DNA of 64,000 nt from Candidatus Aenigmatarchaeota archaeon (GTDB lineage Archaea; Aenigmatarchaeota; Aenigmatarchaeia; GW2011-AR5). Location of the stretch: positions 297,632 to 361,631 of the forward strand of contig JACPDL010000003.1 of NCBI GenBank assembly GCA_016184005.1. The letters run 5' to 3'. Below are positions 1 to 64,000 of this stretch, one piece after another (position 1 is the stretch's first letter; each line of letters opens with the position of its first letter). Below the pieces are notes generated by a model that searched no databases, was not told the origin of the DNA, and worked only from the letters and a program-made list of their open reading frames with translations. The position numbers and the translations under genes were made by a program.

Positions 1-327
1 GTAAAGGTTGCTAAAGGCGCTACAGGCGTTAAGTCAAACGTGCGCTGCGATGCGTTGTTGCTTGATGAAGAATCAAGAAGCGACACTTATCCGTACATGC
101 AGATCGAGGAAGAAGACACAACTATCTCGCATGAAGCCACAGTAGGCAAGATAGGCGAGGAGCAGATTTTCTATCTTATGGCCCGGGGAATGAGCGAAAG
201 CGAAGCGCTTGCAATGATAGTCCTGGGTTTTGTCCAGCCTTTCACAAAAGAGCTGCCCATGGAATACGCAATCGAGTTCAACCGCCTCGTGCAACTGGAG
301 ATGGCTGCTGCGGGCGCAGTTGGGTAA
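1..327 (+). CDS. sufB: SufB, Fe-S cluster assembly scaffold, C-terminal part (truncated by window edge)
   Basis: Frame open from base 1; C-terminal SufB signature (EQIFYLMARGMSESEALAMIVLGFVQPF). Confidence 0.85.
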   Translation, partial: VKVAKGATGVKSNVRCDALLLDEESRSDTYPYMQIEEEDTTISHEATVGKIGEEQIFYLMARGMSESEALAMIVLGFVQPFTKELPMEYAIEFNRLVQLEMAAAGAVG

Positions 328-551
328 TGTCAATAGTGTGTGGTATGAGAGAAGAAGATCCAGAAATACTTGCGTACCAGATTCTTGGCTTATTGAAGGA
401 CGGATTAAAAACGCAAAACGAATTACGCAATTGGTATAGCATGCATCTTGAAGAACACATCGTGGTTGATGCTGCTTTGAAAATACTAATGATCGAAGGA
501 AAAGTAACGATGTATGATATAGGCACAGATATTTGCTACATGAAAAGATGA
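327..551 (+). CDS. small winged-helix-like hypothetical protein inside suf cluster
   Basis: 74-aa ORF whose ATG overlaps the sufB stop (TAATG) and whose 3' end overlaps sufD. Confidence 0.55.
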   Translation: MSIVCGMREEDPEILAYQILGLLKDGLKTQNELRNWYSMHLEEHIVVDAALKILMIEGKVTMYDIGTDICYMKR

Positions 552-1702
552 TTAACATGGGTACAGAACCGCAATGGCTGCAGGAAAAGAGAAAAGAAGC
601 CGAGAGCCTCTTAGACGAACTTCCGGATGAAACCGTGAGATATGTTGTTATTCCTGCTTCAAAGCCCGCAGACAGCAAAGATCATGATTCAGGTTATGCG
701 GCAGCCATAGTGCAGCATGATTCGCAGACAGAAATAAGACTGCCGGAAGGTATTGCCGGCAAAATAGTTGTCAAAAACATCCAGGATGCACTGCAGGATG
801 AAAAGCTTGCTGCATATTTTGAAGAGCCTAAAAGCAGGCAAAGCGCTGCAAATATCGCATTCTTCAATTCTGGCGTTTTCATTTTCGTTCCGGACAATAC
901 TGTGGTTGAGGAGCCGGTTTATCATGTGATGGCTGTTGGAGAGCAGGCTTCTGTAGTCAGCAGGAACATCATAGTTGCGGGGAAAAACTCGAAGGTGAAA
1001 ATAATCAAGGAGATTACAGGCAAAGGCGAAGGGCAATACAGCGAAGTGACTGTTATCAAGGCAATGGAACAGTCTGCTATAGAACTTCTCTCGGTGCAGA
1101 ATCTCGACAAGGCAAACGCATGCATAAAGAGGCATGCATCATGCGAAGCCGGAAGCCTCCTTGACATGAGAACGGCTTTTTTCGGCTCAGAAAACACGTA
1201 CGCAAGAAATGAAATAGACCTTGATGGAGAAGGCGCAGAAACATCAACAACTGATATTTATTTCGGCACAGGCACGCAGAAATTCGACTCTTTTTCCCTT
1301 GTCAATCATAAAGCGAGAAATACAAGAAGCAGATCTGACGTCAGGGGCGCGTTGAAAGACCTGGCAAAGCTTGCGCCTCATGGAAATGTAAAGATAGAAA
1401 AGCAGGCGCATGGCTCTGATGCATTTCTGACAGAGCATATACTGATATTAAACGCAGGCGCCGAGGCAGACCCGGTGCCGGCGCTGGAAATAGAAACAAG
1501 AGACGTGAAAGCAGGACATTCGGCTTCAGTAAGCCATATGGGTGAAGAACAGGTTTTTTACCTGCTTGCCCGCGGCATTGATGAGCCTGAGGCAAGGAAG
1601 ATGATAGCCCTCGGCTTTCTGGAGCCTGCCATGAAAATGGCAGAAAGCCTCAGGATGCATGTGATGTCGAAGATCGAACAGAAATGGGATGAAAAAAGGT
1701 GA
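533..1702 (+). CDS. sufD: SufD-like Fe-S cluster assembly protein
   Basis: SufBD family C-terminal motif (HMGEEQVFYLLARGIDEPEARKMIALGFLEP); context. Confidence 0.85.
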   Translation: MLHEKMINMGTEPQWLQEKRKEAESLLDELPDETVRYVVIPASKPADSKDHDSGYAAAIVQHDSQTEIRLPEGIAGKIVVKNIQDALQDEKLAAYFEEPKSRQSAANIAFFNSGVFIFVPDNTVVEEPVYHVMAVGEQASVVSRNIIVAGKNSKVKIIKEITGKGEGQYSEVTVIKAMEQSAIELLSVQNLDKANACIKRHASCEAGSLLDMRTAFFGSENTYARNEIDLDGEGAETSTTDIYFGTGTQKFDSFSLVNHKARNTRSRSDVRGALKDLAKLAPHGNVKIEKQAHGSDAFLTEHILILNAGAEADPVPALEIETRDVKAGHSASVSHMGEEQVFYLLARGIDEPEARKMIALGFLEPAMKMAESLRMHVMSKIEQKWDEKR

Positions 1703-2942
1703 AACAATGGGCGGAATACAGCAGCAGGAACTGAATGTCGATAAAATAAGAAAGGATTTCCCGATTCTTGAAAGATTTGTCAGAGAAAAGAAATTAGTTT
1801 ATCTCGATAATGCTGCAACTGCGCAGAAGCCTCTGCAAGTCATCAATGCGCTGGCTGATTACTACACGAAATACAACTCCAACGTGCATCGTGCGGTGCA
1901 CACGCTGAGCGCAGAAGCCAGCGAAGCCTACGATGATGCGCGGCAGAAGATAGCAGGCTTCATCAACGCGAAATTCGGGGAAATCATTTTCGTGAAAAAC
2001 GGCAGCGAAGCCGCAAACATTGTCTTGCACTCGCTTGTTCTTGACAAATTCAGGCCGGGCGACGAGATAATCTCGACTGTCATGGAACATCACAGCAACA
2101 TAGTCCCGTGGCAGCTTGCCCAGAAGAAAGGCATCAAGCTGAAGTTTGTTGATATTGATGACAAGGGCCAGTTGAGAATGGAACAATTCGATGAGCTGGT
2201 GACAGAAAGGACAAAGCTTGTGACTGTTGCTCACGCATCAAATGTACTGGGAACGATCAATCCTGTGGAAGAAATTGGCAGGATAGCGCACGATGCGGGC
2301 GCGTTCTTCATGATAGACGCCGCCCAGAGCGTGCCTCACATGCCGTTCGATGCGAAGAAGATAGACTGTGACTTCGCCACGTTTTCCGGACACAAAATGC
2401 TTGCGCCTACAGGCACAGGATGCCTGTACGGCAAGGAAGCCCTTCTTGAAGACATGGAGCCTTTTCTCCGCGGAAGCGACATGATAAGGGAAGTGAAGCT
2501 CTTCGAATCGACGTGGAACGGCCTGCCTTACAAGTTCGAAACGGGCACGCCGAACATCGCCGACTCGATAGCATTCGGCGTGGCAGTTGATTATCTCAAC
2601 GCATTAGGTATGCAGAATGTCTGGGGGCATGAACAGAATCTTGTTAATTATGCGATGAAGCGGCTAAGCGAGATAAAAGGTCTTGTCATTTATGGCCCGC
2701 AAGAAAGAGGCGGCGTGATATCCTTCAATCTCGGCGACGTCCACTCGCACGATTTGGCAAGCGTCCTGGATGAGCAGGGCATAGCAGTGCGCAGCGGCCA
2801 TCACTGTGCCATGCCGCTCATGACAAGGCTGGGCATAACAGCTGCCACAAGGGCTAGCTTTTACATTTATAACACAAAGGAGGAGATAGACAAGCTTGCC
2901 GAGGCACTGGAACAGGCGAGAAGTGTTTTCAAACTTAAATGA
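1689..2942 (+). CDS. sufS: SufS-type cysteine desulfurase
   Basis: PLP site (FATFSGHKMLAPTGTG), RSGHHCAMPLM active-site Cys motif. Confidence 0.93.
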   Translation: MKKGETMGGIQQQELNVDKIRKDFPILERFVREKKLVYLDNAATAQKPLQVINALADYYTKYNSNVHRAVHTLSAEASEAYDDARQKIAGFINAKFGEIIFVKNGSEAANIVLHSLVLDKFRPGDEIISTVMEHHSNIVPWQLAQKKGIKLKFVDIDDKGQLRMEQFDELVTERTKLVTVAHASNVLGTINPVEEIGRIAHDAGAFFMIDAAQSVPHMPFDAKKIDCDFATFSGHKMLAPTGTGCLYGKEALLEDMEPFLRGSDMIREVKLFESTWNGLPYKFETGTPNIADSIAFGVAVDYLNALGMQNVWGHEQNLVNYAMKRLSEIKGLVIYGPQERGGVISFNLGDVHSHDLASVLDEQGIAVRSGHHCAMPLMTRLGITAATRASFYIYNTKEEIDKLAEALEQARSVFKLK

Positions 2943-2955
2943 TCTTAGTCTTTAA

Positions 2956-3651
2956 TTATCTTCTCATGTAAAACTCTTTCTTTTTTTCATCAAAGCGTTC
3001 TATTGCATATCTCAGCATAGTGCGGGGCATCTTCTTGTAATGCTGCCTCAGAAACTTCTCCTCTTCTTTTTGATTGCGTTTTCCAACTTCACGCAACATC
3101 CATCCGCAGGCTTTATGGATCAAATCATGCTTGTCTTCAAGCAATAATCTTGTTATTTTGAAGGTTTCCTTGAACCTGTTTTTCTTGATGAATGCGAAAG
3201 TGGAGACTATTGCTATCCTTTTTTCCCAGAGATTTTTTGATTTGGCTAACTTGTAAAGCAATGATTTCTCCTTGTCGAAAAGATATTCGCCGGGTATTTT
3301 ATCTGCGGATAAATCTACAAGGTCCCAGTTGTTTATGAAATTTGTATTTTTTAGGTAGAAATCTACTATAAGTTTTCTGTTCTTTTCGTCGGCTTTCCTG
3401 AACTTTTCAACAAGGATCAAGAGTGCAACCAATCGATGTTCGTGTATCTTGCTTTGCAAAAGCTTCTTTATTGTTGTGAAGTTTGCTGTTATGTATTTAT
3501 TTGCGATCTCCCTTGACTGCGGAACTTGGAGACCAAGAAAAATATCCCCTTCGCCGTACTGGCCTTTGCCTGTCTTGAAGAATCTGGAAAGGATCTTGGC
3601 TTTTTGTGGATTTGACAAGCTTTGTAAGTCCTTTTCTATCTTTCCGGGCAT
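2956..3651 (-). CDS. DNA alkylation repair (AlkD/HEAT-like) protein
   Basis: AlkD-family motifs (FFKTGKGQYGEGDIFLGL, NNWDLVDLSADKIPG, LIHKACGWMLREVGKR). Confidence 0.9.
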   Translation of the reverse strand: MPGKIEKDLQSLSNPQKAKILSRFFKTGKGQYGEGDIFLGLQVPQSREIANKYITANFTTIKKLLQSKIHEHRLVALLILVEKFRKADEKNRKLIVDFYLKNTNFINNWDLVDLSADKIPGEYLFDKEKSLLYKLAKSKNLWEKRIAIVSTFAFIKKNRFKETFKITRLLLEDKHDLIHKACGWMLREVGKRNQKEEEKFLRQHYKKMPRTMLRYAIERFDEKKKEFYMRR

Positions 3652-3703
3652 TAAAAGCGTTGATCAGGATTCTATAAATAATGCTTGACGACAAAAGAAG
3701 CAT

Positions 3704-6700
3704 ATGTGGAAGGCAAGACTGATAAAAATTCTTTTTATTTCTCTGATATTCTTCATTGGCCTGTCTGAATACTATTCGTTGACAGCTTATGCGCAGGCAA
3801 TTGCACCAAAAGGGCTCTATTTCCTTGAAATCACTTCTCCGAGAGATTCTCCTTTTGGCAGCTACAAAAGGTATCACGATTTTCATAGGATAAACGGAAC
3901 CTATTTTATTCAGGCCTGGCTTTTCACCCCGTCTGGCGGCACTATACCTTGCTATCCGGGTAGAACTGATTGCCCAATAAACAAAAGCCTTAACCCGTGG
4001 CCAACAATATGGCTCACTCTGGATGGTGCCAGGATCACTGGTCCGATGAATGCGCCTCCTTACCAGACTTCTCTGAATACAAGACTCTACGAGGACGGAA
4101 GCCATGTTGTGGGTGCAGATGTCATAGCGAACGATGGATCTGACATACAGGTGGTTGCAGCTACAGTCACCATAGACAATGCAATAGGGGGCAGAACAGG
4201 ACCCCAGAGGGTGGCAGCCTGCCCTGTTAAGTACGACTTGGAAAAAGGTTTGAGACCCGGCTGTGACTGGGCCACTTATCCTGGCAGTTATCCGGGACTT
4301 TCAGGCTTTCCTCTCCCAGACACAAGGCCGGGAACGCCATATACTTCGCTTGTTTCTTCAAAGGATTTGTGGGTAGAAAGAATGACCACAACAGGAAATT
4401 TTCTTTACAAATTCTATGAAACACCCGGAAACCATATAACTATCTTGCCCAGGCAAAGATATGCCCACGCAGACCTGAATTACCCATTAATTCCATTAGT
4501 CGATGGCCCGAGAAACGTAAATCAGGAAGGTTACCTTGTAGGCGGATATGTTGACAAAACTAATGGAGACTTATATGCCATTGCCACCCAAGGTAATTTC
4601 GTACAGATAACAACAAAAGGGGACATAATAACCCATGCAGGCCAAAGATTGAAATCAGGAGTTAATCCATATTTTTGGAATTCTGGGTTCGTCAATTTGT
4701 TTGGCTCGGCCGGTCCTCCATTCGCCGGCAGCAGAAACGAGATAATTGGCAATTTTGTGGATGGGCCGAAAGGCTTGAAAGAGCCATGGGACGTTGTGCA
4801 AGATCCTTCAGACCCTACAGGCAAAACAGTTTACATTTCTGATACGCTGAATCACAGAATTGTCGAGGTAGACATGAAAACAACGCCAGCAACAGTAACC
4901 ACATATGCGGGCAGCTTAACAAAGACAAGAGGTTACAAAGACGGCGTCGGAACGGAAGCATTATTCAACGAGCCTTGGGGGCTTGCAATTGATGCAAGCG
5001 GCAATCTTTACGTTACTGACAGATTGAACCATGCTTTGAGAAAGATAGATACAAGCAGAAAAGTCACAACTATTATAAGATCTGCAAAAAATCCTGGAAA
5101 TGCAGGCATTACTGACACTTACAGAACGGTTGGCACACTGGGCTTGTCTTTGGCAGCAAGACAATCCACATACATGGTAAATGGCAATTTGAGCAACGCT
5201 TCGATAATATTTCCTGAAGGGCTTGAATTTAATTCTGAGGGAAAACTGATTGTTGCAGAGAACTTCATGATGACTCTGAGAAAAATTGACCTGGCAGCTA
5301 ACAACATAAGCTATATGAGTACAATTCCTCAGCCAAACGATGCAAACCTGAAAAACATCGATATAAACATCGATACAGAAGGCACATGCGGTCCAAAAGA
5401 CGATATTTTAATTGCTACATTTGCGCAAACAGGCCCCTGGAGATTGAATGCCAATGGCGGGTACAGAGGACAATTAGTTACTGTTACTGACAGACTTGAT
5501 CTACCGACAGGAAGGGCCAATACAATGGTTGATATTCAGTATTCTTGGCTTGCTATTTGCGGAAATGGCGCAATATGGATGAATGGAGCAGCAACCCAGG
5601 GTGTTTTCAGAACAACGCTTGCAAAACTAACCGATCCTATGATGTCTGCTAGTGAGAGGGGAAGATACGCTTCAGGGGGATACATTTACAAATCAGGAGG
5701 TTTGAGTACCTTTCCACCAAGGCCTTCATTTGAATTGACGCATGGAGTAGACGGTATAAATCATAATGGAAACTTCCCGTCATTTGATGAACTAAACAGC
5801 GTAAGCGATGCTGAACTGAAAACACAGATACAAGCAGGTTGGGGCAGCTCATCAGGACCAAGACCGGAGATAAGCGGCAGAGACTTGGACAACTTGATAT
5901 TTTATATAAGATGGAACTGCGTGCCTTGCATAGGATCGGGCAACATAATGGCTGCTCCTTTGCCAAGCGACGTGACGGCTCCAGTGATAAGCGGCATTAC
6001 AGCAGAAGAAATCACAACAACAAGCGCCAGGATAAAATGGACAACTAATGAGCCAACAGTCGGATTTGTAAAATTCTGGCGGACTGCGCCACATGGGGGA
6101 TTTTCGAATGTTGAGGACAGTTATAAAACTAATCACGAAGTTATACTGACTGGATTGACACCAGGCATCAATTATTTCTATACAGTGCGATCCAAAGACG
6201 AGCCGGGAAACCAGGCCGTAAGTTCGGCTCTGGTTTTCACCACCATCAATGATGGCAGTACTGATACAGTTAAACCGTCCGTGACGATTACAAATCCGAT
6301 AAACGATTCCACCGTTACAGGAACAATAATGATTACAGCAACAGCCAGCGACGACAAAGGTGTTGCCGGCGTGCAATTCCAGCTGGATGGCGTGAATTTT
6401 GGCAGTGAAGACCAGACAGCGCCATATGCTGTTTCATGGGATACTGCAGCAGCACTGGCTGGCACGCACAGGATAAATGCAATTGCGAGGGATGTTGCGG
6501 GCAATACAGCGGGTGCAATGCCTGTCTTTGTAAAAATTAATGTTATATCAGCACTAACTGAGATTAAGCCTGTCAAGAATGGCTTGTGGAGCGATCCGGC
6601 TACATGGGACAAAGGGAGAATTCCCAACTCCGGGGATGACGTTAACATATCAGCGTTTACTGTGACATATGACCTTGGGCAAAGCGACAACGCTGCAGAA

Positions 6701-8314
6701 GCAAAAACGATAACCATCAAGAATGGCGGCGTGCTTTCCTTTTCACGGAGTAAACCAACGCAGCTTGACCTGGATGGAAGCCTGATGGTGTTGGATAATG
6801 GAAAACTTGATGTAGGAACGCCAGCAAGTCCTATACCTGCAGGCATCAGCGTGAAAATCGGATTCAATGTGCCTAATGACAGGTTGTTTCTGGGCGGGTC
6901 AGCTGTTGGCCCTGATGCTATGATGCCTGATTTGATTCCCACTGATATAGGCTTGTGGGTAATGGGCTCTACTGCCCGTGCAGATTTCCACGGAGCGCCA
7001 AAGCCAAAGGTCTGGACAAAACTTGTACAAGATGCAAATGCAAGCTCTTCAGAGATTCTTTTGAAAGATGCGCCAATAGGCTGGCGCGTTGGAGATAAAG
7101 TTCTTATAACACCTTCAGGAGAGAATCCTGATCAATGGGAGACTAAGACAATAACTGCGGTCAGCGGAAACACCATTACTCTGAATAGTCAGCTTCTTTT
7201 TGCCCATAAAGGCAGCCTGTACGCATTCAACAAACTAACAAACAGCACGCGCACAGTTTCTTCAGCAGCAGAATTAACAGGCAATGAAGTTCTTCTTTCG
7301 GAGCAAGCCGAGGTTGCTTTGTTGAGCCACAACGTGCTTGTTACTTCGAATCTTGTGCGTGAAGCTGACACAAACCACAGAGCACATACGGCTTTCATGA
7401 TGGACGGGAAAGGATCTATTGCCTACGCAGAGTTCAGGGACCTGGGGCCAAGGGGCAAGATGGGGCGCTACCCTGTTCATCTCCATAAACTTGGGGATGC
7501 GGCTGTTGGGACCTTGATCAAAGGCGTTTCTATCTGGAGCTCTGTATCGTCACCAATGAATAAATGCATAGTTATCCATTCCTCAAATGGCATAACTGTT
7601 CAGGATTCTGTGGGGTTCAATGCGCAAGGAACATGCTACTATTTCGAATTTGCGGATGAACTGGACAATACACTGGAAAATAATCTCGGCGTGCTGGTGC
7701 ATTTCCCGGAAGAATTATTCAATACCGCCGTGGCCGCAGCATTCGGCTATGATCCAAGAAGCAGCACGGTTTTCTGGTTCAGGGAAAAGAACGTGTTCAG
7801 GAATAATGTTGCGGCGGGCGGAAAGACTGATGTGGCGGGATTCTGGGTTACGCCGAATATAGCAGGAGGAACAACAGGCACCATATTCAGCGGCAACGAA
7901 GCCCATTCAAGCCACAATGGCGTGTTTTATTCGGGCAGCTTAGCGACTAGTTCCGATAGTTCATTTATCTGGCAAAACAGGGTTGGTACAACCTCTGGCG
8001 GACTGATCACCAGCGGCGCTCTCACAAATTCAGTACTCTGGAACAATGTTGTGCAAGTAGATCCTTTCTTCACAGGAACCCTTGTCAACGTACTGCAGAT
8101 AAGCACCCAGAATAAAACTGTCACGACTGTAACCAAGACGGGCCCGGGAGATATAAATGGCGACAGTATAGTAGACGTTTTTGATGTCGTGATTATAACA
8201 AACTATTTCGGCAAGGCAACGTTTGACAGCAAAGCAGATGTGGCTCCGCCGTTCGGACTGATAGATTTATTTGATGTCATGATCGTTATCATGAACTGGG
8301 GAAGAAATTACTGA
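3704..8314 (+). CDS. giant secreted multidomain protein: signal peptide, NHL repeats, FN3, Ig-like, G8 domain, right-handed beta-helix (CEMIP-like), dockerin-like C-terminus
   Basis: 1536 aa; NHL-like repeats (NEPWGLAIDASGNLYVTDRLNHALRKID), FN3 (SARIKWTTNEPTVGFVKF), G8 (GLWSDPATWDKGRIPNSGDDVNI), GRYPVHLHKLGD, dockerin-like GDINGDSIVDVFDV...GLIDLFDVMIV. Confidence 0.85.
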   Translation: MWKARLIKILFISLIFFIGLSEYYSLTAYAQAIAPKGLYFLEITSPRDSPFGSYKRYHDFHRINGTYFIQAWLFTPSGGTIPCYPGRTDCPINKSLNPWPTIWLTLDGARITGPMNAPPYQTSLNTRLYEDGSHVVGADVIANDGSDIQVVAATVTIDNAIGGRTGPQRVAACPVKYDLEKGLRPGCDWATYPGSYPGLSGFPLPDTRPGTPYTSLVSSKDLWVERMTTTGNFLYKFYETPGNHITILPRQRYAHADLNYPLIPLVDGPRNVNQEGYLVGGYVDKTNGDLYAIATQGNFVQITTKGDIITHAGQRLKSGVNPYFWNSGFVNLFGSAGPPFAGSRNEIIGNFVDGPKGLKEPWDVVQDPSDPTGKTVYISDTLNHRIVEVDMKTTPATVTTYAGSLTKTRGYKDGVGTEALFNEPWGLAIDASGNLYVTDRLNHALRKIDTSRKVTTIIRSAKNPGNAGITDTYRTVGTLGLSLAARQSTYMVNGNLSNASIIFPEGLEFNSEGKLIVAENFMMTLRKIDLAANNISYMSTIPQPNDANLKNIDINIDTEGTCGPKDDILIATFAQTGPWRLNANGGYRGQLVTVTDRLDLPTGRANTMVDIQYSWLAICGNGAIWMNGAATQGVFRTTLAKLTDPMMSASERGRYASGGYIYKSGGLSTFPPRPSFELTHGVDGINHNGNFPSFDELNSVSDAELKTQIQAGWGSSSGPRPEISGRDLDNLIFYIRWNCVPCIGSGNIMAAPLPSDVTAPVISGITAEEITTTSARIKWTTNEPTVGFVKFWRTAPHGGFSNVEDSYKTNHEVILTGLTPGINYFYTVRSKDEPGNQAVSSALVFTTINDGSTDTVKPSVTITNPINDSTVTGTIMITATASDDKGVAGVQFQLDGVNFGSEDQTAPYAVSWDTAAALAGTHRINAIARDVAGNTAGAMPVFVKINVISALTEIKPVKNGLWSDPATWDKGRIPNSGDDVNISAFTVTYDLGQSDNAAEAKTITIKNGGVLSFSRSKPTQLDLDGSLMVLDNGKLDVGTPASPIPAGISVKIGFNVPNDRLFLGGSAVGPDAMMPDLIPTDIGLWVMGSTARADFHGAPKPKVWTKLVQDANASSSEILLKDAPIGWRVGDKVLITPSGENPDQWETKTITAVSGNTITLNSQLLFAHKGSLYAFNKLTNSTRTVSSAAELTGNEVLLSEQAEVALLSHNVLVTSNLVREADTNHRAHTAFMMDGKGSIAYAEFRDLGPRGKMGRYPVHLHKLGDAAVGTLIKGVSIWSSVSSPMNKCIVIHSSNGITVQDSVGFNAQGTCYYFEFADELDNTLENNLGVLVHFPEELFNTAVAAAFGYDPRSSTVFWFREKNVFRNNVAAGGKTDVAGFWVTPNIAGGTTGTIFSGNEAHSSHNGVFYSGSLATSSDSSFIWQNRVGTTSGGLITSGALTNSVLWNNVVQVDPFFTGTLVNVLQISTQNKTVTTVTKTGPGDINGDSIVDVFDVVIITNYFGKATFDSKADVAPPFGLIDLFDVMIVIMNWGRNY

Positions 8315-8324
8315 TACAAATTCT

Positions 8325-8462
8325 CTTATATCTTTCTGCAATTTCTCGCGATTGTGGAACTGGGATTCCTAGGAATATATCCCCTTCGCCGTACTGGCCT
8401 TTCCCAGTCTTGAAGAATCTGGAAAGGATCTTGGCTTTTTCTGGGTTTTTCAGCTTCTTCAT
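8325..8462 (-). pseudogene. truncated duplicate of the 5' end of the AlkD-like gene
   Basis: KILSRFFKTGKGQYGEGDIFLGIPVPQSREIAERY matches residues ~19-53 of the 2956-3651 product; DNA also nearly identical. Confidence 0.85.
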
Positions 8463-8473
8463 ATCTGTAGTAA

Positions 8474-8875
8474 TTATAGAATATGACATGCTTTTTTTCT
8501 GGCCTCGTGAATTATCTTAGTGGCGTATTCTTTTACAATAGGTCTCGAAGACTCCAATTCGTCTGTAGCGTCGCCATCAAATGTGGCATCAACAGCAGAA
8601 ATAGATGGATTGTCTCTGCCATCTGAATAAAAAGTTAAGAAGCATCCTTGTACTGGACAAGTAAAGACCTCTAACACACCTAGAGCGGCTTCATTTAGAA
8701 AAAAATGTTTTCCATCAAGTTGGCCAAAATAGACCCCGTAGACGCCAAATTTATAGTACCGTCCTTGTTTTGTATATACAAGCCAATAATCTTCTCTGTA
8801 TCGTGGATTAAGGAGTAATCTTTTTTCTCCATTAACTCTAACTTCTTTGCAGTCTGCCCATTTATCAACTGACAT
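8474..8875 (-). CDS. hypothetical protein
   Basis: 133-aa ORF, no recognised family. Confidence 0.55.
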   Translation of the reverse strand: MSVDKWADCKEVRVNGEKRLLLNPRYREDYWLVYTKQGRYYKFGVYGVYFGQLDGKHFFLNEAALGVLEVFTCPVQGCFLTFYSDGRDNPSISAVDATFDGDATDELESSRPIVKEYATKIIHEARKKACHIL

Positions 8876-8932
8876 AATTCTAAATAACTGTTTATCTTAA
8901 GAATATATCTGCTAAATCAAAAACTGATAATT

Positions 8933-9325
8933 ATGTTCGACATGTACACGGAAGTGATACTGGACTATTACCGCTACCCGCGGAACTACGGCAGGCTTGA
9001 CGGCGCGAATGCGCAGGCCCGCGACCTGAACCCGCTTTGCGGCGACGAGATTGAAATTTATGCAAAGATAGACGATGGCAAGATTGTCGACATAAAGTTC
9101 TCGGGCAAGGGCTGCGCTATTTCCCAGGCGGCCGCAAGCATGCTGACTGAATTTCTTAAAGGCAAGACGGTGGAGCAAGCAAGAAACATCAGCAAGGAAA
9201 ATGTCCTTGAGATGCTCGGCATAGAGATAAGCCCTGTGCGGCTCAAGTGCGCACTGCTTGGGCTGAAGGCCGCGAAGACGGCTGTTTATAATTATTTGGG
9301 CGAGAAGATGAATGAAGAAATTTAG
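8933..9325 (+). CDS. sufU: SufU/IscU-like Fe-S scaffold
   Basis: YxxxILDYYRYPRNYG, NPLCGDEIEIY, GKGCAISQAAASML, RLKCALL cysteine motifs. Confidence 0.92.
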   Translation: MFDMYTEVILDYYRYPRNYGRLDGANAQARDLNPLCGDEIEIYAKIDDGKIVDIKFSGKGCAISQAAASMLTEFLKGKTVEQARNISKENVLEMLGIEISPVRLKCALLGLKAAKTAVYNYLGEKMNEEI

Positions 9326-9361
9326 GGATACAGGACAAACGTTAACACTGAAGTCTCGGAT

Positions 9362-9799
9362 TCACTGGCTTCTCCTCAACAAAAGCCTTTCCTTCTTTTC
9401 TTTCAGGCCATAGGGATTTCTAAGGCGCTTCACTAAACGGAATCCAAGCTTGGAATGGCCGGCCACAGACTCTTTATAATCAGTGCTTAGTATAGTGAGA
9501 ATTGGCAGTTGTGCTGCGCTGATAAGCTTTCTGTAGAGTCTTGAACCGATGCCTTTCCTGCGGTATTCTTTATCAACTATCCATTCGGTCACATAGAGTT
9601 CATTTCTGGAGGTTCTGAAGGCTGTAATGGTACCGACTATTTTACTCCTGTGCTTGGCAACAAAGACATAACCATGGACTATCCAGTCGCACATGTCATA
9701 CCGGTTCGATTGGCCGCCCTCGTCTTTCCAGATGTTCTTTTGAAGTTCCAGTATCCCGTCTACGTCAGAAACCCGGGCCCTGACGATAGAAATCTTCAT
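9362..9799 (-). CDS. GNAT-family N-acetyltransferase
   Basis: VDKEYRRKGIGSRLYRKL acetyl-CoA binding motif. Confidence 0.85.
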   Translation of the reverse strand: MKISIVRARVSDVDGILELQKNIWKDEGGQSNRYDMCDWIVHGYVFVAKHRSKIVGTITAFRTSRNELYVTEWIVDKEYRRKGIGSRLYRKLISAAQLPILTILSTDYKESVAGHSKLGFRLVKRLRNPYGLKEKKERLLLRRSQ

Positions 9800-9925
9800 C
9801 GATAACTTTACTTGTTAGAGGATTAAAGCAAATCTGCAGAAAGCAGGGCTTTCTGAGCACGTAGATAGATGGGTTCTAATATAGACTCAGATAACTAAGA
9901 CAGGAAAAGAAAGAAAACAAAAGGC

Positions 9926-10252
9926 CTATTTCTTCTTGTAGAGCTTCCAGAACAGTGGACAGGAAGCCTTTGCTACCATGCCGAGGACAAGAAGCACTAC
10001 TGCACCGACCTTTATGTCCACGCCAGGCGTTGTCAGGTAGTAAAGAAGGGCCCACAAGAAGGCATATGCGAAAATTACCGACACGATCCAGCCAAGAGAC
10101 TCTTGGGTTTCCACTCTAGCACCTCCATAAGCTACTATAGTGGCGTTTCTTTTATAGATAGCTGCAGGAATGCGCCAACCACGCTTGTAATTGGCGCGTA
10201 ATTTGGCTGAATCCCCGGCCTGATTCAGGGAACCGGCATTTACAGCTTTCAT
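9926..10252 (-). CDS. small membrane protein, hypothetical
   Basis: Two predicted hydrophobic helices; no family recognised. Confidence 0.5.
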   Translation of the reverse strand: MKAVNAGSLNQAGDSAKLRANYKRGWRIPAAIYKRNATIVAYGGARVETQESLGWIVSVIFAYAFLWALLYYLTTPGVDIKVGAVVLLVLGMVAKASCPLFWKLYKKK

Positions 10253-10381
10253 ATTGCTATGGCAGCAAAGTATTTCAAACCGCAGGCCTGCATGGGCAGA
10301 GCCACTGGTGTAAAAGAAGACAGAAAGAAAAGGAAATCAAAAAACTTCCCAAAATTCTATTTTTGCTTGTTAGTAGCTTTT

Positions 10382-10726
10382 TTACTTTTTGGAAGCCAGC
10401 GCATATACTGCCTTCAAAGCCACAAGGACTGCAGCCGGTGCTACGAATGTCGCAACATTGTTTAGGATAGTGTCAATTATCGTTCCCAGCCCGCCAATGA
10501 CATTGTCAATAGAGCTGAATGTTGCTGTAGCTGCGACCACCAAGGCAATCGAAGCAATCAGGAAAGGCGCTGTCTCCTTCTCAGAAACGTTGAGGAACCC
10601 AACTACCAGACCTAGCAAGACCAATAATACAGTTACCCAAGCCGTGCTTGCCTGAAGCAAACCAGCGAGTACTGCTATTACGACCACTGCCAAGAAGGCG
10701 AGTTCGCCAACTTTTTCCATTTTCAT
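10382..10726 (-). CDS. small membrane protein (about 4 TM), hypothetical
   Basis: Hydrophobic ORF; internal start MKMEKVGELAFLAVVV preferred. Confidence 0.5.
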   Translation of the reverse strand: MKMEKVGELAFLAVVVIAVLAGLLQASTAWVTVLLVLLGLVVGFLNVSEKETAPFLIASIALVVAATATFSSIDNVIGGLGTIIDTILNNVATFVAPAAVLVALKAVYALASKK

Positions 10727-10920
10727 CTTGTTATACACCCCGTTTTCAAGGCCTTGGCAGGCTGTGCCCGCCCAAGCCCGATACAAATGACTAACTGGAA
10801 GCTAATATTTAAGCCTTTTGGTTCAAGCGAAGTTTTAAATAGTGGCGGAAGCCTCCCGCCGGCAAGCACACTACTCTTTAACCTACCAAGACTTAAGAAG
10901 ATTCAAGCCAAGGCATAGGC

Positions 10921-11679
10921 ATGGCAAGATCGCAAGCAAAGACTGCCAAGACCGGTAAGAAGATTGGGATTGCGCCGCCCCTGCAGGGACTTTCTGACAA
11001 GGAGATGAGGGACCTTGGGGAAACAGCCCTGTATTTAGGAGCTTATAGATGGATTGAGCGTGAAGGCGACAGGGGTGCCGAAGGCTGCAGAGCGGGATTA
11101 TATCCCTTATTTTCCCAGAGATTTGATGGCATAGATGGAGCTACGACAGAAGTCAGGACGCCAGTAGCGACGCTGAGAGGGCAGAGATTTACCGAGTACA
11201 CGCTTGATGTAAACCGCTTTCTATTGACATACGGTGAAAGGCTGCCTCCGGATCTAAGACGGCTTGCCAAGACAATGGCTTTTCGCCGGGTAGGCGTCAC
11301 GCCGGTTCTTGATGGGGCCGTCAAGAGGCAGCTCAAAAAGGCATACCCGACAGAAAAGAGGCGCAAAAAGGGCCAGATTTCTTTATGGGAACAGGCCGGG
11401 ATTCCGCGATGGGAATGGGAATACAACCTTCTTGTCGTTAGAAGCCCGCAAACCAGGATTTATGTGGAAGGGGAGCCGGAAGAGGCTAGAACAGCAGGCC
11501 GCTTCAAGGTTTTATACGGGCTGCTAGTACACGAAAGTCAAAGAACCGAAGCTGAACTGAAAGGGACGACACAGACGGCGCAAACCGACAAGCAATATGC
11601 GGACCGCCTCCAAGAGCGGCTCAGGTTTTATGAAACACTTAAGAAACAGATTGCTCCTTATGCTGAGACAGGGCTGTAA
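10921..11679 (+). CDS. hypothetical basic protein
   Basis: 252-aa ORF, basic N-terminus; no family recognised. Confidence 0.55.
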   Translation: MARSQAKTAKTGKKIGIAPPLQGLSDKEMRDLGETALYLGAYRWIEREGDRGAEGCRAGLYPLFSQRFDGIDGATTEVRTPVATLRGQRFTEYTLDVNRFLLTYGERLPPDLRRLAKTMAFRRVGVTPVLDGAVKRQLKKAYPTEKRRKKGQISLWEQAGIPRWEWEYNLLVVRSPQTRIYVEGEPEEARTAGRFKVLYGLLVHESQRTEAELKGTTQTAQTDKQYADRLQERLRFYETLKKQIAPYAETGL

Positions 11680-11720
11680 AACGGAGCTCAGTCAAGCCAC
11701 TCATAGCCCTTTCCTCTCTG

Positions 11721-11845
11721 GATTATCCGCAACATTGTTTAAAACTGCTGTCTAAAGACAGCAGTTATTACATAAACAATGTTGGGATGACATGCTCTCA
11801 GAAACCCACGACTTTAGTCGTGGGAGTATTAAGAGCATATCATTT
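11721..11845. repeat. structured two-hairpin element, copy A
   Basis: ~95% identical over 125 nt to 41057-41181; AACATTGTTTA/TAAACAATGTT, CTGCTGTC/GACAGCAG, ATGCTCT/AGAGCAT and CCCACGAC/GTCGTGGG stems. Confidence 0.85.
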
Positions 11846-12086
11846 TAGTTACTTTGACTTCTGTGCCTTCTACTGCATATATCGCCCTGTAATTTCCTAT
11901 GCTGAGACGGTAGAACTGATGCCTTGACATCTTGTGGAGTTTCTTGATGTCGGCCTTTGGCCTTGGCTGGAATGGGTCATTCTCAAGTTCTCTTAACGCG
12001 GCCCTGATTCTGTTTTGTGCTTGTTTATCCAAGCCGTCCAGTTCTTTATCCGCTGTCTTGGACAACCTCACATCAAACTTTGGCAA
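11829..12086 (-). CDS. RelE/ParE-type toxin
   Basis: LSKTADKELDGLDKQAQNRIRAALREL...YRLSIGNYRAIYAVE, RelE fold pattern. Confidence 0.88.
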   Translation of the reverse strand: MPKFDVRLSKTADKELDGLDKQAQNRIRAALRELENDPFQPRPKADIKKLHKMSRHQFYRLSIGNYRAIYAVEGTEVKVTKMICS

Positions 12087-12258
12087 GAGGAACGAACTCC
12101 TCTGTTTCCAGGATTCTTTCCATCTCGTCGTAGAATTTCTTTATCTCGCGGGCTTTGAGAAGATTTCTGAGTATGTCGTCGTAAGTCTCGTCTTTTCTGC
12201 CTGCTTTTTTCAAAAGATCTCTCACTTCCTTGCTGACTGGAATCGTTGTCGTTTCCAT
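12073..12258 (-). CDS. antitoxin partner of the RelE-type toxin
   Basis: 61 aa, overlaps toxin start; METTTIPVSKEVRDLLKKAGRKDETYDDILRNLL pattern. Confidence 0.8.
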   Translation of the reverse strand: METTTIPVSKEVRDLLKKAGRKDETYDDILRNLLKAREIKKFYDEMERILETEEFVPLAKV

Positions 12259-12310
12259 TTGCTCACCTCTTAACTGTTATAAGCAGCTTATAACAGTTAT
12301 ATATAAAAAG

Positions 12311-13324
12311 TCAGCAAAAATCTTGTGTTATGTAGGCAACATTACCAGAAGATAATGCAACTCCTATGCCTTCTTTATCGTAAGTGGCTGTAAGTATATT
12401 TTGCCTATGGCCAAGGCTTTCCATCCAACCATCTACTGCGCATTGTGTTATCTCTTCTTCCGTATAGACATATCCGCAGCCTATTACATCGCCAGTTGGT
12501 ATCTGGTTTAGGTTTTCGGCTAGGCCTGTCGTATAATAACTACCATAGTCTTTGTAGCAAGAATAGCTTGCTGCTATTCCCCTACTTGTCGGGTCTTTCC
12601 CATCAGGGTTAACATGGTCGAAAAAGTTTCTTCTAACCATATCTTCGCTGTGCGCCCTTGCTATGCTTGCCAACCTTGCATCGTAACTTAGTGGAGAAAG
12701 CCCATACCTCTGCCTTTGCGAGTTGATTAGGTTGTGTATTTCTGTTTCCACTTTCGCTACATCAATTTCACGTCTTATAGGCAATCTGCTTATTTGCTCA
12801 TCTACTGAACTAACTACGTTCTGAGTAGTATTTTCTAATAAAGACTGTGCGCTGCTAAGGGTAGTTGATAGCTGGCCTGTTTTCATAAAGTAAAAGAACA
12901 CAACTCCAATAATAACAATTACAGCTAATGTAGATAACTTCTTGGCAAATCTTGTATACTTCTTATGCTGCTTCGGGACGCCCGTGTCATGTCTCCAATA
13001 TGTTTCTTTTATTTTGTGGCTTGGATTTTTGTCTTCAAACTTTATGGCAGGTCTTCTTGTCAAAGCTTCAATAGCTTCTTCGTATCTTCTTTCCTTTTCT
13101 TTCTCCTTCATATCCAAATAGTGCGCAAATCTGAAGTCTGGATGGCCAGGTTTCCTATGTTCATCGCTGAGAGAACGACCAATTCCGTAATCTCCATGTC
13201 CGAACATTGCTGGCTTCTTGGGATTTCTATGCTCATAACAGTAAAAGTCCTTGCAGAATCGGCAAATGAATACCTTAGTTCTCTTTCTGCATAAATGATG
13301 GTTGCATATACCTATCAAACTCAT
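12311..13324 (-). CDS. AN1-like zinc finger + TM helix + CAP/SCP domain protein
   Basis: N-term C/H cluster (CNHHLCRKRTKVFICRFCKDFYCYEHR), TM (LSTLAVIVIIGVVFFYF), CAP motifs (ARAHSEDMVRRNFFDHVNPDGKDP, GWMESLGHRQNIL). Confidence 0.82.
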   Translation of the reverse strand: MSLIGICNHHLCRKRTKVFICRFCKDFYCYEHRNPKKPAMFGHGDYGIGRSLSDEHRKPGHPDFRFAHYLDMKEKEKERRYEEAIEALTRRPAIKFEDKNPSHKIKETYWRHDTGVPKQHKKYTRFAKKLSTLAVIVIIGVVFFYFMKTGQLSTTLSSAQSLLENTTQNVVSSVDEQISRLPIRREIDVAKVETEIHNLINSQRQRYGLSPLSYDARLASIARAHSEDMVRRNFFDHVNPDGKDPTSRGIAASYSCYKDYGSYYTTGLAENLNQIPTGDVIGCGYVYTEEEITQCAVDGWMESLGHRQNILTATYDKEGIGVALSSGNVAYITQDFC

Positions 13325-13348
13325 TTTAAGTTTCACCTGTAACAAAAG

Positions 13349-13567
13349 TGGGGTCGGAGGGATTTTCGTTGCCTTTGCTTGCTTTCCGCAAGCGCTTTGC
13401 ACGTTTATCGTGTGCAAAGGGCTTTTCGAACCCCCATAGGCAGTTTTGGAGACTGCTGTACTAAATCCCCAAGCTTTTCTGTTTTACACGGTTTTTGAAA
13501 AGCCTGCCAGGTTATACTACGACTTTGCGCAAATTCTTAGTTTGTCCCACATCGTAGGTGCAACCCC
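13349..13567 (-). tRNA. tRNA-Trp(CCA) interrupted by three insertions/introns
   Basis: GGGG..TCG/CGACCCC acceptor, GTAT/GTAC D stem, GCAGT-CTCCAAA-ACTGC anticodon arm, GGGGG-TTCGA..T-CCCTC T arm. Removing ~41, ~43 and ~62 nt leaves exactly 73 nt. Confidence 0.85.
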
Positions 13568-14268
13568 TATTTCCTAAAACCAAAAAGGCTTGAAAAATCA
13601 CCAATGCTTTTCGATTTAATTCTAAATTGCATACCAACCGTAATATTTCCATCTTTGCGTTTATTACCTTTAACGATCCACACTTTAGTTGTTTCGATTT
13701 TATAGCTTAAAAGCATTTTCCTTATTGTGTCTAAAAATTTTTGGCCGTTGTTAATCAACTTCTCATGCTTATGTATTCTAAAGGCGATTTGAACCCTCTT
13801 ATTTTCTTTCCATAAGCTGCCTTCGCATTCAAAAGCTGTTTTAAGATAGTGAAATGAAAATTCTTTGTTTTGTAATATCCAGATAGGAACATCAAATTTC
13901 TTGAGGACTTTATTGCCGGTAGGTACGCCTAACATTTCAAGTATTTTGCCTATGGGTTTACAGCAAATTCTATATTCGTATGAAGTACCGAATGTATTTG
14001 TTTCTACTTTGCGGGTTTTACCTTTTACTCCAAATTGTCTTTCTGCTGCTGTAATAATATCGTTTAGTTTGTCTGTTGTGCCGGCTGTAAAAATAAACAT
14101 CTTGTTGTTGGGCGTCAAATGCCCATCAAAAGTGAGAAAAGATACTATTTTTGCTAAATCAGAATTTAACTCTAGGGGAAATTTCAAATTTAATTTTTCA
14201 ATTGCTTTGTCTGCAAATTTTTGAAGTTTGTATGAACTTCTAAAATCATTTTCCAAAAAATATTGCAT
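13567..14268 (-). CDS. LAGLIDADG-type homing endonuclease-like protein
   Basis: Two LAGLIDADG-like helices (AKIVSFLTFDGHL; FHYLKTAFECEGSLW), LGVPTGNK motif. Confidence 0.8.
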   Translation of the reverse strand: MQYFLENDFRSSYKLQKFADKAIEKLNLKFPLELNSDLAKIVSFLTFDGHLTPNNKMFIFTAGTTDKLNDIITAAERQFGVKGKTRKVETNTFGTSYEYRICCKPIGKILEMLGVPTGNKVLKKFDVPIWILQNKEFSFHYLKTAFECEGSLWKENKRVQIAFRIHKHEKLINNGQKFLDTIRKMLLSYKIETTKVWIVKGNKRKDGNITVGMQFRIKSKSIGDFSSLFGFRK

Positions 14269-14488
14269 TTTAGATTACGTGAAGCATTATTTATAAAGGT
14301 TAACGTAATGCCCCAAATTAAAAGCTGTCATCAGTTTGCTGAATGCGTGCCATTCATTGTAATCTTCTATTGTTAGAAATATCCCTTTAGATTGTAGGCT
14401 CGAAAAAGACTGATGTCCCGTTTATACCATGTTGCGTAGTTTTAAACGTTACAGAAGCTTTAAGTGCTATAGCATTCTATAGACTGCT

Positions 14489-14719
14489 ATGGTAACTACA
14501 ATACAGATAAGCGGGAAACTCCAAGAGAAGCTGAAAAAGAGAAAACTTTACGACAATGAAAGTTACGAAGATATAATCTGGGACTTGCTGGAAGACAACA
14601 TGGAACTTTCTGAAGAGACAAAAAAGAATATTGAAGAATATGAAAAAAACCATGAGAAATGGCTAAAAGAAGGCAAATACAAGACGCTCGAACAGATAAA
14701 GAAGGAAAAAGGTTTATGA
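14489..14719 (+). CDS. RelB/VapB-like antitoxin
   Basis: Small ORF overlapping a RelE-type ORF; TTIQISGKLQEKLKKRKLYDNESYEDII. Confidence 0.82.
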   Translation: MVTTIQISGKLQEKLKKRKLYDNESYEDIIWDLLEDNMELSEETKKNIEEYEKNHEKWLKEGKYKTLEQIKKEKGL

Positions 14720-14967
14720 TGTATAGCATAATCTTTTCTCCTGCGTCTCAAAAACAGTTCGATAAACTTGAAAACCCGATACAAGACCGTATAACATCCA
14801 TATTAGACAGAATACGAAATCGCCCTTATGATTTTATAAAAAGAATTACAGGAAGCCCCTATTTTAAACTTCGTGCGGGAGATTACAGGGTAGTTCTTGA
14901 TGTAAAAAACGACCAACTACTAATCATAGTAATTGAAATCGGTCACAGAAGAAATATTTACAAATAG
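14716..14967 (+). CDS. RelE-type toxin
   Basis: IIFSPASQKQFDKLENPIQDRITSIL...YFKLRAGDYRVVLDV...IVIEIGHRRNIYK. Confidence 0.88.
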   Translation: MMYSIIFSPASQKQFDKLENPIQDRITSILDRIRNRPYDFIKRITGSPYFKLRAGDYRVVLDVKNDQLLIIVIEIGHRRNIYK

Positions 14968-15003
14968 TTTAATCTTTAAGCCATAGCTGGACTAAGAGAA
15001 ATC

Positions 15004-15294
15004 ATGGAGATCAGCTTTGAGAGGTATACAAAGAGCCTGCTGATTGTCCTTGCTGTCTATTTCATCCTGTTCCTGTTTACTTTCCTGCCTTTCGTTGGCA
15101 AGGCGGCTGAAGTCGGGCTTCTGGGGGATTCATTTGTCTGGCTTATTATAATCCTTAATCTGATGCCTCTGCCGCTTTTCGCGCTTTATTTCCTCGGAAA
15201 GACAGACGGCAAGATTGCGAGACTGGGCCTTATGGCAGCTGCCTTCACGGCTTCCTTTTTCTCAGTCTTCTTCGTGCTCCCGCTGCAGTTTTAA
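15004..15294 (+). CDS. small membrane protein, hypothetical
   Basis: Three hydrophobic segments. Confidence 0.5.
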   Translation: MEISFERYTKSLLIVLAVYFILFLFTFLPFVGKAAEVGLLGDSFVWLIIILNLMPLPLFALYFLGKTDGKIARLGLMAAAFTASFFSVFFVLPLQF

Positions 15295-15309
15295 ATCCGT
15301 TTTTGCATA

Positions 15310-15633
15310 GTGAAAATCATGGCAGCAAGGACCGCTCGCGACGGGGATGCCGGGCTGATAAGCCAGACAGCCATAGAGCTTAAGAGGGATCTTGACAAAA
15401 TAGGCTACAGTCTGCAAGTCGAGCCTTATCTTTCTGGCGGAAGGGCTGGCGCTTCGGGGCTTGTAATCAGGATAGGGCGGCGCCATTACAATAGGATAAT
15501 CAACGGCGGGACGATAGTTGAGCTTGCCAGCAGGGGGATACGCCACATGTCCGGCAATCCGCATGCGCATGTTACGTGGGATGTTGAAATATATCCCGGC
15601 GAGACAGTTCTTACGGTCTACGAGGTGAAATGA
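15310..15633 (+). CDS. hypothetical protein
   Basis: 107-aa ORF overlapping the start of the HIT gene. Confidence 0.5.
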   Translation: MKIMAARTARDGDAGLISQTAIELKRDLDKIGYSLQVEPYLSGGRAGASGLVIRIGRRHYNRIINGGTIVELASRGIRHMSGNPHAHVTWDVEIYPGETVLTVYEVK

Positions 15634-16076
15634 TGGATTGCTTGTTCTGCAAGATTATAAGGGGAGAAATACCTTCGCGCAAGGTCTACGAAGACAAGGA
15701 TAGTGTAGCGTTTCTTGACATAAACCCTGCAAATCCCGGGCACACGCTTGTCATGCCAAAGAAACATGCGGAAAATATATTTGATGCGGACGATGAGATG
15801 CTTGGCAGGGTCATAGTTGCAGCAAAAGCCATTTCAAAGAAAATAAAGGATAGCCTGAATGCTGACGGCATTAACGTTATCCAGAACAACGGAAGACATG
15901 CGGGCCAGATTGTCAATCATATCCATTTCCACATAATCCCCAGATTTGCCAACGACACCGTCATAATTTCATATCCGAAAATAAAGATGGAAGACAAGGA
16001 TTTCGAAGAAATACAGAAGAAACTGACCGAATCTGAAAGAAAGGTCCAGAAAAACTGGGAAATGGACCTGATGTGA
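15633..16076 (+). CDS. HIT-family nucleotide hydrolase/transferase
   Basis: CLFCKIIRGEIP...GQIVNHIHFHIIPRF (HxHxH). Confidence 0.93.
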   Translation: MDCLFCKIIRGEIPSRKVYEDKDSVAFLDINPANPGHTLVMPKKHAENIFDADDEMLGRVIVAAKAISKKIKDSLNADGINVIQNNGRHAGQIVNHIHFHIIPRFANDTVIISYPKIKMEDKDFEEIQKKLTESERKVQKNWEMDLM

Positions 16077-16136
16077 TGTATAGAAAAAAATAAATTAACT
16101 AAAATCATTCTCTGCAAGAAATTTTCCTATTCTAAC

Positions 16137-16304
16137 TTAGTTAAAGCTTCTCTGGTTTCGGAAACAGTCCCTGCAAAATACAGGTCTGCCTTCTTTCGGC
16201 TGGAACGGAACTTCGCACTCTTGCTTGCATGTAGAGCATGTAGCCTTATGCATTTCACGTGGAGCAAAGCTTCTGCCGCCTCCGCCGCCTCCTCTAAATA
16301 CCAT
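16137..16304 (-). CDS. small zinc-binding (CxxC...CxxC) Gly-rich protein
   Basis: MVFRGGGGGGRSFAPREMHKATCSTCKQECEVPFQPKEGRPVFCRDCF. Confidence 0.75.
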   Translation of the reverse strand: MVFRGGGGGGRSFAPREMHKATCSTCKQECEVPFQPKEGRPVFCRDCFRNQRSFN

Positions 16305-16374
16305 TTCTTTTTTCACCCTTTTTGTTTCTAATACCGGAAAGTAGCATGAAACTACTCTTGGTATCCGAAAATAG

Positions 16375-16863
16375 ATGCAGAAAAGGTTAAAAGGACGAAA
16401 ATTAACAGCTAGCATGCTGAAAACGCTTCTTCTGCTTCTGGCTGTAAGTTTCGCAGCTGGATGTGTTTCCAATAATAATACCATAATAACTGGCAACGGC
16501 GCTGCAGTTACTTTGAATAATAAGACGATTTTTGCGGAAATCGCGGATTCTCCAGATGAATGGCAGAAAGGCCTGATGTACAGGGAAAGCCTTGCAGAAA
16601 ACAGCGGGATGCTGTTTGTTTTTCCCGAAGAAGCAGAGCGCAGTTTCTGGATGAAAAACACCAAGATCCCTCTGGATGCCATCTTCGTCTCAGCAAACTT
16701 AACGGTTGTGAATGTCCGGACGATGGAGCCGTGTTATGAAGATCCTTGCAGAAATTATGAATCTGGCGGGCCTGCAAAATACGTTCTTGAAGTGAGCAAA
16801 GGCGTTGCAGAAAAGAACGGTATTGTAACAGGGAGCAAAATAACTGTAGGCTGGCCGCAATAG
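16375..16863 (+). CDS. DUF192-family (putative lipoprotein)
   Basis: EWQKGLMYRESLAENSGMLFVFPEEAERSFWMKNTKIPLDAIFV. Confidence 0.85.
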   Translation: MQKRLKGRKLTASMLKTLLLLLAVSFAAGCVSNNNTIITGNGAAVTLNNKTIFAEIADSPDEWQKGLMYRESLAENSGMLFVFPEEAERSFWMKNTKIPLDAIFVSANLTVVNVRTMEPCYEDPCRNYESGGPAKYVLEVSKGVAEKNGIVTGSKITVGWPQ

Positions 16864-16901
16864 GCTTAAAAGATTTCAGATCTTATTGTCAGGGGATTTA
16901 A

Positions 16902-17867
16902 TTGGATATTGAAGCCGCTACAAGAGAATTCTTAGCATCTCCTGAAAGTCGAAACCATATAATAGATACCCGTCAGTTCAAAGAAAGAAGACCGCTGGAA
17001 GAGGTTTTCAGGCTTGCTGATAAGATTGCTGGGGAGATAAAGGCAGGAAAAACTGGATATGCTAGGGTTCTAGATGGAAAATCTATGATAAGCTTGTTCT
17101 ATGAACCTTCAACGCGTACAAGACTTTCGTTTGAAATGGCTATGACAAAGCTTGGCGGAAGCGTAATAAGCACAGAAAACGCCGCAGAATTTTCTTCGGC
17201 TGTAAAGGGCGAGAGTTTAGAAGACACAATAAGAGTAATATGTGGCTATGAACCTGATGTTATCGTGATGCGTCACAGGGAAAATGGGGCTCCTTTGCGC
17301 GCTGCAACTGTTTCTACTGTACCTGTAATTAATGCTGGCGATGGCTCTAATCAGCATCCGACACAAGCATTGCTTGACATTTACACTGTACAGAAAGAAA
17401 TAGGAAGAATGGATTCTTTGAGAGTAGGTTTTGTTGGAGACCTGAAAAAGGGTAGAACGGTCCGGTCTCTGGCATATTTGCTTAGCCATCTCGAAGGAAA
17501 CAGGCTTTTTTTTGTGGCGCCTGAATCTATGAGATTGGAAGACGATATAAGAAGTTACATGAAAGAAAGAAGAGTTGAATTTGAGGAATCTGAAGATTTA
17601 GGAGAAGTTTTGCCTGAAGTGGATGTGCTATATGTTACACGTTTGCAAAAAGAAAGAGGTAGCACAGCACAAGATGGAAGCTACTATGTTTTAGACAGGA
17701 AAGGGATAGCAAGAATGAGGCCTGGTTCAATAATCATGCATCCGCTCCCGAGAAATGAAGAAATTCATCCGGAAGTCGACTCAGATCCAAAGGCGGCATA
17801 CTTCCGCCAGTCTGCGAATGGTCTGTATGTCAGAATGGCATTATTGCATGACATGGCTCGAGGATAA
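16902..17867 (+). CDS. pyrB: aspartate carbamoyltransferase catalytic chain
   Basis: FYEPSTRTRLSFE, HPTQALLDIYT, MHPLPRNEEI; TTG start. Confidence 0.93.
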   Translation: MDIEAATREFLASPESRNHIIDTRQFKERRPLEEVFRLADKIAGEIKAGKTGYARVLDGKSMISLFYEPSTRTRLSFEMAMTKLGGSVISTENAAEFSSAVKGESLEDTIRVICGYEPDVIVMRHRENGAPLRAATVSTVPVINAGDGSNQHPTQALLDIYTVQKEIGRMDSLRVGFVGDLKKGRTVRSLAYLLSHLEGNRLFFVAPESMRLEDDIRSYMKERRVEFEESEDLGEVLPEVDVLYVTRLQKERGSTAQDGSYYVLDRKGIARMRPGSIIMHPLPRNEEIHPEVDSDPKAAYFRQSANGLYVRMALLHDMARG

Positions 17868-17895
17868 ATCACTTCTTCAGAACTGATTTTATCCT

Positions 17896-18073
17896 CAGAG
17901 ACATTGAAATCTGCTGTCTTTTCTGCAAAGGATTTCTTCAAAATCCTTTGAGAAATCCAAATCAAGCTTTGCTTGATTTAGGATTAGACAGCAGATGAAA
18001 CACAATGTCTCTGGGATCACATCTTCTCACAAACCACCGACTTTAGTCGGTGGTATATTAAGAAGATATGATT
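17896..18073. repeat. structured two-hairpin element, copy B (expanded loop)
   Basis: CAGAGACATTG/CAATGTCTCTG, CTGCTGTC...GACAGCAG with 68-nt loop insertion, ACCACCGAC/GTCGGTGGT. Confidence 0.8.
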
Positions 18074-18267
18074 TCATCCCATTCGGGGAATCTGCCTTCT
18101 TTGTGCTTGGAGAAAACAAGCTTTCCGTCAACAGTAACATCAAAGATGCCGCGGTCGCCATCTGCTAGATTTACTGTAGCTTTCAGCTCTTTTTCCATTT
18201 TTTGTTTCAGCTCTTTTGCCCTTGGCAAGTATCCGCACGGCACGCAGTATTTGATAGTAACTTTCAT
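18058..18267 (-). CDS. SelW/Rdx-family thioredoxin-like protein
   Basis: MKVTIKYCVPCGYLPRAKELKQKMEKEL...FDVTVDGKLVFSKHKEGRFPEWDEI. Confidence 0.85.
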   Translation of the reverse strand: MKVTIKYCVPCGYLPRAKELKQKMEKELKATVNLADGDRGIFDVTVDGKLVFSKHKEGRFPEWDEIISS

Positions 18268-18313
18268 ACAGAACACCAAGCTCTTCTTTTCCTTAAGTTT
18301 TCTTTGGGAAATA

Positions 18314-18348
18314 CAAAGACCTTTCTTTTTTGAAAAGAAAGGTCTTTG
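18314..18348. repeat. hairpin family H, copy 1
   Basis: CAAAGACCTTTCTTTT/AAAAGAAAGGTCTTTG; shares TTTCTTTGGGAAATA flank with copy at 40978-41025. Confidence 0.75.
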
Positions 18349-18462
18349 TTACCACTTGAGCCTGTTCATGTTATACTCTTTTCCGCAGAAACCGCAGAAA
18401 ATAACAGGACCATGCCTCACAAGTCTGCCGTCCCTGCAGTTGTTACAGTGCTTGATCCTCAT
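18349..18462 (-). CDS. 37-aa zinc-ribbon microprotein (not in ORF track)
   Basis: MRIKHCNNCRDGRLVRHGPVIFCGFCGKEYNMNRLKW*, two CxxC motifs. Confidence 0.7.
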   Translation of the reverse strand: MRIKHCNNCRDGRLVRHGPVIFCGFCGKEYNMNRLKW

Positions 18463-18491
18463 TTCCACACCCCGCTTGGCATTATAGCCAT

Positions 18492-18523
18492 GCAAAGAAA
18501 GAATCGACATATACTTTCTTTGC
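18492..18523. repeat. perfect 10-bp inverted repeat hairpin
   Basis: GCAAAGAAAG-12nt-CTTTCTTTGC. Confidence 0.7.
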
Positions 18524-18532
18524 TGACTATAT

Positions 18533-18574
18533 GTGAAGCAAATAAATTATATCCTGTTTATTTATTTGCTTCAC
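18533..18574. repeat. perfect 15-bp inverted repeat hairpin
   Basis: GTGAAGCAAATAAAT-12nt-ATTTATTTGCTTCAC. Confidence 0.8.
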
Positions 18575-18750
18575 TATCACATCTTCCTGAATATACCACC
18601 GACTTCAGTCGGTGGTTTGTGGGAAGATGGGATCTGGATGAACATTGTATTCCATCTGCTGTCTCATCGGAGACCTTCGATCTCCGTGAGATTCAGGAAA
18701 GTTCTGCTTTCCACGAATCTAAGGACAGCAGTTTTCAATGTTCATCCCAG
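18572..18750. repeat. structured two-hairpin element, copy C (inverted orientation, expanded loop)
   Basis: ACCACCGACTTCAGTCGGTGGT, CTGCTGTC...GACAGCAG with 60-nt loop insertion; reverse orientation relative to copies A, B, D. Confidence 0.8.
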
Positions 18751-18876
18751 ATAAACAACAGATATTGTTTGTCAAAGGCATCTAATAAACTTTGGGGGAT
18801 ATTTCGCGTGGAAAACAATCTTTAAATAATTATTGTGGGTGTAACTAACTAAATTCAATCTTCAAGAGGTGAACTA

Positions 18877-18963
18877 ATGAAAAAGTTTGATGACGACGAC
18901 TTCGACGACGAGGATGATGCTGACGAAGACGGAGACGGGGACGACTTGGAAGAAGAAATGTAA
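18877..18963 (+). CDS. hyperacidic 28-aa microprotein (not in ORF track)
   Basis: MKKFDDDDFDDEDDADEDGDGDDLEEEM*, preceded by AGAGGTGA Shine-Dalgarno-like sequence. Confidence 0.55.
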   Translation: MKKFDDDDFDDEDDADEDGDGDDLEEEM

Positions 18964-19017
18964 ATAATTTTTTATTTTATTTATTCCAAAATGAAAATGC
19001 AGCGGATTTCTGTTTTG

Positions 19018-19872
19018 CTATTTCCCTTTGACAATTTCTACATGCGGGTAAGGCATCTTTATGCCAGCCTTGTCAAGCGCCGCTTTCAGCTTCTGGGCTG
19101 CATCTCCCTTAGCGTTAATGAAGCTTGATTTCACTATATCTATCCAGAATGCGGCATCAAAATCAATTGAAGATGAACCAAAACTCCTGAATATAAGCTC
19201 CGGAGAGGGTGTTTCAAGCGCATAGTCCAGCTTGCTCAGCGTATTGACGACGACTTTATTCAGTTTCGTGATGTCCGTTTTATAATCAACGCTTATAGGG
19301 ACTCTTATGCGGTATTTTGCGTCAGGCGCCGAACGGTTCTTGATGACTGAGACCATTATGTTTGCATTCGGTATGGTTACATATTCGCCGTCAGCTGTCA
19401 TTAGAACTGTTGTGCGTACAGAGATGTCAGAAACTTTTCCTACTAAATTATCTATTTCTATGACATCCCCGATCTTGAACGGCCTGTCCATAAGCAGGAT
19501 TATGCCGCCTATGAAGTTCGCAATCACGTCTTTGGCTGCGAAACCCACGACTATGCCGGCGAAGCCTGCTCCAGAGAGCAGAGCTAATAGCGGCGCTTGC
19601 AGCTGGAAGATGCTTAGGATATAAACGAATGCAGCAAGATAGATTATCACCGCAAAAATCTTCTTCAATGAAGCCAAGTCATGTTCCGTGAGCTTGACGC
19701 TTCGCGCAAAATTATTGACTATGGTGTCAGTCAGCAGCTTTTTTATCGAGTAAGCTATAATGACGACTACTATAACTCTGATTATGCTGGAAGAAATTGC
19801 AAGTGTTGACTCTGAAACCATTTTCAATCGCATAATGTCTTGGCAGGCAAGGGTTTTATAGTTTTCTGGCAT
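19018..19872 (-). CDS. MscS-family mechanosensitive channel
   Basis: LLSGAGFAGIVVGFAAKDVIANFIGGIILLMDRPFKIGDVIEIDNLVGKV. Confidence 0.92.
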   Translation of the reverse strand: MPENYKTLACQDIMRLKMVSESTLAISSSIIRVIVVVIIAYSIKKLLTDTIVNNFARSVKLTEHDLASLKKIFAVIIYLAAFVYILSIFQLQAPLLALLSGAGFAGIVVGFAAKDVIANFIGGIILLMDRPFKIGDVIEIDNLVGKVSDISVRTTVLMTADGEYVTIPNANIMVSVIKNRSAPDAKYRIRVPISVDYKTDITKLNKVVVNTLSKLDYALETPSPELIFRSFGSSSIDFDAAFWIDIVKSSFINAKGDAAQKLKAALDKAGIKMPYPHVEIVKGK

Positions 19873-20040
19873 CGTCGCGGCTGGTGCGCGTTTCCCACTC
19901 CGTGAAACGAAAGGGATAAATATCTTCGGGCTAAAGCCCGAAGTATTTTCGCATGAATTTAGAAGTAATATAAACTACCTGAAGGTCGTAATTAAACTAA
20001 ATTCATAGCGATAAATACAGCACAATCAGATGTAAAAGCT

Positions 20041-20145
20041 ATGCTCAAGGTACGCTGCCAGAAATGCGGGAATACAAAAGAAGGCAGCCGCGCTCCAGTA
20101 AAATGCGGCATATGCGGCGCATGGCAGTATCTGCTTCCATTTTAA
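20041..20145 (+). CDS. 34-aa zinc-ribbon microprotein (not in ORF track)
   Basis: MLKVRCQKCGNTKEGSRAPVKCGICGAWQYLLPF*. Confidence 0.6.
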   Translation: MLKVRCQKCGNTKEGSRAPVKCGICGAWQYLLPF

Positions 20146-20169
20146 AAGCTTTTCCGTCTTCTTCTAAAC

Positions 20170-20439
20170 ATGAAGAAACTTGTTATTGAAATATTTGAAA
20201 TAAAGGGCGGCAGCGAAATATCGACTGAGCTGGACGTGCTTGTTCTTGACCTCCACAAAAGATACAACGGCAATATATTGCTGAAGAAGATAGACGTCTT
20301 CAACAAGGAGCAGATAAAGCCGCACAAGGATATTATCGAAATAATTAAGAAAGACGGGATTGACGTGCTCCCGCTTATTAAAGCGGACGGGAAGGTTGTT
20401 TCTGAAGGAAAGCTCCGGGATATTCTGAAGAAGTATTAA
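20170..20439 (+). CDS. thioredoxin-fold-like small protein
   Basis: VIEIFEIKGGSEIS...IDVLPLIKADGKVVSEGKL pattern; tentative. Confidence 0.5.
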   Translation: MKKLVIEIFEIKGGSEISTELDVLVLDLHKRYNGNILLKKIDVFNKEQIKPHKDIIEIIKKDGIDVLPLIKADGKVVSEGKLRDILKKY

Positions 20440-20469
20440 AAGAAGTGAATCTCAGTGCCCAAGGCGCAT

Positions 20470-20636
20470 GACGCCAAAGGCGTCGGTCTGTCCGGTGCTG
20501 CATCCCTTTCGTTTCGCATGCCATTCATCTGCCACATCCTCAAAGAACGAAGTTCTTTGGGATCTCAGAGAACAAAGTTCTCTGAAGATGAATGTGGCAG
20601 CGTTGCGAGACGAAAGTAACCTTTATATACTACTAT
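20470..20636. repeat. structured element family 2, copy E (expanded)
   Basis: GACGCCaaaGGCGTC then CTTTCGTTTCGCA...TGCGAGACGAAAGTAAC, with two nested mini-palindromes; matches 63356-63450. Confidence 0.78.
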
Positions 20637-20651
20637 AGAGTAACAATATTT

Positions 20652-21215
20652 ATGACAATCTGGACAAAAGCGTATGCGGATACGCCAATAAAGGACAGGG
20701 CAGGCATTAATTTTCCTGGAACGCTGAGTCATTTATTGCAGCAAGGTTACCGTGATTACCGGGCATCTGGCATGCGGGGCGCATTTTCGCCCGTTCAAAC
20801 GTCTGTCCGGTTTACTGTTTCGGAAACAGCGGTAGTGATGAAAGGGGGAGAACGCATAACCGTCATGGCTGACCCCCCCGTTACAGTCGCCAGGTTTCGC
20901 GAGGCCGGATACGAGAAGTCGTTGCCGACAATAGAGCTTGCCACTGAGAGAAGGCCAAGGCTTTATGTCGCAGAGATTGTCTGGCCCATGGACTCGCCTG
21001 AAAGGGAAAAGATGCTTGGATCGCCCTTGATTAACAGAATAGTCAGGAGGAGTCAAGTAAGAGACATGTCGCATTCAAGCGACAAAGAAAAGTCATGGGA
21101 ATTACAGCTGCCTCTCATGCTCGGCGACAGGGCAGCAACAGACGACATCTTCAATTCTTTGGGTGTCTACTTTGACCTTGACTTCTCAAAACCATGGAGC
21201 ATCGCAGCTTACTGA
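20652..21215 (+). CDS. hypothetical protein
   Basis: 187 aa from internal ATG downstream of element E. Confidence 0.5.
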   Translation: MTIWTKAYADTPIKDRAGINFPGTLSHLLQQGYRDYRASGMRGAFSPVQTSVRFTVSETAVVMKGGERITVMADPPVTVARFREAGYEKSLPTIELATERRPRLYVAEIVWPMDSPEREKMLGSPLINRIVRRSQVRDMSHSSDKEKSWELQLPLMLGDRAATDDIFNSLGVYFDLDFSKPWSIAAY

Positions 21216-21250
21216 TTTTTCTTTAAATAATTTCATCGCGTATTCTATGC

Positions 21251-21568
21251 ATGCCTGAGCGGACAGAGCAAAAACTTTACAAACGCGCAAGCGCTACGCC
21301 GAGGAAAATATCAGAAATCAGCCCCGAGAAAGACATCCGTGTCATGCTCCTGGGAAAGGTCGTTGACAAGGCAGATGGCACGTTGATTCTTGACGACGGT
21401 TCAGCTACAGCAGAAATAGTAGCAGACCAGCAAAATGCAAACGTCGGCGGCATTGTGAGGGTTTTCTGCCGCGTACTACCGCTGGAAGACAATTATGAAC
21501 TGAGGGCAGAAATCATTCAGGATATGAACGCTCTTGACATGGACATGTACAGGAAAGTTTTCGGGTGA
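21251..21568 (+). CDS. OB-fold-like small protein
   Basis: IRVMLLGKVVDKADGTLILDDGSATAEIV...GGIVRVFCRVLP pattern. Confidence 0.55.
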   Translation: MPERTEQKLYKRASATPRKISEISPEKDIRVMLLGKVVDKADGTLILDDGSATAEIVADQQNANVGGIVRVFCRVLPLEDNYELRAEIIQDMNALDMDMYRKVFG

Positions 21569-21572
21569 AAAA

Positions 21573-21815
21573 ATGCCAGTAGCTGAACATGTACCGGTAG
21601 ACCGCATTGAAGATGCACCTCAAAGATTCCATGCTCCTTTTGAGAGATTTATGAGAGACCATCCGTGTGTAAACCCCCGCGGTATAAGTTATTCAGACCA
21701 TGGTCCATGGGGTATTTTGTTTGTTGCAACGCGAGAAGACGGATTAGATGTTAAATATGCTGAACTGGTCTTTGGAGACGGCAGGGAGTATGCCGATCTC
21801 TCGAGCCGTTTATGA
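21573..21815 (+). CDS. hypothetical protein
   Basis: 80-aa ORF between OB-fold and PCNA genes. Confidence 0.45.
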   Translation: MPVAEHVPVDRIEDAPQRFHAPFERFMRDHPCVNPRGISYSDHGPWGILFVATREDGLDVKYAELVFGDGREYADLSSRL

Positions 21816-21826
21816 GTTGATAAAAT

Positions 21827-22582
21827 ATGCCAGAAACATTCTCTGCAGTTCTTGAAGATGTCGGGTTGCTGCGCGACAGCCTTGCAACAATATCCGAACT
21901 GCTTGATGAGACAGAACTGCACATAAAGGAAAAGGGCATCGAAATGATATCAGCAGACCGCGCCGTGGTTGTTGTCGTTGATTTCGTGCTTTCACGCAAT
22001 GCGTTCAAGGAATACAATCATCAAAGCGATATGAAAATAGGGGTAAATTTAATAAGCCTGCTTTCTGTGTTGCGCCGGGCGAGGCCGCAGGACAAGCTAA
22101 GAATAAAGGTGGAAGACAACAAGCTTTTCCTGACGCTGGAAAGTGACTCGACCCGGAGTTTTGTGCTGCCGCTGATAGGCGTCTCTCGTGAGGAAAGCCC
22201 GCCTGTAGACAAGCTTGATTTTTCAGCCAGTATCAGGATAAATTCAGACGTGCTTGGAAGCGGCATAGAGGACGCAGAACTAATAGCCGATTCCGTTGTT
22301 TTCACAGTAAGGAAGGATGCATTCGTAATGAAAAGCGAGAGCGACTCGTCTTCAACCCAGCTTATGCTTCCAACAGGGACAGAAGGTCTCAACATAATTA
22401 ATGTCAACGAGCCTGTAAGGGCAAGATATTCCATAGACTACCTGAAAAAAATAATCAAGGCAAAGAAGGTCGCAGAAATGGCTTCTGTGAATATGTCGAC
22501 TGATTACCCGATGAGAATAAGCTTTGATGTTCCCGGCAAGATAACTCTCGGATTCATTCTCGCCCCCAGGATCGAGGAATAA
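21827..22582 (+). CDS. pcn: DNA polymerase sliding clamp PCNA
   Basis: KGIEMISADRAVVVVVDFVLS...YSIDYLKKIIKA...YPMRISFDVPGKITLGFILAPRIEE. Confidence 0.93.
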   Translation: MPETFSAVLEDVGLLRDSLATISELLDETELHIKEKGIEMISADRAVVVVVDFVLSRNAFKEYNHQSDMKIGVNLISLLSVLRRARPQDKLRIKVEDNKLFLTLESDSTRSFVLPLIGVSREESPPVDKLDFSASIRINSDVLGSGIEDAELIADSVVFTVRKDAFVMKSESDSSSTQLMLPTGTEGLNIINVNEPVRARYSIDYLKKIIKAKKVAEMASVNMSTDYPMRISFDVPGKITLGFILAPRIEE

Positions 22583-22607
22583 ATACTTTTTTCTTTAAAA
22601 AGGTAAA

Positions 22608-23240
22608 ATGATAAAAGCAATAATATTCGATTGGAATGGCGTGATAGCAGATTCATTAAAGCTAGACCATCAATTATTTCTAAAGGATGTAAAGAGTTTA
22701 AAATTAACTGTCCCAAAATCTCTGGAATTTTACAGAGACCTGTTTAATTCTAACATGTATGAAAACTTATTGAGAATTGGATTTCCAAAAGAGATGTTGA
22801 TTGAAGATAAAAATTACAAAGAAGTGTATATGAAAAATATGAATAAAACAAGAATCTTCCTAGGAATGAAAGCCGTCTTGAAAATTCTTCATAAGAAATA
22901 CAAGATTGCCCTGATAACGTCCAACTATGATATTACAGTAAACACATTCAACAAAAAATACGGAATAGACAAGTTTTTTGACTTGATATTGACTGCTGAC
23001 ACGCACAAGTATAAAACTGAAAAGGTTAGAATGTTTCTGGAGAGATTTTCTTTAAAAAAAGATGAAGTTATTTTCATTGGCGACACTTTAGCTGATATAA
23101 AAGTATGCAAAAAATCAGGGCTGAAAATAATTGCTGTGACTTGGGGCTACCATGACAAGTCAAGGTTGAAGAAAGCTGATCCTGATTTCATAGCAAACAA
23201 ACCGAAAGACATTTTAACAATTCTGAATAACCTGCGCTGA
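22608..23240 (+). CDS. HAD-superfamily hydrolase
   Basis: IIFDWNGVIADS, FIGDTLADIKVCKKSG. Confidence 0.9.
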   Translation: MIKAIIFDWNGVIADSLKLDHQLFLKDVKSLKLTVPKSLEFYRDLFNSNMYENLLRIGFPKEMLIEDKNYKEVYMKNMNKTRIFLGMKAVLKILHKKYKIALITSNYDITVNTFNKKYGIDKFFDLILTADTHKYKTEKVRMFLERFSLKKDEVIFIGDTLADIKVCKKSGLKIIAVTWGYHDKSRLKKADPDFIANKPKDILTILNNLR

Positions 23241-23256
23241 TGTCAAAAGAAAAGAT

Positions 23257-25278
23257 TTATCTGGCTATCTTCGATACATGCCCTTCTTTGTAGATTCTTA
23301 TCACGTTGTCGACAAATGTGTCTATTTTCGGCTCATGAGAAACTATTATAGTTTGCTTGAGTTTCAGTGCTTCCAGAACGTACCTGATCCTGTCCAGTTG
23401 GTCCGAGCTGAAGCCGTCAGTAGGCTCATCGAGGATAATTATGTCTTTTGTCTTCATGTTTTCTATTATATCGTTCATCACGCGGTTAAGCGCGAGCCTG
23501 TAAGCCAAAGCCACGGCCGTCTTTTCGCCGCCAGAGAGGTTCTGGTAATCAGTCTCGTAGCCGTTTTGTTCCACTATAGTCTCGAACTTGTCTCCTATGC
23601 GCGCCGAGAGCTGTTCGTCGCTCATCAGCATCTCGAACCACGACTGAAAATATTCATTGAACTGGTTCTGGATGGTGTACATAACGTTCCTTTCCATGAT
23701 GTCCATAAGCGCGAGAAAGTAGTCGTCCAGCCAGGAAGCAAGCTCAGAAATGACAGAAATCTTTTGCCTGCTTTTTCTTTTTTCCTCCATTTCCTTCTCC
23801 ATTGAAGCCAGGCGCATCTCTACGTCCTCTATTTGCTGCTCTGTCTTTGCTATGCGCCTTTCTGCCGAGAGCTTTTCATTCCGGATGGCTGATATCTCGT
23901 TTTCCATTGCTTTCCAGGATTCATCCAGGTGCCTGGAAGCAAAGAGCACGCTTTCAAGATTTTCTATCTTGTTTCTGATTATCTGCACATCCTTTTCCAG
24001 GTCAGATTTTTCCTTTCCAATAATTGAGTTCTTATAAGAAAACATCTCAATATCTTTTTCAACTTTTGATTTCCTCAGCATTGCTGCAGAGTAGCTCGTT
24101 GCGGCTTTTTCTTCCTTCCTTAGCGCAGCGAGATTATTTTCAAGCTCTGATATTCTGGAAGCAAGGCTTGCGTTCTCGTGCTTCTTCTTTTTTATGTTCT
24201 CGCCGAATGACTCGGGATGGTTTACCGGCTGGCTGCAGACAGAACAAAAACCTTTTTCAAGAATCTGCGACAATTTCGTTACGTCGTTCTCTGCATAAGC
24301 CTTCTGATGAAGAAGTTTCAGCCGGTCCTGGTCTGCAGCGGCTATCAGGCTTTCCAGTTCGTCTTCTGTCTTTAACGGCTTATGCGTTTTATTGATTTCT
24401 TGGATCTCATTTTCCTTGCCGGCAATATTTTCTTGCATATCAACAAGTTCTTTCTCTATCCTGCCAAGCCTGTTTATTTTGCCTGAAATCTCTATCTCCA
24501 GCTTCTCCTTGTCTTTTCTCTTGTTTCTGGAATTTTCAATCTCGGACTTTATTCCTTCCGCCTCGGCCTGTTTTTTTTCAAGCCTGCTGTCAATATCGGC
24601 AAGCTTGTCTTTTTCATTATAGTTCTCGCGGTGAAGATTATTCAGGCTGAACCTCAGGTCTTCCATGGTCTTGATCTTGTCTTCCAGATCCCTTGAGAAT
24701 GATTCAAGCTCGCGCTTCATCGCCCTCAGTTCAGCAATAAACAGTTTGGAATTGTTTTTTATCTGGCCGTACTTGTCGATGTTGAATATCTTTCGCAGTA
24801 TTTCCAGCCTGTCAGGGGACAGCAGTATTTGTTTCATTTGTTCCTGCGGCGTGTAGACGGTGTAACGGAAGACAGGCTTGTTCTTCTTCAGGAATTCCAT
24901 CGGATAGCCGAGCATTTCAAGCATCTTTGCCTTTAACTCAGTTGCAGTTCCGTTTAACGGCCTGTTGTCGACAACAAGCTGGCCTGAATCCTGAACTATG
25001 CTGCTGTTTGACCTTTTCAGCGTTCTTTTTATTTTGCAGTTCTTCCCGTCAAGCATGAATTCAAGCTCTACAGACCCAAAGCTTTTTCCGTGCCTCAGAA
25101 GATCGGTGCCTTCCAGCTCGCTTCTTGAAAGCCCGAATAAAGCAAAGTCTATAGCAAGAAGAATAGTTGATTTGCCGCAGCCTATGTCGCCTGCAAGAAG
25201 CAGCGAGCCTTCAGGAAACTCTACAGACTCGTCGGTGTAGCTGCGAATGTTTTTTAGCTGCAGTGTCTTGAGCAGCAT
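23257..25278 (-). CDS. rad50: Rad50 ATPase
   Basis: GDIGCGKSTILLAIDFALFG Walker A, zinc hook CSVCSQPV, LSGGEKTAVALAYRLAL, IIILDEPTDGF. Confidence 0.95.
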   Translation of the reverse strand: MLLKTLQLKNIRSYTDESVEFPEGSLLLAGDIGCGKSTILLAIDFALFGLSRSELEGTDLLRHGKSFGSVELEFMLDGKNCKIKRTLKRSNSSIVQDSGQLVVDNRPLNGTATELKAKMLEMLGYPMEFLKKNKPVFRYTVYTPQEQMKQILLSPDRLEILRKIFNIDKYGQIKNNSKLFIAELRAMKRELESFSRDLEDKIKTMEDLRFSLNNLHRENYNEKDKLADIDSRLEKKQAEAEGIKSEIENSRNKRKDKEKLEIEISGKINRLGRIEKELVDMQENIAGKENEIQEINKTHKPLKTEDELESLIAAADQDRLKLLHQKAYAENDVTKLSQILEKGFCSVCSQPVNHPESFGENIKKKKHENASLASRISELENNLAALRKEEKAATSYSAAMLRKSKVEKDIEMFSYKNSIIGKEKSDLEKDVQIIRNKIENLESVLFASRHLDESWKAMENEISAIRNEKLSAERRIAKTEQQIEDVEMRLASMEKEMEEKRKSRQKISVISELASWLDDYFLALMDIMERNVMYTIQNQFNEYFQSWFEMLMSDEQLSARIGDKFETIVEQNGYETDYQNLSGGEKTAVALAYRLALNRVMNDIIENMKTKDIIILDEPTDGFSSDQLDRIRYVLEALKLKQTIIVSHEPKIDTFVDNVIRIYKEGHVSKIAR

Positions 25279-25281
25279 GGA

Positions 25282-26475
25282 TTAAATCCCCAATACTTTC
25301 TTGGCGTTTTGCCTGACGCGTTCCTCAAAGACGTAAGTCGCTTCGTCTTCCTGTTTCTCGTCTTTGAAGAGATTCATCAGGTCAAATACAAGCTTCTCCT
25401 CTTTATCCGGCGGCAGCTGAAAAAGGCTCTTCTGCGGCTTGTGGTCTTTCACGGCTTCTTTCTCAAGCAGTTCAATGCTAGTATTCGGCTTGACTGCAAT
25501 CCCGCCTAATTCATTGGATGTTATGTGAACGCTTCTTTTGACAGAGATTGCACCCTTTTCCAGGGCTTTATTTGAAACCGCCCTGAAGTTTATGTCGCTT
25601 TGCTTGCCGTTCAGGACGCCTTCAAGCTTGAGCATCAATATGCTGTTCTCCATGTTTTCTTTTTCAATCTTTCCAAGAATATGCTCTTCCACATCGCTGA
25701 CGCTCATGCCGTCAACCGAGAGCTTTATCATGACGATACCGAATGATGTAGTTCTTATCCACTCGTAATTCACTTTTTCATCGACAATGTAAAAGCCGCA
25801 CTGGTTTTTTTCAAGCTCGTCGAAGTCGCAGGGAAAAACAGAACCCGGGAAGAAAACACGGCTTTCTTCGTCAATATGTTTCATATGAATGTGGCCTGCA
25901 GCATAATAATTGAAGTCAAGCGGAAGCTTTTGCAGCGACACGGCCCTCATGTCTTTCAGGTGCGGCGGCCTGTACTCGCTGATTGCGGAATGGAATACGA
26001 ATATCTTGAAGCCCTTCCCGCCGTATTCTCTTTCAAGGTTCTCGAAATCTGAATCTTCCAGCGCGCCTTTTTTGCCCCCAATCCCGCAAATCAGGGCGCC
26101 GCTTTTGTCCCTGTGCATGATCAGCCGCGTTTTGCCGTCCGCTTCCTCGCTCCTTGCAACGTTTGTCATGAGGCCGGATTCCTCAAGGACACCAAGCATA
26201 GTTTTCCCGGTAGGCGAGAAATCATGCGATCCCGGAACTGCATAAATCCTTATTCCGGCTTCCTTGCATTGCCGGAACTTTGCGGCCGCCCGCTTCAGTA
26301 TGTCAATTGGAGGCAGGGAAGTGTCAAAAAGATCCCCGGCAATAACTATGAAATCTAATTGCTCGGCAATGCATCTGTCAATAGCTTGCTCAAATGCCTG
26401 GACTGAAAGCTCCTTGAGCTCCGGATGATTGCTCCATACACCGAGGTGCACGTCAGACATGTGGGCGAATCTCAT
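25282..26475 (-). CDS. mre11: Mre11 nuclease
   Basis: MSDVHLG, AGDLFDTS, PGSHDFS, YYAAGHIHM. Confidence 0.94.
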   Translation of the reverse strand: MRFAHMSDVHLGVWSNHPELKELSVQAFEQAIDRCIAEQLDFIVIAGDLFDTSLPPIDILKRAAAKFRQCKEAGIRIYAVPGSHDFSPTGKTMLGVLEESGLMTNVARSEEADGKTRLIMHRDKSGALICGIGGKKGALEDSDFENLEREYGGKGFKIFVFHSAISEYRPPHLKDMRAVSLQKLPLDFNYYAAGHIHMKHIDEESRVFFPGSVFPCDFDELEKNQCGFYIVDEKVNYEWIRTTSFGIVMIKLSVDGMSVSDVEEHILGKIEKENMENSILMLKLEGVLNGKQSDINFRAVSNKALEKGAISVKRSVHITSNELGGIAVKPNTSIELLEKEAVKDHKPQKSLFQLPPDKEEKLVFDLMNLFKDEKQEDEATYVFEERVRQNAKKVLGI

Positions 26476-26601
26476 TGGATATAATTGTAGGCCAAATAAA
26501 TAAAAAGGACAGCCCTGTAGAAATGCTCAAAGAAAGCCCGCGCTGCAATTACGCGCGTAATTGGAAATAGATATAAATTTGTTGAAATCAGGAAAGAAAA
26601 G

Positions 26602-27774
26602 ATGCCGCTGGACCGCGCAGAAAAGTTTTTGTTTGAACTTGGCATGGATCATCCGTGGATATTCAGGCATCTTGTAAGACGGGAACTTTACAGGAGAAAC
26701 CGCGGGGATCCGGAAGCTGTTCATGAGTATACACTGAACCTTCTCAATGATCCGGATGTTCTGGGAATCCTGCGGTCCAGGCATCATGCGGACTTTTTCA
26801 AGGCTCCTGAAGACATCATGATTACACTGAACGGAAAGAGGATGTCACCTTTCGGCACAGCCGCAGGCATGGACAAGAACGGCGATGCCCTGGAAGCATT
26901 TTCATGCGTCTTCGGTTTCCAGGAGACGGGAACAATTGTTGTTCCTGAAAGAGAGGGGAACAGAAAGCCAAGGGTTGCTGCAGACGCAAGAACGGAAGAT
27001 ATTTACAACGCACAGGGCTTCCCGAGCAAAGGGCTGGTTTATGCAAGAGAGGCGCTGGAAGCTTTCAGGCATAGGATGGGCCCGCGTCCTGCGGTCTACG
27101 CAAACATCTGCGGCCTGCCGCTTTCCGACGAAAAAGCCGTAGAGACCGCCATGGAGGAGATGAAAACTCTTCTGGTGCATCTTGGTCCTTACGTAGACGG
27201 CTTTGTGTGGAATCCTGCCTCGCCAAACACAAAAGCGCTCATGATGCTTAGAAGGCCGCATGTAGCAAGGCAGACCTCAGAGCTTATGAGAAAATACGCG
27301 CACGGCATGCCGCGTCTCATGAAGGTTGTGCCTTATGAAGACTCCGCTGCGGCAAGGGATGCTTACCTGCATTTTGTCGGCAATTTCATGGCTGGCGGTG
27401 GCCATGGTGTTGTCGCAGTGAATACAAAGTCCTTTCCAAAAGACCAGGTTCCTGTAGATGGATGGGGCTATGATTCTGCGGGGCGCAGCGGCAGGTTCCT
27501 GAAACCTTACATGCTCCGTGCCGTGCGGGATACAAGGAGGGAATTTCCAGAAGCGGTGATCGTGGGGACAGGCGGCATAAGCGGCGGGGATGATGCATAC
27601 GATGCTTTCAAAGCAGGCGCCACCATGCTGGAAGGGTTCTCGCCTTACACATATTACGGGCTAGGGCTCCTGCCCCGGATACAAAGAAGGCTTCATGAAA
27701 GGCTGGAACGGGAGCACATAACTCTCCATGAGATACAGTACGAAGCAAGGCGTGGAAGAGATTTGATTATCTGA
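26602..27774 (+). CDS. pyrD: dihydroorotate dehydrogenase-like
   Basis: SPFGTAAGMDKNGDALEAF, NPASPNTK, VGTGGISGGDDAYDAFKAGA. Confidence 0.85.
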   Translation: MPLDRAEKFLFELGMDHPWIFRHLVRRELYRRNRGDPEAVHEYTLNLLNDPDVLGILRSRHHADFFKAPEDIMITLNGKRMSPFGTAAGMDKNGDALEAFSCVFGFQETGTIVVPEREGNRKPRVAADARTEDIYNAQGFPSKGLVYAREALEAFRHRMGPRPAVYANICGLPLSDEKAVETAMEEMKTLLVHLGPYVDGFVWNPASPNTKALMMLRRPHVARQTSELMRKYAHGMPRLMKVVPYEDSAAARDAYLHFVGNFMAGGGHGVVAVNTKSFPKDQVPVDGWGYDSAGRSGRFLKPYMLRAVRDTRREFPEAVIVGTGGISGGDDAYDAFKAGATMLEGFSPYTYYGLGLLPRIQRRLHERLEREHITLHEIQYEARRGRDLII

Positions 27775-27816
27775 GCCTGAAGCTGCTGTCTCTGAATTAA
27801 ATAAGTTCTCTTCCAG

Positions 27817-28506
27817 ATGCTGTTAATGCGCTCGGAAAAGCAGATCGCAACTGTATTGTCCATACTGAAAAGAGAGATGAAGAAATACAGGGACCCTGCA
27901 CTGACAGAGATAGCAGAGCGCTCAAGGGACCCATTCAAGGTCCTGGTTTCGTGCATACTCTCGCTGCGCACAAAAGACGCGACGACGGCGAAAGCAAGCG
28001 GGCGGCTTTTTGCGCTTGCAGACAAGCCGCAGAAAATGGCAAGGCTGCCGGTACCGAAGATAGCGAAGGCGATATACCCCGTGGGGTTCTACAGGACAAA
28101 GGCAAGAAGGATAAAGAAAATATGTGGAGAGCTGATGAAGAAATATGACGGAAAGGTTCCTGACAATTTTGATGCACTGATGGAATTCAAGGGCGTCGGC
28201 AGGAAGACGGCGAATATTGTTATGGTCTACGGATTCGGAAAACCTGGAATACCAGTTGATGTTCACGTACACGTAATTGCTAACAGACTTGGATGGGTGC
28301 AAACCAAAAACGCTGATAAGACTGAACTAGAATTAAGAAAAATATTGCCAGGTAAATATTGGATGGAAGTAAATACGTTGTTTGTTGTACATGGGCAGAA
28401 CATATGTCAAACAAAGAAACCACGATGTGGAGCATGCCCAGTTATTAAGCATTGTCAATACGGTCCAAAATATTTAACATTGTCTTCTAACTCTAAGAAA
28501 AGATGA
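27817..28506 (+). CDS. nth: endonuclease III
   Basis: GVGRKTANIVMVYGFGKPGIPVDVHVHVIANRLG; C-terminal 4Fe-4S cysteines (CQTKKPRCGACPVIKHC). Confidence 0.94.
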   Translation: MLLMRSEKQIATVLSILKREMKKYRDPALTEIAERSRDPFKVLVSCILSLRTKDATTAKASGRLFALADKPQKMARLPVPKIAKAIYPVGFYRTKARRIKKICGELMKKYDGKVPDNFDALMEFKGVGRKTANIVMVYGFGKPGIPVDVHVHVIANRLGWVQTKNADKTELELRKILPGKYWMEVNTLFVVHGQNICQTKKPRCGACPVIKHCQYGPKYLTLSSNSKKR

Positions 28507-28603
28507 TCTAGAAAGCTGCCCTGTTTTCGATTACTGCAGCTTCGGCCCCGCCTATCCGGAGAACAGGCAAAGGGATAAATCCTCATGGGTCATATGAATA
28601 ATC

Positions 28604-28876
28604 ATGCCGGGTGTCGTAAAAGGTGTTGTGAAAATATCGGATATATGGCAGGCTCCTGAAGAACTGCGGCGTGCGCATAAGTATTTCAGCGACACTGCGT
28701 CCAGGACAGTGGTCACCGGGATGCGCTATACAAAGGGTGCAGATCCTGAGCTGCTGCTGACGACACTCGACGGAAATGTTCTCGGCATCCGTGAAACTCC
28801 GGGCGGTTATGTTATCCGTCCTGTGGATGACAAATTCGACAGAAGAGACTGGTCCACCAGGGAACCGCGTATATAA
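28604..28876 (+). CDS. hypothetical protein
   Basis: 90-aa ORF. Confidence 0.45.
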   Translation: MPGVVKGVVKISDIWQAPEELRRAHKYFSDTASRTVVTGMRYTKGADPELLLTTLDGNVLGIRETPGGYVIRPVDDKFDRRDWSTREPRI

Positions 28877-28933
28877 GCCAGGAACCTATATATACCGCCT
28901 TAGCAGTGTTATTGCTCTGCCGAAGGCGTTAAC

Positions 28934-30103
28934 ATGACAACCGAGCTTTTGATTGACATCGCCCTGCTGCTTCTGGGTGCAAAATTGCTCGGTGAGATAA
29001 CTGAAAGGGCTGGATTCTCATCGCTCGTTGGAGAGATACTTGCAGGCATATTGCTAGGTCCTGTTTTTCATATAATCTCACCAAACGGCGTATTCGAGCA
29101 GATTGTTTTCTTTGGCATACTGTTCCTGCTGTTCATTATAGGGCTGTCTACAAAATATGACGACATAAGGAAGAACGTCTACACGGGGAGCTTCCTTGCA
29201 GTGAGCGGGGCAGTTCTTACTTTTCTCGGAGGTCTGGCTGCAGGATGGTATCTCTTCGGAAGTTTTGACATAGGGCTGTTCCTCGGCGTAGCCATGATCT
29301 CAACAAGCACGGCAATACCGCTCAAGATTCTTATAGAGAAAGGCGAGTTTCAAACGCGCGTAGGGCGGATGCTCGCCGTGATTTCTGTAGCCGACGACAT
29401 AGTAGCAATACTTGCCCTCTCAATACTGACAACATACTTCACCGCAGGCGGCGTGAATATATGGAACGTTTTCTCGCTGTTCTTTGCCGTCCTTGGTTTC
29501 ATACTCGTGGTTCTGACATTTGGCTCAAAGGTTGTTGCAAGAATGCTTTCTTTCCTGCGCTTTATCCGTGACGAGCAGATGCTGCTTTCTCTGCCGATAG
29601 CCATAATCTTCGTGACGGCTTTCCTCAGCGACAGCACAGGAGTTGCGGCTGTCACGGGTGCATTTCTTGCAGGAATAACAATGAGTAAAAGCCCGTATGC
29701 AGAACCGGTGATATTGCCTAAGTTTCGCGTCATCGGTTATGGTTTTTTCATCCCGTTGTTCTTCGCGTACAGCGGCATATTGGTAGACATCGGCTCGATA
29801 AGCTCTAACTGGCACATAGTGCTCCTGCTTTTTGCTATCGGGTGCATTACAAAATCAATAGGCTCCGGATTTTTTGCACGGTTTTTCGGTTTCAATGCAA
29901 AGGAACAAGCAACAATAGCAGTAGGAATGGTTCCCAGAGGAGAATACGGCATTGTTATTTCCCAGATTGCACTTTCCGCCGGCGTCATAACAGGAAGTCT
30001 TTACACGCTGATGCTTTCATTCGTCATACTTACAATAATTGCGACGCCACTCTTGTTCAGATTGCATGCAGCAATATCAGACCGGTACTGGAAAGGCTAT
30101 TAA
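28934..30103 (+). CDS. CPA2-type cation:proton antiporter
   Basis: LGEITERAGFSSLVGEILAGILLGP; STSTAIPLKIL; MVPRGEYGIVISQIAL. Confidence 0.92.
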   Translation: MTTELLIDIALLLLGAKLLGEITERAGFSSLVGEILAGILLGPVFHIISPNGVFEQIVFFGILFLLFIIGLSTKYDDIRKNVYTGSFLAVSGAVLTFLGGLAAGWYLFGSFDIGLFLGVAMISTSTAIPLKILIEKGEFQTRVGRMLAVISVADDIVAILALSILTTYFTAGGVNIWNVFSLFFAVLGFILVVLTFGSKVVARMLSFLRFIRDEQMLLSLPIAIIFVTAFLSDSTGVAAVTGAFLAGITMSKSPYAEPVILPKFRVIGYGFFIPLFFAYSGILVDIGSISSNWHIVLLLFAIGCITKSIGSGFFARFFGFNAKEQATIAVGMVPRGEYGIVISQIALSAGVITGSLYTLMLSFVILTIIATPLLFRLHAAISDRYWKGY

Positions 30104-30176
30104 ACCTATATATACAACGCCTCGCCATATAACAACTACTTCTAAATGTAATTCGCTAGTAATTGGTGGAATGTAA

Positions 30177-30314
30177 GTGGCCAGAAGGAAAAAAAGCAAG
30201 TACAAAAAAACGCACATTGAGATGTGGCGGTGCCATGGCTGCGAGTTTGAATGGACCTACAAGACTTTCCGATGCCCATTATGCGCTACCAGCGCCATGA
30301 CAAAGATCATCTAA
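30177..30314 (+). CDS. 45-aa zinc-ribbon microprotein (not in ORF track)
   Basis: GTG start; MARRKKSKYKKTHIEMWRCHGCEFEWTYKTFRCPLCATSAMTKII*. Confidence 0.65.
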   Translation: MARRKKSKYKKTHIEMWRCHGCEFEWTYKTFRCPLCATSAMTKII

Positions 30315-30473
30315 GTTCCTTTTTCACTTTTCTTCATTTTCTTTACGATTATTACATAATGTTATCCAAAATTTTTACTTGCTCCAAATATTTTTGTGTG
30401 ATTGAAATGTAATGCTTATCAACTAATTTTTCCATTCCAATAGCTTTTTGTTAAGCAAAACCAATAAAATATT

Positions 30474-30794
30474 GTGCAGTACATATCCAGAAAACTGTCA
30501 ATAATGATGCCGATATTAATAACTGGAATTTCATTTGCTCCTGCAGATTTGTCAGCATACGAAAGGCCCGTTGCCCCTCCAAAAATAACTTGTGTTTCTT
30601 CTATAGATGGGCAAAGAAGGCTCGTTGACACGTTATATGGTGAAATAGAAGGCGGTGGACGCTCTTATCTAGTAAGATTAAGTGAAAAGATAGTAAAAGA
30701 ATCAGCCATGCCTGAAGACTTAAAATGGCATAAAGGCGATTGCTTGCCAAAACGTCCTGTTATAATTGCTGATATTTTGCGTCAAGAAGAGTAA
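30474..30794 (+). CDS. hypothetical protein
   Basis: 106-aa ORF. Confidence 0.4.
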   Translation: MQYISRKLSIMMPILITGISFAPADLSAYERPVAPPKITCVSSIDGQRRLVDTLYGEIEGGGRSYLVRLSEKIVKESAMPEDLKWHKGDCLPKRPVIIADILRQEE

Positions 30795-30837
30795 CAAATG
30801 AAAAAATCTTTTAATAGTTGTTAGACGAACATATGAG

Positions 30838-32547
30838 ATGACGCCAAACTCGCGTAAAGTTCTTGCTGAGAAGACGCTAGAAAGAGAGTCTTATTCTCCT
30901 TTTCCTGAAGGTTACGTGAAAGGTAAAACAAAATACGTTATTGTTACCGGCAGTGTCATGTCTGGCGTTGGCAAGGGCACTTTCTCGGGCGCTCTGTGCA
31001 CACTGCTCAGCTGTCACGGATTGAAGATTTCTCCCGTGAAATTTGACGGCTACATAAACTTTGACGCAGGGACTCTAAATCCGTTCAGGCATGGCGAAGT
31101 CTTTGTTCTTCAGGACGGTACCGAGTGTGATCTTGATTTAGGCTCGTATGAAAGGGCTTTGCACCGGAACCTTACAAAGGATAATTACCTGACTGGCGGT
31201 AAGATATTCAAGATAATCATAGACAAGGAGCGCGCTGGCAAATATCTCGGGAGGGATGTTCAGTTCATTCCGCACGTCACAGGAGAGATAAAATATTTCC
31301 TTCGCAGTCTTGCTATGAAGAGTAGTGCTGACATAGTATTGGTAGAGGTTGGTGGGACAGTTGGCGATTTGGAAAATTCATACTTTGTTGAAGCTATGCG
31401 CGAGCTGAGACATGAAGAAGGCCAGTCGAATGTTATGTTTGTAAACGTTACTTATATCATTGAGCCGGGCTCGCTCAGAGAACACAAAAGCAAAGCTGCG
31501 CAGATTGGTTTCAGGCAGCTGATGGCTTTGGGCGTCCAGCCGGACATGATAATATGCAGGTCACAGACACCGATAACAAATTCAGTAGCAGACAAGATAA
31601 GCGTTTTTGCTAACGTGCCCCCGGAAAGGGTCTACAACTTATACGATTTTTCAAACGTATATGAGATCCCCCTGATTCTCCGGGATATCGGACTGGATGC
31701 TGAATTGTTCAAGATATTCGGTATAGCGCCGAGAGAAAACCATGACAGCCTGATGAATTTCAATAACTGGAAAGATTTTGTCGAGAAAATAAAGAATGCA
31801 AAAAAAGAAATCTCCGTAGGAATAGTGGGGAAGTACACGAATGTTCACGATTCATATCTTAGCATAATAAAATCCCTCGAACATGCGGCGCCTTATTTTT
31901 CTGCTTCCGTTAAAATAAAATGGATAGAATCAACGGATATAGAAGACGAGAAGATTTCCGCTGAAGAGGCGCTGAAAGGGTTTGACGGGATAATCGTTCC
32001 TGGCGGGTTTGGAAAAAGGGGCATAGAAGGAAAGATCCAGGCCATCAGATACGTAAGAGAGAATAACATTCCATACCTGGGTTTGTGCTACGGTTTGCAG
32101 CTTGCCGTAGTCGAATTTGCAAGAAATGTCTGCGGCCTGAAAGATGCAAACACCACTGAAGTCGATCCTGAAACCGGATGCCCGATCATAGATATCATAC
32201 CTGACCAGGACAGCAATATAGAGAATTCGCGCATAGGCGGAACAATGAGGCTTGGAGACTATCCGGCAAGATTGAAGCCAGACTCACTGGCAAGAAGACT
32301 CTACGGAAAAGATATTGTATCCGAGAGGCATCGGCACAGGTATGAGCTTGTTCACAAATTTCACAAGACACTGGAAGAAAAAGGCCTTGTCATTTCAGGC
32401 ACGTATGAAGAGAAAGGCCTGCCAGAATTTATTGAAATCCCCGGCCACAAATTCTTCTTGGCCACCCAAGCACATGCAGAGTTCACATCGCGCCCGCTGC
32501 AGCCGAATCCTATGTTTCTGGGTTTCATTGAAGCATGCGTCAAGTGA
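30838..32547 (+). CDS. pyrG: CTP synthase
   Basis: GVGKGTFSGALCTLL, GLCYGLQLAVVEFARN, HRHRYE. Confidence 0.96.
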   Translation: MTPNSRKVLAEKTLERESYSPFPEGYVKGKTKYVIVTGSVMSGVGKGTFSGALCTLLSCHGLKISPVKFDGYINFDAGTLNPFRHGEVFVLQDGTECDLDLGSYERALHRNLTKDNYLTGGKIFKIIIDKERAGKYLGRDVQFIPHVTGEIKYFLRSLAMKSSADIVLVEVGGTVGDLENSYFVEAMRELRHEEGQSNVMFVNVTYIIEPGSLREHKSKAAQIGFRQLMALGVQPDMIICRSQTPITNSVADKISVFANVPPERVYNLYDFSNVYEIPLILRDIGLDAELFKIFGIAPRENHDSLMNFNNWKDFVEKIKNAKKEISVGIVGKYTNVHDSYLSIIKSLEHAAPYFSASVKIKWIESTDIEDEKISAEEALKGFDGIIVPGGFGKRGIEGKIQAIRYVRENNIPYLGLCYGLQLAVVEFARNVCGLKDANTTEVDPETGCPIIDIIPDQDSNIENSRIGGTMRLGDYPARLKPDSLARRLYGKDIVSERHRHRYELVHKFHKTLEEKGLVISGTYEEKGLPEFIEIPGHKFFLATQAHAEFTSRPLQPNPMFLGFIEACVK

Positions 32548-32585
32548 ATCTCAGATTATAAATATTTTTGGCATGCTATAGTTAT

Positions 32586-34127
32586 ATGGCAAGAGAAATA
32601 ATCAGAAACCCGCAGGCGCTGCCGCTTTCTTCTTACAGTGTGCGGGAAACAAGTTTCGGAGAACTGCCTTCCGGTTATAGGGGCCTTATCACACTTCCGG
32701 GATACATTTCCAGAGACCTTTCTCCTGATTCAATAGATGTCTCATCGCCCTTGACAAAATACAGGCCTGGAAAAAATGAGCCTGCAATAAGACTGAATAT
32801 ACCAGTACTAAGCGCTGCGATGCAGTCTGTTTCAGGCCAAAAAATGGGAATTGCCTTGGCAAGAATGGGCGGCCTTGCGGCCATTTACTGCAGCCAGCCG
32901 ATAGAAGAAGAAGCTGACATGGTCAAAGCTGTCAAGAGGCATAAAGGCGCCTTCATTGAACCGGAAGTTGTTTCAGCTCAAGATAGTATTGAATATGTCG
33001 CGGAAAGAATGAGACGAACTGGCTATTCCAAATTTTTCGTTACACAGGGCAGAGATCAACATGGAATACTTCTTGGTCTTGTAACAGATAACGATTTTGA
33101 CGCTGAAATGCATAAGGGTCAGACAGTTGCGCAAAGAATGCGCCCTGTCAGAGAGCTTGATGTTGTTTATCATGATGAAGTTAGTCATGACGTCAAGCAA
33201 TCCAACGAAAAAGCAAAATCAAGCCATCATAGTGCATTGCCGGTGATTTACAGAGACGGTAGATTGCGGGATGTTATATTTAGAAAAGATATCAGAGATC
33301 ACCGGGAACACAAAACTGAATTGATTGATGATATGAAAAGGCTGAGAGTAATCGCTGCAGTAAATACGCATGATTACAAAGACAGGATACCTGCTGTTGT
33401 GGATGCCGGCGTTGATTTAATCCTGATAGATACTTCCCAAGGCTGGACAGATCATCTTGCTGATACTTCACATTTTGCACTAAACAAATATCCTGGGATA
33501 CCTGTCATAGGCGGAAATGTCGTGACAGCAGACGGCTTTAATTTTCTTGTAAAGGATTGCGGAGTGGATTCTGTTAAAGCTGGAATGGGAATCGCTTCTA
33601 TATGCATAACACCGGAACAAATAGGCGTTGCAAGAAGCCAGGACAGGGCAATAGAAGAAGTTACTAAAGCCAGGGATAAGCATCTTGAAGAAACAGGAGA
33701 ATACGTCCCCATAATTGCCGATGGTGGGGTCCGCAGCGTACGTGACATGGTTGTTGCACTTGCATTAGGTGCTGACTCTATCATGGCTGGAAGATTTTTT
33801 GCGGGAACAAACGAGAGTCCTACTGAAATAAACTACAAATTTTCCCCGCCTAGAAAACCTTATTGGGGCGAAGGATCTGACCGCGCAAAGAGCTGGAGAG
33901 AAAAACGCGGCTACAGCATAGAATTCGAAGAAGGCGTTCCAGATGCATGGGTGGATTATGTGGGCCCTTTAGAGCCGTACCTGACTCAAGCAATGGAACA
34001 ACTGAAAGCCGGCATAAGAAAAGCAGGCTGCAGGACAATAGACGGGCTTCACAGAAATGCTGTCGTTGAAACTATCTCTGAAGAAGAGGTTGGTGCTCAC
34101 AGCGTTCATATTGAAAAGAAAGAGTAG
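32586..34127 (+). CDS. guaB: IMP dehydrogenase-like with CBS pair
   Basis: GIASICITPEQIGVARSQ, ADGGVRSVRDMVVALALGADSIMAGRFFAG. Confidence 0.92.
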   Translation: MAREIIRNPQALPLSSYSVRETSFGELPSGYRGLITLPGYISRDLSPDSIDVSSPLTKYRPGKNEPAIRLNIPVLSAAMQSVSGQKMGIALARMGGLAAIYCSQPIEEEADMVKAVKRHKGAFIEPEVVSAQDSIEYVAERMRRTGYSKFFVTQGRDQHGILLGLVTDNDFDAEMHKGQTVAQRMRPVRELDVVYHDEVSHDVKQSNEKAKSSHHSALPVIYRDGRLRDVIFRKDIRDHREHKTELIDDMKRLRVIAAVNTHDYKDRIPAVVDAGVDLILIDTSQGWTDHLADTSHFALNKYPGIPVIGGNVVTADGFNFLVKDCGVDSVKAGMGIASICITPEQIGVARSQDRAIEEVTKARDKHLEETGEYVPIIADGGVRSVRDMVVALALGADSIMAGRFFAGTNESPTEINYKFSPPRKPYWGEGSDRAKSWREKRGYSIEFEEGVPDAWVDYVGPLEPYLTQAMEQLKAGIRKAGCRTIDGLHRNAVVETISEEEVGAHSVHIEKKE

Positions 34128-34129
34128 CT

Positions 34130-35212
34130 TCAGCGCCTGTCAACAATGTCAAAGACATCTTCACCCGTTCCTATCAGGGTGACAGGCAAATCAAGCTCAT
34201 TCTCCAGCTTCTCGATGAAGGATCTTGCGTCGCCGGTTAATCCGCGATAATCCCTTTCGCCTTTATTGCCGTCATAGACCATATCGATCTTTGTGACGGC
34301 AATCTGCGTTGCGCCGTTCATGTCGGCTGTTTTCTTTGCCAGCCTGAAAACTTCTGGCGTCCATTCGCCTAATCTCCTCATCCTACCAGTAACAGTACCA
34401 TATTCTCCTTTTCCTTCTGCTCTTAGTTTTTGTTGAGATTCTTCTGGAAGTTCTCCTGGGAAGACACCGGTTCCAACTCTGCTAGGTAATGCTTTGTAGA
34501 CAACAATAACATCCTTTACATGAGTAGGTCCTATTCCTACATCGGCACAAGCTGAACCGGCTGTTGTGTCTTTTGTTGTAACTTGAGGATAAGTAAGGCC
34601 TTGCGATGTTTCAAACCCGAAAAGAGAAAGCATTGCTCCTTGAGTCATTTCAACAAGAACTTTTTCTCCGCGAGACATTCCATCAATCAGACAACTTGAA
34701 ACATCAGCCACATATTTGGAAAGTTCTGGTACATCTTTTGCAAATCTAAGTTTATCAGATCTAGTTACCCTGTCTTGCTGCGCAATTCCTGATCCTGTTC
34801 CAGTTGTACCTAGTTTACTTTTGTTGTAATTTGTTCTATCTCTGTCTATATGTTCCTGATCGATAATAGGACACAATCTATCTACGTAGAACCTGCCACC
34901 TATTTCACATAGTTCGATTTCTTTTAACAGTATTTTTGGATCAACAAGCACACCTCTTCCTATGTAAAGTTTTGTATTAGGATTTGTGAAAGCAGAAGGT
35001 ACCATGCTTAATTGATATTTTCTACCGCCAATACAAACTGTATGGCCGGCATTGGTACCAACGCCACCTTTTCCTGCATTTTCATAACTATCTATGATTA
35101 CCACATAAGAAATAATCTTTCCTTTACCTTCATCGCCGAACCATCCACCAACTACAACATCTACTGTTTTCTGCGGCTGACCCATTTTATTACCAATAAT
35201 ATTTCCTGCCAA
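34130..35212 (-). CDS. purA: adenylosuccinate synthetase
   Basis: VVGGWFGDEGKGKIISY, GTNAGHTV, GTTGTGSGIAQQDRVTR. Confidence 0.94.
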   Translation of the reverse strand: MAGNIIGNKMGQPQKTVDVVVGGWFGDEGKGKIISYVVIIDSYENAGKGGVGTNAGHTVCIGGRKYQLSMVPSAFTNPNTKLYIGRGVLVDPKILLKEIELCEIGGRFYVDRLCPIIDQEHIDRDRTNYNKSKLGTTGTGSGIAQQDRVTRSDKLRFAKDVPELSKYVADVSSCLIDGMSRGEKVLVEMTQGAMLSLFGFETSQGLTYPQVTTKDTTAGSACADVGIGPTHVKDVIVVYKALPSRVGTGVFPGELPEESQQKLRAEGKGEYGTVTGRMRRLGEWTPEVFRLAKKTADMNGATQIAVTKIDMVYDGNKGERDYRGLTGDARSFIEKLENELDLPVTLIGTGEDVFDIVDRR

Positions 35213-35244
35213 ACTTTAAATCCCTGGGTTGCTACAACAAACTT

Positions 35245-36030
35245 ATGGAAGAAACTTCTACCAGGACTATAGAGAGGATAGGCGAGCAGAGAAAGCACGT
35301 CATGGAGAGGCTTGGCAGAATAAGGAGAAGAATAGCCGTGATGTCCGGTAAGGGCGGCGTAGGCAAGACGACCGTGGCTATAAACATAGCTGCACTGCTT
35401 GCTGAAAATAATAGCGTGGGGTTGCTGGATGCCGACATAGACTGCCCGAATGTCAACAAGTTCCTCGGGATAACAGAAAAATTCAGCGTTTCAGGCGGAA
35501 AAATAAAGCCCGTCGAGAAATACAGCATGAAGATTGCATCGATGGCTTCACTCCAGGATTCAGAGGATACAGCCATAATCTGGCGGGGGCCTATGATATC
35601 TCACGCCATACTGCAGTTTCTTGAATCGGTTGAATGGGGTAATCTTGACTATCTGATCATAGACACGCCGCCCGGGACATCCGACGCCGCGCTGACGCTC
35701 ATGCAGCTTGTGCAGCTGAGCGGCGTGGTAATAGTTTCTACCCCCCATCCTGTCTCATTAACAGACGCAAACAAAACGATAAACATGGCAAAGCAGATGA
35801 ATGTTCCTGTACTCGGCATTGTCGAGAACATGGCTGGAGGAATCTTTGGCTCAGGAGTCGAAAAACTGGCGGAAAGCGCAGGAGTTCCTTTTCTTGGGAG
35901 CATAAAGCTGCAGAAAACACTCAGCAACATGACAAGCAAGGGCGTACCTGCAGTGAAGGATGACAAAAATCTGCGCAAAGATTTCGAGAATATCGTAAAA
36001 GGACTTCTTCTGCACCAGCAAAAAGATTAA
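35245..36030 (+). CDS. Mrp/NBP35-type P-loop ATPase (Fe-S carrier)
   Basis: MSGKGGVGKTTVAINIAALLA, LDADIDCPNVNKFLG, LIIDTPPGTSDAALTLMQ. Confidence 0.94.
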   Translation: MEETSTRTIERIGEQRKHVMERLGRIRRRIAVMSGKGGVGKTTVAINIAALLAENNSVGLLDADIDCPNVNKFLGITEKFSVSGGKIKPVEKYSMKIASMASLQDSEDTAIIWRGPMISHAILQFLESVEWGNLDYLIIDTPPGTSDAALTLMQLVQLSGVVIVSTPHPVSLTDANKTINMAKQMNVPVLGIVENMAGGIFGSGVEKLAESAGVPFLGSIKLQKTLSNMTSKGVPAVKDDKNLRKDFENIVKGLLLHQQKD

Positions 36031-36062
36031 ATATAGGGGAAAGTAAAAAATACAAGAGACTT

Positions 36063-36491
36063 ATGAAAATATTTTCAGTCATAGAGGCTGAAGAATTACT
36101 GCCCACACTCAAAACAAATCTTGAAAAGATTTTTCACTTGAACCAGACGCTGAAAGCGGTTTCGGCAGATATAGACTCGCTTATTGACATCTGGGGAGAG
36201 GACGTTTACAAACACAACCATGTCGATAACGGCTATTATACGGATCTCGCAAGCAAGCAGCAGGAAGTCATGAAGCACCTGCAGGATGAAATGATGAAAA
36301 TAAACCAATTAGGCTGTTTTGTAAAGGATATCGAACGCGGCCTGGTAGATTTTTACTACGAGCTCAACGACGAGGTTGTCTTCCTCTGCTGGAGATACGG
36401 GGAAGACAAGATAAACCACTGGCATGCGCTGAATTCAGGCTTTACAGGAAGAAGGCCGCTAAGAGACCTCTTCGCTTTTAACAGGCAGTGA
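36063..36491 (+). CDS. DUF2203-family protein
   Basis: FSVIEAEELLPTLKTNLEKI...CFVKDIERGLVDFYYELNDEVVFLCWRYGEDKINHWHALNSGF. Confidence 0.85.
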   Translation: MKIFSVIEAEELLPTLKTNLEKIFHLNQTLKAVSADIDSLIDIWGEDVYKHNHVDNGYYTDLASKQQEVMKHLQDEMMKINQLGCFVKDIERGLVDFYYELNDEVVFLCWRYGEDKINHWHALNSGFTGRRPLRDLFAFNRQ

Positions 36492-36529
36492 TTGGTTCTT
36501 AAATAGTCTGATTGCCTGATTTAGCAATT

Positions 36530-36856
36530 ATGATAATTCCGCAATATATAGCCCGGGCAGAAAACAAATTGAAGAAAGCAGATCCAGAGAGAAGACCAGA
36601 AACTAGAAGAAGAATCAAAAATGACAAAGGACTGACAAGCGTCTACAGAGACGGCACTGCTTCCAGAAACATTTTTAATATGGAAATGTTTGACGACCCT
36701 GTGTGGAATATTCTTCATGGTGATTTTCCAAAATATACAGTAGGCGGGCGTGAATTGGCCAGGGTTCTCTGGCATAAAATGACTAACAGGACAATGACAA
36801 AAGATGAGTATAATCCCGTTTTGGGAAGAAAGCATCCTGTTCTATATCCTGGATGA
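36530..36856 (+). CDS. hypothetical protein
   Basis: ORF from ATG at 36530. Confidence 0.4.
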   Translation: MIIPQYIARAENKLKKADPERRPETRRRIKNDKGLTSVYRDGTASRNIFNMEMFDDPVWNILHGDFPKYTVGGRELARVLWHKMTNRTMTKDEYNPVLGRKHPVLYPG

Positions 36857-36907
36857 TGCAGCAGATTTGCTCCGCCTGTTGCTTAAGAATATTTTCCTTC
36901 TACTAGT

Positions 36908-37735
36908 TTGATGCATAAGCTTCTATTCGGCACAGCAGGCATACCAATAAGCTGCGACGGAAATACACCAGATGGCGTGAAGCACGTGAGGGTGCTGGGG
37001 CTTGATGCGATGGAGCTTGAGTTTGTTCACAGCGTGAACATTTCTGAAAAGACAGCGCCGCTTGTAAAGAAGGCTGCTGACGATAACAGCGTTGTCCTGA
37101 CCTGTCATGCACCTTACTACATCAATCTTAATGCGCAGGATAGTGCCAAGATGAAGGCATCGATAGAGAGACTACTTAGTGCAGCTCGCATGGCAAATCA
37201 ATGTGGCGCATGGAGTGTTGCGTTCCATGCAGGTTTTTACATGAAACAGCAGAAAGAAGCTGTCTACGCTACAGTAAAGAATAATACCAAAACTATAGTT
37301 GAGGCATTAAAGCAAGAAGGAAACGATATCTGGATAAGGCCAGAAATTACCGGCAAGCGGAGCCAGTTCGGGGATTTTGAAGAGCTTATTAGATTGAGTC
37401 AAGAGCTGGAGCATGTACTGCCCTGCATAGATTACGGGCATATGCATGCACGCGAAGGCAAGTTCAATAAAACAGAGGAATTCAGGCTTGTGCTTGAAAA
37501 GATCGAAAAGATATTGGGGAAAGAATCTCTGGACAACATGCATATACAGATTGCAGGAATAGAGTACACGGAAGCAGGAGAAAGAAGGCACATAAACCTA
37601 GAAGACTCAGATTTAAACTTTCTGGATTTAATAGAAAGCTGGAAAGACTTCAATATCAAGGGCGTAGTGATAAGTGAGTCTCCCAACATTGAAGGCGATG
37701 CGCTGATGCTAAAAAGACTGTATGAAAATGCTTGA
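36908..37735 (+). CDS. nfo: AP endonuclease family 2 / endonuclease IV
   Basis: TIM-barrel motifs CHAPYYINL, AFHAGFY, IRPEITGKRSQFGDFEELI, CIDYGHMHAR. Confidence 0.9.
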   Translation: MMHKLLFGTAGIPISCDGNTPDGVKHVRVLGLDAMELEFVHSVNISEKTAPLVKKAADDNSVVLTCHAPYYINLNAQDSAKMKASIERLLSAARMANQCGAWSVAFHAGFYMKQQKEAVYATVKNNTKTIVEALKQEGNDIWIRPEITGKRSQFGDFEELIRLSQELEHVLPCIDYGHMHAREGKFNKTEEFRLVLEKIEKILGKESLDNMHIQIAGIEYTEAGERRHINLEDSDLNFLDLIESWKDFNIKGVVISESPNIEGDALMLKRLYENA

Positions 37736-37750
37736 ATAATTGGTGATTAT

Positions 37751-38053
37751 ATGACGTTCGTAAAAGTCGCAGAAGCAAACAGCATGAAAGACGGCGAAGC
37801 CAGGGCTGTCACTGCCAACGGAGACCAGATTGCCCTTTATCGTGTCAGCGGCGGGTTTTATGCAACAACAAACGTGTGCGCTCATCAGGGCGGTCCTCTT
37901 GGAGAAGGAGTCTTGGAAGATAAAATTATCATGTGCCCATGGCATGGATGGAAGTTCAACGTTGAAACAGGCGTTTCACCGGTTGTGCCGACGGTGAAAG
38001 TAAAGACTTACAATGTCAAGGTAGAAGCCAACGATGTTATGGTAGAAGTTTGA
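37751..38053 (+). CDS. Rieske 2Fe-2S ferredoxin
   Basis: VCAHQGGPLGEG...IMCPWHGWKFNVETG. Confidence 0.93.
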   Translation: MTFVKVAEANSMKDGEARAVTANGDQIALYRVSGGFYATTNVCAHQGGPLGEGVLEDKIIMCPWHGWKFNVETGVSPVVPTVKVKTYNVKVEANDVMVEV

Positions 38054-38097
38054 ATCAAGAAAGCCTATAAATAATTACTTGCAGGAATTGTGATTAG

Positions 38098-38667
38098 TTG
38101 ATACATATGCAGGAAACAGGACAGAAAGTAACAAGGGCTATGACAATTGCTGCCATCGTGCAGAAGTATCCTGGCACAGTGGAGGTCTTTGCTAAATACG
38201 GCGTGCATTGCGTCGGCTGTAACGTTTCTTATACAGAGACAGTGGAACAGGGTATTGCAGGCCACGCAGGCAAGAAGGACCAGATAGATGCTATAATCAC
38301 AGAACTAAATGAAGCAGCCGAGAGAGGAGAGGTTGTTAACGAGGGGCCTATAGGCCTGACAGAGAAAGCTGTTGTCAAGCTTAAGCAATTCATGCAAGAT
38401 AACAGCATGGCGAATCGCGGCCTTCGCATCGATGTAATTCCTGGCGGCTGTTCAGGCTACCAGTATGCATTTGAGCTGGAAGAAGAGGGTACAGAGACGG
38501 ATGAAGTGATTGAGGTTGAGGGAATAAAGCTTTTCATCGATCGCGACTCAATGCCAATGCTCTCAGGATCAAAGATAGATTACATAGATACGTTCCAGGG
38601 AGCCGGTTTCAAGGTAGTGAATCCGAACGCAAAAAGCTCGTGCGCCTGCGGGCAGAGCTTCCATTAA
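38098..38667 (+). CDS. DUF1858 + HesB/IscA (A-type Fe-S carrier) fusion
   Basis: N-term FAKYGVHCVGCNVSYTETVEQG (DUF1858-like), C-term LRIDVIPGGCSGYQYAFELEEE...CACGQSFH. Confidence 0.9.
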   Translation: MIHMQETGQKVTRAMTIAAIVQKYPGTVEVFAKYGVHCVGCNVSYTETVEQGIAGHAGKKDQIDAIITELNEAAERGEVVNEGPIGLTEKAVVKLKQFMQDNSMANRGLRIDVIPGGCSGYQYAFELEEEGTETDEVIEVEGIKLFIDRDSMPMLSGSKIDYIDTFQGAGFKVVNPNAKSSCACGQSFH

Positions 38668-38712
38668 TTTTCTAACAGCTGACATTGAAAAAAATACTAG
38701 AGAGACTGAAGA

Positions 38713-39084
38713 ATGCCACAAAAACCAGAGACAAGGGTTGAACAACAGAACGATAGAAGTTTCAGGGTAGTTGCTTATCTGGATGGCAAACCAGTGGGTC
38801 GTTATTTGATTGGAATTGACCAAGATTACGATCCACTTCAAGACGGCTTTCATGTTGCTTCTACACTTTTTTCAGATTTGCCATACAACGGAGTAGCTCG
38901 TGCACTTATTGAAAGATCTGTAGAAGTTATCCAGCGTATGGCAGGAGAATTGAAAGCAGATCTTATACATGATGAAGCATTCGTTAACCCAGTAGCAATG
39001 AAAAAGCTTCCACATTTGTTTGAAGAACATGGATACAGACTAGACCGCAACGGCTGGAAAGCTACTAAGATTTACAGGCATTGA
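38713..39084 (+). CDS. GNAT-like/hypothetical protein
   Basis: GVARALIERSVEVIQRMA...PHLFEEHGYRLD; weak. Confidence 0.45.
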   Translation: MPQKPETRVEQQNDRSFRVVAYLDGKPVGRYLIGIDQDYDPLQDGFHVASTLFSDLPYNGVARALIERSVEVIQRMAGELKADLIHDEAFVNPVAMKKLPHLFEEHGYRLDRNGWKATKIYRH

Positions 39085-39100
39085 TTGAACTAAAAAATAG

Positions 39101-39694
39101 TCAGCTTACGTTGATTTCTACTTTAGGGGCCTGACTTGCGCCTGCTTGGGCTTCAAAATACTGCCTTTGCGAGAAGCCGAACCAGCCTGCAATCATGTTT
39201 GAGGGGAATACCTGGACTGCAGAATTGTAGTCCCTGACAGCTGTGTTGAACCTTGTCCTTGAAACAGCCACCATGTTTTCCGTTTCTGCCAATGAATCCT
39301 GGAGGCCAATGAAATTCTGGTTCGCTTTCAGGTCAGGATAGTTTTCACTGATAAGAAGAAGTTTTGACAAGGCTGTTTCAAGCTGGTTTGCTGTATCAAC
39401 TCTTTGTGTTGCACTGGCTGATGTTTGCCATTGTGATCTTAGTGCTGTTATCTCAGTGAGCGTTCCTCTCTCGAATATCGCATAGCTTTCAACAACATTA
39501 ACGAGGTTTGGTATCAGGTCTACCCGCCTCTGGTATTGCGTTTCAACGTCTGCCCATGTTTTGTCAACATTCTGGTTGAGCCTGACAAGATTGTTGTAAG
39601 ATCCCCAGACAGTTGCTGCGAAAATTAATATTAGAAGAGCCGCTGCTCCAATAGCTATCGTTTTTGTGTTAAACGCCGGCTGTTTTTGTGCCAT
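39101..39694 (-). CDS. LemA-family protein
   Basis: NNLVRLNQNVDKTWADVETQYQRRVDLIPNLVNVV. Confidence 0.93.
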   Translation of the reverse strand: MAQKQPAFNTKTIAIGAAALLILIFAATVWGSYNNLVRLNQNVDKTWADVETQYQRRVDLIPNLVNVVESYAIFERGTLTEITALRSQWQTSASATQRVDTANQLETALSKLLLISENYPDLKANQNFIGLQDSLAETENMVAVSRTRFNTAVRDYNSAVQVFPSNMIAGWFGFSQRQYFEAQAGASQAPKVEINVS

Positions 39695-39732
39695 TTTCCG
39701 TCACGTATTACTGTTTAATCAAGTTAAAAAAT

Positions 39733-40521
39733 CTATCTGCCAGCTCCGCCGCCGCCTGAAGAGCCGCCGCCGAAACCTCCGCCCCCGAAGCCGCCATGTC
39801 CTCCGCCGCCTACAAGTATCGGAGCAAATCTTCTTTTTTTACTTACCCTCTTGCCGCATTTTGTGCAGGTATAATAATCTCCATGACTCTCCAGCTTTCC
39901 AAAACAGTAAGGGCATCTGCTGCTCATACCGGCTGCCAAAATGATAAATCCGATGAAAATAATGACAGGTAAATTAGAAAGAACCAGTTGCCAAATAAGA
40001 TAATCGCCGGGAAAATCGTCATTTCTTTTAACAACAGTTCCAGGAACGTAATTTTCCAGCTCACCGGAAATGTCTGCCAGTATGCTTTCCACCGCAAGCT
40101 GGTAATCATCTTGTTCATAGAACGGCAATGCCCTGTCAAGCATGCGGCCAGCTTCAGCACCAGTAATATAGCCTTGGATCCCGTAACCGAGCTCTATGCG
40201 CATCCGGTTGCCTGCCGCGCCACCTTTGACAAGAATCACAAGTACGCCGTTGTCTTCGCCTTTCTTTCCTATGCCCCATTCCTGGAAAAGCTCGACTGCA
40301 TATGTTGCAAGAGCCTGGTCTTCAGGCAATGAATCCAGGGTTACTACAGCTATCTCCACTGTCGTGTTCTTTTCGTAGGCTGCAACTTCCTGCTCCAGAG
40401 TTTCTGTATCTGTAAGTATGCCTGCAAAGTCGTTGACATAGCCGACAGGCTTAGGAAATGCTGCGAACGTTACAGAAATCATGAAAAGAAAAATCAGAAA
40501 CTTGTATTTCATCCTCATCAT
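39733..40521 (-). CDS. TPM-domain (YgcG-like) membrane protein
   Basis: GYVNDFAGIL...ALATYAVELFQEWGIGKKGEDNGVLVILV; Gly-rich C-terminus with zinc ribbon. Confidence 0.9.
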   Translation of the reverse strand: MMRMKYKFLIFLFMISVTFAAFPKPVGYVNDFAGILTDTETLEQEVAAYEKNTTVEIAVVTLDSLPEDQALATYAVELFQEWGIGKKGEDNGVLVILVKGGAAGNRMRIELGYGIQGYITGAEAGRMLDRALPFYEQDDYQLAVESILADISGELENYVPGTVVKRNDDFPGDYLIWQLVLSNLPVIIFIGFIILAAGMSSRCPYCFGKLESHGDYYTCTKCGKRVSKKRRFAPILVGGGGHGGFGGGGFGGGSSGGGGAGR

Positions 40522-40636
40522 CTAGATTTTTCATATGAGAAGCATTAAAGATTTCTTTTGGTGATAATATTTTTATTTGTTCTTTGAGGTTGATAAGGAT
40601 CTTTCTTGATAATATTTTTATTGTTTCTTAGGACAT

Positions 40637-40668
40637 GCAAAGACCTTCTTTACAAAGAAGGGATTTGC
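40637..40668. repeat. hairpin family H, copy 2 (immediately 3' of TFS gene)
   Basis: GCAAAGACCTTCTTTacAAAGAAGGGATTTGC. Confidence 0.75.
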
Positions 40669-40976
40669 TATTTGTACTCGCGCCAGATATGTTTGCAGCT
40701 CGTGCACTTGAAGAACTGCGTCGGCGGCTCGTCGCTTGCGCGCGTCTGGATAAGCCAGTACCACGCCCCGCGATTCAGGCATTTCGGGCACTCTTTGTCG
40801 GTTTTTGGCAGGTAAGGCGAGTTGTCTTCTATCACGACTACGGCTTCTTTCCTGCTTTTTGTCGTTATTTTTGCAGTTGCCTCTTTTTTCATCTCAAAGC
40901 CGCAGCGCCTGCATCTGAAACCGCTTTTGGTAGGCTGCATCGCCGATTTACACTTTTCGCAGAACTCTATGTCCAA
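40668..40976 (-). CDS. transcription factor S-like zinc-ribbon protein, paralog 1
   Basis: FCEKCKSAM...RCRRCG...ECPKCLNRGAWYWLIQTRASDEPPTQFFKCTSCKHIWREYK; TTG start likely. Confidence 0.9.
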   Translation of the reverse strand: MDIEFCEKCKSAMQPTKSGFRCRRCGFEMKKEATAKITTKSRKEAVVVIEDNSPYLPKTDKECPKCLNRGAWYWLIQTRASDEPPTQFFKCTSCKHIWREYK

Positions 40977-40977
40977 A

Positions 40978-41025
40978 CAAATCCCTTTCTTTTGAAAAGA
41001 AAGGTCTTTGTATTTCCCAAAGAAA
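40978..41025. repeat. hairpin family H, copy 3 (immediately 5' of TFS gene)
   Basis: CAAATCCCTTTCTTTTGAAAAGAAAGGTCTTTGTATTTCCCAAAGAAA. Confidence 0.75.
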
Positions 41026-41056
41026 CACAAAAGACCTCCTACTTGCTAATTGATAT

Positions 41057-41181
41057 GATTATCCGCAACATTGCTTAAAACTGCTGTCTTTAGACAGCAG
41101 ATATTACATAAACAATGTTGGGATGACATGCTCTCAGAAACCCACGACTTTAGTCGTGGGATTATTAAGAGCATATCATTT
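41057..41181. repeat. structured two-hairpin element, copy D
   Basis: ~95% identical to copy A (11721-11845). Confidence 0.85.
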
Positions 41182-41237
41182 ATCTCTTTTTCTTTTCCAA
41201 GGGTCTTTTCTTCAAGTGACTAGACGCACATAGTGCG

Positions 41238-42368
41238 TCATTTTCTTCGAAGAAAAGCCCTTTTCCAGTCAATGCACATCTGCACCCTTTTCTCGGCAGG
41301 CGGATGGGTGTGAAGCATGAAAACAACAAAAGGATGCGGCTTGTGGTCTCCAAGCGCCGTGTCAACAAGCCTTTTTTCCGCGGATGCCTGGGCTACAGGC
41401 TTCCTGCAGGTTTCTAGCGCGAACAGGTCAGCCTGGGCTTCGCGATGCCTTGAGTAAGCGTTTGTTAATGGCATGAGAATGACATCAAGCGCCCTGAAAG
41501 CCAGGAAGATGAGTGGTATGTTTGCTATGTCTGCTACGCTGCTTGTATAGTTAGCCAGTATGGCGCTGACAATGTAAAGCACAGGGAAAATCAATATGGT
41601 ATCGATCATTATGCCGCGCCATATGTCTTTCTGGATGTAGTGGCCGGCTTCATGGCCGATGACAGTTTCCACTTCATCTGGCGTGAAGTTATTCACAAGC
41701 GTGTCAAAAAGAACGATTCTTTTTGTTTTGCCAAGGCCGGAAAAAAGGGCGTTTGCTTTTACAGACTTTGCGCTTTCGTTTGCTACGTAAATGCCTTTAA
41801 CGTTTGTCACGCCCGCTGATTTTATCACCGAAAGAAGCCTTTTCAGGTGTGTTTTATTCCTGTAAGGCTCAAGCTTGTAAAAGAGAGGCAGTATGAAAAC
41901 CGGAAGGATAGTTGACAGGAAAACAGAAAGGAAGAAGTACGCTACGCCTGCATATATCCACCAGTTCTGAAGCGGAAGCAGCAGAAACAGGCCATAAATA
42001 ATGGGTATTGTGAACAGGTAAAAGAGCATGAGGGATTTGGAGTAGTCCTTGAACCATCCGGAAAGTTTGTATCTGGAAAGGCCATATTTGTGCTCATATG
42101 TGTAGCTTGAGTAGAAGCGCAATGGAAACTGGATAATTGCTATCAAAGTCAAGAAAACAAACGTGTAGAATACTATTGCTGGACTGCCCGTGGGCATTGC
42201 AATGTCCCTCAGGGATGCAGACAGGCCTGAAAAGTAGAAAAAGGCAAAGAATATTATCGGGATAATGATGCCGTTTATGATACCACTCATTAAGCGTCCC
42301 TTTGAGTAGATCTTGGCAAGCTTTCTCTTCTTCGGATCATATTCGTACGGGTACTTGATTTTAGACAT
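41238..42368 (-). CDS. Ste24/HtpX-like M48 metalloprotease
   Basis: ETVIGHEAGHYIQKDI (HExxH), multiple TM, NAYSRHREAQADLFALE. Confidence 0.92.
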   Translation of the reverse strand: MSKIKYPYEYDPKKRKLAKIYSKGRLMSGIINGIIIPIIFFAFFYFSGLSASLRDIAMPTGSPAIVFYTFVFLTLIAIIQFPLRFYSSYTYEHKYGLSRYKLSGWFKDYSKSLMLFYLFTIPIIYGLFLLLPLQNWWIYAGVAYFFLSVFLSTILPVFILPLFYKLEPYRNKTHLKRLLSVIKSAGVTNVKGIYVANESAKSVKANALFSGLGKTKRIVLFDTLVNNFTPDEVETVIGHEAGHYIQKDIWRGIMIDTILIFPVLYIVSAILANYTSSVADIANIPLIFLAFRALDVILMPLTNAYSRHREAQADLFALETCRKPVAQASAEKRLVDTALGDHKPHPFVVFMLHTHPPAEKRVQMCIDWKRAFLRRK

Positions 42369-42457
42369 GATATCAGACCAGCTAATTGCCGGAAGGGTTT
42401 AAAAGCGTTAGATTAACACCAAATGCTTTTTAATAAGTAGCTGGTGTCATTTAAAAA

Positions 42458-42721
42458 ATGAGCAATCCTGCAGGCTCTGTCGTGCTCATCGAACGGGATT
42501 CATCCACGAGCAGGAGATTTATATCTCCAGAGGCCTTGGGTGGATCAGAATCTTACACGATAGCACGCAGAAAAATGAAGATATACCATGATGCCAGCGG
42601 CAAATACGTGGTTCCCCCTGAATGGCGCGATGCAGGCGTTACTGTCGTGGCCCGACGGGCGGGGGGATCAGAACGGGACAGTTACATTAGTTACGAGTTC
42701 ATGCCGGGGAATTCGGCCTGA
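42458..42721 (+). CDS. hypothetical protein
   Basis: 87-aa ORF. Confidence 0.4.
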   Translation: MSNPAGSVVLIERDSSTSRRFISPEALGGSESYTIARRKMKIYHDASGKYVVPPEWRDAGVTVVARRAGGSERDSYISYEFMPGNSA

Positions 42722-42724
42722 AGT

Positions 42725-43030
42725 TCAAGAACTCCACGGCGAGAAGCCGCCGATGGCCCATTTTACTTCTTCAGGTGGTTCCCAAAGTGGTTCGAATGTC
42801 AGTTCTATCTCTGAGTCTGCGGCGCCCGCGTCCTTGCACGATTCCTTCACAGCTTCAAGCAGGGCCGGGGCGTAAGGGCAGCCCGGCGATGTAAGCGTCA
42901 TCTTGATCCATACAGTGTCATTATCGCGGATCTGTACATCGTAAACAAGGCCAAGGGTGACTATGTCCAGCCGCAGTTCCGGGTCGTTGACCTTTCTGAG
43001 TTCCTCCATGACCGATTCTTTTGTGAGCAT
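42725..43030 (-). CDS. MIP18/DUF59-family Fe-S assembly protein
   Basis: VNDPELRLDIVTLGLVYDV...MTLTSPGCPYAPAL. Confidence 0.9.
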   Translation of the reverse strand: MLTKESVMEELRKVNDPELRLDIVTLGLVYDVQIRDNDTVWIKMTLTSPGCPYAPALLEAVKESCKDAGAADSEIELTFEPLWEPPEEVKWAIGGFSPWSS

Positions 43031-43112
43031 ACTGATAATCCTCTAGGAAATGATTATAAAGGTATATTCTAGGCGTTCTGTACTTTAATTTATAGAAAAG
43101 TAGATATTCAAT

Positions 43113-43463
43113 ATGGAAAAAGACCGCAACTATGTAATAAAGTTACTCCACTCATGCAAGCCGGAACAAATAAGAATAACCGAAAAGACGTCTCATAAAA
43201 TTCAGCATGTGCATGGTGTTAAGCTTGAAGAAGTAAAATCTAAGTTATTGGATCTTGAACATTTAGAAAGTGTAGAAGAACAGCCTGCAAGACATGAAAG
43301 TCAGAGAACTTTTCAATTAATATTCAAAAAATCAAGTAAAAAGCGGCTTTTTGTAGTTATAACAGAGAATACTGAGAGCGGTACAATATTTCTTGTGACA
43401 GCATTTGAAACTAGCAAGAAGCTGGAAAAGCTTATTAAAAGAGGCAAAATAAGGAGATTATAG
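43113..43463 (+). CDS. toxin-like small protein (RelE/DUF4258-type, tentative)
   Basis: Precedes a DUF2283-like gene by 1 nt; FQLIFKKSSKKRLFVVITENTESGTIFLVTAFE. Confidence 0.5.
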   Translation: MEKDRNYVIKLLHSCKPEQIRITEKTSHKIQHVHGVKLEEVKSKLLDLEHLESVEEQPARHESQRTFQLIFKKSSKKRLFVVITENTESGTIFLVTAFETSKKLEKLIKRGKIRRL

Positions 43464-43464
43464 T

Positions 43465-43788
43465 ATGTCAAAAGCAAAATTCATATATGATTCTGAAGTA
43501 GATTCGCTAATGGTTTACAAGGAAAAGAAGCGAATCTACGGAAACATCAGTCTTGGTGAGATAATAGTAGGCTTTGATGCAGAATATAACATCATTTCTG
43601 TTGAAATATTGAACCCAGATATACTTTTTAATATACCGAAGAAGGTGCTTGAATCTATCAATTCAGTCTCACTTGAATGGCAAAACAGGAAATCACTTAT
43701 TTTGATAAAAATAAACCTTGTCCTTGAAAACAAAGAAGAAATAACAATACCAATTACACTCCCTGTTGAAAAACCTCTTGCTGCTTAG
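43465..43788 (+). CDS. DUF2283-like protein
   Basis: KFIYDSEVDSLMVYK...IIVGFDAEYNIISVEILNP. Confidence 0.7.
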   Translation: MSKAKFIYDSEVDSLMVYKEKKRIYGNISLGEIIVGFDAEYNIISVEILNPDILFNIPKKVLESINSVSLEWQNRKSLILIKINLVLENKEEITIPITLPVEKPLAA

Positions 43789-43848
43789 AGGTGTTTATTT
43801 GATTTTACTTCTTAAAAAGTATTTTTATACACGGCGACAAATGTAATT

Positions 43849-44784
43849 ATGCTCCTTGAAAGCCTTGCAGTGTTCCTGCTGGCCAGCATGGTTCTGGTAA
43901 AAAGCGCGAGCTTTGCCGTGAAATCTGTTTCAGATATCGCCGGGCACTTCAGGTTCTCTGGGTTTTTCATCGCATTTGTGCTTGCAGGATTTATTTCAAC
44001 CATGCCTGAGCTCTTCATAGGCGTGAATTCTGCTCTCGTAGGCCAGCCTGATGTGGGCTTGGGAACCATAATCGGCTCAAATATTGCAGACATGACAATT
44101 GTCGTAGGCCTTATAGCTCTTGTCGGGCGGCAGATAAAAGCGGACGCCATGATAAGGAAGAACAACTTCTACTTCCTTGCTGTAACAAGCCTTCCAGTGC
44201 TTTTGATGCTGGACGGGGGGCTGTCACGCGACGACGGCTTGATACTCGTATTGGCTTTCTTCTTTTACATGTCACGCCTGTTCAATAAGGAAAAGATATT
44301 TGTCAAAAAGAAAAGGGACGATTACAAGCTGCTGCTGAGAAATATTGGGATATTTGCATTATCGATGGCAGTATTGTTTGTATCAGCCCATTTCATCGTT
44401 GAAGCCGCTGTGGACATATCTCTCGAGCTTCTGATACCTTCAATAATCGTGGGGCTTTTCCTGGTCTCATTCGGGACAACACTGCCAGAACTGACTTTCT
44501 CGCTGCGCGCAGTGCTTGCAAAACACAAAGAGATAGCACTCGGAGATATAATGGGCAATGTAGCCATAGACAGCACGTTTTCCATTGGCGTTGTCGCATT
44601 GCTTGGGCCCGTTAGCACCGGCTTTACCGTCTTCGCAACAAGCATGCTGTTCATGGTTTTCTCTGCGTTGCTTGTGATAACGCTTTTGCAGAATCATGCA
44701 AAGATAACATGGGAGGAAAGCTTCCTTCTTTTCTTCCTATATGCAATGTTCGTGATAATTGAGCTGAAAGGCGTTTTTGTGTAG
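43849..44784 (+). CDS. CaCA-family sodium/calcium antiporter
   Basis: Two alpha-repeats: FISTMPELFIGVNSALVGQPDVGLGTIIGSNIADM and FGTTLPELTFSLRAVLAKHKEIALGDIMGNVAIDS. Confidence 0.93.
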   Translation: MLLESLAVFLLASMVLVKSASFAVKSVSDIAGHFRFSGFFIAFVLAGFISTMPELFIGVNSALVGQPDVGLGTIIGSNIADMTIVVGLIALVGRQIKADAMIRKNNFYFLAVTSLPVLLMLDGGLSRDDGLILVLAFFFYMSRLFNKEKIFVKKKRDDYKLLLRNIGIFALSMAVLFVSAHFIVEAAVDISLELLIPSIIVGLFLVSFGTTLPELTFSLRAVLAKHKEIALGDIMGNVAIDSTFSIGVVALLGPVSTGFTVFATSMLFMVFSALLVITLLQNHAKITWEESFLLFFLYAMFVIIELKGVFV

Positions 44785-44857
44785 GTGCAGGGAACCAGAA
44801 GAAGATTTAAGATTTCATCGAGGCGCATTGAGGTCTATTTTGTGGGTATTGAATCAC

Positions 44858-45244
44858 TTAAGCTTCTACAGCTATTAATCTAGAATTAGGCAGGTTGTCT
44901 TCTGTTTCTGTCATTATAATAGGGTTCTTTTCTATTCTCTTGTTTCTGTAGACAACTTGGAAAACAAGTCTTATTTCAATCTTATTGTCAAGTATAGTGG
45001 CTTGGAATTGCCATTTTGGTACATTTCTAAGTGCAATTCTTGGAATTCTTAGGAACTTTGAAGCGTCAAATATCTGTATGCCTACTATGAAATCATCCTT
45101 ATTGATATCTAATACAATATTGCTGAATTCTTTAGACCTTGAGTACTCCCTATTCTTTGACTTAAAGAACAATATGTCATTAGAATAGTCGTAATCCATC
45201 TCGCCTTTTGAGTTTAATTGTCTTTTTTCTGGCATAGTTATCAC
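44858..45244 (-). CDS. DUF2283-like protein, second copy
   Basis: DYDYSNDILFFKSKNREYSRSKEFSNIVLDINKDDFIVGIQIFDAS. Confidence 0.65.
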   Translation of the reverse strand: MITMPEKRQLNSKGEMDYDYSNDILFFKSKNREYSRSKEFSNIVLDINKDDFIVGIQIFDASKFLRIPRIALRNVPKWQFQATILDNKIEIRLVFQVVYRNKRIEKNPIIMTETEDNLPNSRLIAVEA

Positions 45245-45573
45245 AATTTAGGCAACTGATGTTTTTCTATGGTATAGAATGTTATTACTCTTATTCTACC
45301 CGATATAAAGATTATCATAATCCTTAAAAGCTTGTTATCTTCGAAGTCATAGAATAGTGAAGAAGTGCCATTATATTGCAATCCAGCAAGTATAGGTTTT
45401 TGATTTAGCAGAATATCTCTGGCAAAATCGCAATTAAACCTCTTTCTTTGTTCTTCTGAAAACCTGAAAAACGAATGATGGGTACATTCTATTTTATCTC
45501 TGGTATAATTTCTTAATTTCTGATAGAAACTTTCTTCATCAAGTTTCTTCTTTATCATTGTGCCAATAATCAT
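45241..45573 (-). CDS. toxin-like small protein partnered to DUF2283-like gene
   Basis: 4-nt overlap with downstream gene; HHSFFRFSEEQRKRF...DNKLLRIMIIFISGRIRVITFYTIE. Confidence 0.55.
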   Translation of the reverse strand: MIIGTMIKKKLDEESFYQKLRNYTRDKIECTHHSFFRFSEEQRKRFNCDFARDILLNQKPILAGLQYNGTSSLFYDFEDNKLLRIMIIFISGRIRVITFYTIEKHQLPKL

Positions 45574-45721
45574 ACATAATACTGGAATTTAGATTTTATA
45601 AACAATCTGCCTGTTGCTGTGAACTTCGGTTAACACTTTGGTGTTAACTTTCAAGCAGAGTTCCAAGAATGAGCTACTAAGGGAAAGTGGGTTGATAAGG
45701 GGAAAACCGTAGGTTTTACAC

Positions 45722-46132
45722 TTATTTGTACTCGCGCCAGACGCGTTTGCATTTTGTGCAGCGGAAGAACTGCGTCGGCGGCTCGTCGGCGCTGCGCGTT
45801 TGCTGGAGCCAGTACCAAGCATGGCGGTTGCCGCATTTCGGGCATTCTATTTCTGTCATGGGCAGGTATGTAATGTCTTTCTCCAGTATCACAACGCCCT
45901 TCTTGTTTTTCTTTTCCTCGACTATTTTCAGGATTTGTGCGTGCTTTTTGGTTTCATAACCGCAGCGCCGGCACTTGAAAGCAACAGTCTTGCCTTTCTT
46001 GGCAGGAATAAGTATCGTTCCGCATCTCTTGCAGAACTCGATGGATCCCGCCTTTGGGGTTTTTGGTTCTTGCGGTCTTTTCTCTTTTTTCCTAGAAATC
46101 ATTTTTCCCCTTTTCCCCTTTCTCTTTGCCAT
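45722..46132 (-). CDS. transcription factor S-like zinc-ribbon protein, paralog 2
   Basis: FCKRCGTIL...CRRCGYE...ECPKCGNRHAWYWLQQTRSADEPPTQFFRCTKCKRVWREYK. Confidence 0.92.
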   Translation of the reverse strand: MAKRKGKRGKMISRKKEKRPQEPKTPKAGSIEFCKRCGTILIPAKKGKTVAFKCRRCGYETKKHAQILKIVEEKKNKKGVVILEKDITYLPMTEIECPKCGNRHAWYWLQQTRSADEPPTQFFRCTKCKRVWREYK

Positions 46133-46298
46133 GGTGACCGCCGAAGAAGCAATTTTTAGGTTAAACCTTAAGAGCCTATCTATTAAAATGTAAAGTGGGA
46201 TTTTTGTGGGCTAAGAGGAAGACAACCAAAGGTTTTCTTCCTTCTAACCGACTTTCCGATTAAAAATATTACAACAAATCCTTGTGGTAGTGCATGTT

Positions 46299-46691
46299 AT
46301 GAGAAATTTTAACATTGTTAAGATAGATTCGAAGGGCAGAATAATCGTTCCCTCTCACATACGCGGCTATCTGGGCCTGAAGGAAGGGACGGAACTGATA
46401 GTTGCAAATAACGGCAACAAGGAGCTGAGAATATTTCCGCTGCTCACAGGCTCGTCAGCAAGAATAAGCATAACGGCGGCCGATACTCCGACGTCGCTGC
46501 CAAAAATTCTTGACACCCTTTTCAAAAACAACGTGGAAATACTTATGAGCATGAGCAAATCAATAGACCACGGGAAGCTTCTTGAGTGGACAGCCATTGC
46601 CGACGTGTCAGGCTGCGAGAACATCAAGAAAGTGGAAGAACTGTTGAAGAAGACAAAACTTCTGAAAACAGTCGAGTTTGATTTCAGGTAA
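46299..46691 (+). CDS. AbrB/SpoVT-like DNA-binding protein with C-terminal ACT-like domain
   Basis: NIVKIDSKGRIIVPSHIRGYLGLKEGTELIV. Confidence 0.8.
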   Translation: MRNFNIVKIDSKGRIIVPSHIRGYLGLKEGTELIVANNGNKELRIFPLLTGSSARISITAADTPTSLPKILDTLFKNNVEILMSMSKSIDHGKLLEWTAIADVSGCENIKKVEELLKKTKLLKTVEFDFR

Positions 46692-46756
46692 CTTCCAAAC
46701 AGGATTTAAGAGTTTTACTGTGTTCTATTGTTTTATAGTATTACTGTCTTCGGGCT

Positions 46757-48031
46757 GTGGTTCTTATGGATGTTACTTCAGAAAAAGAAAAATCGAAAAT
46801 TGCATATGTAATTTGCGGCGGTACTATATTTAGCGAATGGACTCCTGAAGGAAGAAGACCTGTGACTTCCGGAGAAGAACTCCTTCAGAAATATCTTCCC
46901 CGCTTATCCAGAGAAGCTGACGTTGCAACAAAGGAAATATGGAGGCTTGACAGCACCAATATGCATTATCCTGAGTATAAGAAAGTTGCTGAAGAGATTT
47001 GCAGGTTCGTGAAAGATGGCTATGCTCCAGTTGACGCGCAGGGAACAGATTCAATGGCATACGGCGCAGCTTTCATAGTTTCAAGAATTCCTTTCAAGAG
47101 GGTACCTTTCGTTATTGCAGGCTCAATGCACTCAATAGGCGAGGAAGATTCAGATGCCCTGCCAAATCTTGAGGCCGCAACTATGGTTGCGATGCGAAAA
47201 GATTTTCCGGGAACATATGTATGCGTGAATGAAGGTGAAATCCACAGGGCTGCAAGAAGCGTAAAAGTAAAGCCAAATGAACCCAGGGAAACAAAAGAAG
47301 GAGTATCTACAGTGCCTGTGAAAAAGTCGTTCTCAAGCGGGCATTATCCAGTCATCGGCAGGATCGCAGGCGGCGAATTTGAATACACAAGCGATGGTGA
47401 AAGGGCACAGAAAAGGTTTGCTGAAAGGCAGGAAAGAAGGCTGGATTATTTCAGGCCGCTTTTCGATGAATTCGGCGAGCCTCTGTTCCTGCCGCATTAC
47501 GAGAACGTGGTTGTTATAGATCTTCATCCCAATTTTCAGCCAGAAATCCTGGATGCTGCTTTCAAGGACAAGTACAGAGCAGTTCTGCTGATGGCTCCGG
47601 GAACAGGAGGCATATCTGACAGCCCCAGGCACATGGCACTTGTCCCGAAGATAGAAAGATGGGTGAAAGACGGCAGATATGTTGTCATTGCACCAAAGAT
47701 TACGCATGCAATTATTGATCAAGAATACGAGGTTAACAGGAAAAGTGTTGAGGCAGGTGCTGTAATCACTTACGACATGCATGCAGATTTTGCCCTTGCT
47801 AAAGCTGAATTGGCTGCAGGCCTTGCGCAGACCCCTGCAGAATTCAAAAAAATACTCTACTTCAATTTTGAAGACGAGATAGACGAAAGGCTTATACCTG
47901 AAAGTGAAAGAACTTCCGACGAAGAAATACGTGCCATACTGAAAAAAGTTCTGGGCAGGAAGAACGGAAACGGTACGTTTTTGGACAGGCTGAGAAACAT
48001 AGTTCCGTGGGCTTGGCAGAAAGAACCTTAG
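46757..48031 (+). CDS. asparaginase / GatD-like amidohydrolase
   Basis: YVICGGTIFSE, VDAQGTDSMAYGAAFI, VINEGEI-like VCVNEGEIHRA. Confidence 0.85.
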   Translation: MVLMDVTSEKEKSKIAYVICGGTIFSEWTPEGRRPVTSGEELLQKYLPRLSREADVATKEIWRLDSTNMHYPEYKKVAEEICRFVKDGYAPVDAQGTDSMAYGAAFIVSRIPFKRVPFVIAGSMHSIGEEDSDALPNLEAATMVAMRKDFPGTYVCVNEGEIHRAARSVKVKPNEPRETKEGVSTVPVKKSFSSGHYPVIGRIAGGEFEYTSDGERAQKRFAERQERRLDYFRPLFDEFGEPLFLPHYENVVVIDLHPNFQPEILDAAFKDKYRAVLLMAPGTGGISDSPRHMALVPKIERWVKDGRYVVIAPKITHAIIDQEYEVNRKSVEAGAVITYDMHADFALAKAELAAGLAQTPAEFKKILYFNFEDEIDERLIPESERTSDEEIRAILKKVLGRKNGNGTFLDRLRNIVPWAWQKEP

Positions 48032-48495
48032 GACTCTATATTCTTCAGCACTATCGACGTCAACGTGCTTAGGACGCCGTCAATTTCCCTGAGGCGGTTA
48101 ATGACAAGATTGTGAAGGTCGTTGATGCTTGTTGCGGACACTTTGATTATTATATCACTGGTGCCTGTTACAATGGCGCATTCTTCAACTTCAGGCATTT
48201 TGCGAATATTACGGGCTATTTCTTCCTGGGAAAGCTTTGTGCCATCCGCCTTGGTGTAGGTTACTGCTATGTGGACATATGCGGTAACCGCCCTGCCAAG
48301 CTTCTCCTTGTCAACAGAAACCGAATAAGATTTTATTATCCCTTCCTGTTCCATTCGCTTGATCCTGTTATGCACCGTAGTTATTGGTATACCTGTCTTG
48401 CCGCTTATCTCGCGCGATGAGTACTTAGAATTTTTCTGCAACATGCTTAGTATCAGTTCGTCTTTTTTGTTCAGCATAACATACATTTTTACCAT
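48028..48495 (-). CDS. Lrp/AsnC-family transcriptional regulator
   Basis: DELILSMLQKNSKYSSREISGKTGIPITTVHNRIKRMEQEGIIKSY. Confidence 0.93.
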   Translation of the reverse strand: MVKMYVMLNKKDELILSMLQKNSKYSSREISGKTGIPITTVHNRIKRMEQEGIIKSYSVSVDKEKLGRAVTAYVHIAVTYTKADGTKLSQEEIARNIRKMPEVEECAIVTGTSDIIIKVSATSINDLHNLVINRLREIDGVLSTLTSIVLKNIES

Positions 48496-48791
48496 TAATT
48501 ATTTAAGCTTGCTTGCCATTAATGGAAAAATTACAATATAAGTCATTATTTTAGGAAATATTTCTAATAAATCCATACAAGGAATATCAGAAATAGTTAA
48601 ACTTTTACTAATAAGCAATAGTTTTGTCAATTATTGGGATTATAGAAAATATTTCCACTATTATCTGTAAAAGAAACACATTTTGTAAAAAATTTCACGT
48701 CAGAATGAACAAATTATATATACAAAGCTAGCTATATAATCACTATCAGAAATGATAGTATTAACAGCAGGAACTATGGGGTGTGCATATC

Positions 48792-48935
48792 ATGAAACTG
48801 CCGGTTTGTTGCAAGGAAGAAATGAAGATGAAGCTTGAATCCCCGCGATTCATAGAAGCCGTGTGCATGAAATGCCAGGATAGTGTCTTTGTGAAAAAGC
48901 TGGTTGAGCTTAAACCCCAACTAATAGACGACTAG
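48792..48935 (+). CDS. 47-aa Cys-containing microprotein (not in ORF track)
   Basis: MKLPVCCKEEMKMKLESPRFIEAVCMKCQDSVFVKKLVELKPQLIDD*; 8 nt before next gene start. Confidence 0.6.
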   Translation: MKLPVCCKEEMKMKLESPRFIEAVCMKCQDSVFVKKLVELKPQLIDD

Positions 48936-48943
48936 GTGTTTGA

Positions 48944-49330
48944 GTGCAGCTGACTTTTACCAAACTAGATGCCAAAGGCAGGATATCAATACCTGCGCAC
49001 GTGAGGAATTCCGTGGGCATCAGAAACGGGGACAGGGTGGCTTTTGTTACAAAGGACTCAAAAGAAATAACTATTCTGCCTTCCATAAGCGATAGTACAG
49101 CAACGCTGACGGCCATAATGAGCGATCACCATAAGGGCATGACAAGAATCATCAACATTCTCAATTCCCATAGGATAAGCGTTATATCAATGGAGAGCTT
49201 TACGCTGGAAAGGAATGAGAAATTTGAATGTAACTTTGTCGTTGGTCTTGAGGGTTACAGCGACATCGATGCACTAAAAAAAGAGATAAAGGACGGCAGC
49301 ATAGAAGATATAGAAATCACAAGCAACTGA
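48944..49330 (+). CDS. AbrB-like DNA-binding protein with ACT-like domain
   Basis: LTFTKLDAKGRISIPAHVRNSVGIRNGDRVAFV; GTG start. Confidence 0.8.
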   Translation: MQLTFTKLDAKGRISIPAHVRNSVGIRNGDRVAFVTKDSKEITILPSISDSTATLTAIMSDHHKGMTRIINILNSHRISVISMESFTLERNEKFECNFVVGLEGYSDIDALKKEIKDGSIEDIEITSN

Positions 49331-49331
49331 T

Positions 49332-49862
49332 CTAGCGCAGGCGTACCAGGATTTCTTCCAGCCAGAGCCTAGGATAACCAAGAAGTGGCACCGCCAAGAC
49401 AGCCTTTCCTTCTATCTGCGACATCTGCACCGCGCACTTGTCCTGTGCTGGATTATTGTCACCTTTCGTTACAAGGGTGCTGCCTTCCGCCTTTATAATC
49501 CTGTGGACTATTGTCTCGTCAATAGAGAAACAGCCGCTTTGGGGATGATAAACAATTATATCGCCGACTTCGAGCTTTTCATCGCTGACTATGAATAGTA
49601 TATCCCCTTTGTTAAGGCCGTTCTTTGCTGCGAATTTCGAGAATTTTCCTTTGTCTATGCCTATTGATTCATAGTATGCAAGCTTCTGGTTCCACCAGTC
49701 ATCGAACTGCTGATTATGAAACATTGACAGTGAAGCCACGGAAACTATGGGCGTTGAGGTGTGGGCTGCTAATGCCAACAACTGATAGAAAACCCAGGCT
49801 GCAATAAACGCTGCAACTATTTCCAGGATCTCTTTCAGCCATTTCTTGTTCTTCATCATCAC
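49332..49862 (-). CDS. S26 signal peptidase-like
   Basis: VSVASLSMFHN, GDIIVYHPQSG...VHRIIKAEGSTLVTKGDNN. Confidence 0.88.
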   Translation of the reverse strand: MMMKNKKWLKEILEIVAAFIAAWVFYQLLALAAHTSTPIVSVASLSMFHNQQFDDWWNQKLAYYESIGIDKGKFSKFAAKNGLNKGDILFIVSDEKLEVGDIIVYHPQSGCFSIDETIVHRIIKAEGSTLVTKGDNNPAQDKCAVQMSQIEGKAVLAVPLLGYPRLWLEEILVRLR

Positions 49863-49892
49863 ATCACGGTTGCTATAACTTAAATAGAATAT

Positions 49893-50453
49893 TCAGGCCC
49901 TGCCGCGGGATTCTCCTGACAGGCCCGAAGCTATCAGGTGTGCGACTCTTATAGGCTCGGGCATGTTTCCATGCAGGCATGTGATGCTCAAGACTTTTTC
50001 GCAGTCCCGGGTGCTTAGGCCGCTCTTTTGGTAGAAAATTTTCTCGTAACTATAGATCTTTCCGGCTCTTTTTGCAATTTCAAGCCGTTTTTTGCTGTTG
50101 CCCGGCTTCTTCATTGCTTCGAAGAAACTTTTCTTGTCCGGCTTCTTCCGAAGAACTGCTATGACAGGCAACCGTGTTTTCTTGTTGAGTTCTTTCAGGT
50201 CAACAACGTTGAAGCCTGCCATTGTTATGCCGTCAAGCATGATTACTGAAAGCTGGTCATAATGCCTGGAGCCCGTGATCCTTTCGGCAAGCTTTTCTGT
50301 TGCGTCGAATCCGTCTTTTTTTACCCCTGTTGATAGTAAACCATCGATGAACTTTCCGCCGCGGAATACCACGCCGACAACAAGAACATTCTTTTGTCCG
50401 GACTTATGTGAGCAGTCGTCCCAGCCGATTATGCGTATCTCATCTTTTATCAT
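49893..50453 (-). CDS. DUF99-family protein
   Basis: IIGWDDCSH...VVGVVFRGGKFIDGLLST...IMLDGITMAGFNVVDL. Confidence 0.88.
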   Translation of the reverse strand: MIKDEIRIIGWDDCSHKSGQKNVLVVGVVFRGGKFIDGLLSTGVKKDGFDATEKLAERITGSRHYDQLSVIMLDGITMAGFNVVDLKELNKKTRLPVIAVLRKKPDKKSFFEAMKKPGNSKKRLEIAKRAGKIYSYEKIFYQKSGLSTRDCEKVLSITCLHGNMPEPIRVAHLIASGLSGESRGRA

Positions 50454-50477
50454 AGAAATAATTTTGATGAAGATTCT

Positions 50478-50684
50478 TTAAGAATCAGATCTGTCTTTAC
50501 ATTCCTGGTCAACTGAATAAGCCTCTATTGCTTTTGTTTGGTCGCTTACTCTTGTTGTTACGGTCTTCCTGTATCTTGCTCCAGTGGCTGTTCCGCCGCA
50601 TTCAATGCACGTGGCATTCGTTTCTCCCTGGAATGTGTAAGTTGTTATCTTCTTAACGTCTAACATGGAATCACCGAGATTCAC
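50478..50684 (-). CDS. small CxxC protein, hypothetical
   Basis: TNATCIECGGTATGARYRKTVTTRV. Confidence 0.5.
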   Translation of the reverse strand: MNLGDSMLDVKKITTYTFQGETNATCIECGGTATGARYRKTVTTRVSDQTKAIEAYSVDQECKDRSDS

Positions 50685-50941
50685 TTCAGGGTCGCATTGA
50701 GCTGCTTCCTTAAAGCCCTGACGTCTTCTATTATCCTTTCAGTTGCATCGACAACGGATTTCTTCGGATTTTTGCTTTTCACGACAAGAACAGGCTTGGA
50801 AAGATAGGTATGTTCAATGTTATACGCGGCAAAATCTATCTTTTCTTTCCATACGTTTTCATTGAGCAGGTTGACCAGCGTGACATCCGGCACTTCTATC
50901 TTTACCTTTTCTTTTTCATTCTCTATGATTTCGATTTTCAT
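50681..50941 (-). CDS. rpoL: RNA polymerase subunit L (RpoL/Rpb11-like)
   Basis: LVNLLNENVWKEKIDFAAYNIEHTYLSKPVLVVKSKNPKKSVVDATERI. Confidence 0.85.
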   Translation of the reverse strand: MKIEIIENEKEKVKIEVPDVTLVNLLNENVWKEKIDFAAYNIEHTYLSKPVLVVKSKNPKKSVVDATERIIEDVRALRKQLNATLK

Positions 50942-51882
50942 TATAACACCTCTGGGAACAGCAACTCAACATCCGTGGCATTTATCATGGGCTTGGAAAG
51001 GTCGCCGTCAGTTATTCTTGGGCATGCGGTATTAATGTAGGCATCTACCTGCAGGCCAAGCAGCTTTTCGCCGCTTATCTCGTCCATTACGAGTATGCAG
51101 GCTCCCTTACCATTTTTCTGCAGATAGTCTTTAATTCGTTTCGCCTTGCGAAGCAGCTCTGACTGGCCCTCTTTTGTCGATACAAGAATAGCAAAGCTTT
51201 TGGCGTCTCTCGCGCGGAATATGCTGGCGTATCTCCTTTTCTCGAATATTTTTGTGTCCAGCAACTCTATCTTTTTAGTTTCCAGGTCTAACGTGTACAG
51301 GGGTTTATCAGATTTTATGCCCAGCGGATGGAATTTCCCCGAGCCCACGAAAAGGAATGCGTCTACCTGACGCTCAATCTTCGTGGCGTTCCCGGACCAG
51401 CAGCCAAGTATCTGGCCGCCCATAACTGCTGTTTTGCCGCTTTCTTCGAGCTTTGTTTTGACTCTATCTATCATGTTCATGTGTTGAACCGATGTGAGTA
51501 TGCCAACCACGTTCTCCTTGATTTCTGAGAATTCTACGCCAGTGAGATCCGATTCCAGTTCCCATGGCCAGTAAATAACAGGTATCTCGCTTTTTATGTC
51601 GCGGTAAAACTTGTTGTGGCCGACATGCACAATGGCATCGCATTTCATGATCCTGGCTTCTTCCAAGCGAATGTCGCAGGCGCCATATGTTGCGTCTATT
51701 GAGTATACGACCTCCACGCCGCCCTTTTCGATAGCTGCGATTATTTCCATAGAATTCCGCTTTAGCCCTTCCGGAAGCTGAATCAATACCCTTTTTGCAT
51801 TCGTTTTTGCGATTTCTGCAGATAAGCCACTAATTGCTGATTGTAACATAGCGTGAAATTTATCAGAAAAGTTTAAGAACAA
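50941..51882 (-). CDS. dph2: diphthamide biosynthesis protein Dph2-like
   Basis: VLIQLPEGLKR, DATYGACDI, VHVGHNKFY, INTACPRI. Confidence 0.93.
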   Translation of the reverse strand: MFLNFSDKFHAMLQSAISGLSAEIAKTNAKRVLIQLPEGLKRNSMEIIAAIEKGGVEVVYSIDATYGACDIRLEEARIMKCDAIVHVGHNKFYRDIKSEIPVIYWPWELESDLTGVEFSEIKENVVGILTSVQHMNMIDRVKTKLEESGKTAVMGGQILGCWSGNATKIERQVDAFLFVGSGKFHPLGIKSDKPLYTLDLETKKIELLDTKIFEKRRYASIFRARDAKSFAILVSTKEGQSELLRKAKRIKDYLQKNGKGACILVMDEISGEKLLGLQVDAYINTACPRITDGDLSKPMINATDVELLFPEVL

Positions 51883-51952
51883 GATGAGCTTTTTAAATGT
51901 TTAGAAATGGAAATTATTATACAAAAGAATAAAAATAAAAATTAAGAAAAAA

Positions 51953-52747
51953 TCAGGCATTTTCTTTTATGAGTTCCCTGACCTCGTTGCTTTTTTCTAT
52001 TGCGAGTTCCAGAGCTGCGTCAACGTCTTCTTCTGTTATGCCTGATTCGCCGCCTTTTTGCATGGAGCAGAGAACTGTTTTTCCATCTTTATCAGCTGTT
52101 CCGATGGTTAATCGGGCGTCCATGGCACGGGTCTCTGCAGAGTTCGGATCCACCATCAGCCTGTCGTTTATCTTCACGATTGTCGTGGATAAAGGAATGC
52201 CCTTTATTGGTATTTTTTCAGGGCCTTTCCTGCCGGAGATTATTTTTCCCTCGGAATCCAGTTCAGGTATCGTGGAATTTAGCAGGGCTGAGATTGCTGC
52301 GATGCCGCATGCGTCAAACAGGTTGCCGTCGTCATTGAGCACGTCGATATCCACAAACACCATCCATACCTTCTCCCCTTCCTTGATGCAGAGCTTGTTG
52401 AAATCTACGCATTTCGACTCGCGGATGGCCCTGTCAACAACCCTTGAAAGCTCTACAGCTTCCTCGCCCGGCGGGCCGGGTTCAAATTCAGGCGACGCCA
52501 GCGGAACAAGTTCAGCTCCAACCATGAGCACTCCTTCGTCAGGCGTATCACTGAAAGGCGTGCCCGGTTCCATCTTGATGCCGGCCAAGACTTCCGTGTT
52601 GCCGATGCGTACGCGCGAAGAACCCTCGGCGCTTGTTACTGCGTTTGTCTCGATAGTTATATTGCGGTACTGCGAGAATTGCCTTGAATCTATTCTTTTG
52701 CCGCTTTCAGCCATGTTCTGTATAAGCGAAGTGTCTATCTCAATCAT
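51953..52747 (-). CDS. rrp42: exosome subunit Rrp42
   Basis: RNase PH fold; KRIDSRQFSQYRNITIETNAV...GSSRVRIGNTEVLAGIKMEPG. Confidence 0.93.
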   Translation of the reverse strand: MIEIDTSLIQNMAESGKRIDSRQFSQYRNITIETNAVTSAEGSSRVRIGNTEVLAGIKMEPGTPFSDTPDEGVLMVGAELVPLASPEFEPGPPGEEAVELSRVVDRAIRESKCVDFNKLCIKEGEKVWMVFVDIDVLNDDGNLFDACGIAAISALLNSTIPELDSEGKIISGRKGPEKIPIKGIPLSTTIVKINDRLMVDPNSAETRAMDARLTIGTADKDGKTVLCSMQKGGESGITEEDVDAALELAIEKSNEVRELIKENA

Positions 52748-53492
52748 TCATATCACCCTCTCCTTGTGATTCTTCACCTTGCGGTTCTTCATGCTGGTAT
52801 TTTTTCCTGAGAGCTTTCTTCTGCTCCTCATAAACAACGCCGCAGCCTTTGATGGCGAGCTTTATTATTTCTTTCATTTCCTTGCTGTCCGTTATCCCGT
52901 CCATCTGAAGCAGCGTTATTTGCTTTGTCCTGTGGCAATATGCGACAGGCAGGTCAAGCTCGCCTTCCGTGTCTTCCTTGCCGGCCACATCAAGAACTAC
53001 TGTATCTCCAACCTTTCCGGCGGAGCATGAAGCGATAAGGTCCATCATAGGAACCCCGGCGTCTGCCAGCGCAAGCGATGCGGCATTGATTCCTGCAACC
53101 CGCGTCGATGCATCTGCCTGCAGGACTTCTATGTAGACGTCTATTGCGGTCTTCGGGAATTCTTCCACGTCTATTACAGGCAGTATTGCTTCCCTTGTTA
53201 CCTTTGATATCTCGGTGCTCCTCCTGTTTGTTCCCGGCCTTGAGCGTTCTGATGTTGAAAAAGGCGCCATCTTGTAGTACGTCCTGAGTATAGCTTTCTC
53301 AGCCTGTTCATCATGCTTTGGGTGCACTTTTTTCGGTCCGTAAACGCCTGCAATCACAAGCGTATTCCCGAGCCTGAAAAATGCCGAGCCGTTTGCATTC
53401 TTCAGCACGCCTACTTTCGCTTCAATATGGCGGAGCTGGTCAAATCTTCTTCCATCGTAACGTATTCCGTTTTTCATCGTTTTTTCGTCCAT
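52740..53492 (-). CDS. rrp41: exosome subunit Rrp41
   Basis: RYDGRRFDQLRHIEAKVGVL...GNTLVIAGVYGPKKVHPKH...GINAASLALADAGVPM. Confidence 0.95.
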   Translation of the reverse strand: MDEKTMKNGIRYDGRRFDQLRHIEAKVGVLKNANGSAFFRLGNTLVIAGVYGPKKVHPKHDEQAEKAILRTYYKMAPFSTSERSRPGTNRRSTEISKVTREAILPVIDVEEFPKTAIDVYIEVLQADASTRVAGINAASLALADAGVPMMDLIASCSAGKVGDTVVLDVAGKEDTEGELDLPVAYCHRTKQITLLQMDGITDSKEMKEIIKLAIKGCGVVYEEQKKALRKKYQHEEPQGEESQGEGDMND

Positions 53493-53503
53493 AGTATCAC
53501 CAC

Positions 53504-54232
53504 TTATAATTTTTCTCCCTCTGCGATCCTGTCTTTCATAAGGTTTTCAAGCATGTCTTTTATGTAATTTGTCAGGCCGCTTACATGCGATTTTTCCTCT
53601 ATTGTCATGACAGCTTCTGCAGCAATATCCTCGTTTTCGCCCTTCACCCACACAAGCCCGTTCTGGCCGACAACGATCTGGGTTTCTGTCATGTTCTTTA
53701 TCATCTCTACCATCGAGCCGCCTTTTCCGATGATCCTCGGGACTTTTGCAGGCGTTACCTTGATTATCCTTCCTCCTTTGAGTTTCCTGCATTTCCTGTT
53801 TCTCATGGAAAGCTGCACGTTCTTTGTCTTTGATATGGAGGATATCTCCGCGAACACCATGTCGTTGTAATCGAGATATTTAGTCAAGTCTGTCTTTGTA
53901 AGGTCGATGAAATCTTCAGTCGCTTCGCTCAGCGGCAGTACAGCCTGGTAAGGCGAGTTTATGTCAATGAGCCATTTTGAGAATATCACGTCCTCGATCT
54001 TGCCAACAACTCCGTCGCCGCGCTTCGGATTGTATATGCCGCTCAGCGGTATCACGAAGAACATGCCGTTCTTTTCCTCTGCAAGGCCTACGTGCTTCGA
54101 GAATACGTCATCGTCATATTCGTAAGCGCCATGGCCTGCGCGCCCTTTTCCCAGCAAGTCGCCGGGTATCACAAGTTTTCTTCCGTTCATGTCAATCAAC
54201 TCCAATTTTTCACCTGAATAATTTTTTATCAT
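53504..54232 (-). CDS. rrp4: exosome subunit Rrp4 (S1/KH)
   Basis: VIPGDLLGKGRAGHGAYEYDDDVFS...KVPRIIGKGGSMVEMI. Confidence 0.94.
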   Translation of the reverse strand: MIKNYSGEKLELIDMNGRKLVIPGDLLGKGRAGHGAYEYDDDVFSKHVGLAEEKNGMFFVIPLSGIYNPKRGDGVVGKIEDVIFSKWLIDINSPYQAVLPLSEATEDFIDLTKTDLTKYLDYNDMVFAEISSISKTKNVQLSMRNRKCRKLKGGRIIKVTPAKVPRIIGKGGSMVEMIKNMTETQIVVGQNGLVWVKGENEDIAAEAVMTIEEKSHVSGLTNYIKDMLENLMKDRIAEGEKL

Positions 54233-54930
54233 TCCTTTTTCGTTTCTGTTATGCGCACAGTGCCTTCTGTCAGTGCACCCAGGCGCCTGTAAGCGCTGTC
54301 TTTCAGCCCTGCCGGGACCAAGATCTTTGCGTTGAGAGATCCGTCATTCCCCCAGCTTGAGCCCTGCAGGCTGCCAATATCCTTGAGCATGCCAAATGCG
54401 CGGCTTGCATATTGCGCTGATATGTGGATGTCTAGTATAATCTCCTCAAGAGAAATGGGCATAAGCTGCTTTAGCGCCTTTACAACATCGCCTACCTGCT
54501 GCTCCGCGGGCTTGAATGGATCGATGGAGATGCGGGACTGTTCCATGGCTGCCAGAATGCGGTCCTGCGGATGCGGAACCCTTGTCTGCGGGTTCATTGC
54601 ATACTTGCTTATGAAAGAAGCAACCTGCTTCTTCTTTTCTTCAGTCTTCTTCCTTCTGTATTCTGTTGTAAGCTGGACATCACCCTGCTTGACTATAGAC
54701 TCCCCTATTTTTTCAACGTCCTGCGTGCTGAAAGCTTTCTCTATGTCGCTTGCCGGTGCCCTCAGGCCTTTTTTTGCATCAGTAAAAATAAGGTTTACAG
54801 CAAGCATACGCGAAAGAGAAACAGTCTTTCCTTCCTTGAGATCATAAGCTATATCCGGATCAACGAGAATTTCGAAATGTTTTCCGTCTTTGTCATATTT
54901 TGCTATGATTGCTTCGTCAACAGTAACCAT
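54229..54930 (-). CDS. SBDS ribosome maturation protein
   Basis: ILVDPDIAYDLKEGK...RTEYRRKKTEEKKKQVASFISKYAMNPQTRVPHP pattern. Confidence 0.93.
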   Translation of the reverse strand: MVTVDEAIIAKYDKDGKHFEILVDPDIAYDLKEGKTVSLSRMLAVNLIFTDAKKGLRAPASDIEKAFSTQDVEKIGESIVKQGDVQLTTEYRRKKTEEKKKQVASFISKYAMNPQTRVPHPQDRILAAMEQSRISIDPFKPAEQQVGDVVKALKQLMPISLEEIILDIHISAQYASRAFGMLKDIGSLQGSSWGNDGSLNAKILVPAGLKDSAYRRLGALTEGTVRITETKKE

Positions 54931-55087
54931 TCTGTCACCTGTAACCAGCCCCTATCGCGTACCACAATGCTGTGTAACCAAGGGGCTTTTTTGTAACGGC
55001 AAATTCGAGGAAAGTTCAGCAGTGAATCACTGCAAACCTGTTCGCCTTATTATTTAATTTTCGGAAAGCTTAAAAAGGCAGAACAAA

Positions 55088-55822
55088 TCAAACTTTAATA
55101 TCAAAAGATCGAAGAGATTCTTCAAGCTCATCAAAAGACCCTGCTTTTAAAACCCCCTTTGTTAAGCCGGTTTCAGGATGAATTGACCTGACAGATTCGG
55201 CTGTGTCGAGATGAGCAGTAAACCAGATGCCCTTCCAGCCCATATCTGCTCCGGTTTCCAGATAACTTGATTTGTCGTCTATGAGAATCACGTTTGAGAA
55301 ACCTTTTACATGTCTATAAATCTCAGGGTCTGGCTTCATGTGTTTTACCCTGCAAGAATAAACGGCAGGAAAAGACAGCTCAAATAGATCATACACTTGA
55401 GGATATTGTTGCGAGAGTATTTCGATGCCTATTTCTCCTATATTTGATAGAAGACCGACAGCATAGCCTTCCTCGTAAACCCTTTTTTTGAGATCAACAA
55501 CCTCATCAATTTGTCCTGGCCACGTCAAAGATGTAATATCTCTCAATTCTCTTTCAGTCAACTGGGTTTTGAGTAATCTTCGGAGCCGGTTCAGATATTC
55601 TTGAGCTGTGACTGCGCCCATCAATGAATCGAGTTCAAGCTGGAAGTAAGATTTTCTGAACTCTTGGGGGGTTTGTCCAGCCACTTCTGCACATCTTTGA
55701 TAAAATCTGTTGAAATCTAACTTTATCAAGACTGAACCGATGTCAAACAAAACAAGGGTATCTCTTCGGGGCATAATGCTATAGAAAATGAAAAGGCTTA
55801 AGAAAGAACATTCTTTTTCCAA
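55088..55822 (-). CDS. HAD-superfamily hydrolase
   Basis: LVLFDIGSVLIKLDF...GLLSNIGEIG...HMKPDPEIYRHV...VILIDDKSSYLETG. Confidence 0.9.
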   Translation of the reverse strand: MEKECSFLSLFIFYSIMPRRDTLVLFDIGSVLIKLDFNRFYQRCAEVAGQTPQEFRKSYFQLELDSLMGAVTAQEYLNRLRRLLKTQLTERELRDITSLTWPGQIDEVVDLKKRVYEEGYAVGLLSNIGEIGIEILSQQYPQVYDLFELSFPAVYSCRVKHMKPDPEIYRHVKGFSNVILIDDKSSYLETGADMGWKGIWFTAHLDTAESVRSIHPETGLTKGVLKAGSFDELEESLRSFDIKV

Positions 55823-55844
55823 GGTTTTTCTTTTAAGAAAGAGC

Positions 55845-56558
55845 TTAAACGTAATTCTTCAGAATGTCGCGCACAGCCTGTCTTTCGAGAAGAGAGAATT
55901 TGCCGCTTTCAACTACGCCAATTTCGACGGCTCTTGCTGCCAGTTTCTTTTCGCCGGCCTTCAGCGCCTTGAGCGCGAGGTCAAGTGCTTTGTCTTTCGG
56001 CATGCCGTCCTTGTATTCGTCGATCAAAAGTTTCTTTGCTTCCTTGGAACCGCGGCCAACAGAATGCGCTTTCCATTCGCGTATCGTGCCTGACGGATCT
56101 GTTTCATAAAGATGCGGCGAGCCGTCCATGCCTGCAATAAGCAGGCTGACTCCGTAAGGCCTTATGCCGCCAAGCTGCGTGAATCTCTGCTTCCTGTCAG
56201 ATATATCCTTGACAAGCGCGCCTATTTCTATTGGCTCGTTATACGTTATCCTGTTCACCTGGCTGCGAACGCGGGCATAATCTATGAGGACCCTGGCGTC
56301 GGCAAGTATGCCTGCCGCTCCGGCTCCTATATGCTCGTCGATCTTCGCGATCTTTTCGACGCTTTCAGGCACAAGCAGCTTCTGCACGCTTTTTGATGCG
56401 ACAAGGATTATTCCGCTTTCAAAGACAACACCGACTATTGTCGTGGCTTTTTCTACGGCCTTCCTTGCGTATTCTACCTGATACATCCTGCCTTCAGGCG
56501 AGAAAACTACTATAGCCCGGTCGTAACCCATTTGTTTCATGGGAGGAGAAACTTCCAT
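55845..56558 (-). CDS. psmA: proteasome subunit alpha
   Basis: YDRAIVVFSPEGRMYQVEYARKAVEKATTIVGV. Confidence 0.96.
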   Translation of the reverse strand: MEVSPPMKQMGYDRAIVVFSPEGRMYQVEYARKAVEKATTIVGVVFESGIILVASKSVQKLLVPESVEKIAKIDEHIGAGAAGILADARVLIDYARVRSQVNRITYNEPIEIGALVKDISDRKQRFTQLGGIRPYGVSLLIAGMDGSPHLYETDPSGTIREWKAHSVGRGSKEAKKLLIDEYKDGMPKDKALDLALKALKAGEKKLAARAVEIGVVESGKFSLLERQAVRDILKNYV

Positions 56559-56661
56559 ATTAACATCTCAAGAAATACTGCAATTATTTTTCAAAGTCTA
56601 TTATTATCAGATAAGTTTATAAACCGATTTCACATTTCCATTGTAGTTTAATTGATTTCTT

Positions 56662-56910
56662 TCAGATCATGCCTGATTTTTTCAAACGCCACGTGAGCCA
56701 GGCAATAAGAAGTACGGCAAGGATGAAAACCACGTTTGACTGAGATATGTCGTAGCGGCAGCTTTCCGTGCTCGTAATGTTCGTGAGGCAGGATATTATG
56801 AACTTGGCACCAGACAGGGAATATAGAATAAAAAAGATTACTACAACAAGATACATCAAAGAGACAATGATGTCTCCTAGTTCTGGCACTTTCTCCTTTT
56901 TCTTTCCCAT
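56662..56910 (-). CDS. small membrane protein, hypothetical
   Basis: Two hydrophobic segments. Confidence 0.45.
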   Translation of the reverse strand: MGKKKEKVPELGDIIVSLMYLVVVIFFILYSLSGAKFIISCLTNITSTESCRYDISQSNVVFILAVLLIAWLTWRLKKSGMI

Positions 56911-56966
56911 TTACCTCTAAAATATTTGATTCGCGGGTTTATAAACAAAAAAGACATATTATTCTC

Positions 56967-57797
56967 ATGCTTGGTTATCTGAGCCTGATAAGGCCATTGA
57001 ATGGCGCAATGGCCGCTATTGCAACATGGACAGGAGCAATAGTTGCTGGTTTTCCAATAGGCTATACAAACATGCTAACATTCCCTTTAAGCCCTGTTTT
57101 GCTTGCAATGATTTCTGTATTTCTCATTAGTTCGGGCGGCATGGCAATGAATGACTACTTTGATGCAGAGATCGACAAGCTGAACAAGCCCAAAAGGCCA
57201 ATACCGAGCGGGAAGATAAAAAAGAAATCTGCGATGGCTTTTTCAATCATATTGTTTGTCTCCGGCATAGCTGCGGCTTATTTCATTAATACAAATGCGC
57301 TTGGCGTTGCTGCTTTTGCTGCCGTTTTGCTTATAGCGTACGCGGCGAAGCTGAAAAAAGTTATTATGGCGGGGCACGTTTCCGTGAGCCTGCTTGTTGC
57401 ATTGACCTTCATTTACGGCGGCATTGCGGCGGCCAACTATATTCCAGCGTTAATGATGGCGCTGCTTGCCATGCTGTCAAACACCGCAAGGGAGATTTAC
57501 AAAAGCATAGAAGACGTTATGGGCGATAAAAAGCACAACGTAGCTTCACTGCCGATAAGACTTGGCGTGCTCAAAGCCAAGACGATAGCAAATACATTCG
57601 TAATCACCTCAGTAATCTTCAGTTTTGTGCCATTCGTCCTCGGGACTTTCGGGCAGCTCTACCTGTTTTTTGTTGTGATAGCTGACATCGGCTTCATATC
57701 TGCAGTGATAGCTCCTGTGAGATATAGCGCAAAGATATGCAAGCTCTCGATGATCATTGCCTTGATGGCATTCATCGCAGCAGCGATAAAGATATAA
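56967..57797 (+). CDS. UbiA-family prenyltransferase (archaeal lipid type)
   Basis: LIRPLNGAMAAIATWTGAIVAG, NDYFDAEIDKLNKPKRPIPSG, KSIEDVMGDKKHNVASLP. Confidence 0.92.
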   Translation: MLGYLSLIRPLNGAMAAIATWTGAIVAGFPIGYTNMLTFPLSPVLLAMISVFLISSGGMAMNDYFDAEIDKLNKPKRPIPSGKIKKKSAMAFSIILFVSGIAAAYFINTNALGVAAFAAVLLIAYAAKLKKVIMAGHVSVSLLVALTFIYGGIAAANYIPALMMALLAMLSNTAREIYKSIEDVMGDKKHNVASLPIRLGVLKAKTIANTFVITSVIFSFVPFVLGTFGQLYLFFVVIADIGFISAVIAPVRYSAKICKLSMIIALMAFIAAAIKI

Positions 57798-57883
57798 GTT
57801 ATATTCTTAGTTAGAGAAGGATACTAAGAGGGATCTTTGCGCTCAGAGAAGCAAAGCTTCTCCGACCAAGAAAGGGGTTTGTT

Positions 57884-58189
57884 ATGGAATTGAAAAAGAT
57901 ACAGGAATATGTTCAGAAGAACAGCATAAATCCATCAGAATGCCTTTATCATACCCAGAGGAGCATAAAGAACAAGAAAGGCGAAGTGGCCGGCAAGTTA
58001 AGGGTCCTTGTGCCGAAAACAGACGGTAAAGCCCGCGTTGAGTATATCTGCCCTGAGTGCGGTGCATATGGCTACCAGGAAGCAGAATGGAAAAGGCCCT
58101 TCTATGTAAAGTGCGAGAAATGCCACGTAAAGATAGGCGTTCCAAAGATGAAGGCGGAAGCAAAAAGAGATCTCAAACGCAACGATTAG
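57884..58189 (+). CDS. small zinc-ribbon-like protein
   Basis: YICPECGAYGYQEAEWKRPFYVKCEKCHVKIG. Confidence 0.6.
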   Translation: MELKKIQEYVQKNSINPSECLYHTQRSIKNKKGEVAGKLRVLVPKTDGKARVEYICPECGAYGYQEAEWKRPFYVKCEKCHVKIGVPKMKAEAKRDLKRND

Positions 58190-58219
58190 TCTTAAAAGAT
58201 TTCATGTTATAATTATTGA

Positions 58220-58537
58220 ATGCAGCAAACCGAAACCGGCGGCTCCTGCTTGATATCCTTGGGAAAACACTACATTTCAAGCGAAGAAATATTTGATGCA
58301 ACAATTTCTGTGAACGGGACACATTACATGTTTGAAATATACAAAACAGCTGTTTTTGATGACGGGAAATCCGTTGAACCACATGCTAGAAAGGCCAGAA
58401 GGATATGGGAAGTTGCGCGCGCTTACGACCTGAATGGGGACTGTCACGTGATCGCAAGCTGCGGTGAATGTGACAGGCGTGCAAACGAAACCGCGAATGT
58501 TATGTCAGAATCATTGGCACGGTACGTCCCCAAGTAA
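58220..58537 (+). CDS. hypothetical protein
   Basis: 105-aa ORF. Confidence 0.4.
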   Translation: MQQTETGGSCLISLGKHYISSEEIFDATISVNGTHYMFEIYKTAVFDDGKSVEPHARKARRIWEVARAYDLNGDCHVIASCGECDRRANETANVMSESLARYVPK

Positions 58538-58888
58538 TTTCTTGTACATCTGTTCAACGTTCTTTCTGTTTACAAAACTATGATGCCTGAAGCCGCCGCC
58601 AAAGCTTTTCGGTATGTGCAGGAGTTCATGAATCAGTGTTTTTGCCTTTTCAGCTTCGTTCAGCTTGTCAAAATTCTCAGAAATAACCTCGATTACATAG
58701 TGCGCCTTTGTGCCGAGGGCTGCCTGCATGATGCGCGGAAGCGCATGGCATCTTGCCAGCGTACGCCTGCTTTTTGAGCCCCTGCTGCGCACGCAAATGA
58801 CGCGCGAGAAATCGTGCCGTATCCCAAGCCTTCCGGCTATAGCCCTTATCCTTGTCTCGATGTCGGGCGCATGCTCGTATCTTATCAT
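58511..58888 (-). CDS. putative zinc metallopeptidase
   Basis: YVIEVISENFDKLNEAEKAKTLIHELLHIPKSFGGGFRHHSF (HExxH). Confidence 0.8.
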   Translation of the reverse strand: MIRYEHAPDIETRIRAIAGRLGIRHDFSRVICVRSRGSKSRRTLARCHALPRIMQAALGTKAHYVIEVISENFDKLNEAEKAKTLIHELLHIPKSFGGGFRHHSFVNRKNVEQMYKKLLGDVPCQ

Positions 58889-58963
58889 AAGGCTTCAGAC
58901 ACGTATTCTTTGTAACTGATCTTAAAGAAGAAGCCCATAAAAGGCCCGCAACTAAAACAGAAA

Positions 58964-59344
58964 CTACGCTGTGCCTGCTGGAACAACGACGCAATCCTTG
59001 TAGCATGTCGTTACAGTTTCACCACTGTCGCAAGCCCCGTTGGGACAATCTACGCTGCCGTCAGCCTTGGTACAATCAGCTGCACAATTGGCCTGGTTTT
59101 CTGTATCATACGCTACTGAACATATGCCGTCCCCGCACTTTGCGCAATCCTTTTCGCAGCTGTTAATGGTTTCAGTGCGCGAACATATGCTGTCTCCGCA
59201 GCGTGCGCAATCTACAGGGCAACTGGCCACAGTCTCTTTGCTGTCGCACTTCAGGTCGCCGCAGACAGGGCTTTTCACGCTGGTACAACCAGCTATAAAA
59301 ACTACGGCAAGTATCAGCAATACAGGTACAATGTATGCGCGCAT
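58964..59344 (-). CDS. secreted Cys-rich lipoprotein-like with four CGDxxC...C repeats
   Basis: Lipobox-like VFIAGCTS and CGDLKC/CGDSIC/CGDGIC/CPNGAC repeats. Confidence 0.7.
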   Translation of the reverse strand: MRAYIVPVLLILAVVFIAGCTSVKSPVCGDLKCDSKETVASCPVDCARCGDSICSRTETINSCEKDCAKCGDGICSVAYDTENQANCAADCTKADGSVDCPNGACDSGETVTTCYKDCVVVPAGTA

Positions 59345-59380
59345 TAGATTTATTTATATCCTCGCTGATATTTAAATGCA

Positions 59381-60325
59381 ATGAACGTGGAATTCAAGGA
59401 TGTTGTATTATATTATAAAAACCTTCTGGCGCTGGACAACCTTTCGTTTGCGGTAAGGGAAGGGGAAATTTATGGTCTTCTGGGGCCCAACGGGAGCGGA
59501 AAAACAACGACCCTGAGGGTTTTGCTCGGGCTCATGAAGCCGGATTACGGGTTTGCTAAAATAAACGGCATTGATGTATGGAACCGGAGGGATGAAATAA
59601 AGCGCCTTGTCGGCTACTGCCCGCAGTCCAACAGCTTCAATGAAAAGCTCACGGTAAAAGAGAATATAAAATATTTCGCACATCTTTACGACGTCCAGGC
59701 AGACCTGAATTCCCTGGCAGAAGAGGTTTCTTATTTTCTGGGCCTTTACAGGAAGCTGGACGAGCTGACAATGAACCTCTCGGGAGGGATGAAGCGGAGG
59801 CTGAACATTGCATGCGGAATCCTTCACAAGCCGGAACTGCTCATTCTTGACGAGCCAAGCATAGGGCTGGATCCGATATCCAGAAACGAGCTCTGGAGAT
59901 TCATAAAAAGAATAAAATCAGAGGGCACGACGATAATACTTGCAACAAACATAATGGAAGAAGCGGAGGCGCTTTGCGACAGGATGATACTGATAAAAAA
60001 CGGGAAGGCCCTGATAGAGGGCAACGTGAATGACATCAGAAGCAAGGGCGGGAACATAGAGAATATAATAATCTATGTCAGGCAGGTGATAGGAGTCGAC
60101 AACGAGTATCACAGGATTGTCAAGTCAATAAAGAACCTTGAAGGGGTGCTGGATGTTGAATACACAAACGAGATCATAAAAATCAAGGTCCTGGCCGGTT
60201 ATACAGACGCTGTTCTGAATTATACTGTATTCCAGCTGAACAGCGGGCTGATAGACGTTGAGGATGTCAGCATTGCCAGAACTTCTCTTATAGACGCCTT
60301 TGAGCTGTTGGTAGGTAGAACATGA
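59381..60325 (+). CDS. ABC transporter ATP-binding protein
   Basis: LLGPNGSGKTTTLRVLLG, LSGGMKRRLNIACGIL, LLILDEPSIGLDP. Confidence 0.95.
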   Translation: MNVEFKDVVLYYKNLLALDNLSFAVREGEIYGLLGPNGSGKTTTLRVLLGLMKPDYGFAKINGIDVWNRRDEIKRLVGYCPQSNSFNEKLTVKENIKYFAHLYDVQADLNSLAEEVSYFLGLYRKLDELTMNLSGGMKRRLNIACGILHKPELLILDEPSIGLDPISRNELWRFIKRIKSEGTTIILATNIMEEAEALCDRMILIKNGKALIEGNVNDIRSKGGNIENIIIYVRQVIGVDNEYHRIVKSIKNLEGVLDVEYTNEIIKIKVLAGYTDAVLNYTVFQLNSGLIDVEDVSIARTSLIDAFELLVGRT

Positions 60326-60368
60326 TGTTCTTTTCTGACTGCTGCAGGGGCCTGCGCAGGTGTCCGGG

Positions 60369-62081
60369 ATGAAATTCTTTTACATACTCCTGAAGGACGT
60401 TACCGTATTTTTTCGCGACATAAGAAACTTCATGTTCCTTATCCTGATGCCTGTAGTGATAGTTATTCTGTTGGGCCTGGTTTTCCTGTCAAACGAGCCC
60501 AGTAATGTGCCCATCGTGGTTTGCGACCTGGCAATGGATGATACATCAGGCAGGATATTTTCAGCGGTAGAAAATTCCACCGTTTTCAGCACAATAAGAT
60601 TGTACAGCGACTGTGATAAAGCGATAAGCAACGGCATAAAAAACAGCGCAATAAGGGGCGGGATTATAATACCCAAGGGGCTGACAGAAAACATAAGGAA
60701 CGGGAGTTCGCAGGAACTGGAAACTATCGTAGACAACACAAAACCTGTCTGGCCGTATGTTGCAGTCTACTTCAGCCGTATTTCTGATTATATGTCGGAT
60801 GCAGTCACAGAAGAAATCATAAATTCCACGTGGTCAAAACTGAGGAATGTCTCAGACGACATGGAAGGGCTTTCCGGCGATCTGAACGACTACAAGAAAA
60901 AGCTGGAGAATATCACCAAAGACCTCGATAATGTTGTTTCCAGCATCAGGTATCTGGAAGGAAACCTGTCCTCCATCGATACGAGTGAAGTAGAAAACAA
61001 GTTAAATGCCTCTTCAGAAATTTTAAGAAACTCGACTTTTTATTTTGACTCCATAAACAGCAACCTGGCTGAATCGGAAGGCATAATGACACAGGTTACG
61101 CAGGTTGCGGCATTGGTGGACGACGCCGAGAAATCCCAGGCTATATTGCAGAATATCAGCCTGCTCCGGGCAAATTTTGAAGTTCTGAAGCTGTCCCTTT
61201 CCGGAATCCAGTCCTCTCTTGCCGGTACAGAAACCAACATCAGGGAGTCGCAGAAAAAAGTAAAGGCGATACAGGCCTCAAATATATCGAAGGATCTCGG
61301 GGGCATAAGATCGGAATTGGAGATGACATCCGGTTTTTTTAACCAGACGTATCTCAGCGTGTCAGTCCTGTCAGAAAAGGTGGATGAAAGCAGGGATCTT
61401 TTCAAGAAACTGGTGGAGAAAGACCCATCTTTTGTTGCCAGCCCGGTGGAGTTCAGGGTGAATGCATTCTATAAGGGGCAGAGATTTATCGATTTCCTTT
61501 TCCCGAGCATAATGATGCTGATAGTGATGATGATAAGCATCCTGCTGCCGGCTGTTTCTTTCGTGAGGGACAGGAATTCCGGCTTGCTGGAAAGGGTGAT
61601 GCTGTCCCCGGTAAAGCTTGAATTCCTGATTGCTGAAAAGGTCGTATCATACTTCCTGATATCGCTTTTGCAGGTCCCTTTGATTTTATTTATCGGGACA
61701 TACTTTTTCGATATACAAATAAGCATGTCCAATTTACTGCCTATCTTTGTTGTGAGCAGCGCATCGATTATAATGTTTATATTCTTCGGTCTGGCTATAG
61801 CCAGCTTTTCTAAATCTGAAAGTACTGCAATAATGGCTTCTATGCTCTTTATAATCCCCATGATATTCCTTTCCGGGGTATTCATTGCAATAGAAATTAT
61901 GCCCGGTTTCATCAGGCCCATTGCAGAATCTTTGCCCATATCAGTACCGGTAAGATTGCTAGAGACGCTAATACTCCAGAATTCAGGAATAAACCTGATT
62001 GTGCTGGGTTTACAGCTGTTCCTTTACATAATATTTTATACGATAGTCTCATGGGCTTTGATAAGGAAGTGGCTGAAGTGA
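60369..62081 (+). CDS. ABC-2 type permease with large extracytoplasmic coiled-coil insertion
   Basis: N-terminal TM, ~340-aa soluble region, C-terminal TM bundle (FLFPSIMMLIVMMISILLPAVSFVRDRNSGLLERVMLSPVK). Confidence 0.9.
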   Translation: MKFFYILLKDVTVFFRDIRNFMFLILMPVVIVILLGLVFLSNEPSNVPIVVCDLAMDDTSGRIFSAVENSTVFSTIRLYSDCDKAISNGIKNSAIRGGIIIPKGLTENIRNGSSQELETIVDNTKPVWPYVAVYFSRISDYMSDAVTEEIINSTWSKLRNVSDDMEGLSGDLNDYKKKLENITKDLDNVVSSIRYLEGNLSSIDTSEVENKLNASSEILRNSTFYFDSINSNLAESEGIMTQVTQVAALVDDAEKSQAILQNISLLRANFEVLKLSLSGIQSSLAGTETNIRESQKKVKAIQASNISKDLGGIRSELEMTSGFFNQTYLSVSVLSEKVDESRDLFKKLVEKDPSFVASPVEFRVNAFYKGQRFIDFLFPSIMMLIVMMISILLPAVSFVRDRNSGLLERVMLSPVKLEFLIAEKVVSYFLISLLQVPLILFIGTYFFDIQISMSNLLPIFVVSSASIIMFIFFGLAIASFSKSESTAIMASMLFIIPMIFLSGVFIAIEIMPGFIRPIAESLPISVPVRLLETLILQNSGINLIVLGLQLFLYIIFYTIVSWALIRKWLK

Positions 62082-62150
62082 GGCTTCGCCGCCCCCAAGG
62101 TGTATCAAAGAAGTCCCTTTTTTAATTTGTTATTACAATTAATAAATTAC

Positions 62151-62399
62151 GCCTCTGTAGCTCAGATGCAAATCCCTTTCTTGTAAGAAAGGTCTTTGCA
62201 TGCAAAGAGAAGCAAAGCTTCTCTTGCATCGCAGGAATTAAGAATTCCTGCAGATGTCCCAAAGAACAAGCGAAGATATTACAAGAAGAATAGGATTGCA
62301 GAGAATTTGGTAGAGCGTTACCTTGGTAAGCAACTTTTAGAAAGAGTTGCATCAAAAACAAAAAGGTAAAGGCCGCGAGTTCAATCCTCGCCGGGGGCT
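62151..62399 (+). tRNA. tRNA-Thr(GGT) with D-loop insertion (~140 nt) and anticodon-loop intron (~35 nt)
   Basis: GCCTCTG/CGGGGGC acceptor, GCTC/GAGC D stem, TTACC-TTGGTAA-GGTAA anticodon arm, GCGAG-TTCAATC-CTCGC T arm; ~74 nt remain after removing insertions. Confidence 0.87.
62166..62201. repeat. hairpin family H, copy 4, inside tRNA-Thr D-loop insertion
   Basis: ATGCAAATCCCTTTCTTgtaAGAAAGGTCTTTGCAT. Confidence 0.75.
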
Positions 62400-62437
62400 T
62401 CTATTCACTTTAAATCCTCTATCGCTTTATCACGAAT

Positions 62438-63346
62438 ATGCTTTCTGATATTGGGATAAAGCAGGCTATGAAAGATGGCAGCCTTGTTATCGAGCCGTTT
62501 GACGAGAAGTTTCTTGGCCCGTGCTCTTATGACTTGGAAATTAAGAGGGTATATCGGGTTAAAAGATCAGAAAACCCTTTTGTGGACCCTAAGGATGAAG
62601 AAGAGATATCAATGGAAAGGTTCTTAGAAACAGAATGCGAAGCTTATGATGGCGTTTTAGTTCCAGTAAGATCGTATATAGGCGTAAGTAAAGAAAAGGT
62701 TTGGAGCGCGCGTTATGCGGAAATTACGACGCGCAGCAGCGCAGCCCGGCTTGGGATTCAAACTTTTCCACTTAACAAAATAGAAATAGCTAATACAGCT
62801 GAACCGGATCACGTATATTTCTCTATAAGCACCTTTGGCACAACATGCGAAGTGCCAACAGGCAGAAGACTATCCCAGCTTTTTGTGCATTCTGGGTTTC
62901 CTCTGCCTAGAAAGACTTTGCATCTTGGAGGGAAAATAAAAAGATACAATGACGGGATTCTCCACCCTGATCAAAATAACGAGGCTTGCTTTTCACAAGT
63001 TACTGTAGCTTCTGGATGTTCATATTATCTCAAACCTCGAGAATTCTATTTGGCTCATACAGAATGGTTAAAATGTCCTGATAATGCTGCAGGAATGCTA
63101 GTCAAACTTCCGGAACATAGATTAATGGGACAAATCCATCTATATGCACCTTTAATTTCTCCTGGTTCTGAAGGCCATCAAGTCCTAGAAATATATTTAG
63201 CTGAAGGTTTGCGCATGAAAGAGGGACAACCTGTCTGTGAAGTTGAATTCTGGCCTCTTGACCAAAACCCGCAAAACGCATATAATGGAAAGTATCAAGG
63301 ACAGAAAGGGCCGCAAACAAGCCTGTTTCACACAGAAGGAGCGTAA
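62438..63346 (+). CDS. dCTP deaminase/dUTPase-like protein with apparent tandem dUTPase folds
   Basis: GPCSYDLEI, ITTRSSAARLGIQT; C-terminal half NPQNAYNGKYQGQKGPQTS. Confidence 0.8.
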   Translation: MLSDIGIKQAMKDGSLVIEPFDEKFLGPCSYDLEIKRVYRVKRSENPFVDPKDEEEISMERFLETECEAYDGVLVPVRSYIGVSKEKVWSARYAEITTRSSAARLGIQTFPLNKIEIANTAEPDHVYFSISTFGTTCEVPTGRRLSQLFVHSGFPLPRKTLHLGGKIKRYNDGILHPDQNNEACFSQVTVASGCSYYLKPREFYLAHTEWLKCPDNAAGMLVKLPEHRLMGQIHLYAPLISPGSEGHQVLEIYLAEGLRMKEGQPVCEVEFWPLDQNPQNAYNGKYQGQKGPQTSLFHTEGA

Positions 63347-63355
63347 GTGATGCCT

Positions 63356-63450
63356 CACCACCACAAACGGTGGTGCGTCCGCTTTCGTTTCGCATACCGT
63401 CCATCTGCACCTTAAAAGGTGTAGCGTTGCGAAACGAAAGTAACTTTTAT
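63356..63450. repeat. structured element family 2, copy F
   Basis: CACCACCacaaacGGTGGTG then CTTTCGTTTCGCA...TGCGAAACGAAAGTAAC; matches 20470-20636. Confidence 0.78.
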
Positions 63451-63499
63451 TTTTGGTGTTTTTGGATACTTTTTTAACCGTTGCTGCGTTCTAGTTAAT

Positions 63500-63754
63500 A
63501 TGCCAGACGATATGAAGGGGATGAAGAAGCTTCTGATTGACCATCTTTACAGCATGATTGCCCAGGATACTAAGTCCATGAAAGAGTTAGAGAAAGAGTT
63601 TGGCCTCAGTGAGGATAAGCTTGAGAGGCTGATCAAGACGTTTCTGAACAAGTGGCTTGTATCTCCTGATATGATAGCCATGCTTTCCGAGATGCTTGAA
63701 ATATATTCAACAGACCAGAAAGAGAGCAAAGGCCGCGGATACTATATTGGTTGA
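63500..63754 (+). CDS. hypothetical HTH-like protein
   Basis: MKELEKEFGLSEDKLERLIKTFLNKWL. Confidence 0.5.
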   Translation: MPDDMKGMKKLLIDHLYSMIAQDTKSMKELEKEFGLSEDKLERLIKTFLNKWLVSPDMIAMLSEMLEIYSTDQKESKGRGYYIG

Positions 63755-63764
63755 GGAACGAAAT

Positions 63765-64000
63765 ATGAAAGCCAGAAAATCTTTCGGGTTTAAGATGTTA
63801 GTAATTATAGGCTGTGGTTTCAGCATTTTCTCAGCACTGCTGGGGATAGGGTACATTTCGCTAGCCAGTTCAACAGAATACGCTGCTCTATCCGAAATAG
63901 GTGTCATTCTGGGAGCAGTAATGCTTATTCTGGGAATCTTCGGCTTTGGCGCACACTGGCGGTTGTGGAGAATGAAAAGAGACGGATTAACTTATGTGAT
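63765..64000 (+). CDS. membrane protein, truncated by window edge
   Basis: MKARKSFGFKMLVIIGCGFSIFSALLGIGYISL..., open to window end. Confidence 0.5.
   Translation, partial: MKARKSFGFKMLVIIGCGFSIFSALLGIGYISLASSTEYAALSEIGVILGAVMLILGIFGFGAHWRLWRMKRDGLTYV

Follow-up and report, generated by a model that had tools for sequence, protein, structure and literature searches.

A tRNA-Trp gene with three bulge-helix-bulge introns beside a putative LAGLIDADG homing endonuclease gene in a Ca. Aenigmatarchaeota archaeon

Multi-intron tRNA genes have been described in the Thermoproteales, in which a single tRNA contains up to three introns with bulge-helix-bulge (BHB) junctions and the D-loop and positions 3/4 and 59/60 are all recorded as intron sites (PMC4090602, PMC4033280), position 3/4 in some of the tRNAs (PMC4090602). 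Similar introns in different tRNAs were taken as intron transposition (PMC4090602, PMC4033280); an enzyme for this transposition is not named in the literature found. For the Asgard lineages Atabeyarchaeia and Freyarchaeia, introns are reported in 92-95% of the tRNA genes, often non-canonical and in more than half multiple; adjacent homing endonucleases are not mentioned in the part of that report considered here (PMC11291895). LAGLIDADG enzymes encoded by BHB introns are known from archaeal rRNA genes (PMC4496867, PMC6125680). In the cyanophage S-PM2, a gene with an intron has a free-standing endonuclease gene as its neighbour: the gene for the EndoVII-type enzyme F-CphI lies beside psbA, which carries a group I intron without an endonuclease of its own (PMC6083498).

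The tRNA-Trp(CCA) gene analyzed here resembles the Thermoproteales genes in its BHB junctions, its three sites and its number of introns. Its host, however, is a DPANN archaeon (Ca. Aenigmatarchaeota) and not a member of the Thermoproteales, 32 of 32 detected tRNA genes are interrupted compared with about 70%, and a T-loop intron family is present, as is a homing endonuclease gene directly adjoining the tRNA gene. With the rRNA introns it shares the enzyme superfamily and the intron class, but here the endonuclease gene is located outside the short intron, and the tRNA introns that enclose it in two relatives measure 638 and 786 nt. The arrangement is also similar to that of F-CphI, although it is archaeal and combines BHB introns with a LAGLIDADG enzyme and presumed tRNA targets. 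This kind of intron has been described before. New relative to the literature searched are the organisms that carry it and its coupling to a family of homing endonucleases at tRNA ends: nothing relevant on tRNA introns in Aenigmatarchaeota, or on homing endonucleases beside DPANN tRNA genes, was present in the open-access literature (subscription journals were outside the scope).

The window, i.e., the whole stretch of 64,000 nt that was analyzed (G000:C4:297632-361631), belongs to a genome of 919 kb in five contigs, which is 93.9% complete. The tRNA-Trp gene is located on the minus strand (13548-13349) and consists of four exons and three removable introns. Exon 1 (13548-13546) is GGG, nt 1-3 of the tRNA, and is followed by intron 1 (13545-13524, 22 nt) at position 3/4 inside the acceptor stem. 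Exon 2 (13523-13506) reaches from nt 4 to the D-loop, which is interrupted by intron 2 (13505-13466, 40 nt). Exon 3 (13465-13425) contains the intact anticodon loop CTCCAAA with the anticodon CCA. Intron 3 (13424-13363, 62 nt) lies in the T-loop at 59/60, and exon 4 (13362-13349) comprises the 3' strands of the T-stem and the acceptor stem and the discriminator A. All sequence strings quoted in an earlier note on this DNA were found on the minus strand between 13567 and 13349, and the three non-canonical introns proposed there are supported by the spliced product, the BHB motifs, empty sites in relatives and covariation. Its uninterrupted anticodon loop and its 62-nt T-loop insertion are likewise confirmed. 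We consider it very probable that the gene is a functional tRNA-Trp(CCA) gene whose three BHB introns are spliced to give a 76-nt tRNA, that the T-loop intron arrived recently, and that the adjoining LAGLIDADG gene belongs to a family at tRNA ends and may contribute to the spread of the 5' intron.

The LAGLIDADG gene (13567-14268, minus strand) encodes 233 amino acids. The match to the LAGLIDADG_3 profile (E=0.0013) is below the gathering cut-off, and an alignment-profile search matches the intein endonuclease domains in PDB 7qsu/7qss with E=2e-10. Both LAGLIDADG motifs can be recognized, SFLTFDGHL with the invariant D48 and AFECEGSL, in which E/D is found in 4 of 4 aligned members. A homologue is located at the same place in the congener G001 with a dN/dS of 0.19, which points to a homing endonuclease under purifying selection. 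A homologue with 96% identity is recorded for Ca. Aenigmatarchaeota archaeon RIFCSPHIGHO2_01_FULL_AR5_44_11, which places the host among the DPANN archaea. By its sequence, a TATA-box-like element (TTTATAAA, 14290-14297, minus strand) can be recognized about 22-29 nt upstream of the ATG. At the other end, the last base of the stop codon TAG is the first G of a GGGG upstream of the tRNA, and 18 nt separate it from nt 1 of tRNA-Trp. The locus is flanked by two ParE-like toxin genes (window positions 11829-12086 on the minus strand and 14659-14967 on the plus strand; Pfam E about 1e-8).

Relatives of the endonuclease were found with a profile of four members in 97 of 160 genomes across the class, many of them as inteins. 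An end at a tRNA gene boundary, defined as within -100 to +150 nt of an automatically detected tRNA gene, was observed for 29 of 63 free-standing members (21 sense, 8 antisense) compared with 10 of 86 other ORFs (Fisher p = 3e-6); this comparison is rough, since some of the control ORFs are antisense frames and the controls were taken from the same loci, which had been selected for the endonuclease. The tally is a lower bound, because the detector misses tRNAs with introns in the acceptor strand. By eye, about ten further cases were added, among them Trp (two), Phe (three), Leu, two cases inside introns and several antisense tRNAs. Several endonuclease genes terminate in the tRNA's own T8-A9-G10 or in the TAG of its D-loop. 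The latter is also seen for the second LAGLIDADG gene of the host (L066, G000:C3:75029-75748), which overlaps the first 24 nt of a tRNA-Arg gene. Related endonuclease genes were in addition noticed directly upstream of conserved protein genes (L176, L181-L183 and L185, proteasome subunit; L180, ParA/Mrp-like; L225, CTP synthase-like; L190, prenyl synthase-like; names as read from the translations). Short segments seem to interrupt several of these protein genes close to their 5' end and may represent BHB introns in mRNA. In G004, a homing endonuclease ORF (L230) is located inside a 23S rRNA gene.

The LAGLIDADG gene upstream of tRNA-Trp would thus be one member of a family of homing endonucleases that establish themselves at the ends of tRNA genes. 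Such a gene would spread by homing into these ends, possibly carrying a nearby intron with it as in collaborative homing, and it may help to move the 5' intron into intron-free alleles. The evidence that links the endonuclease to intron mobility is positional, and our confidence in this link is moderate. The chances are about even that the introns are functional and spliced while the endonuclease is an unrelated passenger, for which tRNA ends are a safe insertion site. This would agree with G018 and G057, where intron 1 is present next to no endonuclease gene, with the tRNA-Arg gene of G001 (L135), which lacks the endonuclease gene but has the tRNA introns in common with G000, and with one abutted tRNA of 74 nt (L224) that has no intron. 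However, 20 of the 21 abutted sense tRNAs have 87-257 nt, more than a plain class I tRNA. All three tRNA-Phe genes with an abutting endonuclease that were tested contain a perfect BHB intron at 9/10, whereas the tRNA-Phe of G000 has neither an adjacent endonuclease nor the 9/10 intron. Related endonuclease genes also lie inside tRNA introns with good BHB motifs in two genomes, in a tRNA-Leu (L179, G041; 786 nt) and a tRNA-Phe (L213, G102; 638 nt). More generally, collaborative homing could occur in the Aenigmatarchaeia in an archaeal form, in which LAGLIDADG genes at tRNA ends, many of them with a stop codon supplied by the TAG or TAA of the tRNA itself, cut intron-free alleles and co-mobilise themselves and small BHB introns. 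We put this forward tentatively, as a possibility that we would not yet favor. If true, it would provide a mechanism of tRNA intron gain at the DNA level, one that would have related endonuclease genes within tRNA introns as well.

For the determination of the intron boundaries, all candidate junctions were scored for BHB motifs. The junction GATGTGGG^ACAAAC...GCGCAAA^GTCGTAG (^ marks the splice junction; the whole intron is ACAAACTAAGAATTTGCGCAAA) forms a strict BHB with a central helix of 4 bp (TGTG:CGCA), an inner helix of 4 bp (CAAA:TTTG), an outer helix of 6 bp (CTACGA:TCGTAG) and two bulges of 3 nt (GG^A and AA^G). The outer helix is formed by the leader strand CTACGA (13557-13552) and TCGTAG of exon 2. 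A strict BHB of this type at an acceptable junction appeared in 2 of 200,000 shuffles. The earlier note had assigned exon 1 to a GGGG at 13567-13564 with an intron of 41 nt, which gives exactly GGGGTCG. It may be added in its favor that a second GGGGT is found about 14-19 nt upstream of exon 1 not only in G000 (13564-13567) but also in G018 (L022) and G057 (L232). None of the junctions that use this exon, among them the two proposed, however, has more than 2 of the 4 central BHB pairs, and the alternative is strict and covaries. In G057, a member of a different family of the class, the outer helix (CAAGA:TCTTG) and the inner helix (CAGGCA:TGCCTG) have each changed on both strands compared with G000, and in G018 a T.G pair of the central helix is changed to T-A. 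The boundaries with the upstream GGGG are therefore very improbable, and intron 1 is placed at 13545-13524. Splicing at this junction yields GGG^GTCG, which assigns exon 1 to 13548-13546 and places the intron at 3/4, within the acceptor stem, rather than in the "acceptor/8-9 region" assumed before. The strict BHB at this position is conserved in three lineages. The GGGG at 13567 belongs to the leader or the stop codon, and the upstream GGGGT could have remained from a duplication of the 5' end or could pair transiently with the 3' CCCC. A true exon 1 upstream of the endonuclease gene (GGGG near 14315), by which this gene would become intronic, was also considered; with the BHB at 3/4, no such exon is needed. 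One match to intron 1 in G127 apparently lies in coding sequence and was set aside.

The best register for intron 2 is AACCTGGC^...^TTTAGTAC or an equivalent one. It is common to G000, G001, G018 and G008, with one mismatch in G008, and its central helix contains two wobble pairs. The 43 nt proposed previously for the D-loop insertion are thus probably wrong, and the best BHB, which gives 40 nt, results in a longer D-loop in the product. Intron 3 has the central helix TTCG:CGAA and the bulges AA^A and AA^T; its bulges are relaxed and not strict. The predicted spliced 76-mer begins with GGGGTCGTAGTATAACCTGGCTTTAGTAC and is called tRNA-Trp by ARAGORN. The 73 nt that remain when the three segments of the earlier note are deleted are also called tRNA-Trp(cca) by this program, but the mature product predicted here has 76 nt.

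Related genomes serve as natural controls. In G017 the tRNA-Trp gene is a plain gene of 73 nt without any intron, in G008 only the D-loop intron 2 is present, and in G001 and G018 introns 1 and 2 are found together with an uninterrupted T-loop (GGGGGTTCGAATCCC). The gene of G001 therefore represents an exact empty site for intron 3. In G014 a different short intron is located in the D-arm. The introns of tRNA-Trp were gained or lost singly while the exons stayed intact. The same exons recur in relatives, in which none, some or all of the insertions are in place, so that the three insertions are far beyond chance.

Intron 3 is a member of a repeated family. Its seed is present in ten copies in G000 and in seven copies in G001, while the reversed-pattern control gave 0 matches. 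Members of the family interrupt the T-loops of Val, Gly (two), Asn, Trp, Ser, Gln, Arg and other tRNAs. The introns of Trp and Val share 54 identical nt, so that near-identical introns in different tRNAs, from which transposition was deduced in the Thermoproteales, are found in G000 as well. Covariation is observed in the central helix, which is changed from TTCG:CGAA to TTCA:TGAA in tRNA-Ser, and in the inner helix, which is changed from GCC:GGC to GGC:GCC in Gln. In G001 the Trp gene has no copy, whereas another tRNA (L136) has one that is missing at this place in G000; this reversed distribution shows that the mobility is recent. The T-loop intron of tRNA-Trp would accordingly be a recent arrival from a family that is spreading among the tRNA genes of this lineage. 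A repeated intron family is thus caught spreading with a candidate mobility enzyme adjoining, an arrangement that recurs across the class, and the tRNA-Trp locus offers dated presence/absence steps between close species. Taken together, the steps, the family and the adjoining enzyme make the mechanism directly testable. Two further types of repeated introns were noticed in G000. One of them (AAATCCCTTTCTT-hairpin-AAGAAAGGTCTTTG...CCCAAAGAAC) occurs in D-arms and anticodon loops (L007, L008, L073, L077, L080, L123), the other one has the form AGAGGAGAAA...TCTCC..CCTCT. In the tRNA-Asn of G001 (L137, G001:C61), the 3' exon after the T-loop intron seems to be missing, due to an assembly error, a real loss or a split gene.

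That tRNA-Trp is a decayed pseudogene, with its function taken over by another tRNA-Trp, is very unlikely. The three insertions would fit such a decay, in the unspliced window no tRNA was detected by ARAGORN or Rfam, and the incomplete genome could conceal another copy. On the other hand, a second intact tRNA-Trp, which had been named in advance as the finding that would speak for decay, was not found in the 93.9% complete genome, neither with two anticodon-arm patterns nor in the list of detected tRNAs. The anticodon-loop pattern has one further occurrence in G000, apparently in coding sequence and without tRNA surroundings, and the second pattern matches tRNA-Trp and one other site that is no tRNA. 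The exons show no damage, and the acceptor, anticodon and T stems are complete; the BHB helices covary across lineages, and intron-bearing alleles persist in four species. The lack of a second copy in these searches and the covariation lead us to reject the pseudogene and to prefer a functional, spliced tRNA-Trp. In addition, the 32 automatically detected tRNA genes on all contigs of G000 have lengths of 86-354 nt and none has plain length, although the detector would accept uninterrupted genes; it misses those with introns inside the acceptor strand. Interruption is therefore the rule in this genome and no mark of decay. In genomes of this kind, a large part of the tRNA set escapes standard tRNA finders. 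Introns of group I or of another self-splicing class can practically be dismissed: group I introns with homing endonuclease genes do occur in rRNA genes of DPANN archaea (PMC6125680), but no Rfam group I match was obtained in the window, and the introns have only 22-62 nt and BHB junctions.

In the functional reading, the splicing endonuclease of the cell would cut out all three introns and a ligase would join the four exons to the 76-nt tRNA. Only one splicing endonuclease gene was found in G000 (L047, G000:C3:114234-114512; PF01974, E=1.4e-28), whereas most of the broad-specificity enzymes described so far are heteromeric or fused, which speaks against this reading. The predicted enzyme of G000 contains the insertion GVQLKKGPKSAKEHTKW, which corresponds in the alignment to GVIPKKGKRSEREHSKW of N. 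equitans and has no counterpart in M. jannaschii. Loops of this kind near the active site are linked to broad specificity, and the enzymes of N. equitans and ARMAN-2 likewise have a lineage-specific loop at this place that is tied to relaxed BHB cleavage (PMC12397907). In contrast to these two enzymes, only one subunit gene was found here, and the broad specificity is predicted from its sequence. In G010 and G101, the splicing endonuclease gene is located just downstream of an endonuclease-tRNA-Phe pair.
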